Below, piece by piece: positions 1 through 47,242 of a stretch of DNA of 47,242 nucleotides. Under the pieces are notes generated by a model. The model did not search any database, had not been told where the DNA came from, and saw only the letters and a program-made list of their open reading frames with translations. The DNA comes from Myxococcus sp. (GTDB lineage: Bacteria > Myxococcota > Myxococcia > Myxococcales > Myxococcaceae), in NCBI GenBank assembly GCA_014879945.1, contig JACSRE010000102.1, forward strand, positions 1-47,242, given 5' to 3'. The translations under genes were made by a program, and so were the position numbers. Numbering within the stretch: the first letter of the stretch is position 1; every line of letters begins with the position of its first letter.

Positions 1-2
1 AC

Positions 3-1433
3 GCCCCGCCGCCCGCGCCTCCCGAAGAGCTGGTCGAGGAGCGCATCAGCCCGCGCATGCGCCCGCGCCGCCGCAAGGGCTCGGGCCCGCTGGGCGTCGA
101 GCTGAGGTTCCTCTGGGGCGACCACATCGTCGGAGAGTTCTTCCTCGCTCCCGGCGCCGAGCGCTCGTTCAAGGTCGGCAGCGGGCAGGGCGTCGACTTC
201 GACATGGGCGACATCTCGGGCCCGCTCTTCGAGCTGGTGCGCTTCGGCAAGGGCGGCGCGCAGCTGCGCTTCACCTCGTCGATGGAGGGCGAGGTGCACC
301 GCAAGTTCGGTGACGAGGTGCTCACGCTGGCCGAGGCGAAGAAGAAGGGCCTCGCCCAGGCCGACGGCGACGCGGTGGCGCTCACCCTGAGCAACGACGA
401 CTTCGCGTGGATCGAGCTCGGCGGCGGCATCACCGTCGAGGCCTTCTTCCAGCCGGTGCCCAGGCCGGTCTTCGTGCCGTTCTCCGAGACCGTGGACTTC
501 ACGGTGCTCAACATCTTCCTGGTCGCGTTCTTCATAGCCGCGTTGTTCATCATCAGCGCCGCCAACCGCGACGCCGAGGGCGACGAGTTCGCCGACGATC
601 TGAACAACAACCAGGCCCGCATCGCCAAGCTGCTCATCAAGCCGCCCGAGACCCAGAAGAACCCCATCCTCGAGAAGTACGAGAAGAAGAAGGAGTCGGG
701 TGAGATCGCCGCCAAGCGAAAGGGCGACGAGGGCTCCATGGGCAAGAAGGAGGCGCCCAAGCGCTCCGCCCACGCCGCGCCCAAGGGCGACCCGAACAAC
801 AAGGACCAGGCCCGCTTGCTGGTCGCCAAGGTGTTCGGCGGCGGCACCGGCGGCATCAGCACCATCTTCGGCCACCAGGGCCTCGGCGGTGAGCTCAAGA
901 GCGCCATGGGCAACATGTTCGGCGCGGCCCCCGGCGACGCGGCCGGCCTCGGCGGCCTCGGGCTGCGCGGCTCGGGCTCGGGCGGCGGCGGCCTCGGAGA
1001 CACCATCGGCATCGGCGGCATCGGCACCCGCGGTCGTGGCGGCGGCACCGGCGGCTACGGCTCCGGCGTCGGGGTGCTCGGTGGCAAGAAGGACGTCGAC
1101 ATCGGCATCACCTCGTCTGAGCCCACCGTCATGGGCTCGCTCGACAAGGAGCTCATTCGCAAGGTCATCCACGCCAACCGCAGCCAGATTCGCTTCTGCT
1201 ACGAGAGCCAGCTGAACCGGTTCCCCAAGCTCGAGGGCAAGGTGGCCGTGAAGTTCGTGATCTCGGCGTCGGGCGCGGTGGCGACGTCGCAGGTGGCCCA
1301 GTCGTCGGTCGGCAACGCCGAGCTCGAGACCTGCATCGCAGGCCGCGTGCGCACCTGGGTCTTCCCCAAGCCCAAGGGCGGCGGCGTGGTGGTGGTGACG
1401 TACCCGTTCATCTTCAAGCAGTCGGGCCAGTAG
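3..1433 (+). CDS. gltG: Gliding-motility protein GltG (PglI-like), 5' end cut by window edge
   Basis: The reading frame is already open at base 3 with a Pro/Ala/Glu-rich stretch, so the ATG at 57 is probably internal and the gene starts upstream. Numbering from 57, the protein has an FHA-like beta-rich N-terminal region (about 10-100), one membrane helix (about 148-168), a charged periplasmic linker, a long Gly-rich stretch (about 255-345) and a C-terminal TonB/AgmX-PglI-type domain (about 360-458) with two cysteines (in FCYE and ETC) that could form a disulfide. This architecture is that of M. xanthus GltG, an inner-membrane part of the Agl-Glt gliding machine whose TonB-like end reaches across the periplasm. 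Neighbours gltH, gltI and gltJ in the expected order support the call. The alternative is another TonB-like paralogue, which the synteny makes unlikely. Confidence 0.88.
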   Translation, partial: APPPAPPEELVEERISPRMRPRRRKGSGPLGVELRFLWGDHIVGEFFLAPGAERSFKVGSGQGVDFDMGDISGPLFELVRFGKGGAQLRFTSSMEGEVHRKFGDEVLTLAEAKKKGLAQADGDAVALTLSNDDFAWIELGGGITVEAFFQPVPRPVFVPFSETVDFTVLNIFLVAFFIAALFIISAANRDAEGDEFADDLNNNQARIAKLLIKPPETQKNPILEKYEKKKESGEIAAKRKGDEGSMGKKEAPKRSAHAAPKGDPNNKDQARLLVAKVFGGGTGGISTIFGHQGLGGELKSAMGNMFGAAPGDAAGLGGLGLRGSGSGGGGLGDTIGIGGIGTRGRGGGTGGYGSGVGVLGGKKDVDIGITSSEPTVMGSLDKELIRKVIHANRSQIRFCYESQLNRFPKLEGKVAVKFVISASGAVATSQVAQSSVGNAELETCIAGRVRTWVFPKPKGGGVVVVTYPFIFKQSGQ

Positions 1434-1468
1434 CGCGCCGCGGGCCCGAGGGCTCGGGGCGGTGAGCG

Positions 1469-1511
1469 ACGCCAGCGCGGGCCCCAACGGCCTGGCTGGC
1501 GTTTCGCTTTT
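1469..1511 (+). terminator. Rho-independent terminator after gltG
   Basis: A perfect 8-bp stem (ACGCCAGC at 1469-1476 with GCTGGCGT at 1495-1502) encloses a further GGCC/GGCC pairing. It is followed by the T-rich run TTCGCTTTT up to 1511. It lies 35 bp past the gltG stop, so gltG and gltH may be separate transcripts. Confidence 0.62.
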
Positions 1512-1542
1512 GGGCGCATTCCCCCACCCGCGCGGAAGTCGG

Positions 1543-1571
1543 TCGACTCACGACGGCCGGGCGAATAGGGT
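1543..1571 (+). promoter_or_regulatory. Candidate sigma70-type promoter for gltH
   Basis: A -35-like TCGACT (1543-1548), a 17-bp spacer and a -10-like TAGGGT (1566-1571) would start transcription around 1578, only a few bases before the gltH ATG at 1581. The mRNA would be leaderless or nearly so, which fits the lack of a well-placed Shine-Dalgarno sequence. It follows the gltG terminator directly. Confidence 0.4.
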
Positions 1572-1580
1572 CCCCCACCC

Positions 1581-2252
1581 ATGATGACGCGCTCGCTGGC
1601 GTTTTGCGTTCTGTTGGCTTCGTCACTCGCGGCTGCCCAGGGCAAGCCCCTCGAAGATCGCAAGGCCATCACCTACAACGAGATCGAGCGCGGCCTCTTC
1701 TTCGGCGTCTCGGCCGGCTTCTGGGGAACCATCAACCCGCCCGCCGGCGCGATGAGCGCCCAGTACTTCTCCCCGGGCCAGGCCGCCCTCGTCGAGATCG
1801 GCTTCGACATCGGCGAGCGCGTCTCGCCCGCGCTCTTCTTCCTCGCCACCAGCAACCGCATGGGCTCCGACTACACCGGCACCGTGCGCACCTGCGGCGC
1901 TGGCGGGGCGCGCGACTGCACCTCGGGGGAGTCGCCCCAGGCCGTTCGTTCAGGTGACTTCGGCTCCATCGCCCCCGGCGTCGGCGCCCGCATTCGCATC
2001 GCCGGCTTCAAGGACAGCCAGGAGGTCACCCGCACCTGGTTCTACGCCCGGGTCGGCGGCGCCTTCGTGGTGTACCAGCCCGCCGCGCTCATCAGTCAGC
2101 CCGACGTGCTCCTCTTCGCGGGCCCCGGCCTCGAGTACTTCACCCGCTTGAGGCACTTCAGCATCGGCGTCGACGCCAACTTCAACTTCGGCGCCCTCAC
2201 CCAATCTGTGGGCTTTTCAGTGCTGCCCTTCGTGCGCTACGCGGGCTTCTGA
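1581..2252 (+). CDS. gltH: GltH, outer-membrane beta-barrel gliding protein
   Basis: A 223-residue protein with a Sec signal peptide (hydrophobic about 3-18, cleavage near AAA-QG). The mature part has alternating polar/hydrophobic strands rich in Gly and aromatics and ends in a terminal Phe (RYAGF), typical of outer-membrane beta-barrels. In M. xanthus, GltH sits between gltG and gltI and belongs to the outer-membrane part of the gliding complex with GltA/B. Size, export signal and position fit this. The ATG at 1584 is an equally possible start. There is no strong ribosome-binding site, and the candidate promoter just upstream suggests a near-leaderless mRNA. Assignment rests mainly on synteny and fold-type features. 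Confidence 0.78.
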   Translation: MMTRSLAFCVLLASSLAAAQGKPLEDRKAITYNEIERGLFFGVSAGFWGTINPPAGAMSAQYFSPGQAALVEIGFDIGERVSPALFFLATSNRMGSDYTGTVRTCGAGGARDCTSGESPQAVRSGDFGSIAPGVGARIRIAGFKDSQEVTRTWFYARVGGAFVVYQPAALISQPDVLLFAGPGLEYFTRLRHFSIGVDANFNFGALTQSVGFSVLPFVRYAGF

Positions 2253-2257
2253 CATCC

Positions 2258-2275
2258 GGGAGCCTTTTCGCTCCC
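2258..2275 (+). terminator. Small hairpin after gltH
   Basis: A perfect 6-bp inverted repeat (GGGAGC / GCTCCC) with loop CTTTTC lies 5 bp after the gltH stop. It has no T-run after the stem, so it is at best a weak terminator or an mRNA 3'-end stabiliser. Confidence 0.3.
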
Positions 2276-2332
2276 CTGTCGAAGCGGTCGTGCCCGGGTG
2301 TTCGCCGGCGTCCGACCCGCAAGGAGAGCACG

Positions 2333-4156
2333 ATGGTTGGCCCCAATGAAAAGGCGAAGGGCGCTGGTCCGCAGGGACGTGGCGGTGGTGGGTTCTCGTT
2401 CGACGATCGCGAAGGTGGTCGCGGCAAGGGCCGTGGTGGCGGTCGCGACGATCGCAAAGGCGGGAAGGGCGGCGGCGCGGCCTACCGGGTCGTCAACGAG
2501 CTGTCCGCCCTCGAGAAGGCGCTCACCAGGGGCGACTACGCCGGCCAGAAGCACTCGCTCGACGAGATCGTCAAGGGCGTCAAGGGGCTTCGGCTCAAGT
2601 CGCTCAACGACATGGATCTCGGGGCGCGCGGCAAGCTGCTGACGTCGCTGATGCGGGTGACCCGCCAGCCGAAGAGAGACGCCCCCACCGAGGGCGGAGC
2701 GGCCGATGCCGCCCCTGCCGAAGCCCCTGCTGAGGCGGCCGAGGCGCCCGCGGCTGACGCAGCCGCCGAGAGCGCGCCGGCTGGCGAGGCGGCGCCCTCC
2801 GAGGCGCCCGCGCCGGCGGAGGCCGCTGCGCCGAAGCCCGCCGAGGCGAAGGCGGCCCCGGGCGTGTCGTGGAGCGACGTGCTCTTCACCACCGGCATGG
2901 TGTGGAAAGCCGCCAACGAAGCCGAGCGCGCCGCGGCGGCGTTCGAGTCGGCTGGCCGGCAGCCCACCGCGGCCGACCTCGACGCCCTCGCGGCGATCCA
3001 GGTCGCCGCGCCCACCGACGAGCGCCCCCGACGCGGCGACAAGCGTGACGGCCCCCCGGGCAAGCGCGGTGACAAGCGCGGCGGCGAGCGCCCCGACCGG
3101 GGCCCCCGCGCCGATCGCGGAGCAGCCGACCGTGGCCCTCGCCGCGAGCGTGGCGCCCGCTTCGACCAGCCCGCGGCCCCCGCCCTGACCGGCGAGTGGC
3201 AGCTCGACGCGCGCAAGTACGAAGAGTCGGGCCGCACCCGCGACGCCGGCCGCATTCACGAAGACAACAAGTCCTACGTCGAAGCCTCGCGGCTCTACGA
3301 GATCGGCGGCGACCTCAAGTCGGCGCTCCGCGCGGCCGCCCGCGCCAAGGACCAGGCGCGCATCACCGCGCTGTCGGCGAAGCTGTCTCCCGACGAGGTG
3401 ACCGCGCAGCTCGAGCGCGCCGAGGCCTGGGAGCTCTTGATGGAGCTCTACGTGCAGAAGCAGGACTTCGGGAAGATCGCCGGCCTCTACGAGCGCGCGC
3501 TGCAGTTCGACCAGGCCGCCCTGGCCTGGGAGCGCGCCGGCAAGCTGTCGGTCGCGCGCCGCTGCTACGAGAAGGCGAAGGACTTCGTGGCCGCCAACCG
3601 CGTTCGCGATCTCGAGGTCTCCAAGCTCGTCGAGCGCGGCGACCGCCTCGGCGCCGCCACCATCTTGATGGGCGTGGGTCGTCACGCCGACGCCATCGAG
3701 CTGCTCAAGCCGCTGCCCGGCCCCAAGGCGTACGCCTTCATGCTCAAGCTGAAGCTCACCAGTGAGGCGCAGGCCTTCGCCGCCGAGGCGCTCGCCAAGG
3801 CCGAGGCCGAGAACAACGTGCAGGCCAAGGCCCGCTGGCTCGAGACCCTCGGGAAGACCGAGCAGGCCGCCGAGCTGTGGGTGTCGGCCAACCGCAACGA
3901 CAAGGCCGTTCCCCTCTACGAGCAGCTCGGTCAGACGGCCAAAGCGGCGCAGCTCGCCGAAGCGGCCGGCCTGCTCGATCGCGCGCAGGCGCTCTTCGCC
4001 AAGGCCGGCGACGCCGCCAACGCCGAGCGCGTCAAGGCGCTGCCGCGGCCCGAGCCGAAGGCTCCGGTGAAGGACGAAGACGAGGCCGCCGAAGCCTCGG
4101 CCATGCCCACGCCCGAGTCGGCCGAGCCCGCGCCCACCCCGACGGCGTCGGCCTGA
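2333..4156 (+). CDS. RG-rich basic TPR protein of the gliding cluster
   Basis: A 607-residue predicted soluble protein with no signal peptide. It starts with a Gly/Arg/Lys-rich stretch (about 15-50), then a short helical region (50-115), an Ala/Pro/Glu low-complexity linker (about 118-180), a second Arg/Gly/Asp-rich basic tract (about 225-285) and a helical TPR-like solenoid (about 290-575) with an acidic Pro-rich tail. A good AAGGAG site lies 6 bases before the ATG. It sits between gltH and gltI, where M. xanthus also has motility-linked genes. It may be the counterpart of one of the agm genes there, but I cannot assign which. The RG tracts resemble nucleic-acid or acidic-partner binding tails. 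A role as cytoplasmic scaffold is inference. Confidence 0.75.
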   Translation: MVGPNEKAKGAGPQGRGGGGFSFDDREGGRGKGRGGGRDDRKGGKGGGAAYRVVNELSALEKALTRGDYAGQKHSLDEIVKGVKGLRLKSLNDMDLGARGKLLTSLMRVTRQPKRDAPTEGGAADAAPAEAPAEAAEAPAADAAAESAPAGEAAPSEAPAPAEAAAPKPAEAKAAPGVSWSDVLFTTGMVWKAANEAERAAAAFESAGRQPTAADLDALAAIQVAAPTDERPRRGDKRDGPPGKRGDKRGGERPDRGPRADRGAADRGPRRERGARFDQPAAPALTGEWQLDARKYEESGRTRDAGRIHEDNKSYVEASRLYEIGGDLKSALRAAARAKDQARITALSAKLSPDEVTAQLERAEAWELLMELYVQKQDFGKIAGLYERALQFDQAALAWERAGKLSVARRCYEKAKDFVAANRVRDLEVSKLVERGDRLGAATILMGVGRHADAIELLKPLPGPKAYAFMLKLKLTSEAQAFAAEALAKAEAENNVQAKARWLETLGKTEQAAELWVSANRNDKAVPLYEQLGQTAKAAQLAEAAGLLDRAQALFAKAGDAANAERVKALPRPEPKAPVKDEDEAAEASAMPTPESAEPAPTPTASA

Positions 4157-4210
4157 CCTCCGACGCACGGGGGCAACTGGTCGAAATCTGACCAAGTTTC
4201 GCGTTCGTTC

Positions 4211-4248
4211 CGTGGAGAGCGGAGGGTACATTCCCGCCGCTCTCCATG
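4211..4248 (+). promoter_or_regulatory. Hairpin that encloses the gltI start codon
   Basis: CGTGGAGAGCGG (4211-4222) pairs with CCGCTCTCCATG (4237-4248) over 12 positions with a single G-U wobble. A further GGG/CCC pairing lies inside, with loop TACATT. The right arm contains the gltI ATG (4246-4248) and the left arm contains the only GGAG-like ribosome-binding sequences nearby. It could limit translation of the giant protein. Alternatively TACATT (4227-4232) is a -10 element and the repeat acts as DNA. Confidence 0.5.
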
Positions 4249-7200
4249 ACGGACACTGCTGCTGAGAAGAGCCCTGAGAAGGGCTTTGGCGAGGTCGAGG
4301 CGTCTCTCGAGAAGTCTGGCCGCGTCGAAGATCTGATCCGCCTCTATGAGACGCGATCACGCGAGGTGCCCACGGCCGACGAGGCCGCGCACCTGCTCTC
4401 GCGCGCCGGCCACCTGGCCCGGGAGCGCCTCAAGAGCCCGCCGCGCGCCGAAGATCTGTTCCGCCGCGCGCTCGTCTATCTGCCCAACGCCCGCGAGGCG
4501 CTCGAGGGCCTGCGCGCGGTCGCCGAGGGGCGCAACGACGCCGCCATGCTCGCCGACGTGCTCGAGCGCCTGGGGCTCATCTCGTCGGGGCCGGCCGCGG
4601 CCACCTGCTACCTGAAGGCCGGAGAGCTGTTCGAGACCCGCCTGGGGCGCCGCGATCGCGCGGTGCTCTGCTACCAGCTGGCCGCCCGCGCCGCGCCGCA
4701 CGAGCGCGCCGGGTACCAGAAGGCCCGGGCCCTGCTGCTCGCCGACGGGCGCTACGGCTCGGCCTACGAGTCGCTCGAGCGCGAGCGCACCCACCTGGGC
4801 GACCGCGAGCTCCTCGAAGACTACGTCGCCTTCGCCGAGGCGCTGGTCAACAACCCGCTCGAGCACACCCTCGCCACCAAGGCGATCGTGCGCGCGCTGT
4901 CCATCGACGGGAAGAACGCGCGGGCGCAGCAGGCCCAGAAGGACCTCGGCAAGCTCGAGTACGTCTGGCGCGAGCGGGCCCGGGCCCTCAAGGCCCAGTC
5001 GCACGAAGAGAGCGATCGCCGCCTCGCCGCGCGGCTGTCGCTCCAGGTCGCCAGGCTGTTCGCCACCTACGAGCCCTCGGCGACCGCCAAGCTCAAGGAG
5101 GCCATCGACCGCTGCTTCGCCCTGTGGCCCGCCATGCCAGACGCGCTCGAGCTGCTCGAGCACGTGGCCGACAAGTCGGGCGACATTCGCGTCGCCCTCA
5201 CCGTCTTCTCGAAGCTCGCCTCTGACACCCGCGACAAGGTGGCGCAGGTCGACCTCCACCTGCGCATCGGGCAGGTGCTCCTCACGCGGGCCAACGACAC
5301 CGCCGGGGCGACGGCCGAGTTCGAGCAGGCCAGCCGCATCGACCCCTCGCGCCCCGACGCCGCCGAGCTGGCCAGCGAGCTCCTCATCGGCCAGGGCAGG
5401 GTGGCTGACGGCATGGCGGTGCTCGAGCGCCACCTCGCCACCCTCAAAGATCGCACCGCGCAGGTCGCCCTGCGCACCACCATGGCCGACCTCGCCTCCC
5501 GGCTGCTGAAGGACGAGGCGGTCGCCCGCGCGCACCTCGAGGCCGCGCTCGAGGTCGACCCCAACAACGCCCAGGTGGCGTGGCGTCTGCTCAAGGCCTA
5601 CGCCGACTCGCAGGAGCTCGAGCGCGCCTGGCCGCTGTTCGAGCTCGGCATCTCGGCGCCGCAGCCCGTCGCCGACCGGGTGACCATGTGCGAGTTCATC
5701 TCGCTGATGTGCGAAGACGCCGGCGACGCCCGGCGCGCCTTCAAGGCCCTCTCGTGCGCGCTCCCGCTCGACCCCAGCCGCGTGCCGTTGCTCTCGGCCC
5801 TCAAAGACGCCGCCACCCGCGCGAACCAGCAGGCCGAGCTCGCCCTGGCGCTGCGTCGGGCCGCCCAGGTCGCCCCGGCCGCCGCCCAGACGAACCTGTG
5901 GAAGACGCTCGGGCACCTGCTGCAGTCGCTCGACCGCCCGGCCGAGGCGCAAGAGGCGTGGCTCGAGGTGCAGAAGCGCCACGGCGACGACGCCGACGCC
6001 ATCGCCGCGCTCGGCGCCATTCGCAAGCAGCTGGCCGAGGCCCCGCAGGACCCGCGCTCGAAGCTCGAGGCCGAGGCGCGGAAGCTCGAGGCGTCGGCGG
6101 CCGACCCCTCGGCGGCCGCGGCGGTGTACCGGAAGATCCTCGAGCTCGACGCCGACAGCGTGCCGACGCTCAAGAAGCTGGGCGCGGCCGCCGCCAACCT
6201 CGGCCAATGGGAAGAGGTGGCCACGGTCGCCGAGCGCCTGATGGCGCTGGCCGACTCGGCCGCCGAGCGCCAGGAGTGGCGCGCGCGCCTCGCGCAGCTC
6301 TTCGCCGAGCGGTTGGGCCGCAAGGACGAGGCCTCTGGCCTGTACCTGAACCTCCTCGACGAGGGCGTCGAGAACGCCACCGTCGTCGGCGGCCTCGAGC
6401 GGCTGGCCTCTCAAGGCGTGCGGCCCACCGACATCTCGCGCGCGCTCGCCCCCGTCTACGCGCGGGCTGGAGACTTTCAGCGCCAGGTGGCCTCGCTGCT
6501 GGTGCAGCTGAGCTCCGCGCAGGATCGCGACGAGAGCAAGGCCCTGCTGACCCTGCTGGCCGAGACGACCGAGAAGCGCCTGATGGACGTGCGCGGCGCC
6601 TTCGATCTGCGCCTGCGCGGGCTGCAGCTCGACCCCACCGACGGCGCCTTCCGGGTCGAGGCGGCGCGGCTGGCCCGGGAGCTCAAGGCCCAGCAGGATC
6701 TGGCGCGGTTCCTCTCGGAGCGCTCCTCGAAGGTGGCCGAGGCCGCGCCCGCGGTGTCGATGCTGGTCGAGGCGGCGAAGCTCGCCGAAGAGGTCGGCGC
6801 CACCGACGACGCCATGGCCGCGCTGAAGGCCGCCCTCCAGCGCACGCCCGACTCGATCGAGCTGCTCACCCGGCTGGCGACGCTCGCGCGCGCGGCCCGC
6901 AGGCTGGCCGACGCCGACCAGGCCCTGCGCCAGCTCGCCCCACTCTTGACGGGCGACGAGCAGCGCGACGCGTTCCTCCAGCTCAGCGCCGTCAACGGCG
7001 AGCTCCAGCGCCCCAAAGAGGCCGCGGCCGCGCTGTCCGAGGCCATTCGCCTCGGCGCCCCCGAGGCCGAGCACCTGCCGCGGGTCGCCGCGCTGCTGGA
7101 GCAGGCCGGCATGATGCAGGAGCTCACCCAGGCGCAGGCGCGCCTGATCGCGCTCTTCGAGCAGGCCGGCGAGGGCGACAAGGCCGCCGCGCTGAGCGTC

Positions 7201-10200
7201 GCCCGCGCCCGCGTGCTCGAGACGTCGCTGGGCGACAAGGCCGAGGCCATCGCCCGGTACGCCGAGGTGCTCAAGGGCAAGCCGTCGGACGCCGACGCCA
7301 TCGCCGCGCTCGAGAACCTGCTGGGCGACGAGGTGCACCGCGAGGCCGCGGCCCGCGCCGTGCTGATCGCCTACGAGCACGCCAACGATCACCGCAAGCA
7401 GGTGTCGGCGCTGCACGTCATCGCCGAGGCCGCGCGCGACTCCCTCGAGCGCGTCAACGCCCTCAAGCGCGCCGCCGAGCTGCACACCATGCACCTGCGT
7501 CAGCCCGAGCAGGCCTTCGCGGCGCTGGCCCAGGCGGTGCGCATCACCCCCGAAGACGTCGCGCTCCGCGCCGCCGCCCGGCAGGCCGCAGAAGAGGCAG
7601 ACGCCGTCGACAGCTACGCCGAGGTGCTCCAGGACCTGGTCGACGCGGGCGCCGGCCCCGCCGCCATCGGCCTGCACCGGGAGCTGGCCGAGCTCTACGA
7701 GCGCAAGCTCAACGACCAGGACCGCGCCGTCGCGCAGCTCCACAAGGTGCTCGGCCTCGACGCCAAGAACGGCGACGCGCTCAGGTCGCTGCAGCGCCTC
7801 CACCGCGCCCGTGAAGAGTGGTGGGACCTGGTGCCGATCATCGAGCGCCTGGCCTCGATCGAGAGCGATCTCCCTGCCCGCACCGCGCTGGAGCGCGAGG
7901 CCGCCCTGCTGTCAGAGTCGAAGCTCGAGGACCTCGACCGCGCGGCCCTCAACTGGCGCCAGGTGGTGGGCCGCGACGTGCTCGATCGCGACGCCGCCTC
8001 GGCGCTCGACCGGCTCTACCTGAAGCTCGATCGCCCCCAGGAGCTGGCCTTCGCCCTGGAGCTGCGCCGGAACCAGGAGGGGCAGAGCCCCCAGGGGCGC
8101 GAGCTGGCCTTCCGCCTCGGGCAGCTGCGGCAGCACAAGCTCAACGACCTGCGCGGGGCGCTCGAGGTGTACCGCCAGATCCTCGCGGAGGACGCCTCGC
8201 ACGAAGGGGCCCGCCAGGCGCTCGAGCAGTGGGTGCGCGGCAACACGGCCGAGGCCGCGGCTGCCATGGAGATCCTCGACCCGGTGCTGGCGCGCTCGGG
8301 CGATCACCAGGCGCGCATCTCGCTGCGCGAGGCCCGGCTGCTCAGCGCCAGCGGCCGCACCGAGCGGGCCCGGCTCTCGTCCGAGGTCCGCGCGATCCTC
8401 GAGCGCGATCTCGGGCAGCCCGAGGCGGCCTTCATGAACGCCCTCAAGGTCTTCACCGACGGCCTCGAGCGCAGCGAGGTGCAGCCCGAGCTCGAGCGCC
8501 TCGCGAAAGAGACCGGCTCCTACGCAGAGCTCGCCGAGATCTACGAGTCCACCTCGGAGGAGCTCGAGGCCGTCGAGGAGCGCGCCGGCCTGTTGCGCCG
8601 CGCCGCCGAGATCCGCGAGCAGCTCGACGAGACCGAAGACGCGGTGCGGGTGTGGAACGCGCTGCTCGAGCTCGCGCCCCAGGATCGCCAGGCGCTCGAC
8701 GCGCTGTCGAAGCTGTACGCGAAGTCGCAGAACGCGCGTGAGCTGTCGTCGGTGTACGCCCAGCAGGCGCAACTCGCCGCCGACCCGGCCCAGAAGCTCG
8801 AGCTGCTCGGCAAGGCCGGCCAGGCGTTCGCCACCGCAGGCGACGACGACCGGGCCATCGAGGCCTACCGCTCCGCGCTCGCCATCAAGCGGTCGGTGCC
8901 GGTGCTCGCCGCGCTCGATCAGCTGTTCGCGAAGACCGAGCGGTTCGCCGAGCAGGCCGACGTGCTGGCCCAGCTGGCCCAGGAGACGCCGGAGCCCGCG
9001 GGCAAGGCGGCGTTCCTCTTGCGGCGCGGTCAGATCCTCGAGCGCGAGGGCCAGCTGGCCGACGCGCTGCGCGCCTACGAAGAGGTGCTCCGGCACGTGC
9101 CCGGCGAGGCGCACGGCGTGGCGGGCCTCGAGCGGCTCCTGCAGCACGAGGCGGCCCGGGTCGAGGCGGCGCGCCTGCTCGAGCCCCTCTACCGCGCAGC
9201 GTCCGAGCTCAAGAAGCTGGTCGAGGTGCTCGACGTGCGCCTGGGGGTGACCGAGCCCTCGCGCCGCGTGCCGCTCCTGCTCGAGATCGCCACCCTCCGT
9301 GAGGCGGTGGGGCAGAAGGCGCTGGCGTTGACGACGCGCCTGAGGAGCTTCACCGAGGCGCCCGCCGACGAAGAGGTGCGCAGCGAGCTCGAGCGCCTGG
9401 CCGCCGATCTGGGGGCCTTCGAGGAGCTGGCGGCGTCGTACGAAGACGCCCTGGAGCGGGGCGCCCCCGAGCCGCTGGCGGGCGAGCTGTGGCGGCGCCT
9501 GGCGTCGCTGTACGGCGAGCGGCTGTCGCGGTTCGATCTCGCGGCGCGGGCCTGGAACGAGTGCCTGACGCGCGACCCGAAGGACAGCGTGGTGCTCGAC
9601 GCGCTCGCGACGATCTACCGGCGCACCTCGCAGTTCCGCGAGCTGTCGGTGGTGATGCGGCGGCAGCTGGCCCTCGAGCCGAGCGTGCCCGGGCAGGTCA
9701 ACCTGCTGTTCGACCTCGCGACGCTGGCCGAAGACACGCTGTCGGACAAGCAGCTCGCGGCGACGGCGTACCAGGCGATCCTCGAGCGCAAGCCCGACGA
9801 CGGCAACGCCCTGAAGCTGCTCGGGCGGCTGTTCAGCGAGATGGAGAAGTGGCCTGAGCTGGCGCAGGTGCTGGCTCGTGAGGTGCAACAGGCCGAAGCG
9901 CAGGGGCAGGACGAGGAAGCCAGAGAGTTGCTGGTTCGCCTGGGGCGGCTCAAGCTGACCCGGTTGGGCGACCCGCGTGGCGCCTTGAACACCTATCAGG
10001 AGGTTCTGCGTCGAAAGCCCGGCCATGCCGGCGCGGTCGGCGCACTCGAAGAGATGGCGCGCTCAGACAATCCACTCAAAGGTGAGGCGGCCAACACCCT
10101 GGCGCCCGTGTTCGCTGAAGAAGGCGAGCACCTCAAGCTGGTTCAGATGATCGAAGCACAGGTGACGAGCGCCCAGCAGCCTGGCGAGCGCGCGGTGTTG

Positions 10201-13200
10201 TTGCGCAAGATGTCGGAGGTCTACTCGCAGCAGATGGACAACGCCGAGATGGCGTTCGTCGCCGCGACGCGCGCGCTCCGGGAGCTGCCCGACGACCCGA
10301 AGAACCTCGCCCTCTGCTCGTTGCTCTACAAGGCCGCCGACGCGCGCGACGAGTACGCCTCGCTGCTCGAGGAGGTCGCGCCGAAGGCCTCGGACGACGC
10401 CTCGCGCGCCGAGCTGTACCGGGTGCTGGCCCGCCTCCAGACCGAGGCCGGCGAGCCGCAAGACGCCGTCGAGAGCTGGAAGCAGGTGATGGCGCTCGCG
10501 CCGACCGACGGCGAGGCCATGACGCAGATGGGCGCCCTGCTGGCGTCGCAGGGGCGCGTGCAAGAGCTGATCGACGTGCTCAAGCGTCAGCTCAACATCG
10601 AAGAAGACACCACCCGCCGGGTCGCGCTCCTGTTTCAGATGGGCTCGCTCCAGGACGAGCACCTCAACGACGCCGCCGGCGCGCTCACCACGTTCCGGAG
10701 GCTCCTCGAGCTGGCGCCGACCGATCAGAACGCGCTCAGCCGCATGGACGCGCTGTGTGAGGATCAACAGCGCTGGCCCGAGCTGGCCGACGTGTTGGGG
10801 CGCCGCGCGGCCCTCGCCCCGGCCGAAGAGAAGCCGGCCATCAACTTCAAGCTGGCGGTGGTGCGCGAGACGCGGCTGCTCGACAAGTCGGGCGCCATCG
10901 AGCTCTACCGCGAGCTGCTCGCCGACAACGCCCGCCACAGCGGGGCGCTGCAGCGCCTCGAGGCGATCGCCCAGAAGGAGCCGCAGAACCAGGCGGCCTT
11001 CGAGGTGCTCGCGCGCGCGTACCGTGACGGCAGCGACCCGGTGAAGCTGGCGGCGCTGATCGAGGCGCGGGTGACGGTGTCGCCCGACGTCGTCGAGCGC
11101 AAGGCGCTGCTCCAGGAGCTGGCGAAGATCCGCGACGCGCAGTCGGAGCCCGAGCTCGCCTACCTGGCGTACTACCGCGCGTTCAAGGAGGAGCCCAACG
11201 ACGCCGCGCTCCGTCGCCAGCTCGAGCAGGCGGCCCAGGCGGCCGGCTCGTGGGACGAGCTCGCCTCGGCGTACGAGGCGGAGCTGCCGCGCATCGCCGA
11301 GCCGGCCGAGGCCGGGCAGGTCGCCTTCACGCTGGGGCAGATCTACGAGCAGCGCCTGGCCGACGCCGCCGCCGCGGTGGTCTTCTACGAGCAGGCGCGC
11401 GAGTTCGAGCCGTCGCTCGCGCAGCGCTCCCTGGCGTCGCTCGACAAGCTCTACGGGCAGCTCAACCGCGCCGACCGCCAGGCCGAGACCCTCGAGGCCC
11501 TGGGCGCCGTCACCACCGACGCGCACGAGAAGGTGGGCCTCTACTTCCGCCTCGGCCAGCTGGCCATGGAGACGCTGGAGAAGCCCGACCAGGCCGCCGG
11601 GGCCTTCGAGAAGGTGCTCGAGAACGACCCCAAGCACCTGCCCAGCCTGCGCTCGCTCGAGCAGCTCTACGAGCACGCGCAGATGAGCCAGAAGCTGTAC
11701 CGCGTGCTCGAGGCGCAGTCGTCGCTGGTGCAGGGCACCGAGCGCGAGCGGGTGCTGGGCAAGATGGCGGTGACGTCGGCCGAGGGGCTGGCGAACGTCG
11801 ATCACTCGATCACGCTCTACCGCGAGATGCTCTCGAAGAACCCGCGCAACGAGCAGGCCTTCGAGGCCCTCAACGCGCTGCTCGATCGCGCCGGCCGCGC
11901 CGACGAGCTGGTCGAGCTGCTCACCACGCGCCTGCAGGTGACGATCGACCCGCGCGAGCTGGTGCGGCTCAACGAGCGGGTGGGGCGGGTGCTCTTCGAG
12001 CGGCTGCAGCGCGCCGAAGACGCCATCGCCTACTTCAAGGCCGCGCTCGATCGCGACGCGCGGCACCGCGGCGCCCTCGAGGCGCTGCGCGACATCTTCG
12101 AGGCGCTCGACCGGAGGGACGATCTCGTCATCATCCTGCGGCGCCTCATCCCGCTCCAGGAGGAGGCGTCGGGGGTCAAGGGCATTCGCATTCGCCTGGC
12201 CGAGATCATCGCGGGGTCGGCGCGGCGCGAAGAGGCGCTCGACGCCGCCCGGCGTGCGCTTGAGGTCGAGCCCCACCGCCAGGAAGATCTCGATCGCCTG
12301 CTGCAGGTCTTCATGCAGCTCAAGGCGTGGCCCGACGCCGCGCGGGCCCTCGAGGCGAAGGCCCAGCACTACCTGCTGATCGAGGAGCGCGCCAACGCCG
12401 CCGAGGTGCTGTTCCAGGTCGCCGATCTGTGGCGCAACACCGCCAACAAGCCCGATCTCGCCGGGGCGCCGCTCGAGCGCATTCTCGAGATCGAGCCGTC
12501 GAGCCGAAAGGCGTACGATCTCGCCCTCGACCTCTACTCGAAGCAGGGCGACTGGCGCGCCTACGCCCAGGTGATGGACCGGTTCCTCCCCAACCTGGTC
12601 ACCGAGGACGAGAAGGTGGCCGCGCTGCAGCAGCTGGCCGCCGTGCAGGAGTCGAAGCTCGGCCAGAAAGACGTGGCCTTCCTCCAGTACACGCGCGCGC
12701 TGCACCTCAACCCGTCAGACGACGCCGTGCGCGAGCAGGTCGAGCGGCTCGCCGAAGAGACGGGGAGCTTCGAGGAGCTCGCCGCGGTCTACGAAGAGGT
12801 CGCCGACGAGCTGCCGCGGGGCCCACTGGCCGAGCGCATGTACCTGACGCTCGCGCGGGTGCACGATCAGAAGCTCGACGACGCCGACAGCGCCGAGGGC
12901 GCGCTGCGAAAGATCCTGGCCTTCGACCCGACGAACGAGGCCGCCCTCGAGCGCCTCTCGTCGATGTTCGCGCGCCGCGGCTCGCACAAGGAGTACGTGG
13001 TGTCGCTCGAGCAGAAGCTCGAAGCGGCGCCCAGCCTCGAGGTCCGCAAGGACATCTTGCGCGAGATCGCCCGGGCCTACGACGAGCACCTCGGCAGCCC
13101 CGACGACGCCGAGAACGCGCTCCAGCGGGCCCTCGAGCTCGAGCCCGATCGCGACACCCTCGAGGTGCTCGCGGCGCTGCAGCGCCGGCAGGGCAACCAC

Positions 13201-16200
13201 GCCGCCGTCGCCAGCACCCTGCTGCGCATGCGCGACATCGCGCCCACGCCCGAGGAGCGCTCCCGTATTCAGGTCGACGTCGCGCAGGTCTACGAGCGCG
13301 ACCTGAAAGACGACGAGGCCGCGGTCGAGGGCTTCCGGCAGGCGCTCGAGTTCGACCCCGCCAACGGCGTCGCGCTCGAGGCGCTCGAGAAGCTCTACTC
13401 CCGGCTCGATCGCCCGGCCGAGCTCCTCTCGGTCTACGAGCGCGAGCTCGAGCTCACCAGCGACTACCGCGAGCGGGTGCGGCTGCTCTTCAAGAGCGCC
13501 TCGATCTGGGAAGAGCGGTACCAGAACCTGGTCAACGCCGACGCGTGCATCGACGCGGCGCTGCAGGTCGACCCGCAGAACGTGCAGGCCATCAAGACGC
13601 TAGAGCGGCTGCGCAAGGCCCAGGGCCGGTGGGACGAGCTGATCGGCGTCGTCGATCGCCACATCAACCTGCTCAACAACCCCGAAGAGAAGGCCGTGCT
13701 CTGCGTGGAGATGGGCGACATCTTCCACCAGCAGCTCAAGGCCGTGGACCGCGCGGTGGTGGCCTACCACCAGGCGCTCGATCTCGACCCGAAGTGCCGG
13801 CCGGCGATGCACGCCCTGGGCACCCTGTACGAGCGCTCCGGTAACTGGCCCTTCGCCCTCGACATGCTCGAGCGCGAGGCGCAGGTGCTGGGCACCACGC
13901 CCGAGGCCGTCGAGCTCTACTTCCGCGCCGGCAAGATCAACGAAGACATGTTGATCGACGCGGGGAGCGCCAAGCGCTGCTACCTCGAGGCGCTGCGCAT
14001 CGACCCCGCCTACCTGCCCGCGATTCGGGCGCTTAAGGGCGTCTACGAGATCGAGAAGGACTGGGACAACTACGAGAAGGCGCTGCTGGAAGAGGCGCGC
14101 CAGACCGAAGACCCGGTGGAGCGCTCCGACGCGTTCCTCTCTGTGGCGCGCTACTACGAGAGCCGCGAAGAGCGCGAGACGGCGACCCAGTACTACGAAG
14201 AGGCGCTCAAGCTGGTGCCTGACGCCCTCGAGGCCGCCCGCCCGCTCGCCGACATCTACCTCTCGACCGAGAACTGGGCGCGCTGCGAGCAGATGCTCGA
14301 CATCGTCACCACCAGGATGTCGCAGCGCTACGCCCAGGCGCCCGAGGACGACGAGCTCGCCCGCGAGCTGTGTCGGCGCTTCTACCGGCTCGGCTACGTC
14401 TGCGAGAAGAACACCCGCCGCGACAAGGCCCTCAACGCGTTCGAGAAGGCCTACCAGCTCGACGCCACCAACCTGGCGGTGCTCGAGGGCTACGGCAACC
14501 TGCTGGTGCAGGTGAAGCGCTTCGAAGAGGCGCTCAAGGTCTACCACTCGATCCTGCTGCACCACCGCGGCGACCTCACCGACCTCGAGGTCGCCGAGAT
14601 CCACTGGACGCTGGGCGACCTCCACTTCCAGCTCAAGCAGTACGACCGCGCCGAGAACCAGTTCGAGAAGGCGCTGGGCATCGACGCCAGCCACGAGCCG
14701 TCGCTGCGCTCGATGGTGAACATCGCCGAGGCGACGCAGAACTACGAGCGCGTCTCGGACTTCAGGCAGCGGCTGTTGCAGGTCGTCGACGGCGAGGCCA
14801 GGTTCGAGAACGGCGTGGCGCTGGGGAAGATCGCCCGCGACAAGCTCAGCGACCCCTACCTGGCCATCGAGGCCTACCTCGCGGCCCACAAGGTCGCGCC
14901 CGACGCGCTCGAGGTGCTCGACGCGCTCTACGTGCTGTACCGCGAGACCAAGCAGGGTGCCAAGGCCGGCGAGATGCTCGAGCGCATGCTGCAGACGCAG
15001 GCGCTCCAGGCCGACCCGGCGAAGGCCAAGCGGGTGTGGTTCGCGCTGGGGGAGATCGCGCGCGACGAGCTGGGCGATCTCGACAAGGCGACGCACGCCT
15101 TCAACGCGGCGCTCGACCTCGACTGGCGCTTCATCGAGGCCTTCAGCGCGCTCGAGGCGATGCTGGGCCGGAACAAGAAGTGGAAGACGCTCGACGACAA
15201 CTACAAGCGCATGCTCGCGCGCTTCCCCAAGAACGACGAGACGCACCTGGCGCGGATGACGATCTGGCGCGCGCTCGGTGACATGTACCTCAACGTCATG
15301 AAGGCCCCCGACGCCGCCGTCGAGGTCTACAAGGTGGTGGCGGCCGGCCAGCCCGACAACATCGAGGTGCAGGAGCAGTTCGCCGCGCTCGCGCAGTCGC
15401 AGGCCGGCTACGAGCAAGACGCCGTCGACGCGTGGCGCCGCTCGCTCCCCACCACCACCTCGCCCGGCAAGGTCGCCTCGGCGCTGGCCGAGCTGGCCGC
15501 GCGCCGGAAGGACTACGACTCGGCCTGGCTGGCCGCGCAGGTGGCGTCGGGGCTGATCGGCGAGCTCGGGGCAGGGGAGCGCGAGATCCTCACCAAGCTG
15601 ACGCCCTACGCGAAGAAGCGTGAGACGGCGCAGCGCGCGCTCACCGATCGGCTGTGGCAGCAGCACCTCTTCCACCCGCGCGTGCGCGGGCCGCTCTCGG
15701 AGCTGATGGCGATTCTCTTCGAGCAGGCCGGCGGCCTCTACAAAGAGGAGTTCCTCCGCTACGGCATCGTGCCCAAGAAGCACCTCATCGACGTCACGCA
15801 GGGCGCCGAGTTCCACCTCTCGCACTACCGCTACGTCAGCCGGCTCCTCGGCATGGAGCAGATCGCGCTCTACTCGCCCTTCCTCGTCGCCACGCGCGAC
15901 CGCATCGCCAAGAAGACGACCGAGGCCGCCCCGGACCCGATGGTGGGGGCCGAGGTGATTCACACCGACCCCATCGGGGTGCGTGTCGGCGGCAAGTTCT
16001 TCGGCGAGGCCGGCCAGCGCGAGGCCTACTACCTGCTCGGCCGCACCATGGCGCTGCTGCGCCCGGAGCTGGTGATGACGGCGCGCGTCTCGGCCGAGCG
16101 GCTCGAGTCGATCATGCAGGCGGCCATCAGCCTCTCGGTCGATCGCTTCCGCTTCACCGCCGACCTCCGCGCCATCGACACCGAGCGCAAGCTGCTGGAG

Positions 16201-16506
16201 CGCTCGCTGTCGGAGCAGGCCCGCGCCGCGCTCGCCCGCGTCACCCGCGAGTACGTCAAGGTGGCGACGCCGAACGATCTGCGCAACTACCTCGAAGGCG
16301 CCGAGCTCACCGCGGTGCGCGCCGGCGCCTTCGTGGCCGGCGAGATCGAGCCCGTCAAGCGCATGGTGATGGCCGAGACCGGCAGCGCCTATCGTGTTCA
16401 GCCACGATCGAAAATTCGAGACCTGATGGTCTTCGCGCTGGGCGATGATCTGCACGCTTTGCGGGTCGCGGTGGGCACCAGCGTCGAAGTTCAGCTGCGC
16501 AAGTGA
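4246..16506 (+). CDS. gltI: GltI, giant TPR protein of the gliding machine (AgmK-like)
   Basis: A 4086-residue protein without signal peptide or clear membrane helix, predicted cytoplasmic. Most of it (about 10-3600) is a helical solenoid of degenerate tetratricopeptide repeats with recurring features such as acidic-Pro hinges (LDP, LEVDP, LAPTD) and A-type helices ending in Leu-Glu. The last 430 or so residues are different: longer, less repetitive and with aromatic/His-rich segments, so probably a distinct folded domain. In M. xanthus a TPR giant of comparable size lies between gltH and gltJ and is the cytoplasmic scaffold of the focal adhesion complex. Between 9850 and 10205 codon use shifts to less GC-rich synonyms, although the frame stays intact. 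No classical ribosome-binding site precedes the ATG. Gene identity is strong by size, repeat type and order. Confidence 0.9.
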   Translation: MTDTAAEKSPEKGFGEVEASLEKSGRVEDLIRLYETRSREVPTADEAAHLLSRAGHLARERLKSPPRAEDLFRRALVYLPNAREALEGLRAVAEGRNDAAMLADVLERLGLISSGPAAATCYLKAGELFETRLGRRDRAVLCYQLAARAAPHERAGYQKARALLLADGRYGSAYESLERERTHLGDRELLEDYVAFAEALVNNPLEHTLATKAIVRALSIDGKNARAQQAQKDLGKLEYVWRERARALKAQSHEESDRRLAARLSLQVARLFATYEPSATAKLKEAIDRCFALWPAMPDALELLEHVADKSGDIRVALTVFSKLASDTRDKVAQVDLHLRIGQVLLTRANDTAGATAEFEQASRIDPSRPDAAELASELLIGQGRVADGMAVLERHLATLKDRTAQVALRTTMADLASRLLKDEAVARAHLEAALEVDPNNAQVAWRLLKAYADSQELERAWPLFELGISAPQPVADRVTMCEFISLMCEDAGDARRAFKALSCALPLDPSRVPLLSALKDAATRANQQAELALALRRAAQVAPAAAQTNLWKTLGHLLQSLDRPAEAQEAWLEVQKRHGDDADAIAALGAIRKQLAEAPQDPRSKLEAEARKLEASAADPSAAAAVYRKILELDADSVPTLKKLGAAAANLGQWEEVATVAERLMALADSAAERQEWRARLAQLFAERLGRKDEASGLYLNLLDEGVENATVVGGLERLASQGVRPTDISRALAPVYARAGDFQRQVASLLVQLSSAQDRDESKALLTLLAETTEKRLMDVRGAFDLRLRGLQLDPTDGAFRVEAARLARELKAQQDLARFLSERSSKVAEAAPAVSMLVEAAKLAEEVGATDDAMAALKAALQRTPDSIELLTRLATLARAARRLADADQALRQLAPLLTGDEQRDAFLQLSAVNGELQRPKEAAAALSEAIRLGAPEAEHLPRVAALLEQAGMMQELTQAQARLIALFEQAGEGDKAAALSVARARVLETSLGDKAEAIARYAEVLKGKPSDADAIAALENLLGDEVHREAAARAVLIAYEHANDHRKQVSALHVIAEAARDSLERVNALKRAAELHTMHLRQPEQAFAALAQAVRITPEDVALRAAARQAAEEADAVDSYAEVLQDLVDAGAGPAAIGLHRELAELYERKLNDQDRAVAQLHKVLGLDAKNGDALRSLQRLHRAREEWWDLVPIIERLASIESDLPARTALEREAALLSESKLEDLDRAALNWRQVVGRDVLDRDAASALDRLYLKLDRPQELAFALELRRNQEGQSPQGRELAFRLGQLRQHKLNDLRGALEVYRQILAEDASHEGARQALEQWVRGNTAEAAAAMEILDPVLARSGDHQARISLREARLLSASGRTERARLSSEVRAILERDLGQPEAAFMNALKVFTDGLERSEVQPELERLAKETGSYAELAEIYESTSEELEAVEERAGLLRRAAEIREQLDETEDAVRVWNALLELAPQDRQALDALSKLYAKSQNARELSSVYAQQAQLAADPAQKLELLGKAGQAFATAGDDDRAIEAYRSALAIKRSVPVLAALDQLFAKTERFAEQADVLAQLAQETPEPAGKAAFLLRRGQILEREGQLADALRAYEEVLRHVPGEAHGVAGLERLLQHEAARVEAARLLEPLYRAASELKKLVEVLDVRLGVTEPSRRVPLLLEIATLREAVGQKALALTTRLRSFTEAPADEEVRSELERLAADLGAFEELAASYEDALERGAPEPLAGELWRRLASLYGERLSRFDLAARAWNECLTRDPKDSVVLDALATIYRRTSQFRELSVVMRRQLALEPSVPGQVNLLFDLATLAEDTLSDKQLAATAYQAILERKPDDGNALKLLGRLFSEMEKWPELAQVLAREVQQAEAQGQDEEARELLVRLGRLKLTRLGDPRGALNTYQEVLRRKPGHAGAVGALEEMARSDNPLKGEAANTLAPVFAEEGEHLKLVQMIEAQVTSAQQPGERAVLLRKMSEVYSQQMDNAEMAFVAATRALRELPDDPKNLALCSLLYKAADARDEYASLLEEVAPKASDDASRAELYRVLARLQTEAGEPQDAVESWKQVMALAPTDGEAMTQMGALLASQGRVQELIDVLKRQLNIEEDTTRRVALLFQMGSLQDEHLNDAAGALTTFRRLLELAPTDQNALSRMDALCEDQQRWPELADVLGRRAALAPAEEKPAINFKLAVVRETRLLDKSGAIELYRELLADNARHSGALQRLEAIAQKEPQNQAAFEVLARAYRDGSDPVKLAALIEARVTVSPDVVERKALLQELAKIRDAQSEPELAYLAYYRAFKEEPNDAALRRQLEQAAQAAGSWDELASAYEAELPRIAEPAEAGQVAFTLGQIYEQRLADAAAAVVFYEQAREFEPSLAQRSLASLDKLYGQLNRADRQAETLEALGAVTTDAHEKVGLYFRLGQLAMETLEKPDQAAGAFEKVLENDPKHLPSLRSLEQLYEHAQMSQKLYRVLEAQSSLVQGTERERVLGKMAVTSAEGLANVDHSITLYREMLSKNPRNEQAFEALNALLDRAGRADELVELLTTRLQVTIDPRELVRLNERVGRVLFERLQRAEDAIAYFKAALDRDARHRGALEALRDIFEALDRRDDLVIILRRLIPLQEEASGVKGIRIRLAEIIAGSARREEALDAARRALEVEPHRQEDLDRLLQVFMQLKAWPDAARALEAKAQHYLLIEERANAAEVLFQVADLWRNTANKPDLAGAPLERILEIEPSSRKAYDLALDLYSKQGDWRAYAQVMDRFLPNLVTEDEKVAALQQLAAVQESKLGQKDVAFLQYTRALHLNPSDDAVREQVERLAEETGSFEELAAVYEEVADELPRGPLAERMYLTLARVHDQKLDDADSAEGALRKILAFDPTNEAALERLSSMFARRGSHKEYVVSLEQKLEAAPSLEVRKDILREIARAYDEHLGSPDDAENALQRALELEPDRDTLEVLAALQRRQGNHAAVASTLLRMRDIAPTPEERSRIQVDVAQVYERDLKDDEAAVEGFRQALEFDPANGVALEALEKLYSRLDRPAELLSVYERELELTSDYRERVRLLFKSASIWEERYQNLVNADACIDAALQVDPQNVQAIKTLERLRKAQGRWDELIGVVDRHINLLNNPEEKAVLCVEMGDIFHQQLKAVDRAVVAYHQALDLDPKCRPAMHALGTLYERSGNWPFALDMLEREAQVLGTTPEAVELYFRAGKINEDMLIDAGSAKRCYLEALRIDPAYLPAIRALKGVYEIEKDWDNYEKALLEEARQTEDPVERSDAFLSVARYYESREERETATQYYEEALKLVPDALEAARPLADIYLSTENWARCEQMLDIVTTRMSQRYAQAPEDDELARELCRRFYRLGYVCEKNTRRDKALNAFEKAYQLDATNLAVLEGYGNLLVQVKRFEEALKVYHSILLHHRGDLTDLEVAEIHWTLGDLHFQLKQYDRAENQFEKALGIDASHEPSLRSMVNIAEATQNYERVSDFRQRLLQVVDGEARFENGVALGKIARDKLSDPYLAIEAYLAAHKVAPDALEVLDALYVLYRETKQGAKAGEMLERMLQTQALQADPAKAKRVWFALGEIARDELGDLDKATHAFNAALDLDWRFIEAFSALEAMLGRNKKWKTLDDNYKRMLARFPKNDETHLARMTIWRALGDMYLNVMKAPDAAVEVYKVVAAGQPDNIEVQEQFAALAQSQAGYEQDAVDAWRRSLPTTTSPGKVASALAELAARRKDYDSAWLAAQVASGLIGELGAGEREILTKLTPYAKKRETAQRALTDRLWQQHLFHPRVRGPLSELMAILFEQAGGLYKEEFLRYGIVPKKHLIDVTQGAEFHLSHYRYVSRLLGMEQIALYSPFLVATRDRIAKKTTEAAPDPMVGAEVIHTDPIGVRVGGKFFGEAGQREAYYLLGRTMALLRPELVMTARVSAERLESIMQAAISLSVDRFRFTADLRAIDTERKLLERSLSEQARAALARVTREYVKVATPNDLRNYLEGAELTAVRAGAFVAGEIEPVKRMVMAETGSAYRVQPRSKIRDLMVFALGDDLHALRVAVGTSVEVQLRK

Positions 16507-16578
16507 GCAGATTGATTGACACTCCGCGGCAAGCCAGTCATCAGGAGGAACCTGGCGCGCTGAGCCGGCGTCCGTTCC

Positions 16579-16607
16579 TTGACCCCCTGAAAAGGGAAAC
16601 CTACGAT
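16579..16607 (+). promoter_or_regulatory. Candidate sigma70 promoter for gltJ
   Basis: TTGACC (16579-16584), exactly 17 bp, then TACGAT (16602-16607), five of six and four of six matches to the consensus. Transcription would start near 16614 and give a leader of about 25 nt with GGGA six bases before the ATG at 16639. This suggests gltJ can be expressed independently of the 12-kb gltI. Confidence 0.55.
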
Positions 16608-16638
16608 TTTTCAGTGATTCGCCTGACTGGGACGACTG

Positions 16639-18750
16639 ATGCGCTTCGTCTGTGAAAGCTGCCGCGCGCAGTACATGATCAATGACGAGAAGGTCGGGCC
16701 GAAGGGCGTCAAGGTCCGCTGCCGCAAGTGCGGCTACGTCATTCACGTCAAACGCACGGACGGCGGGGCCACGGGTGCGGCTGGGAAGGGCCCGGTCGGC
16801 GCCTCCAATGATCCCGAAGACGCGACGGCGACGCAGGTGATGAACAGCCCGCTGGCCGCCGGCGCCGACGCGACGCTCGATCTCACCAGCCCCGGCGCGC
16901 CCGCGGCGGACCCGCCGACCTCGCGCGTGAACATGAACGACCCGGCCGTGCTGGCCGCGATGGACGCGAAGGCGGCCAAGACGGCGGCCGCGAAGAGCAG
17001 CGCCAGCGCTCCGCCTGCGGCCGCCAAGCCCGGCGACAGCTTCCTGGGCGCCGATGAAGACGAGATCGGCGCGGTGTTCGACTCGGTGCTGGCGGGCGGC
17101 AGCACAGGCCCCACGACGCTCCCGACGGCCAGCCGCGATTCGGGCGCCGTCGAAGGCGATCGCGAGTCGACCAAGGTGCTCGACGCCGACATGGTCAAGC
17201 GGCTCGCGGAAGAGAGCAACGCGAGCCCCTCGTCGTCCAACCCCGCGCTGGCGAAGGTCGAAGAGGTGCCCCAGCAGGACTGGTACGTCGCGCTCAACGA
17301 CAAGCAGACCGGCCCCATGCCGCTCGACCAGCTCAAGCAGCACTGGGACACCGGCGAGGTCGGCCCCGATTCGCTGTGCTGGCGCGCGGGCTTCAGCGAC
17401 TGGATCCCCGTCTCCGAGGTGAAGATCCTCGCGGCCGTGCTCGCGCCCAAGCCCGCCAAGCCGATCGTGGTGGCGCCGCCGGTGAACGTGAGCGTCGGCA
17501 TGATGGCGCCGTCGGTGGTCAGCGTTCCGGTGCAGTCGGCCTTCTCGGCCGGCGGGCTGGTCACCACCGTGCAGTCCGAGATGCAGGTGCCGATTGCGGC
17601 CTCGTCTCCGCCCTCTCCGAACATCGCGACCCAGGAAGACACGGGCACGTGGCGGCCCTCGGCGGCGTCGGCGCTGGCCTCGCTCGTCAAGGAAGAGACC
17701 GACTTCCTCGCCAAGCCCGCGGCCAGGAAGCAAGAGGCGCCGCCGCCTGAGCCCGCTTCGGGTGGGCTGCTCGATCTGCCGTCTGAAGAGCGTGCGGCCC
17801 CTGCGCCTCAGCACGCCCCCGAGGCGGCTCCGGCCCGCCCGGCGCCGCCGCCGGTCAACCCGTACCTGGCGAACCAGGGCGCGACCTACAGCGCTCCAGC
17901 CGTCACTCAGTACCGTCCGCCCTCGAACCGGGGCTTGATCATCGGCCTCGGCGTCGGAGGCGGCGTGCTGTTGATCTGCCTCATCGGGCTGGTGCTCTTC
18001 CTGGCGCTCCGAGAGCCGAAGGTGGTGGTGGCTCCGCAGCCCATCGCGGTCGCCCCGGTGCAGCCGCCGCCGGTCGCGGTGGCGCCGACCCAGCCTGCGC
18101 CGACTCAGCCGACCCAGCCGCAGCCGCCCACTCAACCGGTGGCGCCAGTGGCCGCGGTCACGCCGCCCGTCGAACAGCCAGCACCCGCGCAGCCCGTCGC
18201 GGCGGTGGTCAAGACGACGCCCACGGCGAAGGGCGGCAGCACCACCAAGACGGTGGCCCGCGCCGAGAAGCCCGAGCCCGCGCCTGCGCCGGTGGCCGAG
18301 AAGAAAGAGCCCGCGAAGTCAGGCGGCGACGGCGACAGCTTCGACGACCTCTTCGGCGACGGGAAGAAGCGGCCGGTCAAAGAAGAGGCGAGCGCGCAGC
18401 CCGAGAAGAAGAAGCCCACCGTCTACGTGCCGCCGCCCCCTGGAGGCGCCGGTGGGGGCGACCTGAAGGACGAGCTGAACCAGAGCGACATCCTCGAGGT
18501 GGTCAGCGGCAGCAAGGCGGCGCTGGGTAGGTGCGCCGAGGAGCAGCGCAAACGCGAGCCCGGCACCACCGGTCGCCTCGTCATGAAGTGGTCGATTCAG
18601 ACCAGCGGCAAGGTCTCGAACGTCGGGGTCGTCACCGAGGAGTTCAAGGGTACGTACATGGCGGGCTGCGTGGGGGGCGTGATCAAGGCCATGACGTTCC
18701 CTCGCCACAAGAAGGCCGGCGAGCCGGTGCAGTTCCCCTTCAAGTTCTAG
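16639..18750 (+). CDS. gltJ: GltJ (AgmX), zinc-ribbon/GYF/TonB-like gliding protein
   Basis: A 703-residue protein. It begins with a zinc ribbon of the MJ0042 type (Cys5, Cys8, Cys28, Cys31). Next come a disordered linker, a GYF domain (about 213-265, starting WYVA and containing GPM and the W-W-P core), a Pro-rich linker, one membrane helix (about 432-457), a Pro/Lys-rich periplasmic linker and a C-terminal TonB/AgmX domain (about 610-703). In M. xanthus the cytoplasmic part of GltJ binds MglA-GTP and AglZ and, through the zinc finger, recruits MglB, controlling assembly and disassembly of adhesions. The TonB-like end contacts the outer-membrane components. Domain order and location after gltI make the call firm. 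It is probably transcribed from its own promoter and followed at 5 bp by a small zinc-finger membrane gene. Confidence 0.93.
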   Translation: MRFVCESCRAQYMINDEKVGPKGVKVRCRKCGYVIHVKRTDGGATGAAGKGPVGASNDPEDATATQVMNSPLAAGADATLDLTSPGAPAADPPTSRVNMNDPAVLAAMDAKAAKTAAAKSSASAPPAAAKPGDSFLGADEDEIGAVFDSVLAGGSTGPTTLPTASRDSGAVEGDRESTKVLDADMVKRLAEESNASPSSSNPALAKVEEVPQQDWYVALNDKQTGPMPLDQLKQHWDTGEVGPDSLCWRAGFSDWIPVSEVKILAAVLAPKPAKPIVVAPPVNVSVGMMAPSVVSVPVQSAFSAGGLVTTVQSEMQVPIAASSPPSPNIATQEDTGTWRPSAASALASLVKEETDFLAKPAARKQEAPPPEPASGGLLDLPSEERAAPAPQHAPEAAPARPAPPPVNPYLANQGATYSAPAVTQYRPPSNRGLIIGLGVGGGVLLICLIGLVLFLALREPKVVVAPQPIAVAPVQPPPVAVAPTQPAPTQPTQPQPPTQPVAPVAAVTPPVEQPAPAQPVAAVVKTTPTAKGGSTTKTVARAEKPEPAPAPVAEKKEPAKSGGDGDSFDDLFGDGKKRPVKEEASAQPEKKKPTVYVPPPPGGAGGGDLKDELNQSDILEVVSGSKAALGRCAEEQRKREPGTTGRLVMKWSIQTSGKVSNVGVVTEEFKGTYMAGCVGGVIKAMTFPRHKKAGEPVQFPFKF

Positions 18751-18755
18751 CCGGC

Positions 18756-19166
18756 ATGGCCGCTCCTGACGGCGCGAGCTGTCCGCACCACGCGGGAGCG
18801 CTCGCCGTCGACGTCTGTGAGCGGTGCGGACGGTTCGTCTGCGGCGAGTGCCTCGACCTTCGCGACGACCGAACGTGGTGCGCGGAGTGCGCTGCGACGC
18901 CGTCGAAGGCCTCGGCGCGCGCCTCGACCGCGTTGCTGTTTGGCCTGCTGGGCTTCAGCTGCTGCGCGTCGTTCTCGATTGCTGCGATCGCGATGGGCCT
19001 GGCCGAGCTGTGGGCGGTCGAGCGCGGCGAGGCCCCGGCCGCAGGGACGCCTCGCCTTCAGTGGGCGGTGGGTTTGGGCGCCGCGCAGCTCTGTGTTGTG
19101 GTACTGCTGGTCGCGTCGTTCATCGTCTGGCGCCTGCTTCGACCCCGTCTGACAGGGGCGCCATGA
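18756..19166 (+). CDS. Small B-box zinc-finger membrane protein
   Basis: A 136-residue protein starting at the ATG 5 bp after the gltJ stop. The frame is open further upstream, but that part is only the shadow of gltJ. The first 45 residues have a B-box-like Cys/His pattern (CPHH, CERC, CGEC, CAEC) that could bind two zinc ions. Two hydrophobic helices follow (about 55-80 and 100-125), arranged as in DUF4190-like small membrane proteins. The tight spacing suggests co-transcription and translational coupling with gltJ. Whether it takes part in motility is unknown. It might help place or tune GltJ, but that is inference. Confidence 0.72.
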   Translation: MAAPDGASCPHHAGALAVDVCERCGRFVCGECLDLRDDRTWCAECAATPSKASARASTALLFGLLGFSCCASFSIAAIAMGLAELWAVERGEAPAAGTPRLQWAVGLGAAQLCVVVLLVASFIVWRLLRPRLTGAP

Positions 19167-19265
19167 CGAGCGTGCCGCAGCGCCGGTCGTGAGCTCCAGG
19201 TTCCGCGTTTCAACTTCGCTGAATCAGGGGGTGAACACCGGCACGCAACCTGCGTCAGGGCCACG

Positions 19266-19303
19266 GTCAACTTTCGTTGACTCTGGAATGCGCGTCTTTA
19301 CAG
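19266..19303 (+). promoter_or_regulatory. Inverted repeat with weak promoter-like boxes
   Basis: GTCAAC-TTTC-GTTGAC (19266-19281) is a perfect 6-bp inverted repeat. Its right arm overlaps TTGACT (19277-19282). A TTTACA (19298-19303) 15 bp later could be a -10 box for the lipoprotein gene at 19368. The spacer is short, so this is a weak candidate. The rest of the 19167-19367 gap shows no convincing gene. Confidence 0.25.
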
Positions 19304-19367
19304 TCCGCGTCGCTTCAGGACCTTTCAGGGCAGCACAGTCACCACGAAACACAGGGAGATGTTCAAC

Positions 19368-20435
19368 ATGATGAAGACGAAAGCCAGCGTTTGGCTCGCG
19401 GGTTCGCTCGCAGCCGGTGTGGGAATCTTCGCCGCGTGCGGCGACACCATGACGATGATGCCGACTACCTGCAGCTTGGACACGCAGTGTGCGGCGAGCG
19501 AGGCCTGTCACCCCGTTCTCAAGAAGTGCGTGACCGCGTGTACCAGCGGCACCGACTGCCCTGACTCGGCCAAGACGTGCGCGACCTTCACCGGCCTCTC
19601 GGGCGGCAACGACGCGGGCATTCGCGCGTTCTGCCAGTGCGGAACCGACCAGCTCTGCGACCGCGGCACCGCGGGCGATGTCTGCCAGCCGGCCACCAAG
19701 ATCTGTGGCGCGAAGTGCACCTCGAACGCGAGCTGCCCCACGGGCTCGACCTGCGACACGGCCACTGGCAAGTGCGGCGCGGCCACCACCGCCACCGACG
19801 GCGGCACCGACGGTGGTACCGATGCCGGCACGCCCATGCCGTGCACCCCGGGCTCGTGCACCACCGCTGGCCAGATCTGCAACCCGACCACCCAGCAGTG
19901 CGGCGCGCCGGCGACCTGCAGCGCGGCGAACCCCCAGCCTGACGTGTGCGTCTACGGCCTGGCCTGCAGCGGCACCGCCTGCGCCGAAGCGCCGCGCGTG
20001 ACCGCGGCCACCTGCGCGAACTTCACCAGCGTCACCACCCCGCTCGCGTGGGACCCGGCGACCATCGCCACCAAGGGCTCGGTCACCACCGCGTTCGCTC
20101 CGCGAGCCACCAACGACACCACCGCGTGCAGCGGCGGCACCCCGAACGCCTTCACCTACACCGTCGACCTCTACTCGGCGCCGATGACCAACTTCCCCGC
20201 GATGATCGACATGGTGCAGGCCAACACGTTCAACTACGTGCGCACCGACGGCCAGATCATCAGCCTGGGCGCCGGCCCGGTTCGTCCCACTTCGGGCTAC
20301 GCCAACGGCCTCTCGAACGGGAACAAGAACCTGCGCCTGGTGTGGACGGCCTGCGGCGACAGCACCATCATGACGCTGCGCGCCGGCTTCTACGCGGCCA
20401 ACGGCAACGCGACCTGCGCCACCGCCAACCAGTGA
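19368..20435 (+). CDS. Cys-rich surface lipoprotein
   Basis: A 355-residue protein. I chose the ATG at 19368 because AGGGAG at 19353-19358 is at the right distance; the ATG at 19359 abuts that site. The N-terminus is a lipoprotein signal with the acceptor Cys24 (IFAAC). Residues about 30-150 contain many cysteines in short spaced groups (CSLDTQC, CTSGTDC, CTSNASC), resembling the EB/Dickkopf-type Cys-rich modules common in myxobacterial surface proteins. A Thr/Asp/Gly linker follows, then a globular domain to the end with four more cysteines. It probably sits in the outer membrane facing outward. No enzymatic motif was seen, and substrate or partner is unknown. Confidence 0.8.
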   Translation: MMKTKASVWLAGSLAAGVGIFAACGDTMTMMPTTCSLDTQCAASEACHPVLKKCVTACTSGTDCPDSAKTCATFTGLSGGNDAGIRAFCQCGTDQLCDRGTAGDVCQPATKICGAKCTSNASCPTGSTCDTATGKCGAATTATDGGTDGGTDAGTPMPCTPGSCTTAGQICNPTTQQCGAPATCSAANPQPDVCVYGLACSGTACAEAPRVTAATCANFTSVTTPLAWDPATIATKGSVTTAFAPRATNDTTACSGGTPNAFTYTVDLYSAPMTNFPAMIDMVQANTFNYVRTDGQIISLGAGPVRPTSGYANGLSNGNKNLRLVWTACGDSTIMTLRAGFYAANGNATCATANQ

Positions 20436-20455
20436 TCGTTTGAATTACCCAACCC

Positions 20456-20494
20456 GAGCCCGGTCGATAGCCGCAACGGCGATTGGCCGGGCTC
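20456..20494 (+). terminator. Hairpin between the lipoprotein and MORN-type genes
   Basis: GAGCCCGG (20456-20463) pairs perfectly with CCGGGCTC (20487-20494), with a second small stem GCCG-CAA-CGGC inside. It lies 21 bp after one gene and just before the AAGGAAAC ribosome-binding region of the next. It could end the first transcript or form a 5' leader structure. There is no T-run. Confidence 0.4.
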
Positions 20495-20510
20495 ACCACA
20501 AGGAAACGAA

Positions 20511-21011
20511 ATGAACCTCAAGAAGATGATCCTGTCGGTTGCGGTTGCTGCTCCCCTCGCGGCGTTCGCTCAGGGCACCACGACGATTCCTGCTCCGGTG
20601 CTCCCGGGCGCGGAGCCGGCGCTGGCCTGCCCCACGGGCACGCGGCAGTCGGGTGGTCGTGACACGGTGTTCGAGGCGACCTTCTGCACGAAGGCTGGCC
20701 GTCTCGGTGAGCCGCTCATGCACGGCCCCTACCTGGGCCTCTACAAGTCGGGGAAGAAGCGCGTCGAGGGTGCGTACCTCGAGGGCAAGCGGACCGGCCT
20801 GTGGATCGCCTACGACGAGAAGGGCGGCAAGCTCGAGGAGCTCACCTTCGACAACGACCTCTGGAACGGCAAGCGCACCCAGTGGATCGCGGGCGTGAAG
20901 ATCCTCGAAGAGAACTGGGTCGCCGGCAAGCGCCAGGGCATCCAGAAGGAGTGGCTGAAGGGCAAGGAGATCGCCACCGAGTTCAAGGATGACGCGCCGG
21001 TGAAGAAGTAA
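20511..21011 (+). CDS. Exported MORN/YwqK-type repeat protein
   Basis: A 166-residue protein with a Sec signal peptide (cleavage near AFA-QG, about residue 21) and AAGGAAAC eight bases ahead of the ATG. After a short Pro/Thr region with two cysteines it carries about four repeats of the form G-x-y-x-x-G-K-x-x-G-x-W (for example GAYLEGKRTGLW), typical of the MORN-variant/YwqK family. Such proteins are annotated as antitoxin-like in databases, but here the signal peptide points to a periplasmic or surface location and no toxin gene is adjacent. Function unknown. It is followed by a strong hairpin and so may be a single-gene unit. Confidence 0.78.
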   Translation: MNLKKMILSVAVAAPLAAFAQGTTTIPAPVLPGAEPALACPTGTRQSGGRDTVFEATFCTKAGRLGEPLMHGPYLGLYKSGKKRVEGAYLEGKRTGLWIAYDEKGGKLEELTFDNDLWNGKRTQWIAGVKILEENWVAGKRQGIQKEWLKGKEIATEFKDDAPVKK

Positions 21012-21038
21012 CACCGAAGCCAGACTGACTTTTGCGCG

Positions 21039-21068
21039 AGGGCGGGTTCTCGAAAGGGAGCCCGCCCT
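21039..21068 (+). terminator. Strong terminator-like hairpin
   Basis: A 12-bp stem (21039-21050 with 21057-21068, two G-U pairs) and a 6-nt loop lie 27 bp after the stop of the MORN-type gene. The following bases are TCGTGCG rather than a T-run, so termination efficiency is uncertain. Confidence 0.55.
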
Positions 21069-21104
21069 TCGTGCGTCTGGGGCACTCCGTGGTAGCTCGA
21101 GTCC

Positions 21105-21752
21105 GTGAGCTTTCGCCAGGCGCTCGCCGACAACCCTGCGCCCTCCACCCTCGGCGACGTCGCGCTCCGCTACGAGCCGTCGATGCTGATCGGCCAGACG
21201 CGCCAGGGCCCGCTGACGTGGCGACCGACCGCGCTGTGGGTCGTGGGCCTGGGGCTGATCGCCACCGCGCTCCCCGCCAGCCGGGCCGAGTCCAGCTGGC
21301 CGACCCTGGCGCTGCTCAGCCTCTCAGCGGGGGCCTTCCTCGCCTCGGCGCTTCGCGCGGCCCATGAGCGCCGCAAGCGGGGCTTCGTGGTGAACTTCAG
21401 CACGGCGACCCTGCGGCTCGACTTCGTCACGCCGATCGCCGGGCGGCCGCGCACGCTGCTGGTGCCCTTCGAGCGCGTGAAGGCGGTGGGCCTGATGGAC
21501 CAGGCCGACGGGCAGCAGTGCCTCACCGTCGACTTCCTGGAGGGCGAAGACGTGCTCCGCGAGGCCCTCGCCGCTTTCATCCCGGCCGGCCAGCTCGACG
21601 CCGCGAACCGGCTCCTGCACGTGCTCGAGGGTGCGTTCGGACTCGGGTCAATTCCGCCGGACAGCCTGTACCTTTCGACCCAGAGCCCGGCAGGACCCGC
21701 CGGTTTCGACGCGACCCCACCCGGGTCGGGCGGGCTCGACCCAGAACGCTAG
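21105..21752 (+). CDS. Hypothetical membrane protein
   Basis: A 215-residue protein beginning with GTG. There is no clear ribosome-binding site, but a TAGCTC box just ahead might be a -10 element of a near-leaderless message. It has two close membrane helices (about 43-58 and 64-82), then a cytoplasmic domain of about 110 residues with beta strands and Arg/Val-rich segments that resembles small PH-like membrane-anchored domains. The C-terminal 40 residues are Pro/Gly-rich and probably disordered. I do not recognise a family. The downstream matrixin gene starts 60 bp later, behind a long hairpin. Confidence 0.65.
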   Translation: MSFRQALADNPAPSTLGDVALRYEPSMLIGQTRQGPLTWRPTALWVVGLGLIATALPASRAESSWPTLALLSLSAGAFLASALRAAHERRKRGFVVNFSTATLRLDFVTPIAGRPRTLLVPFERVKAVGLMDQADGQQCLTVDFLEGEDVLREALAAFIPAGQLDAANRLLHVLEGAFGLGSIPPDSLYLSTQSPAGPAGFDATPPGSGGLDPER

Positions 21753-21774
21753 GGAAACCAACGCGATCGCGGCC

Positions 21775-21812
21775 GCAGGGGGCGAGGCACGGCCCGTGCT
21801 CTGGCCCCCTGC
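21775..21812 (+). promoter_or_regulatory. Long hairpin ending at the matrixin-gene start codon
   Basis: GCAGGGGGC (21775-21783) pairs with GCCCCCTGC (21804-21812). Inside it GCACG pairs with CGTGC around a 3-nt loop. The right arm ends at the base before the ATG (21813). No T-run follows and no ribosome-binding site lies between. It may end the upstream transcript or control translation initiation. Confidence 0.45.
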
Positions 21813-23018
21813 ATGCGCTCGTTGCTCGTGCCGTTGGTGTTGGCCCCGCTGATGGCTTCGGCCTTCGAGCTGCGCACCGACACCCAGGGCGACGTGGTGC
21901 GCTGGCGGCGCGCGGTCGTCTTCGTGGTCGACCCCTCGCTGGGCGCCGTGCTCTCGGAGCCCTCGGCGCTCGCCGCGGTGAAGCGCGCCATCGTCGAGCT
22001 CGACGAGGCCACGCCCAGGCTCGACGTCTCGGTCGTCGAGGGCGCGGTGCGCGGGCCGGGGTTTCTGCTCGACGAGGGCGCGACGAACCAGAACGAGATC
22101 CTCGCGCTGGCTGACTGGCCCTACACCGACGGCGCCCTGGCCTCGACGGTGGTGACGGTGAACGCGCGCACCGACGAGATCCTCGACACCGACATCGTCT
22201 TCAACGCCGAGCAGCACACGTTTCGGGTGCTGCCCGCCGCCGTTCCCGGCCCTGATCTCGACGACGTGCAGAACACGGTCACCCACGAGCTCGGCCACGC
22301 GCTGGGGCTGATGCACAACGCCCATGACGCGCGGGTGGTGATGTACCCACGGGCCTCGGCTGGAGAGACCGGCAAGCGGGTGCTCCAGGAGGACGACCGC
22401 GACGGGCTGTCGGTGCTCTACAGCGACGCCGTGGTGACTCCACAGGTGCTGCGCGAGCAGCAGATGGGCTGCGCCTCGGCGCCGGGCACGGGCGGCTGGC
22501 TGTTGGCGGCGCTGGCCTTCATGACGCTCCTGATGGGCCGCCGCTCGGCGCGCGTGCTGGTGCGCGTTCCCCTCCAGTCCTCGGTTGGCCGGGGGCTGGG
22601 CCTGCTCGTCGGCGTGGTGGGGGCGGCGGCCTGGGCCCAGCCCGTGGCGCCGATCGGCGTCGGCGTGGTGCGGGCGAAGGTCGCCCACCGCGCCCCCTCG
22701 TCGCCCGGCCTGATCGTCACCTCGCTCGAGCTGGACCTCGAGGCCTGCGCCTCTGCCTCGGCGTGTGAGCGCGTCATTCGGGTGACGGTGCCTGGTGGCC
22801 GGCTGGGCGACCTCGAGCAGGTCGTCGAGCATCACCCCGTGCCCGCGCTGCAGGAGCGGTTGGGGCTGGCGACCCGGAACGGCCGCGTCGTCGTCTTCCG
22901 CCTCGCCGAAGCCAGTGAAGCTCAGCGGTTCCAGGAGCTCCTCGTGAAGTCGGCAGCACCCCAGCCGAGCGCGCAGCCTCCAGGGCGCGCCGCGCAACCC
23001 GTTGGCTCTTCGAAGTGA
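21813..23018 (+). CDS. Matrixin-like metalloprotease with internal MYXO-CTERM-like segment
   Basis: A 401-residue protein with a signal peptide (about 1-18). A matrixin/metzincin catalytic domain spans about 20-215 with the zinc motif HExxHxxGxxH (His158, Glu159, His162, His168). At about 217-245 there is a MYXO-CTERM-like sorting signal: Cys220, a short Gly/Thr linker, a hydrophobic helix and a double Arg. Normally this ends a protein, but here about 155 residues follow, beginning with a second hydrophobic stretch (about 258-275, ending AWA-QP, like a signal peptide). The rest is a soluble region of unknown family. This looks like two exported proteins joined in frame. The peptidase would be surface anchored after sorting. 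A sequencing or evolutionary loss of a stop codon cannot be excluded. Confidence 0.78.
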   Translation: MRSLLVPLVLAPLMASAFELRTDTQGDVVRWRRAVVFVVDPSLGAVLSEPSALAAVKRAIVELDEATPRLDVSVVEGAVRGPGFLLDEGATNQNEILALADWPYTDGALASTVVTVNARTDEILDTDIVFNAEQHTFRVLPAAVPGPDLDDVQNTVTHELGHALGLMHNAHDARVVMYPRASAGETGKRVLQEDDRDGLSVLYSDAVVTPQVLREQQMGCASAPGTGGWLLAALAFMTLLMGRRSARVLVRVPLQSSVGRGLGLLVGVVGAAAWAQPVAPIGVGVVRAKVAHRAPSSPGLIVTSLELDLEACASASACERVIRVTVPGGRLGDLEQVVEHHPVPALQERLGLATRNGRVVVFRLAEASEAQRFQELLVKSAAPQPSAQPPGRAAQPVGSSK

Positions 23019-23065
23019 TCGTCGTGGCACCCGCCTTGAAGTCCACCGCAGTGAAGGAGTCTCCC

Positions 23066-23635
23066 ATGCAGAAACCTGACGTGCCGCGCCGCATTCTGAT
23101 CGTCGACGACGAAGAGAACGTCTGCCACGCCCTGCGTCGCAGCCTGCGCAAGGAGGGCTACGAGCTCTTCTTCGGCCATGAGCCCGCCGAGGGCCTCGAG
23201 GTGCTGAAGAAGCAGCCGGTCGACATGGTGATCAGCGATCACCTCATGCCGAACATGACGGGCCTGGAGTTCTTGAAGCTGGTGCGCAACCGGTACCCCG
23301 ATGTGATGCGCATCATGCTGACCGGCCACGCCGACATGCAGACGGCCATCGACGCCATCAACCAGGGCAACATCTACCGGTTCCTCACCAAGCCGTGGGA
23401 CGACACCGAGCTGAAGGTGACGCTCTTCCTGGCCTTCGAGCAGCTCGATCTCGAGCGCGAGAACCGCCGGCTGCTGGCGATGGTTCGCCGCCAGTACGAT
23501 CTGCTCAAGTCGCTCGAGGCCGACAACCCCGGCATCAGCCACGTGGTGCGCGACAGCGAGGGCTTCATCCTGCTCGACGAAGAGCCAGACTCCCTGCGCT
23601 CGGGCGTCGATCTTCGGCTCGCGGCCGCCTCTTGA
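23066..23635 (+). CDS. Response regulator, RpfG-like receiver with helical tail
   Basis: A 189-residue protein. The ATG at 23066 is preferred because AAGGAG (23053-23058) lies seven bases before it; the frame extends 17 codons upstream into the end of the matrixin gene region. The receiver domain (about 9-125) has the acidic pair Asp14/Asp15, phospho-acceptor Asp58, Thr86 and Lys109, so it should be phosphorylatable. The FLTKPW ending is typical of RpfG-like receivers. A short coiled coil follows (about 125-150) and then an unrecognised tail. It has no DNA-binding, HD-GYP or GGDEF domain. The histidine kinase gene starts 6 bp after its stop, so the two form a likely two-component operon. Confidence 0.88.
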   Translation: MQKPDVPRRILIVDDEENVCHALRRSLRKEGYELFFGHEPAEGLEVLKKQPVDMVISDHLMPNMTGLEFLKLVRNRYPDVMRIMLTGHADMQTAIDAINQGNIYRFLTKPWDDTELKVTLFLAFEQLDLERENRRLLAMVRRQYDLLKSLEADNPGISHVVRDSEGFILLDEEPDSLRSGVDLRLAAAS

Positions 23636-23641
23636 TGCGCC

Positions 23642-25729
23642 ATGGGCACCTCGGGGACATCACCGGCAGTCCTGCTGGTCGCTGAGTCTCCTGCGCTCGT
23701 CGCGCGCGTCGAAGATCTGCTGATGCCCTGGGGGATCCTGGCGATGCAGGCGCCCCCGGAGCAGGCCCTGACGCTGGTGGACTCCGGGCACGCGAGGATC
23801 GTGCTGTGCGAGATGCGCGAGGGCCTGCGGCTGTACCTCGACCGCCTCAAGGCCGCCGGGGCGGTGCCCATCGTGGTGGGGCGCGCGCCTGACGAGCCGG
23901 TCGGCAACGTCGAGTACGCCGGCAAGCCCAGCGAGCTCATCGCCGCCGTGTTTCGGTCTCATGGCCGGCTGGCGGGCCTCGAGCCCACCGGCGCCGACCG
24001 GGTCAACGAGTTCGCCCAGGCCATCGCCTCGAAGTTCACCCTCCCAGAGCTGGTGAAAGAGGCGATCGCCAGGACGCGCGAGCTGTGCGACGCCGACGGC
24101 GCGAGCCTGCTCCTGGTCGACCCCGAGACGGGCACGCTGGCCTTCGACACCGTCGATGGCAGCGCCGAGGGGCAGATCGAGCGCATTCAGCTCAAGCGCG
24201 GGCAGGGCGTCGCCGGGAAGGTGGCGGTCGAGGCGCGGCCGCGGCTGGTGACCCACACCAGGGAGTGCGCCGACTTCGACCCGTCCCTCGACCAGCAGAC
24301 CGGCTTCCAGACCGGCTCCATCGTGGCGGTGCCGCTGGTGCTGGCGGGCGACGTGCTCGGCGTGCTGATGGCGGTTCGGTCGGTCGATCAGCTCCCCTTC
24401 ACCCCCGTCACGCTGCACCGCCTGGTGCAGCTGTCACCGCACGTGGCCATCGCCGTGCACAACGTGCAGATCACCACCAAGCTGCGCAGCACGCAGACCG
24501 AGGTGATGCAGGCCAACGCCAGCCTCGAAGAGAAGATTCGCGAGCGCACCGAGCAGATCAGCCGCGCCAAGCAGGAGTGGGAGCGCACCTTCGACGCCAT
24601 CAGCGAGCCCATCGCGCTCCTCGACGGCTTCGTCATTCGCCGCGGCAACCAGGCGTACGCGCGGCGCGTGGCGTTGCCGGTGAAGGATCTGCCCGGGAAG
24701 ACCTGCTACCGGGTGCTCGCCGGCCGCGACTCGCCCTGTCCTTCGTGTCCGCTGGGCAAGGGGCGGGGCGTGGCGCTCTCGGCCGAGCTGACGATCTCGA
24801 ACCTCAGCACCGGCAAGGACGCGAACCTCGAGCTGTCGGGGTACTGGCTCAACGACGATCCCTCTTCGTCCGCCGTGGTGGTGACCTACCAGGACGTCAC
24901 GCAGTCGCGCTCGCTGCAGGAGCGGCTGCGCGAGAGCGAGCGGCTGGCGGCGGTCGGGCAGCTCGCCTCGGGCGCGGCGCACGAGATCAACAACCCGGTG
25001 GGCTTCGTCACCTCGAACCTCAGGAGCCTTCGCAGCGTGATGGAGGAGCTCCGCATTCCGCTGCGCGCGCTCAGCGAGCTGGTGACGCTGGTGAAGGAGA
25101 AGCGGCTGGGCGAGCTGGCGACGCTGGTCAACGGGCTCGACGAGCCCGACGCGCAGAGCATCGACGACGCGGTGGAGATGATCGACGAGTCGCTCGACGG
25201 CGCGCGCCGGGTCAGCGACATCGTCAAGGGGCTGCGGGAGCTCTCGCGCCTGGAGATCGGCAAGCGGGAGCCGGCGGACACCAACGGCTCCATCTCGCGC
25301 GTGGTGCGGGCCGAGTTCGGCGAGCTGCCGACGCACGTCTCGCTCGTGCTCGAGGCCACCACGCCGGCCGACATCGCGCCGCTCCAGCTCGATCAGGTGC
25401 TCGGCCACCTGGTGAAGAACGCCCGTCAGGCGACCCCGAAGAAGGAGCGCATCGTGGTGCGCTCGTGGAGCGCGGGGAACGAGGTGTTCATTCAGGTGCG
25501 AGACGAGGGCGCCGGCATTCCGAAAGAGAACCTGCGCCGCGTCTTCGAGCCCTTCTTCACCACCCGGGGCGTCGGCAAGGGCATCGGCCTGGGGCTCACC
25601 GCCGCCTACGGCATCGTGCGGCGCGCCGGCGGTGACATCGAGGCCGAGTCCGATGGGCCCGGCCTGGGCTGTGCGTTCACCATCAGGCTGCCGAGGGCCG
25701 AGACGACGCCGCTGGCGAACGTGGCGTGA
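23642..25729 (+). CDS. Sensor histidine kinase with pseudo-receiver, GAF and PAS domains
   Basis: A 695-residue cytoplasmic kinase with no membrane helix. Residues 8-115 resemble a receiver, but the acidic pair is replaced by Glu-Ser and the acceptor region reads CEM, so it is probably not phosphorylated. A GAF domain spans about 125-290, a coiled coil 285-315, and a PAS domain about 318-430 with a GKTCY ... CPSCPLG cysteine pattern. The HisKA region carries phospho-His447 (GAAHEINNP) and the ATPase domain has the N box at Asn593 and G boxes DEGAGIP and GIGLGL. It presumably phosphorylates the adjacent regulator at 23066. The GAF and the Cys-rich PAS suggest sensing of a small molecule or redox state, which is inference. 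Confidence 0.92.
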   Translation: MGTSGTSPAVLLVAESPALVARVEDLLMPWGILAMQAPPEQALTLVDSGHARIVLCEMREGLRLYLDRLKAAGAVPIVVGRAPDEPVGNVEYAGKPSELIAAVFRSHGRLAGLEPTGADRVNEFAQAIASKFTLPELVKEAIARTRELCDADGASLLLVDPETGTLAFDTVDGSAEGQIERIQLKRGQGVAGKVAVEARPRLVTHTRECADFDPSLDQQTGFQTGSIVAVPLVLAGDVLGVLMAVRSVDQLPFTPVTLHRLVQLSPHVAIAVHNVQITTKLRSTQTEVMQANASLEEKIRERTEQISRAKQEWERTFDAISEPIALLDGFVIRRGNQAYARRVALPVKDLPGKTCYRVLAGRDSPCPSCPLGKGRGVALSAELTISNLSTGKDANLELSGYWLNDDPSSSAVVVTYQDVTQSRSLQERLRESERLAAVGQLASGAAHEINNPVGFVTSNLRSLRSVMEELRIPLRALSELVTLVKEKRLGELATLVNGLDEPDAQSIDDAVEMIDESLDGARRVSDIVKGLRELSRLEIGKREPADTNGSISRVVRAEFGELPTHVSLVLEATTPADIAPLQLDQVLGHLVKNARQATPKKERIVVRSWSAGNEVFIQVRDEGAGIPKENLRRVFEPFFTTRGVGKGIGLGLTAAYGIVRRAGGDIEAESDGPGLGCAFTIRLPRAETTPLANVA

Positions 25730-25742
25730 CGGGCCAGGGCGC

Positions 25743-27690
<1,948 letters not shown>

Positions 27691-27824
27691 CGCGGCGTAG
27701 CACGGCGGCAGCGCCGCGCCACCCTCGACGCGGCAGATCGCGCCTCAGGTACCTCGAGAAGCCGCACACCTCGGCGGGGCGCGTGCCCACCGACCACGGC
27801 TACCGCTTCTTCGTCGGCTCGCCC

Positions 27825-28397
27825 TCAGCGCCGGTTGAACCCATTCATGGCCTTCGCCATGCCGTCGCGGGCCCACAGCTCACACCCCTCGACGGCGCGC
27901 TTGATCACCTCGCCGAGGGTCGCCTGCTCCTCTCTCGAGAAGTCGCCCAGCACGTGCCCGACCACCCGCTCCTTCGCGTTGGGGCCCTGGGGCTTGTCGA
28001 TGCCGAAGCGCAGGCGGCCGTAGGCCTCTTCACCCCACGACTCGCGAATGGAGTTGAGGCCGTTGTGCCCGCCGGTGCCGCCGCCGGCCTTCAGCTGCAG
28101 CTTCCCGAACGGCAGATCGAGCTCGTCGTGCACCACCAACACGTCGGCCACCGGCACCTTGTAGAAGCGCGCGGCCTGCCCGAGCGAGACGCCCGACAGG
28201 TTCATGAAGGTCTGCGGCTCCAGCAGCATCACCTGCTCTCCGGAGTACCTCGCCTGCGCGAGCCGCGCGTCCCACTTGTTCGAGGTGAAGTCGACCTTCC
28301 ACTTCGCGGCGAGGGCCTCGACGACCATGAAGCCCACGTTGTGGCGGTTGCCTTCGTATTGACGGCCCGGGTTGCCGAGCCCGCAGATGATCTTCAC
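27825..28397 (-). CDS. pth: Peptidyl-tRNA hydrolase
   Basis: A 190-residue enzyme that releases peptides from prematurely dropped peptidyl-tRNA. I start at GTG 28397 because GGAG lies just upstream and the resulting N-terminus ([10 protein letters not shown]) is the family norm; the longer frame only adds basic junk. Catalytic and binding residues are present: Asn9, His19 (NRHNVGF), FMNLSG, the HDELDLPFG Asp and the GGHNGLNS Asn. Located downstream of rplY on the same strand, as in many bacteria, with a terminator-like hairpin in the 76-bp gap. A basic Asn-rich end (FNRR) completes it. Confidence 0.97.
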
Positions 28398-28408
28398 GGT
28401 GCCTCTCC

Positions 28409-28446
28409 AAAAGCACAAACGCCGCTCCGAATGAACCGGAGCGGCG
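28409..28446 (-). terminator. Terminator or attenuator between rplY and pth
   Basis: On the minus strand CGCCGCTCCG and CGGAGCGGCG form a perfect 10-bp stem with a 7-nt loop (28420-28446), followed by TTTGTGCTTTT. It stands after the rplY stop and before the pth start, so it likely lowers pth expression relative to rplY or ends the rplY transcript. Confidence 0.75.
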
Positions 28447-28473
28447 CCTGGGCTCTTCACGACCTCGGGCTGC

Positions 28474-29193
28474 CTACTTCTTGGCCGGGGCCTTGGCCGC
28501 CGCCGCCGGAGCCGCCTTGCCGTCGGCCGCCTTCGCGTCGCCAGCCTTCGCGTCGCCAGCCGCCGCCGCAGCCGCCACCGGCTTGCCATCGGCGCCCACC
28601 GCGGCCGCCGCGGTCTCGACCACCTTCTCGACCTCGGGCGCGGTGACGACGGCGATGGTGAAGTTGTGCGACGACTTCACGGTCACGCCCGCGGGGAGCT
28701 TGACCTCGTTGATGTGCAGCGAGCTGGCGATCTTCAGCGCCGTCACGTCGGCCTCGATCTTCTCGGGGATCGCGCCGGGCAGCGACCACACCTCGAGATC
28801 GCGGCGGATCTGCGAGAGGATGCCGCCGTTGGTCACGCCCTCGGCCTTGCCGACGAGCACGAGGGGGATCTTCACCTTCACCTGCTCGTTCTCGCGCACG
28901 TCGATGAAGTCGACGTGGAGCAGCTCCTTGCTGACGGGGTCGAGCTGGAACTCCTTGAGGAGCACCGTGATCTGCTTGCCGTCGACGTTCAGGCCGAGCA
29001 CCGTGTTCATGTGCTTGGGCGTGCGGATGGCCGCCTTGGTCTCTTTGGCGTCGACGGCGATGTTCAGCGGCTTCTCGAGGTGGGGGCCGTAGACGACCGC
29101 GGGCACCAGGCCGGCGGCGCGGGTGCGGCGGGCAAAGCCTTTGCCGGCGCCGGTGCGGATCTTCGCGTTCAGGGGGCGGGTTTCGAGCGACAT
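28474..29193 (-). CDS. rplY: Ribosomal protein L25, CTC type
   Basis: A 239-residue 5S-rRNA-binding ribosomal protein of the long (general stress protein CTC) form. The start ATG at 29193 follows GAAGG; the frame runs upstream but only into the leader. The N-terminal L25 domain (about 4-95) includes RTGAGKGFARR and PAVVYG. The C-terminal beta domain (about 100-190) carries IPLVLVGKAEGV. The last 45 residues are an Ala/Lys/Gly/Asp low-complexity tail with two copies of GDAKA. Expected partner gene pth lies downstream. A perfect 18-bp palindrome sits in the leader, a possible site of autogenous or transcriptional control. Confidence 0.97.
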   Translation of the reverse strand: MSLETRPLNAKIRTGAGKGFARRTRAAGLVPAVVYGPHLEKPLNIAVDAKETKAAIRTPKHMNTVLGLNVDGKQITVLLKEFQLDPVSKELLHVDFIDVRENEQVKVKIPLVLVGKAEGVTNGGILSQIRRDLEVWSLPGAIPEKIEADVTALKIASSLHINEVKLPAGVTVKSSHNFTIAVVTAPEVEKVVETAAAAVGADGKPVAAAAAAGDAKAGDAKAADGKAAPAAAAKAPAKK

Positions 29194-29211
29194 GTGATGA
29201 CCTTCTGGTAG

Positions 29212-29229
29212 GACCTGGCGCGCCAGGTC
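29212..29229 (-). promoter_or_regulatory. Perfect palindrome in the rplY leader
   Basis: GACCTGGCGCGCCAGGTC is self-complementary over 18 bp. It could form a 7-bp RNA stem with loop CGCG ending about 18 nt before the rplY ATG and just upstream of its ribosome-binding site, or be a dimeric protein operator. A second small stem (CCTGCC/GGCAGG, 29264-29280) lies farther up the same 226-bp divergent region. Confidence 0.5.
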
Positions 29230-29419
29230 GATGACGCCCCAACGTTCCGTTCGAACCCGGCATCCTGCCCCGATGGCAGGCCCCGCAGTGTCGCGCGTCG
29301 CTGGAGCGGGGCGGCTCTTACGGGGCCCCTCGCACGAGGTCAAGGGCGGCCCTTGCGGGGTCCGAGGTCGTCTGGTAGGTGCGCCGTCCTTCTGTAACTT
29401 CACCTGATTGAGGCTTCCC

Positions 29420-29794
29420 ATGCGTTCCGCAGCCCTGCAGTTCGTCGACTCGCTCCACCTTCGCAAGAACGTCCCTGAGTTCCGCACTGGCGACACCGTG
29501 CGCGTGAACTGGAAGGTGCGTGAAGGCGAGAAGGAGCGCGTGCAGGCGTTCGAAGGTGTCGTGATCCGCAAGACCCGCGGCTCGGTCGACGCGACCTTCA
29601 CCGTGCGCAAGATGTCGTTCGGCGTCGGCGTCGAGCGCATCTTCCCGCTCCACTCGCCCCGCTACGAGACCATCGACGTGCTCACCCGCGGCAGCGTGCG
29701 CCGCAACCGTCTGTTCTACCTCCGCTCGCTGCGTGGCAAGGCTGCCCGCCTGAGCGTGAAGGAAGAGCAGGACGAGCCGACGGCGAAGGCCTAA
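29420..29794 (+). CDS. rplS: Ribosomal protein L19
   Basis: A 124-residue protein of the 30S-50S interface. I start at ATG 29420, preceded by GAGG; an in-frame TTG at 29408 adds only four residues. Conserved segments are present: the GDTVRV barrel strand, [24 protein letters not shown] and the basic [10 protein letters not shown]-terminal part. The tail after about residue 110 is acidic/Glu-rich. It stands alone here, without the usual rimM-trmD neighbours, divergent from rplY and 24 bp ahead of an unrelated large gene. Confidence 0.97.
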
Positions 29795-29818
29795 GGTCGA
29801 GCTTCCCCGAGGGGGTCG

Positions 29819-31732
29819 ATGCTCATTCTCGAGTTGGCGGTGCAAGGCGTTCGCGGGTTCAGCCCGTCGGCGCGGGTGGCCTTCAAGGCCGGCTACACCG
29901 TGCTGGTCAGCCCGACCGAGATCCCCGCGCCGCTCGCCGGCCTGACGACGGCGCTCGTCTACCCCGACGGGCGCGGCGGTGACGGCGCCTTCCTCGCGCC
30001 TGGCGCGAAGGGCGGCCGTGCAGGCCTGTCGGTGCAGGCGGCCGACCAGAGCCTGTGGCGCCTGGTGCGCGACCTCGGCGGCCAGGGCGCCCTCAACAAG
30101 CTGAACCGGCAGACCAACCAGTTCGAGGTGGTGACGCAGGACGCGGCCGAGCTCAGCCAGGCCTTGCGCGCGGCGGGCTTTCCGGCCCGGCCCACCTTCG
30201 AGCAGCTCTTCACCTTCACCGTCGGCCAGCTGCCCTCTCGGCGGCCCCGGGCGAGCGCGAAGGCTCCCGCGGGCGGGCCGGGCGCGGCTGCGGCGAAGCC
30301 CCTGGGCCAGCGCGTGCAGTCGGCCTTCGATCAGTACGCCAACGAGCTGCCGACCGACACCGGCCCCTCGGTCGAGAAGCTGGCCGCCCTCGAGAACGAG
30401 CTGGCGGTCGCCAAAGAGGTGGCGGGAATCCAGTTCCGGATGGATGGCCTGCAGGCCGACGCGTTCAAGGCCGAGCACCGCCTGCGGGTCTACGAGGAGC
30501 TGCGCGACAAGCTCGAGGCCGCGCGGGCAGAGCTCTTCAAGGCGCCGACCCCGCAGTCGCTGGGGTTGCCCGACGACATCATCGAGCGGGTGCGGCGCTC
30601 CGGCGACGAGAAGAAGCGCCGCGCCGAGGCGTTCGCCCGGCTCGAGCGGGAGCGGGCCGACGCGGGCCTGGGCGACGAGCCCCCGCGGATCGAGCCCTTG
30701 TGGAAAGACGCGCGCATCCTCGCCGCGATCGCCGCGGGCCTGGCGTTGCTGGTGGCCGGAGGCGTGCTCGAGGGAATGGGCCGGTTCCTCGCGCTGGCCG
30801 CCATCCCCGCCTTCACCTTCGCCGGGTTGCTGGCGCTGCGGTTCATCGAGGAGCTGCAGCACCGCAGCCGTGAGGGCGCCAAGCGCGAGGTCTTCGAGGT
30901 GCGCCGCAAGAAGCTCGAAGACGAGTTCGGGCTGGCCGCGAGCATCGTCGATACGGCGCTGGACAAGGTCGAGGCCAACACGCCCGACGAGTTCTTCACC
31001 GTCATGGCCAAGCGCGAGGAGCTCCAGCCGGCCGTCGCGGCCCTCGAGCTGGAGTTCGCCGACTACGAGTCGGACCCCGAGACCGCCTCGCTGGCCGACA
31101 CGGTGGCCCGGCTCAAGGCCGAGCACGAAGCGCTGAACCAGCAGCTGCTCAACATGAGCGGCGGCTATGCCCGCGAGACGCGCGAGATCGAGCGCGAGCT
31201 GCAGCGCATGCGTGAGGCGCTCGCCGGCAAGGCGCCCTCGGCCGCGGCCGGCGAGGAGTTCTCTGCCGTGCCGACCGGCCCCAACGAGACCTTCGACGAC
31301 CCGTGCCCGGCCCCGATGGCGCTGGCCTGCGAGATCTTCAGCACCGACCCCTCGACGCTGTGGGGCGTGCTGCGCGATCGCTGCGTGCAGTACCTCGTCG
31401 CGCTCACCGACAAGCGGTACCACGCGGTCGATCTCGACGCGCACGGCCGCGCCACCGTTCAGGCGCCGGGCCGCGCCATCGCCGCCGGCGAGCTGCCCGC
31501 GAAGGATCTCGATCTGCTGTACCTCGCCCTGCGGCTGACCCTCGCCGAGAAGGCTGGCGCACAGACCCGGCTGCCGGTGTTGATCGAAGACGCCTTCGGC
31601 GGCGTGATCGACCCGGCCAAGCAGGGCCTCTTCGCGCGCATGCTCAAGCACATCGGCACGCTGACGCAGGTGCTGCACGTCATCGGCGCCAGCCAGCCGC
31701 CGCCGCCCGCCGACGCGGTGCAGGCGGTCTGA
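29819..31732 (+). CDS. SMC/YhaN-like membrane protein lacking a Walker A motif
   Basis: A 637-residue protein. The first 45 residues follow the start of SMC/RecF/YhaN-type ATPases (a LELAVQGVRGFSPS strand-turn), but the position of the P-loop reads SPTEIPAPL, so no nucleotide-binding GKS/T is present. A disordered Pro/Ala linker (about 140-165), a coiled coil (175-300), a pair of membrane helices (about 300-345) and a second coiled coil (350-465) follow. The C-terminal domain (about 495-630) has a Walker-B-like LIEDAF (Glu590, Asp591). A GAGGGGG site precedes the ATG. It looks like an inactive or partner-dependent relative of YhaN/SMC proteins anchored in the membrane. Function unknown. Confidence 0.72.
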   Translation: MLILELAVQGVRGFSPSARVAFKAGYTVLVSPTEIPAPLAGLTTALVYPDGRGGDGAFLAPGAKGGRAGLSVQAADQSLWRLVRDLGGQGALNKLNRQTNQFEVVTQDAAELSQALRAAGFPARPTFEQLFTFTVGQLPSRRPRASAKAPAGGPGAAAAKPLGQRVQSAFDQYANELPTDTGPSVEKLAALENELAVAKEVAGIQFRMDGLQADAFKAEHRLRVYEELRDKLEAARAELFKAPTPQSLGLPDDIIERVRRSGDEKKRRAEAFARLERERADAGLGDEPPRIEPLWKDARILAAIAAGLALLVAGGVLEGMGRFLALAAIPAFTFAGLLALRFIEELQHRSREGAKREVFEVRRKKLEDEFGLAASIVDTALDKVEANTPDEFFTVMAKREELQPAVAALELEFADYESDPETASLADTVARLKAEHEALNQQLLNMSGGYARETREIERELQRMREALAGKAPSAAAGEEFSAVPTGPNETFDDPCPAPMALACEIFSTDPSTLWGVLRDRCVQYLVALTDKRYHAVDLDAHGRATVQAPGRAIAAGELPAKDLDLLYLALRLTLAEKAGAQTRLPVLIEDAFGGVIDPAKQGLFARMLKHIGTLTQVLHVIGASQPPPPADAVQAV

Positions 31733-31736
31733 GCGC

Positions 31737-32657
31737 CTACCGAGACGTCAAGAGCCGGTAGCGCTGCAGGGCCTCGACCTCGTCCACCTCGTGCGTGAAG
31801 CCGGTCGCCTTCTTGAAGGCGCGGCCGTCGACCACGATGGGGAACTTGATGTGCTCGAGCGCACCTGGCGGGAGCCGCGGGAACCCGAAGCGCCCCAGCA
31901 GCGCCCGCAGCAGCGGCTCGGGCACCGGCACCGGCGTGCGGCCCGTCTGGGTCACGATCATGCTCAGCGGCACCGGGTTGGGCCCGCACACGTTGAAGAT
32001 GCCCTTGGCGCGCTGCTCGGCGGCCAGGGTGATGGCGCGCGCGGCGTCGGACTCGAAGAGGAACTGAAAGAGGGGGTCGTACCCCATCACCAGGGGCACC
32101 CGGTTGCCGCGCAAGAAGGCCGCGAGGGTGCCCTGCTGCGAGGGGCCGAGCGTGTAGACGAGCCGCAGCACGCTCGTGCACAGCCGGGGCTGTCGCCAGA
32201 GCGCGTTGGCGGCGAACAGATCGGCGGCCACCAGGTCGGCGAGCTCGGGGAAGCTCCCGATGCCGTGGGGGGGCTCGTCTTCGGTGTGGTACAGCGGCGA
32301 GTCGGCGCTGGCGCCATAGTACGTGTGGCGGCCCACGAAGATGACGTGCTTCACCCCGTGGGCGATGCTGTGCTCGAAGATCGCGCGGGTGCCGCCGACG
32401 TTGATGCGGGCGCGCTCGTCACCCCCGGCGGTGAGGGCGTTGACGGTGGCCATGTGAATGACGCACTCGGGTTTGCGGGTGCGGAACACGTCTTCGGCGG
32501 CCCGCTTGCGCAGGTCGGTCTGGAAGATCTCGATGCCCTCGGGCGCGTCGCGCCACGGCCGTCGGTCGAGCCCCAGCACCTCGTGGCCGCGGCCCTTGAG
32601 GAGCATCGCCACCTGCCGCGCGAGCGCGCTCGAGATGCCGGCGATGAGGACCTTCAT
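31737..32657 (-). CDS. Extended SDR (NAD-dependent epimerase-like), degenerate active site
   Basis: A 306-residue Rossmann protein of the NAD-dependent epimerase/dehydratase family. The glycine-rich turn is altered ([10 protein letters not shown] in place of GxxGxxG), the acidic residue after strand 2 is present (GLDRR), and the VIHMAT and NVGGT segments are recognisable. The catalytic Tyr-x-x-x-Lys is not at its expected place, where a helix reads [11 protein letters not shown] instead. It may bind a nucleotide or lipid without typical SDR chemistry. Its ATG overlaps the stop of the upstream acyltransferase gene (ATGA at 32654-32657), which implies coupled expression and a shared, probably lipid-related role. 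Confidence 0.82.
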
Positions 32658-33472
32658 CGGCCACCTCCCAGCTTCTGCCGTGAGCGTCGTGACGCCCGCG
32701 CGGCCTCGATCAGCTCCGCGATGCGCGCCTTCACCTGCTCGACGTAGCCCTTGATGACGGTGTCGTCTTCGTCGCCCGAGCCCTCGAAGCGCATCGGCGC
32801 GCCGTAGTGCACCTCGCAGCTCACCGGCAGCGGCAGCGCCAGGCCGTAGGGCGTCACCGGCACGTAGGGCACGCCCAGCAGCCTGCCCAGCGCATAGCTG
32901 TTGAGCACCGTGGGCACCGCGTCACCGCCGCCGACGAAGCCCAGGGGGACGATCGGCGTCTTCGTCTTGAGCGCCAGGCGAATGAAGCCGGTGCCGAAGT
33001 CCACCAGCGAGTAGCGCTCCTTGTAGAGCTTGGCGGTGCCGCGCGCGCCCTCGGGGAACACCATGAGCAGCCGGTCGTCCTCCAGCAGCCGCTCGGCGTG
33101 CTCTGGCAGCCCGGTGAACTGCCCGGTGCGGCTCGACCAGAGGCTGCCGATGGGCAGCTGGTTGATGAACTTCTCGGCCATGCCCTGGGCGAGGCGGGGC
33201 GGCTCCATCTCGAGCATCATCGAGGTCAACACCAGCGCGCCGTCGAGCGCGTAGCCGCCCGAGTGGTTGCCCACCAGCATCGCGCGGCCGCGCCTGGGGA
33301 CATGCTCGATGCCGACGGCGTTCACCCGGAAGTAGTTGCGGTACAGCCAGCCCAGGATCGAGAAGGCCGTCGTGAGGTGCTTCTTCGAGATGCCGTAGGG
33401 GTCGACCCCGAACGCGTTGAAGGGCAGCTCGAGGCGATTCACCAGGTCCTTCACCGCTTCGTCTTTCGCCAT
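32654..33472 (-). CDS. PlsC-family lysophospholipid acyltransferase
   Basis: A 272-residue membrane-associated acyltransferase. The acceptor motif is NHSGGYALD, so His and Asp are separated by six residues rather than the usual four, as in a branch of the family. The phosphate-binding FPEGARGT motif and the [11 protein letters not shown] strand follow. A hydrophobic segment around 40-50 may attach it to the membrane. It presumably acylates glycerol-phosphate or a related lipid, but substrate is not evident. The start ATG is 73 bp from the divergent Ser/Thr kinase gene. It forms an overlapping operon with the SDR gene. Confidence 0.88.
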
Positions 33473-33545
33473 GCGCGAGACTGTAGCTGCTGCGCCGGGC
33501 TTGACCTGCCAAATCCACTCCCGAGCGCCCGCCGTATGCGAGGCG

Positions 33546-34889
33546 ATGTCCGCGCTCCCGTCTCACTCTGGCCGCTCGCTGCACCACTTCCGGCTCGACA
33601 AGGGCCTCGCCGACGGAGGCATGGGGCGGGTGTACCTGGGGTTCGACCTGGCGCTCCAGCGCGCGGTGGCCGTGAAGGTGATTCGGCCCGAGTTCGCGCT
33701 GGAGGAGAGCTTCGCGGCGCGCTTCGTTCGTGAGGCGCGCGCGCAGGCGCAGATCATCCACCCCAACGTGGTGCAGGTCTTCTACGTCGGGCAGGAGGGC
33801 GACACGCTCTTCATGGTGATGGAGCTCGTCGAAGGCGGCTCGCTGGCCGAGCTGGCGCGGAGAGGCCCGGTGGACTGGCGGGTGGCCCACCGACACTTCG
33901 TCGCCATCGCCAGCGGCCTGAAAGAGGCGGCGCGGCTGGGGTTGATGCACCGCGATCTGAAGCCCGACAACGTGCTGCTCGACCGCTTCGGCGAGGCGCA
34001 CCTGGCCGACTTCGGGCTCGCCGCGCCGGTGCGCTCTCGCGAGGCGGTCACGCTCCCGGCGATGGCCGCGAACCCAGCGCTGCCGGCGCTGACCCAGGTG
34101 GGGGCGGTGATGGGCAGCCCGCCGTACATGTCGCCGGAGCAGGCGGCCGGCCTGGCCCTCGACGAGCGCAGCGACATCTACGCGCTGGGCGCCACCTTCC
34201 TCGAGGTGCTGACCGGCGCGCCGCCGACGACCGCCTCGACCCTCGTGGAGCTCCAGGCCTTTCATCAGGGGCCGCCGCCCCCAGCGCTGAAGCCGCGGCG
34301 AGGCCCGGTGCCGGCGGCCTTCGCCGCGGTGATCGATCGGTGTCTGGCGCGCGACCCGGCGCAGCGCTTCCAGGACTACGACGCGCTGCTGGCAGCCCTC
34401 GACGGCGCAGCGCCCAGGCCGCGCATCGACGCCGGCGCGCTCCCCCGAGCCCTGGCCTTCGGCCTCGACAGCGCGGTCTTCGCGGGGCTGCTGGCGGGGC
34501 TGGCGCCGGCCGGCCTCGGGCTGGTGCCGCGGGTCGGCGTGGCCTTCGCGGGGCTGCTGGCGTGGCTGGGGGTGGGGGCGCTGGTGGCGCGCGCGACCCC
34601 GGGCCTGTGGATGATGCGGCTGGCGCTGAGCGGCCCCGACGGCCAGGAGCGCTCCCGGGCCCGGGTGTTCGCCCGCGGCGTGGCCCAGCACCTGTGGCTC
34701 CTCTTTGGCGGGCTCTCGCTCGCGGCGCTCTACCACAGCTGGTCCTCGGCGGCGCAGGCCGGGCTCTTCTCGGGCCTGGCGGCGGCGGTGGGGGTGAGCC
34801 TCGTCGGCGCGCTCGCCCGCTTCAGCGCCGACCGGCGAACGCTCGTCGATCGGCTCTTCGCCACCCGCGTGCTGGTGTTCGTGCGCTGA
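33546..34889 (+). CDS. Ser/Thr protein kinase with RDD-like membrane domain
   Basis: A 447-residue eukaryote-like kinase. I start at ATG 33546; the frame continues upstream only over the divergent gene. The glycine loop ADGGMGRVYLG, Lys44, the HRDLKPDN catalytic loop (Asp137), DFG (Asp155) and the SPEQ segment show an active kinase (about 15-275). After a short linker the C-terminal part (about 300-447) has four or so hydrophobic helices with an RDD-like arrangement (LDSAVFAGLLAG ... TPGLWMMRLAL ... LVDRLFATRV) instead of the usual sensor domain. Substrate unknown. It converges on the next gene with 6 bp between stops. Confidence 0.93.
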   Translation: MSALPSHSGRSLHHFRLDKGLADGGMGRVYLGFDLALQRAVAVKVIRPEFALEESFAARFVREARAQAQIIHPNVVQVFYVGQEGDTLFMVMELVEGGSLAELARRGPVDWRVAHRHFVAIASGLKEAARLGLMHRDLKPDNVLLDRFGEAHLADFGLAAPVRSREAVTLPAMAANPALPALTQVGAVMGSPPYMSPEQAAGLALDERSDIYALGATFLEVLTGAPPTTASTLVELQAFHQGPPPPALKPRRGPVPAAFAAVIDRCLARDPAQRFQDYDALLAALDGAAPRPRIDAGALPRALAFGLDSAVFAGLLAGLAPAGLGLVPRVGVAFAGLLAWLGVGALVARATPGLWMMRLALSGPDGQERSRARVFARGVAQHLWLLFGGLSLAALYHSWSSAAQAGLFSGLAAAVGVSLVGALARFSADRRTLVDRLFATRVLVFVR

Positions 34890-34895
34890 AGGGCG

Positions 34896-35384
34896 TCAGG
34901 CGCCGGTGTGGCCGGGCTGCTTGACGTTCGCGCGCTGCACGAAGTCTTCGACGGTGCCCGAGACGCTCGAGGCCTCGATCAACGTGCGGTAGGTGCCGAG
35001 CGGAACGTCGATGGGCCCGGCGCTCGTCATCAGCCACAACGACAGCTTGTACCCGGTGGGCACGCGGGTGATGGGCATCTGGGCCACGCGGAGCTCGACG
35101 CGCGCCAGCTCGAGCGGCTCGCCGTCGACGAGCAGCCTCCCCTGGGTGCGCACCAGCGTCCACCGGGCGACCCGCGCCGCCCGCAGCATCACCACGCTCA
35201 GCGCCGCGCCCAGGCCGGCCACCAACACCAGCAGCACCAGGCCTGGGCCCGTGGAGAGGTCGACCAGCGCCAGCGCCGCCGCCATCAGCACGATCGCGCC
35301 GGCCGCGAAGGCGACGCGACTCCACGCGCGGCCGCGCTCGACCATCAAGCAGTCACCGCGGGGCTGAGAGAGGCGCACGCTCAT
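34896..35384 (-). CDS. Hypothetical two-helix membrane protein
   Basis: A 162-residue protein with two membrane helices (about 24-42 and 46-68) and a cytoplasmic C-terminal domain of about 90 residues with a beta-rich, PH-like pattern (WTLVRTQGRLLVDGEPLELARVE omitted in full; key feature is alternating strands with a VPLGTY turn). It may start at the internal Met14. No family recognised. The arrangement (helix pair then small beta domain) resembles the protein encoded at 21105, but I see no close sequence identity. Confidence 0.62.
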   Translation of the reverse strand: MSVRLSQPRGDCLMVERGRAWSRVAFAAGAIVLMAAALALVDLSTGPGLVLLVLVAGLGAALSVVMLRAARVARWTLVRTQGRLLVDGEPLELARVELRVAQMPITRVPTGYKLSLWLMTSAGPIDVPLGTYRTLIEASSVSGTVEDFVQRANVKQPGHTGA

Positions 35385-35468
35385 GGGCTGTCCGAAATGT
35401 ACTCAAGGCCTCAACGCCGCGCATCTCCCCGGGCTTCCCCGCCTCGAAGGAGGGCGTGGGCGAAGGGC

Positions 35469-36218
35469 CTACAGCACCCGGGGCAGGGTGCCGAGGCTGG
35501 GGGTGTGGCCCTCGTCGATGGTGGAGGACAACAGGCGCCGGGCCTCGCGGAGCTCGCGCTCGATCTCGGGGCTGACCCGGTGGCCGTCGAGCACGTTGGC
35601 GAGGGCGGCCGAGGTGGCGCGCATCGCCTGAATGGCCTGGAGGTGGCGCGCCTTGATGGCCGCGAGGCGCTCCTGCCACTCGGCCAGCTCGAGCTGCTGC
35701 TTCGAGCTGAGGTACTGCTTCTCTTCCTGGGCCAGCTCGAGCGCCTGCTGCAGCATGGCGACCTCGGTGTCGCGCTCGAAGACGCCGTTGCCGGCCTTTT
35801 GCAGCTCCTGGAGCTTGAAGATCAACGCCTCGCGCTCCTGGAGCACCCGCTGGTTCTCGATGGCCGCGCGCAGCTTCTCCTGCACCAGCGACATCTGGGG
35901 GAAGGGCTTCTCGAGGTAGTCCACGGCGCCCAGGCGCAGCGCCTCGAGGATGGAGGTGACGTTGGGGTAGCCCGTCATCATCATGCACGCGCAGAACGGC
36001 TGGCGAACGCGCGCGGCGCGGATGACGTCGAGCCCGCTCCCGTCGGGCAGGTTCTTGTCGACCAGGAGCGCGCCGAAGCGCTGGGTGTCGAGGTGGGTGA
36101 GGGCGTCGGCGATGCGGCTGGCGGTGACGACGGCGAAGGCCTTCTTCTCGAGGGCGATTCTGAGCACGTCGAGCACGATGGGCTCGTCGTCGATGAGCAA
36201 CACGGAGTTGGGGACCAC
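35469..36218 (-). CDS. Response regulator with long coiled-coil tail
   Basis: A 249-residue protein starting with GTG. The receiver (about 4-120) has Asp10/Asp11, phospho-acceptor Asp54 (VDKNLPDG), Thr82 (MMTGYP) and the Lys of EKPF, so phosphorylation is likely. The remaining part is a nearly continuous helical coiled coil (about 120-225) rich in Glu, Gln and Leu, with no DNA-binding or enzymatic output. Proteins of this shape (AglZ/FrzS-like in concept) act by protein-protein contact. A link to polarity or motility is tempting but not shown. There is no kinase gene next to it. It is divergent from the small gene at 36266 with 47 bp between. Confidence 0.85.
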   Translation of the reverse strand: MVPNSVLLIDDEPIVLDVLRIALEKKAFAVVTASRIADALTHLDTQRFGALLVDKNLPDGSGLDVIRAARVRQPFCACMMMTGYPNVTSILEALRLGAVDYLEKPFPQMSLVQEKLRAAIENQRVLQEREALIFKLQELQKAGNGVFERDTEVAMLQQALELAQEEKQYLSSKQQLELAEWQERLAAIKARHLQAIQAMRATSAALANVLDGHRVSPEIERELREARRLLSSTIDEGHTPSLGTLPRVL

Positions 36219-36265
36219 GAAGGGAAGTCTCGCGCTTCGCTCGCCGCCGGTCGAGACTCGTCGGA

Positions 36266-36496
36266 ATGGACGAGCTGAATACAGTGCTGGCGAAAGTAGG
36301 CGGCTGGAAGTCGGTCGGCTTCGCGGTGGCGGTGATCGTCGTCTTGTGGGTGCTCAAGCGGGTGCTCACCCCGGCGCCGGTGGAGAAGGACGACAAGCGC
36401 CGGGTGGTCTGCTCGTGTGGGTGGCAGGGGCACGTCACCCGCCACAAGCCGCGCTGTCCCCTGTGTGGGCAGAGCGCGACGCTGCACGACGCGTGA
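36266..36496 (+). CDS. Small membrane protein with a zinc ribbon
   Basis: A 76-residue protein. A membrane helix (about 17-34) is followed by a Lys/Asp linker and a compact rubredoxin-like zinc ribbon (CSCGW ... CPLCG) ending the protein. The ATG is preceded by TCGGA. Length, charge balance and complete Cys pairs make a real gene likely. The zinc ribbon would be cytoplasmic. Role unknown; possibly a small adaptor for the divergent regulator or the following gene. Confidence 0.72.
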   Translation: MDELNTVLAKVGGWKSVGFAVAVIVVLWVLKRVLTPAPVEKDDKRRVVCSCGWQGHVTRHKPRCPLCGQSATLHDA

Positions 36497-36538
36497 GCGC
36501 TGGACAGGGTGCGCCGGAGCGTGGTGAAGGCCGCAGGC

Positions 36539-36985
36539 ATGAGCGAGACCTTTCCAGTGACGGTGGCGGTGACGCGGGCCGATGGCTCCGTGGAGCAGGT
36601 GCGGGTCGGTTCTGCGACCCGCCAGGGCGACGGCTTCTCGTTGAGCCTGGGCGATCTGCGCATCGGAGGCCGGGCTGAGGCGGCGCCCGTGCGCGCGGCG
36701 TCGGCTGCGCCCCGTGGCGGCGGCGACGCGTCGGGCATGGTCTTTCCGCCCTACGGGCGCTCGAAGGGCATGCCGATCGTCGGTGGCTCGATGCAGGACC
36801 TCGAGTTCTACGCCAACGGCTGCCGGCGCACCCTGAGCGATCCGGGCAAGGCGCGCTGGCACGACAAGGAGCGCGTGCTCCTGGCGGCCATCGAGGCCGA
36901 GATGGCGCGGCAGAGCGGCGGCGGCGGCGAGATGCCCGACGACGGCCACATTCCGCCGCCCAGCGACGACGACGCCCCGTTCTAG
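36539..36985 (+). CDS. ExoX-C-like small protein with SSB-type acidic tip
   Basis: A 148-residue protein starting at ATG 36539, with GAAGG eight bases upstream; a GTG at 36509 is a weaker start. After a beta-rich N-terminal part (about 1-45) and a linker, a segment (about 65-120, PYGRSKGMPI ... SLSDPGKARW-like) resembles the small C-terminal domain found in exonuclease X-type proteins. The protein ends in DDDAPF, nearly the terminal tip of bacterial SSB (DDDIPF) through which SSB recruits repair enzymes. It is not an SSB since no OB fold is visible. It may bind SSB-partner proteins or mimic SSB. Function inferred only from these motifs. Confidence 0.68.
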   Translation: MSETFPVTVAVTRADGSVEQVRVGSATRQGDGFSLSLGDLRIGGRAEAAPVRAASAAPRGGGDASGMVFPPYGRSKGMPIVGGSMQDLEFYANGCRRTLSDPGKARWHDKERVLLAAIEAEMARQSGGGGEMPDDGHIPPPSDDDAPF

Positions 36986-37083
36986 GGCGCGCAGGCTCTG
37001 ATTCCAGTGAGATAGCGGCTCACCTCGTCCGCGGCCCGACGACGCTTGCGCACTGGCGGCCCTTTGGGTGTGGTGCAGAGGGC

Positions 37084-38307
37084 ATGGCGCGCAACACACC
37101 GTTCGTGATCGGGGAGGCGGAAGCAGGCATCGCCGAGGCCACCGAGCTGGGGCTGATGCACACCAGCTTCAGCGCCCGTGACGGGCGGGTGGTGACGCTC
37201 CCCGGCGGGCACCAGGCCGTCGAGTTCATCAACTGCAGCTACCTGGGCCTCGACACCTGGCCGCAGCTCATCGCCGGCGCCAAGCGGGCCCTCGACGACT
37301 TCGGCGTGCACTTCTGCTGCGCGCGCTCGCGGCTCACCATCGAGCCCAACGTTCGGCTCGAGGCCGAGCTCAGCGAGCTCTTCCGCGGCCACGCGATCAC
37401 CTTCCCCACCGTCACCGCCGCGCACATGAGCGTGCTGCCGACGCTGGCCAGCGGCCGGTTGTTGCCGGGCTCGGTGCGCTCGAAGACGCGCTTCATCTTC
37501 GACAAGCACGCGCACGCCTCGATGCAGTTCCTGCGGCCGATCATCGCGGCCGAGGCGAGCGCCGTCACCACCATCGCCCACAACGATCTTCAGGCGCTCG
37601 AAGACGAAGCGAAGGCGGCCGATCGGGCCGGTGAGACGCCGGTCTACCTGGCCGACGGGGTGTACTCGATGGGGGGGCTGTGCCCGCTGCCCGAGCTGGT
37701 CGAGCTCAGCGAGAAGTGGGGCATCGTGCTGTACCTCGACGATGCGCACGGCACCTCGATCTTCGGGCGGCACGGCGAGGGCTCCGTGCGCGGCGCGTGG
37801 GACGGCGACCTGCCTGAGACGGTGATCGTCAACTTCTCGCTCGCCAAGGGCTTCGGCTGCAACGGCGGCGGCGTGCTGCTCCCCTCGAAGTGGCAGGCCG
37901 ACCGCGTGCGGCGCTTCGGCATGACGTACGGCTTCTCGGCGCCGCTCGACTTCTCCATCGTCGGGGCGGCGCTGGAGTCGACGAAGCTCCACCGCGACGG
38001 CACCGTCGAGCGGCTGCAGCGCGAGCTGCGCGCGCGGGTCGCGCGGTTCGACGAGCGCGTCGGCAGCGACACCCGCAACTTCAGCCCCATTCGCCGGGTG
38101 GTGATCGGCGACGAGGCGGAGTGCCGGGCCGTCGGCGCGCGGCTCCTCGAGCGGGGCTACCTGGTGAGCACCGCGTTCTTCCCCGTCGTCGCGCGCGGCA
38201 AGGCGCAGCTGCGCGTCTGCCTGGGGGTCGATCACACCGACGCGCAGATCGACGGCTTCGCCGAGGCGCTCGACGCGTCGCGCGCGGCCCTCGCAAGGAC
38301 CGCGTGA
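37084..38307 (+). CDS. Alpha-oxoamine-synthase-like PLP enzyme (BioF/CqsA family)
   Basis: A 407-residue fold-type I PLP enzyme of the alpha-oxoamine synthase family, which joins an amino acid and an acyl-CoA with loss of CO2. Key parts are DKHAHAS (cofactor ring stacking), DGVYSMGG, DDAHG (PLP Asp and His) and the Schiff-base Lys255 in FSLAKGFGC. The usual GSR-x-x-x-G-x-x-x-x-H segment is changed (CCARSRLTIEPNVRLE), so its acyl substrate may be unusual. A true bioF role is unlikely as no other biotin gene is near. Its stop is one base before the ATG of the first ATP-grasp-like gene, so the two are coupled in one operon. Confidence 0.88.
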   Translation: MARNTPFVIGEAEAGIAEATELGLMHTSFSARDGRVVTLPGGHQAVEFINCSYLGLDTWPQLIAGAKRALDDFGVHFCCARSRLTIEPNVRLEAELSELFRGHAITFPTVTAAHMSVLPTLASGRLLPGSVRSKTRFIFDKHAHASMQFLRPIIAAEASAVTTIAHNDLQALEDEAKAADRAGETPVYLADGVYSMGGLCPLPELVELSEKWGIVLYLDDAHGTSIFGRHGEGSVRGAWDGDLPETVIVNFSLAKGFGCNGGGVLLPSKWQADRVRRFGMTYGFSAPLDFSIVGAALESTKLHRDGTVERLQRELRARVARFDERVGSDTRNFSPIRRVVIGDEAECRAVGARLLERGYLVSTAFFPVVARGKAQLRVCLGVDHTDAQIDGFAEALDASRAALARTA

Positions 38308-38308
38308 G

Positions 38309-39565
38309 ATGACGCCGGCGCAGTGGCGGGGCGGCTTCCTCGAGCGCCTGATGGCCGCGCCCGAGCGCGCGCGCTCGAGCTTCTCGGCGGCGCTGGCCCG
38401 CGAAGGCGCCCAGGCGTTGACCCCGGTGCTGTGCCCCCTGGTCATCGACGCTGCCGAGCGCGCTCACCTCGAGGCGCTGGTGAAGGCGTGGCACGCGGGC
38501 ATGCACCAGGCGCTGCAGCAGTGGGCGGCGGAGCCGGGCTCCAGCCTCCTGAAGCTCCCGGCCGCGCTCGAGCCGCGGGTGCGCGAAGACGCGCTGCGGG
38601 GCCGGGCCTTCGGGAGCACCCGCTACGACTTCGTGGTGGACGCCGCTGGTCGCGCCACGCTGATCGAGTGTCAGGCGGGCGACCCCTCGGGCATGGGCAT
38701 GGAGGAGGCCTCGGCCGCGGCCTTCGCGACCCTCGAGGCGCTCGGGGGCGGGCTGCAGCGGGCGTCGATCGCCTCGTCGCTGCGCCGGTTCGTCGCCCCC
38801 CACCCGGCGACGGCTGGCCTGGTGGTCTTCGTGGTGCACCGCGGGGCCTTCGTGGAGTGGGACGTGGAGCGGCTGGTGAAGACGTGCCGCGCCGAAGGGG
38901 TCGACGCGGTGGTCGCCGACCCGTCCGAGCTGACGCTGCGCGACGGCCGGCTGCGCCTGGGCGACCGGGTGGTGGCGAAGGTGGTGCGCGACAGCATCGA
39001 GGAGCTGCTCGCGCCCGAGCACGAGGCGGCCAGCCGCGCGCTGATGGCGGCGTGGGCGTCGGGCGTGGTCGAGGTGTCGAACCCCCTCGGGTCGATCGCG
39101 GCCGACCACAAGGTGTTGCTGGGCCGCCTGCGCGCCCCCGCCGTTCAGGCGCACCTCTCAGCCGAGGTCGCGCAGCTGCTGAACGAGAGCGTGCCCGAGA
39201 CGGTGGGGCTCGACGATCACCCCACGCCGGAGCGCTCGCGCTGGGTGCTCAAGCCGTCGGATGGCTATGGAGGCTTCGACGTGACGGTGGGCCCCGCGGT
39301 CTCGGACGACGCGTGGCGGCTCGCCGTCGAGGCCGCGCGCGAGAGCGGCCGCACCTTCCTGCTCCAGACCTTCGTGCCCGCCGAGCGCGCCGACTTCCCC
39401 GTGGTGGTGGACGGTACGCTCGCGCTGCGCCCGCACTTCGTCGTCCGCAGCGGGTGGATGCACGGCGATCGCTTCGGCGGCCTCTTCGCGCGGGTGCGCC
39501 AGCAACCGGTGGTGAACGTGCACCAGGGCGGCGGGCTGCTGCCGGTCTACACGCTCGCCTCGTGA
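38309..39565 (+). CDS. Circularly permuted ATP-grasp-like ligase, copy 1
   Basis: A 418-residue protein that I assign to the ATP-grasp superfamily, circularly permuted type (glutathionylspermidine-synthase-like). Signs are an IECQAGDPSG motif with Glu120, comparable to the metal/substrate-binding ExN-x-DxPSG of that group, and a late KPSDGYGG loop (Lys315), typical of ATP binding in permuted enzymes. A C-terminal half of alternating strands ends near YTLAS. It likely forms an amide between a carboxylate and an amine. It is coupled to the upstream PLP gene (1 bp) and followed by a second copy that shares its C-terminal pattern. Substrate unknown. Confidence 0.65.
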   Translation: MTPAQWRGGFLERLMAAPERARSSFSAALAREGAQALTPVLCPLVIDAAERAHLEALVKAWHAGMHQALQQWAAEPGSSLLKLPAALEPRVREDALRGRAFGSTRYDFVVDAAGRATLIECQAGDPSGMGMEEASAAAFATLEALGGGLQRASIASSLRRFVAPHPATAGLVVFVVHRGAFVEWDVERLVKTCRAEGVDAVVADPSELTLRDGRLRLGDRVVAKVVRDSIEELLAPEHEAASRALMAAWASGVVEVSNPLGSIAADHKVLLGRLRAPAVQAHLSAEVAQLLNESVPETVGLDDHPTPERSRWVLKPSDGYGGFDVTVGPAVSDDAWRLAVEAARESGRTFLLQTFVPAERADFPVVVDGTLALRPHFVVRSGWMHGDRFGGLFARVRQQPVVNVHQGGGLLPVYTLAS

Positions 39566-39596
39566 CCCCAGCGGCGATGTGCTCAGGTCGCCACCC

Positions 39597-40979
39597 GTGA
39601 AGCCTGTACGAAGTCGCCGCCCCGAGAAGGCGCCCGAGCTCCCGGAAGATCGCCACGCCGTCGACACCTTTCGCCGCCACCTCAAGCGCCACGCCGCGCG
39701 CATGCCCGAGGTGGTGAAGGCCTTCGAGCGCCGGTGGAAGCGGCTGGGCGTCGACACGCTCCACGGGGTGGGCATTCCACTGCGGCCGCTCTTCATTCCC
39801 CGCGCGCGCCTCGAAGCCCTGAGCGCCGGCTTTCACGAGGGCATGGCGCGGCTGGTGTCGGCGCTGCGACGCGACATCGGCGACCCGGCGGCGCTCGACG
39901 AGCAGGTGCCCGTCGGGGCGAAGCTGCTGCGCGCGCTCGCCCCCGGGCTCGACAGCCCGCACACGCTCTCGTGGTTCCGGCCCGACGGCTTCCTCCTGAA
40001 GGACCGCTACGTGGTGGGGGAGCTCAACTACGGCAACGGCGTGCTGGTGAGCATCGGCTACACCGAGTGCCTCTTCGATCTCTTCGCGAACCACCCGGCG
40101 CACCAGAGCGCGGGCTTTCACCGGCGCGATCTCGATCGCCCCTTCATGGGCTGGCTGGCGGCGCTCGAGGCGGCCATCGACTACCACCGGCCGGCGCACG
40201 TGGTGCTGCTGTCGCACCGCGAAGAGTGGCCGTTCGTCGTCGACGACAGCCCGCGCGTTCGCCACCAGGTGGAGCAGGCCGTCAACCGCCTGCTCGCCCG
40301 CGGCCTCCACGTCTCGTTCGGGCACGAAGACGAGGCCTACGTCGACGCGAAGGGCAAGGCGCGGGTGAAGGGCTCGACGCTGCCGGTCGATCTCTTCGTG
40401 GTGGTGACGATCAGCTCGTCGTTCATCGATCACCCCCAGGTGCTGCGCACCACCGCGAAGGCGCTCTGCGGCACCCACGTCGGCCCTGCGCCCATCGTCA
40501 AGCCGCTCATCGGGGTGGCCATGGACAAGGGCATTCTCCCCTGGGCCAACGCCGTCGGCGCGCTCCCGGTGGACTGCGGCGACGGCACCCAGGTGGTGGC
40601 GCCCGACACCTGGTTCGTCGACGGCGCTTCGCGCCAGTGGCTGTTGGACAACCAGCGCCGGCTCGTCATCAAGCGCTCGTTCATCGGGAAGGACACGGTG
40701 ATCGGGGTCGCGTCGTCGAAGCCCGACTGGGCGGCGGCGGTCGAGCGGTCGGCCAACCGCGAGTACGTCGTGCAGCGCTACCAGTCACTGCCGCGCACCG
40801 AGCTGCCGGTGCTGATCGACGGCCGCGTGGAGTGGATTCTTGTGCGCGTGGAGTTCACGCCCTTCATCGTGCACGGCCGCTACTGCGGCGCGCTGGCCAG
40901 GTACGCGCCAGACGCGCCCGGGTTGGTGCTCTCGCCACCGCCCGACGGCATGGGCATGACGATGGTGCACGCCACGTGA
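39597..40979 (+). CDS. Circularly permuted ATP-grasp-like ligase, copy 2
   Basis: A 460-residue protein starting at GTG 39597, with a GTG at 39579 as alternative; neither has a strong ribosome-binding site. It has an ELNYGNG motif (Glu142) and a late IKRSFIGKD strand-loop (Lys359) at positions matching those of copy 1. The C-terminal order is the same: VVQRYQSLP here against LLQTFVPAE there, then VLIDGRVE against VVVDGTLA. The two are therefore paralogues, although overall identity is low. The Gly-rich ATP loop is less canonical than in copy 1, so its activity is less certain. It belongs to the same operon and converges on the GATase-like gene with 5 bp between stops. Confidence 0.6.
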   Translation: MKPVRSRRPEKAPELPEDRHAVDTFRRHLKRHAARMPEVVKAFERRWKRLGVDTLHGVGIPLRPLFIPRARLEALSAGFHEGMARLVSALRRDIGDPAALDEQVPVGAKLLRALAPGLDSPHTLSWFRPDGFLLKDRYVVGELNYGNGVLVSIGYTECLFDLFANHPAHQSAGFHRRDLDRPFMGWLAALEAAIDYHRPAHVVLLSHREEWPFVVDDSPRVRHQVEQAVNRLLARGLHVSFGHEDEAYVDAKGKARVKGSTLPVDLFVVVTISSSFIDHPQVLRTTAKALCGTHVGPAPIVKPLIGVAMDKGILPWANAVGALPVDCGDGTQVVAPDTWFVDGASRQWLLDNQRRLVIKRSFIGKDTVIGVASSKPDWAAAVERSANREYVVQRYQSLPRTELPVLIDGRVEWILVRVEFTPFIVHGRYCGALARYAPDAPGLVLSPPPDGMGMTMVHAT

Positions 40980-40984
40980 GTCGG

Positions 40985-41920
40985 TCAGCGCTGGTCGTTG
41001 GGCGCCGGCGTGCGCTTGACGTGCTTGCTCACCACGGCGTCACCGAAGCGCTCGGCGTTCGCCAGCCACGCCGCCGAGTTCTTCACGTAGCGCGCGGTGC
41101 CGGCCGTATCCCACTTATTGTAGAGGCGCGTGAAGCCGCCGTCGAAGATCGCCCGCTTGCCGCCACGATCGTAGAAGCCCGAGACGAGGTTGCCGGCCGA
41201 CCCGTACAGCAGCGGCTCGAGCGCGTCGTTGGGCTGCACGGTCGCGATGGTGATGCCCTCGTAGAGGAACTCGAGGCCGGTCGAGAGCAGGTGGCTGCGG
41301 CGCACGCCGACGTGGGCCTTGCCGTCGGACTTCTCGAGGCCGACCACCTGATCGCCCCTCAGGTTGCCCAGCATGGTGACGCCCATCAGCGCCGCGCCGA
41401 CCGCGTTGGCGTCGGCGTAGTAGGGCTCGTTGTCGCCCCAGAGGTAGACGCCCTTGCCCGACTCGAAGAAGCGCTTGATGACGGCGACGTGCGCGTCCGA
41501 GAGCCGGCGCTGATCGCCCGAGATGAGCCACAGCTGGCAGGCCTTCTCGAGCTGCGCCTCGAACTCCTTCACCGGCGGCACCGCGTTGCTCCAGCGGTAG
41601 ACCGAGAAGCCCTTCTCCTTGAGGGCGTCGCGCGCGGCGTCGAAGGGGAAGTCGTAGAGCTGAATCACCGCGACCGTCTGCCCATCGAAGGCGCCGTCGA
41701 CGGCGAGGTCGTGCTGGTTGCCCGCCGAGTTCCCGTAGCCGTCGCGCTGCACCGGGACGAAGCGCGCGCGGGCCTCGAGCTGGCCCGTCTTGTCGTTGCG
41801 CACCTGCTCGACGACGCGCTCCGCGGCCGGGGCGTTCGAGCCGGCGGTCTGAGAGTACTGCGCGAGGGCCGGCGCCGAGAGGCCGAGGGTCAACAGGCAC
41901 GACAAGAGGCGAAGTCGCAT
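40985..41920 (-). CDS. Exported GATase-like protein
   Basis: A 311-residue protein. The ATG at 41920 is preceded by GGAG and gives a good signal peptide (about 1-20, cleavage ALA-QY). The open frame upstream is not needed. The mature part resembles the class I glutamine-amidotransferase-like fold in its BPL_N/ThuA-type use: strand VAVIQLYDFPF, helix, LWLISGD (in place of the catalytic Cys elbow), then FFESGKGVYLWGDNEPYY and a later HLLSTGLEF. No catalytic Cys is seen, so it may be a binding rather than hydrolytic protein. It is periplasmic, on the opposite strand inside the biosynthetic region, 68 bp divergent from the LanB-like gene. Confidence 0.68.
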   Translation of the reverse strand: MRLRLLSCLLTLGLSAPALAQYSQTAGSNAPAAERVVEQVRNDKTGQLEARARFVPVQRDGYGNSAGNQHDLAVDGAFDGQTVAVIQLYDFPFDAARDALKEKGFSVYRWSNAVPPVKEFEAQLEKACQLWLISGDQRRLSDAHVAVIKRFFESGKGVYLWGDNEPYYADANAVGAALMGVTMLGNLRGDQVVGLEKSDGKAHVGVRRSHLLSTGLEFLYEGITIATVQPNDALEPLLYGSAGNLVSGFYDRGGKRAIFDGGFTRLYNKWDTAGTARYVKNSAAWLANAERFGDAVVSKHVKRTPAPNDQR

Positions 41921-41988
41921 GGGAGCTCCGTGAGGGGTGGGTGTCGCCATGAACGGGCCACCCGTCGTTTCGATCTTCGGGGCGCGCG

Positions 41989-44220
41989 GTGAAGCAGCAG
42001 AGGCCATCGCGGGTGCCGCTGCTGCGCGGGTGGACGTTGTGGCCGCTGGCCCTGGTGCGGGGCGCGGGCTTCCCCGTCGCCGTCGTGGAGTCCCTGGCCG
42101 AGCCCACGCTCGCCGCAGACGCCCGTGCCCGGCTCGACGGTTCCCTCGCGCCCGAGGGGTGGGCCGACAGGTGGGCCGCCGCGCGCCCCACCACCCGCCG
42201 CGTGGTGCGCGGCTGGGCGGCGGACCCCAGGCTGCGTGAGGCGATCACCTGGCAGAACCGGGGGGCGGTGGAGAACGGGCTCGACTCGCTGTTGCGCGCG
42301 CCGGCCGACCGCGACGACGCCAGGCTCCGCAAGAAGGAGGCGATGGTCGTCTCGTACCTGCAGCGCTACGCCACCAAGTGCGACACCATCGGCTTCTTCG
42401 GGCCGCTGGGCTGGGCGCGTTGGGAGGGCCCGGGCCAGCTCGCGCAGCGCCCGGGGAACGCGCTGCTCGACGCGCGCGCGGTGTTCTTCGAGCCGTGGGC
42501 CATCGCGGCGGTCGTCGACGCGGTCGCCGCCGACGACGAGGGCCTCGCGGCGCTCCCGCTCCGCCTGACGGGCCACGCCCGGGTCGAGGCGATGCCCGCG
42601 CGGAGCCTCGAGCGCCGCCTCGCGGCCCGGCTCGACGGCGCCACCTCCGCGCACGAGCTCGCGAAGGCGCTGGGCGTGGAGCGTGAAGCCGTGCTGGCGA
42701 TCGTGCGGCAGCTCATCACCGCGGGGCTCGTCGATCTCGCGGTGCCGGTGCCCATCGCCCACCACCCGGAGGACGCGGTGCTCCGCGCCGCGAGGCGCCT
42801 CGCGAAGCGGCCGAAGGCGCGGCTGGTCTCGGCGATGAGCGAGCTGATCGCCGCGAAGCATCAGGTCGCCGCCGCGGCTGGAGACGTCACGCGCCTGACG
42901 CCAGCCCTCGCGCACGCGGAGGCGACCTTCACCCGGCTCGCCGAGACGCCCGCGCGCCGGCACGAGGGCCGCACCTACGCGGGGCGCTCCATCCTCTTCG
43001 AGGAGACGCGTCGTTCCCTGCAGGTCTCGCTGGGGGACGATCTGCGGGCGACGCTCGAGGCGCCGTTGTCGGCGCTGCTGGAGCTGGCCCGGCTCTACAC
43101 CCACCGCATCGCGCGCGGGCTCGAGGCCGCGGCGGCGCGCGAGTTCTCGAAGCAGCGCTCGCGCGCCGTGCCGCTGGTCGACTTCTGGCTGGCGACCGGC
43201 AGGCACTTCGAGGGCGACCCACCGCCCGTCGTGCGCGGCGCCGTCGAGTTCATCCAGGCGTTGGTGGCCCGCGCCTGCGGGCCCTTCGGCGCGGGCGCGC
43301 GCGAGCTGCGCTGGCGCTCGGCCGACCTCGAGCAGCTCGTCACGAGCCGCGCGGGGCCCGGCTGGCCCGGCGCCAGGCACCACGCCCCCGACGTCATGCT
43401 CGCGCGCCGCGGCGGCGTGCTGGTGCCCGTGCTGGGCGAGCTCCACACCGGCGTCACGCCGTTCTCGACGCTCTCGGTGCTCTCGTTGACGCCCCACCGC
43501 GCCGAGCTCGAGGCGTTGTTTCGCGCCGATCTGCCCGGCCCCCACGTCACCCCGACGCCGTGGGAGGACTTCGCGCGCAGCACCCACGACACCCGGCTGG
43601 CCCCTGACGACGAGCGCTGGCATGTGGACCTCGGTCACCGCTTCACCTCCCCGCTCCCGCCCGCGCGCGTTCGCCGCGCCGCCGACCTCTCGGTCCGCCG
43701 CGGCCGGCAGGGCCTCGAGGTGGTGGGGAAGGGCTTTCGCCAACCGCTGGCCGCCGTCTTCGAGCGCCGCATCAAGCTGCGCGCGGCCAACGACTTTCAC
43801 GTCGTGGCGTGGACCGACCATCGCCCCAGGGTGTGGGTCGACGAGGTGGTGATCGCGCGCGAGGCCTGGCGCCTCGACGCGGCGGCCGTGGCGCCGTGGG
43901 CACGGGAGGAAGCGCCCGACCGCTTCCTCGAGGTGACGCGCACCGCCCGCGCGCTGGGCTGGCCGCGCTACGTCTTCGTGAAGGCCACCGGCGAGACCAA
44001 GCCCATCTTCGTCGACCTCCACAGCCCCGCGCTGGTGGAGCTGCTGTGCAAACAGGCGCGAGCGGCGAGCTCGTTGGTGGTGACCGAGATGATGCCGAGC
44101 CCAGACGAGTGCTGGCTCGAAGACGCCGACGGCCAACGCTACGTCGCCGAGCTGCGCCTGCTGGCGGTGGACCCGAAGACGTGGGGCCCCGGGCCGATTT
44201 CCGCTACACGGCGGGCATGA
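41989..44220 (+). CDS. Stand-alone LanB-type (lantibiotic dehydratase N-domain) protein
   Basis: A 743-residue protein starting at GTG. It follows the LanB family from end to end: an N-terminal LVRGAGFP, the core segment RYATKCDTIGFFGPLGW (about 126-142), a winged-helix-like part (about 215-245), GELHTGVTPF, and a C-terminal RYVFVKATGE ... FVDLHSPALVELL ... VTEMMPSPDECWL ... VAELRLL. In known LanB enzymes this domain uses glutamyl-tRNA to glutamylate Ser/Thr. The separate elimination domain of full dehydratases is absent, as in PEARL enzymes, which add amino acids from aminoacyl-tRNA. No precursor peptide is seen. It overlaps the next gene by ATGA. The core segment differs from the usual TPF(G/S) form, marking a distinct subfamily. 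Confidence 0.85.
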   Translation: MKQQRPSRVPLLRGWTLWPLALVRGAGFPVAVVESLAEPTLAADARARLDGSLAPEGWADRWAAARPTTRRVVRGWAADPRLREAITWQNRGAVENGLDSLLRAPADRDDARLRKKEAMVVSYLQRYATKCDTIGFFGPLGWARWEGPGQLAQRPGNALLDARAVFFEPWAIAAVVDAVAADDEGLAALPLRLTGHARVEAMPARSLERRLAARLDGATSAHELAKALGVEREAVLAIVRQLITAGLVDLAVPVPIAHHPEDAVLRAARRLAKRPKARLVSAMSELIAAKHQVAAAAGDVTRLTPALAHAEATFTRLAETPARRHEGRTYAGRSILFEETRRSLQVSLGDDLRATLEAPLSALLELARLYTHRIARGLEAAAAREFSKQRSRAVPLVDFWLATGRHFEGDPPPVVRGAVEFIQALVARACGPFGAGARELRWRSADLEQLVTSRAGPGWPGARHHAPDVMLARRGGVLVPVLGELHTGVTPFSTLSVLSLTPHRAELEALFRADLPGPHVTPTPWEDFARSTHDTRLAPDDERWHVDLGHRFTSPLPPARVRRAADLSVRRGRQGLEVVGKGFRQPLAAVFERRIKLRAANDFHVVAWTDHRPRVWVDEVVIAREAWRLDAAAVAPWAREEAPDRFLEVTRTARALGWPRYVFVKATGETKPIFVDLHSPALVELLCKQARAASSLVVTEMMPSPDECWLEDADGQRYVAELRLLAVDPKTWGPGPISATRRA

Positions 44221-45863
44221 CCTCGACGCTCCTCCTGGCCCTGCTCCTCGCGGCCGACAAGTCAGGCCAGTCGCAGATCACCGCGGCGGCGCTCACCGGG
44301 CACGTTCGGTTCCTGGCCTCGGACGCGCTCGAGGGGCGGGGGCCGGCGACCCGCGGCGATCAGCTCACGCAGCAGTACATCGCCGCCCAGTTCGAGACGC
44401 TCGGCCTCGCGCCGGTGGGCGACGACGGCACCGCGCGCCAGTCCTTCGAGCTCATCGGCGTCACCGGCCACCCCGACGCCATCACCTTCACCAGGGGCGC
44501 CGCGACGCTCAAGGCCCCGTTCGACACCGACATGATCGCCGTCAGCGGCCACCAGGCGGCGCGCTCCACCCTCGACAAGGCCGAGGTCGTCTTCGTCGGC
44601 TACGGCATCGTGGCCCCCGAGTACGGGTGGAACGACTTCAAGAACGTGGACGTGAAGGGGAAGGTGTTGCTGGTGATGAACAACGACCCCGAAGACGACG
44701 CCTCGCTCTTCGCAGGGAAGACGCGGCTCTGGTACGGCCGCTGGGACTACAAGTACGAGCAGGCCGCCAGGCAGGGCGCGGTCGGCTGCATCATCATTCA
44801 CACCACGCCGTCGGCCGGGTACCCGTGGCAGGTGGTGCAGACCTCGTGGACCGGCGAGCAGTTCGATCTGCCCTCGCCCAATGGCGCGAAGCTGCAGGTG
44901 AAGGGCTGGTTGACCGAGGCCGCGAGCAAGAAGCTGGTCTCGCTCGCTGGGAAGGACCTCGATCAGCTCCGCGCGGCCGCGCAGTCGCGAGACTTCACGC
45001 CCGTGCCGCTGGGGGTGCTGGCCAACACCTCGTTCACCAACGTCGTGGCGAAGAAGTCCACCGCCAACGTGCTGGGCCTCCTGCGGGGCAGCGACCCGAA
45101 GCTCGCCGACGAGTGGCTGGTGCTGACGGCGCACCACGATCACCTCGGCCGCGTCGAGAAGCCGAAGCCGGGCGAAGACGCGATCTACAACGGCGCCGTG
45201 GACAACGCCTCGGGCGTGGCGGCGCTGCTCACCATCGCGCGCGCGCTCACCGCCCAGCCGAAGGCGCCCAGGCGCAGCGTCTTGTTCGCGGCCGTGGCGG
45301 CAGAGGAGCAGGGGTTGCTGGGCTCCCAGTACCTCGTGGAGCACCCGCCGGTGCCGTACGGCCGCATGGCGGCGAACATCAACATCGACGGGCTCAACAT
45401 CTGGGGCCGCACCAAAGACGTCTCGGTCATCGGCTACGGCAAGACGAGCATCGACGCCGTGCTCACCCAACTGGCGAAGGGGCAGGGCCGGGTGGTGAAG
45501 CCCGACGCGCTGAGCGATCGCGGGTTCTTCTACCGCAGCGATCAGTTCAACTTCGCCAAGGTGGGCGTGCCGGCGTCGTACTTCTCGTCGGGGCACGTCT
45601 TCATCGGCCGGCCCGAGGCGTGGGGCCGCGAGCAGCGCGAGAAGTGGGAAGAGACCCACTACCACCAGCCGTCCGACGAGCTGCTCGCCTCGTGGGACCT
45701 CTCGGGCGCGGTCGAAGACGTGCAGCTCATCTATCAGCTCACCGTGAAGCTCGCAGACGCGCCGTCGATGCCCACCTGGACGCGCGGCGACGAGTTCGAG
45801 GTGCCGCGCCAGCGGTCGCTCGAGGCGCTCAAGGCGACCGGCTCACGCAGCGGCGCGCCCTGA
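44217..45863 (+). CDS. Exported M28-family zinc peptidase
   Basis: A 548-residue protein starting at the ATG that overlaps the LanB-like stop (ATGA). A short signal peptide (about 1-14) suggests export. A PA-type insert (about 110-240) precedes the catalytic core. The M28 zinc ligands and base are in place: His306 and Asp308 (AHHDHLG), Asp329 (GAVDNASG), Glu363/Glu364 (AAEEQG) and His483 (YHQPSD). It is an aminopeptidase-like enzyme. The coupling to the LanB-like gene suggests that it trims or releases a peptide product, but a general peptidase picked up in the operon is possible. Confidence 0.92.
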   Translation: MTSTLLLALLLAADKSGQSQITAAALTGHVRFLASDALEGRGPATRGDQLTQQYIAAQFETLGLAPVGDDGTARQSFELIGVTGHPDAITFTRGAATLKAPFDTDMIAVSGHQAARSTLDKAEVVFVGYGIVAPEYGWNDFKNVDVKGKVLLVMNNDPEDDASLFAGKTRLWYGRWDYKYEQAARQGAVGCIIIHTTPSAGYPWQVVQTSWTGEQFDLPSPNGAKLQVKGWLTEAASKKLVSLAGKDLDQLRAAAQSRDFTPVPLGVLANTSFTNVVAKKSTANVLGLLRGSDPKLADEWLVLTAHHDHLGRVEKPKPGEDAIYNGAVDNASGVAALLTIARALTAQPKAPRRSVLFAAVAAEEQGLLGSQYLVEHPPVPYGRMAANINIDGLNIWGRTKDVSVIGYGKTSIDAVLTQLAKGQGRVVKPDALSDRGFFYRSDQFNFAKVGVPASYFSSGHVFIGRPEAWGREQREKWEETHYHQPSDELLASWDLSGAVEDVQLIYQLTVKLADAPSMPTWTRGDEFEVPRQRSLEALKATGSRSGAP

Positions 45864-45870
45864 CGTCACC

Positions 45871-47241
45871 TCACGGGGTGCCCGGATAGACCCGCCAGAA
45901 GGCGCCGCTGCCATCGCTGAAGGCCTGGCCCGTCGCGGGATCTTGAAACTGAACGAGGTCGGGGCGGCGGTCGCCGGTGACGTCGAGCACCTGCCAGCCT
46001 GCGCCGGACACCGAGCGGAAGCCGTCGGGCGCGGGGCCGGCAGGCACCGGCCAGGTGTTGGCGCCCGGGCCGAAGCCCGAGCCATTGGCGGTGTAGACGT
46101 TCCAGAGCGACCCGGGGAACACGCGGCCCGTCGAGGGGTCTGAGGTCTGCACGAACTCGGGCACGCCGTCGCCGTCGAGATCCATCACCTCCCAGAAGAG
46201 CGGTGAGGTCGCGCTGCTGGAGGTCGAGAAGGCACGCGACGGCACCGACCACTCGATGGGGGTCGAGGCGAAGAGCGGGTCGCGCACGCCGGCGCCGAAG
46301 GTGTTGGGCCACACCTTCCAGGCCGGGGCGCCGACGCTGAAGTAGAAGGGCTCAGGGGCCATGGCCGCGGGGTTCATCGTCTGGACGAGGTCGTCGCGCC
46401 CGTCGCCGGTGAGATCGACGAGCAGCCAGACGCGGCGGAGCGAGGCCGCGAACGAGCTGGTGCTCTTGAAGCCGCCCGGGGTCGCGCTGTCGGGCACGGC
46501 GAGGGTCCGGCAGGTCGAGAAGGCACCGAAGCCCGCGGTCGTGCCAGGGCACACGATCCAGCTCGACTGGCCGGGCGTCGCCCACACCAGGTCGGTCGTT
46601 GGGTCGGCGGTGACGACGAGATCGGGGAGCGCGTCGCCGGTCAGCTCCGCGAGGGCCCAGCGGCGGGAGGTCGCGTCGCTGAAGGGGCGATCGATGCCGC
46701 CGCTGAGCCCCGTCACCCGCGGCACCGTCGTCGTCACGTTGGTGGCGACGAAGCCCGACGTGGAGCCTCGTCGCGTGAGCCAGCCGTCGGCCGTCGCGCC
46801 GATCATCGAGACGTAGGGGCCCATGCTCGTCGGGTTCATGGTGTGCACGAGGTCGGGTCGCCCGTCGCCGGTGAGATCGTACGTCGCCCAGAAGCTCGAG
46901 CCGGTGGCGCTGTCGGCGACGTTGTAGCCCTGCGGGAGCGCCGCGTTGGCGGGCACGGGCCACTGCGTCACCGTGCCGGAGAACCCGACCGCGGTGCCCA
47001 GGTGCACGTTCCAGTGCGTGACGGTGCCGGTGGTGAAGACCGCGCCAGTGAGCGGGTTCGAGGTGAGCGCCAGATCGACGCGGCCATCACCGTTGAGATC
47101 GATCGTCGACCAGTGGCGGGTTCCGCTGGACGAGGTGAGCGCGTTGTAGATCGCGCCAGGCACCGCGAACCGAATCGGCGTGGCCTGAAACTGGCGGGAG
47201 CGAACGAAGGCCGATCCCCCGCCCGCGCCGCCACCGCCCGT
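45871..47241 (-). CDS. FG-GAP/VCBS-like repeat protein, 5' end beyond window
   Basis: The reading frame is open to the window edge; a GTG at 47163 is only an internal candidate start, since the upstream codons continue the repeat pattern (FQATPIRFAVPG). At least six repeats of about 70 residues are seen, each with a DLTGDGRPDLV-like calcium loop followed by a WxV(Y/H) strand and a WPVP turn. They form a beta-propeller-like surface domain of the FG-GAP/VCBS type, common in adhesins and integrin-like proteins. The Gly/Thr-rich stretch before it (TGGGAGGGS) may be a linker to further domains. It converges on the M28 gene with 7 bp between stops. Probably exported, but the signal is outside the window. 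Confidence 0.85.
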   Translation of the reverse strand, partial: TGGGGAGGGSAFVRSRQFQATPIRFAVPGAIYNALTSSSGTRHWSTIDLNGDGRVDLALTSNPLTGAVFTTGTVTHWNVHLGTAVGFSGTVTQWPVPANAALPQGYNVADSATGSSFWATYDLTGDGRPDLVHTMNPTSMGPYVSMIGATADGWLTRRGSTSGFVATNVTTTVPRVTGLSGGIDRPFSDATSRRWALAELTGDALPDLVVTADPTTDLVWATPGQSSWIVCPGTTAGFGAFSTCRTLAVPDSATPGGFKSTSSFAASLRRVWLLVDLTGDGRDDLVQTMNPAAMAPEPFYFSVGAPAWKVWPNTFGAGVRDPLFASTPIEWSVPSRAFSTSSSATSPLFWEVMDLDGDGVPEFVQTSDPSTGRVFPGSLWNVYTANGSGFGPGANTWPVPAGPAPDGFRSVSGAGWQVLDVTGDRRPDLVQFQDPATGQAFSDGSGAFWRVYPGTP

Positions 47242-47242
47242 C

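Follow-up and report, generated by a model that had tools for sequence, protein, structure and literature searches.

Exported polyproteins with cleavage at internal signal peptides are a typical feature of viruses that infect animals and plants. In bacteria, fbcH is a precedent for a polyprotein cut at an internal signal, and to our knowledge exported polyproteins of this kind have hardly been described there. In Myxococcota, proteins carrying the MYXO-CTERM sorting signal are cleaved by myxosortase, after the cysteine in the authors' model, and without the enzyme, which also works in Escherichia coli, TraA of Myxococcus xanthus is not properly anchored at the surface, as far as the available text of that study goes (PMC11980579). 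The same text calls internal MYXO-CTERM segments rare and describes one in MXAN_5598 of M. xanthus, a likely two-gene fusion for which processing of the N-terminal part has been proposed (PMC11980579). A comparable archaeal case, according to the accessible part of the report, is HVO_0405 of Haloferax volcanii, which arose by fusion of two formerly independent genes and is cut at a central site by archaeosortase (PMC7157517). In the TraA/TraB system, a MYXO-CTERM protein and an OmpA-type protein are encoded by overlapping open reading frames, as outlined in the available portions of two papers (PMC11980579, PMC3325183).

Here we analyse a gene in a 47,242-nucleotide stretch of a Myxococcus sp. 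draft genome (contig JACSRE010000102.1), referred to as the window, in which a matrixin, an internal MYXO-CTERM, a second signal-like segment and a C-terminal domain that we call PGG lie in one frame. The window protein shares an internal MYXO-CTERM with MXAN_5598, where it precedes an OmpA-type barrel; unlike in the window protein, other proteins flank the MYXO-CTERM there, and an internal signal peptide goes unmentioned in the available text (PMC11980579). Gene fusion and a C-terminal-type sorting signal in mid-protein are common to HVO_0405 and the window protein, whereas HVO_0405 is archaeal, with another enzyme and another signal, and the accessible text mentions no second signal peptide downstream of the cut (PMC7157517). 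TraA/TraB differs from the window gene in consisting of two genes rather than one frame. The myxosortase-dependent metalloproteases of family NF041905 (the MXAN_2677/MXAN_2678 family) contain a related matrixin, and members carry MYXO-CTERM; with 86.9 bits at a cut-off of 250 and PGG fused to its C-terminus, the window protein is a relative and not a member, whereas both matrixins beside a PGG gene at locus L106 are members. In the literature searched, as far as its text was accessible, neither a second signal peptide after an internal MYXO-CTERM nor PGG is described, and a 2024 in silico myxosortase paper may say more.

Results

Organization of the fused gene

The preliminary description of this locus had reported a MYXO-CTERM-like segment (Cys220, helix, Arg-Arg) after the matrixin domain and, about 40 residues past Cys220 in the same frame, a second signal-like stretch. 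The frame and coordinates given there were right: positions 21813-23018 of the forward strand, on which all parts of the gene given below lie, form one uninterrupted open frame of 401 amino acids plus stop, and the same one-frame architecture is present in 21 genomes. Judged from the sequence, the protein begins with a signal peptide (residues 1-17, 21813-21863, ...MASA|FEL), whose A17 is nearly invariant in the alignment of the fused proteins. It is followed by a matrixin (M10) catalytic domain (residues 18-205, 21864-22427; PF00413, 37.8 bits, cut-off 24) with an intact HExxHxxGxxH zinc site (HELGHALGLMH, residues 158-168, 22284-22316), in which H158, E159, H162 and H168 are invariant among 20 aligned fused proteins. 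The MYXO-CTERM segment reported after this domain was recovered as a TIGR03901 match at 22467-22553 (residues 219-247), with Cys220 (22470-22472) at its start and the helix and Arg residues following. This segment scores 22.9 bits in the genome scan versus 16.1 bits in the whole-protein scan (cut-off 20), ranks sixth among the 32 TIGR03901 matches listed for its own genome and has the hallmarks of the signal, namely the invariant Cys, the hydrophobic helix and the Arg-rich end. It is followed by 154 residues and so does not lie at the extreme C-terminus.

Between the hydrophobic segments lies an Arg-rich loop (residues 243-261, 22539-22595) with five Lys/Arg and no Asp/Glu, which is predicted to be cytoplasmic. 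The second signal-like stretch could likewise be located, at residues 262-275 (22596-22637), with A-W-A directly before Gln276 and a predicted signal peptidase I cut after AWA275; by pattern, all parts of an internal type I (Sec) signal appear to be present, namely a basic n-region, a short hydrophobic core and an A-x-A site. The remainder consists of the PGG domain (residues 276-381, 22638-22955), predicted to form an OB-fold barrel with a C-terminal helix, and an Ala/Pro-rich tail (residues 382-401, 22956-23015) predicted to be disordered, with low pLDDT (means of 59, 55 and 42 in the last three blocks of the full-length model, from residue 381 onward). For residues 252-401, no family was found in Pfam or NCBIfam. 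Codon-position G+C across the junction (0.79/0.61/0.97) is coding-like throughout. A long open reading frame on the minus strand (21648-23030; position G+C 0.90/0.51/0.76) was discarded as an apparent shadow driven by G+C content. Between the stop of the window gene and the start of a response-regulator gene (23066) lies the element TGGCACCCGCCTTGAAGT (23025-23042), which resembles a sigma-54 -24/-12 element in which, relative to the consensus, GA replaces GC at -12; TGGCACC.G.CTTGAA.T at this site is invariant in the 9 loci aligned, out of 21.

Conservation of the junction

When 145 genomes of the order were searched and the frames extracted, 21 proved to have the fused frame. They belong to 12 genera: seven genomes of the window genus (including that of the window), four of genus g4 and 10 others, one of them in another family. 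In one genome (G050), the fused gene ends at a contig edge within PGG, and close matches in two others (G129 and G138) stop just past the MYXO-CTERM. Among 20 aligned fused proteins, G219, C220 and the zinc ligands are invariant, as are C312, C318, G328, G329, G332 and Q336 in the C-terminal part. When paralogues and other fusions of the same order were included, 68 fused records yielded 28 distinct matrixin-to-PGG junctions, all of which were tabulated. Each of the 28 contains the Gly-Cys, the helix, the basic cluster and the second hydrophobic stretch, so that the case envisaged in the preliminary description, relatives with a full-length protein and no second signal, was not encountered; the loop has three to eight Lys/Arg and no or one Asp/Glu in every junction. 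Behind the second stretch, 27 of the 28 junctions have an A-x-A, and all 28 have the looser pattern [AVGSTL]-x-A. A-x-A is common in such alanine-rich sequence, with a mean of 18.7 of 28 after residue shuffling (n = 2000; maximum 26), and none of the 2000 shuffles reached 27; the occurrence of A-x-A after the second stretch exceeds chance. In six congeneric gene pairs, pN/pS ranged from 0.13 to 1.54 for the MYXO-CTERM, from 0.38 to 1.23 for the second signal and from 0.37 to 0.55 for the matrixin. Fast evolution of the junction is expected for signal sequences, and pN/pS gives no sign of selection on it.

Similar junctions in other proteins

We surveyed 66 MYXO-CTERM matches in four genomes in addition to that of the window gene, comprising the best 20 of 31 matches in its own genome and 46 elsewhere (all matches at E 0.1 or better in G104, G131 and G042, apart from the matrixin-PGG fusions of G131). 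Six of the 66 are followed by over 60 further residues in the same frame, and five of these six then have a second signal; the sixth (L233, G042) proved to be a lipoprotein-type signal rather than a MYXO-CTERM and was dropped. In two cases on contigs C9 and C154 of the window genome (L175 and L187), the second signal is of the lipoprotein type with a Met in front, and these may be separate genes in one frame because the Met precedes the second signal. On contig C277 of the same genome, a frame of 2120 residues (L237:4274-10633) has a type I internal signal between two tandem adhesin-like halves, each of which ends in a MYXO-CTERM-like tail, the second half also containing CARDB and Ig-type domains. 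The gene L239:3-5360 of G104 has the architecture of MXAN_5598, of which it is presumably an orthologue on the basis of that architecture: an adhesin-like part and a MYXO-CTERM are followed, as in the window protein, by an Arg-rich loop and a second signal, here of type I and ending ALA|Q, and then by an OmpA protein. In L240:140-3064 (G131, contig C338), the last of the five, and likewise in L281, L299 and L312, a lipoprotein-like signal comes directly after the MYXO-CTERM, and a lipoprotein might therefore be the second product. The second product of L281 and of L299 is a trypsin-like protease with a MYXO-CTERM-like tail of its own.

A profile of the hairpin formed by the two hydrophobic segments and their loop (A5, 47 positions) was built from 27 hairpins and run over the 145 genomes. 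Among the 150 profile matches listed, 82, including 23 matrixin-PGG junctions, run stop-free to at least position 41, and six get that far with a stop. At least 59 stop-free junctions lie outside matrixin-PGG; two of them (C277 and G104) had been used in the profile, and the other 57 are distributed over 39 genomes, with no frame among the 57 matching the matrixin or the PGG profile. Since many are homologous to one another, the 57 sites do not represent 57 independent fusions. Classed by simple end patterns, the sequence downstream of the 57 hairpins is of OmpA type in 25 cases, has a second MYXO-CTERM-like tail in 13, an aromatic end in seven and other ends in nine, and runs off the sequence in three. 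Outer-membrane barrels end in an aromatic residue. Pfam found OmpA, trypsin, CARDB or Ig-type modules in 11 of 20 downstream parts (18 of the 57 plus L237 and L239). A-x-A occurs in 56 of the 57 sites, a count that is circular and was not used as evidence because profile A5 itself contains A-x-A; the evidence at these sites lies in the unbroken frame and in the kind of protein that follows. As neither OmpA proteins nor barrels can function before they have left the inner membrane, the natural reading would be that they are released at the second signal. As a control, we scanned five genomes found by way of loci with a Proteobacteria or Deltaproteobacteria-like label, and no match reaching position 41 was found in G145-G147; the control was not clean, with two stop-free matches reaching that position in G148 and three in G149, and these two genomes may use the same hairpin system.

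The PGG domain

The PGG domain was modelled as a barrel with a C-terminal helix (pLDDT 91), and structure comparison retrieved OB folds, with RPA32 (2pqa_A) and SlyB (7ojf_A) at Z 7.0, complement C-terminal domains at Z 5.6-6.2 and agrin NtA, PCOLCE NTR and TIMP-2 at Z 5.1-5.5. Twelve of the best 50 structural rows are what we take to be NTR/TIMP-type domains (complement C-terminal, agrin NtA, PCOLCE NTR, AceES-2 and TIMP-2); they are mixed with other OB folds, and all Z are below 8. Foldseek by itself gave PGG no match at E 0.001 or better, and a sequence search of solved structures with PGG returned implausible matches only. Pfam searches of 54 PGG members gave scattered weak matches, with no TIMP or NTR family among those shown, the only related match being NtA in one of the 54 (E 0.034). 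The invariant Cys pair of the fused family (Cys312 and Cys318) would fit an oxidising compartment.

Separate genes and origin of the fusions

The relatives were examined for separate genes, as the preliminary description had suggested, and matrixin and PGG were each found as such. PGG profile matches are present in 131 of the 145 genomes; many of those listed fall within open frames some 170-260 residues long. Where the loci were fetched, such frames proved to be genes in their own right that mostly sit immediately upstream of one matrixin gene or two. Inspection of 12 of these loci showed a hydrophobic, signal-like stretch at the start of separate PGG and a tail of the Cys-helix-basic type at the end of the separate matrixins. 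The window genome itself holds such a separate PGG-matrixin set (contig C186, L149). In 46 of 49 pairs, a count that was not de-duplicated, the stop of PGG and a start codon of the matrixin frame overlap. A matrixin is found at all of the 30 best PGG loci (21 fused, nine adjacent), which are the top scorers of a profile of the fused PGG form, so that weaker PGG without matrixin may exist. Fusions in the reverse order, with PGG before the matrixin and a single C-terminal MYXO-CTERM-like tail, were found at L151:1344-2798, L152:1717-3147 and L161:1292-3193. PGG and matrixin belong together, given their adjacent or overlapping genes, the matrixin at the top PGG loci and the fusions in both orders. 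The window genome has a further PGG-like frame (L004, contig C395); the long protein encoded downstream of it is rich in Cys and contains a divergent matrixin domain.

Three genes of the window genus (L123, L153 and L163) are fusions of the same design. In a matrixin tree of 54 chosen rows, which did not include the same-order fusions L088, L094 and L105 or the reverse fusions, they and the window family make up two distinct clades, each with 100/100 support, and a joint clade of the two was rejected (AU p 0.027; the groups compared were named after a first tree had been seen). In larger quick trees, L123, L153 and L163 fall among separate-gene proteins. In the PGG tree, the separation of the second fusion was not significant (AU p 0.106). 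The fusion in the window order probably arose more than once. Simple loss of a stop is not a straightforward route to it, since PGG lies upstream of the matrixins in most loci seen; the matrixin-PGG-matrixin order at locus L159 of G137 is a possible pre-fusion arrangement.

Discussion

The window gene is a single conserved frame that, as read from its sequence, has two export-type signals and places a MYXO-CTERM between two modules that elsewhere appear to be exported separately. Of the two explanations offered in the preliminary description, the polyprotein is the better one, with splitting at the membrane itself being our interpretation: the gene likely encodes an exported polyprotein that would be cut by myxosortase and by signal peptidase I. 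The first signal peptide would export the matrixin, after which the MYXO-CTERM helix would stop transfer, keeping the Arg-rich loop on the cytoplasmic side. Export would then resume at the second hydrophobic stretch, for which the Arg cluster would serve as n-region, so that PGG would reach the periplasm and the chain would span the inner membrane as a hairpin. Myxosortase would cut just after Cys220, the residue to be lipidated in the scheme of Guo et al. The protease would travel to the surface via type II secretion, while a cut by signal peptidase I after Ala275 would free PGG. Protease and PGG would be made in 1:1 amounts, since one messenger encodes both. The window genome contains a match to the myxosortase core model of 138 bits (cut-off 100), and 130 of the 145 genomes score above the cut-off. 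The polyprotein is favoured by the recurrence of the fused frame, the second signal in all 28 junctions, the separate modules of relatives, the second fusion and the other hairpins, with MXAN_5598 and HVO_0405 as precedents. The fast-evolving junction and the 16.1 bits of TIGR03901 in the whole-protein scan speak against the polyprotein, as do the candidate internal starts of the window gene, the AU p 0.106 for the second fusion in the PGG tree, the commonness of A-x-A in alanine-rich sequence and the unclean control of the hairpin profile. The other explanation, two merged genes, holds in the evolutionary sense, both modules being separate genes in relatives, and fails as a recent merger.

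Among the alternatives, translation could initiate internally, with an ATG, GTG or TTG within the loop or close to it as the start of the second protein and the shared frame being incidental or used in part. At least one possible start codon is present in 63 of 85 hairpins, an ATG in 19 of these, and a candidate start preceded by a Shine-Dalgarno-like sequence in 14 of the 85; in the window gene, ATG241 just before Arg-Arg would give MGRRSAR... ahead of the hydrophobic core, and GTG codons occur at residues 248 and 250. However, ATG, GTG and TTG are all missing where one would be needed in eight of the 28 junctions and, with the other hairpins included, in 22 of 85, and no Shine-Dalgarno-like sequence was flagged before ATG241, GTG248 or GTG250. 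Moreover, among the 150 profile matches listed, stop-free ones reaching position 41 outnumber stopped ones 82 to 6, so that the open frame itself is kept, and we consider internal initiation unlikely.

The gene could also encode one uncut two-domain protein, both domains being periplasmic and held by a hairpin in the inner membrane. Uncut hairpin proteins are possible in principle, and the full-length model (pTM 0.76, with a low-confidence link) may hint that the two domains pack together. An uncut protein would leave unaccounted for the invariance of Cys220 in 20 aligned proteins and a signal-peptidase-like site kept in 27 of 28 junctions by the stricter pattern and in all 28 by the looser one. 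In addition, other hairpins often precede OmpA-type or MYXO-CTERM proteins, which should fail if tethered to the inner membrane. This makes an uncut protein quite improbable. A lost stop or frame error joining two genes, which the draft state of the genome (448 contigs) might invite and which the preliminary description had kept in view, has a negligible chance of being true: the presence of the fused frame in 21 genomes from 12 genera, with the second signal in every distinct junction, rules out both a recent merger and a sequencing error.

As an addition to the polyprotein reading rather than a competitor of it, PGG might be a TIMP-like inhibitor of the adjoining matrixin, which we put forward as a tentative idea. 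TIMPs inhibit matrixins in animals, and for that reason the NTR/TIMP-type rows, 12 of the best 50 as judged from titles and ranges, are suggestive beside a matrixin. The predicted OB-fold barrel with its C-terminal helix (pLDDT 91), the matrixin at all 30 best PGG loci and the fusions in both orders point the same way. Against this, the RPA and SlyB rows rank equal or higher, every Z is below 8 and sequence profiles lend no support, the one NtA match among 54 members (E 0.034) being the sole related Pfam match. TIMPs chelate the enzyme zinc via an N-terminal Cys, whereas the predicted mature N-terminus of PGG is Gln276. More broadly, the protease encoded with it is the most likely target of PGG, which could be an inhibitor, a chaperone or a cofactor.

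Judged from the partly accessible literature, an internal MYXO-CTERM followed by a second signal is apparently more frequent than published work suggests. It is conceivable, if doubtful in this full form, that the hairpin is a general device of Myxococcota for dozens of pairwise polyproteins, in which proteases, adhesins, OmpA proteins and lipoproteins would share one Arg cluster and be separated at the inner membrane by myxosortase and signal peptidase, the pair in the window being a matrixin with a TIMP-like OB-fold inhibitor or chaperone. If such junctions are routine in Myxococcota, lists of MYXO-CTERM proteins would be incomplete, and some surface and outer-membrane proteins would have been mis-annotated as giant single proteins. 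The hairpin would also be a clean reporter of myxosortase, cut and uncut forms differing in size by an entire protein and not just by a few kilodaltons. PGG, a secreted family that accompanies matrixins and has no Pfam or NCBIfam entry, would be directly testable as a matrixin inhibitor or helper.
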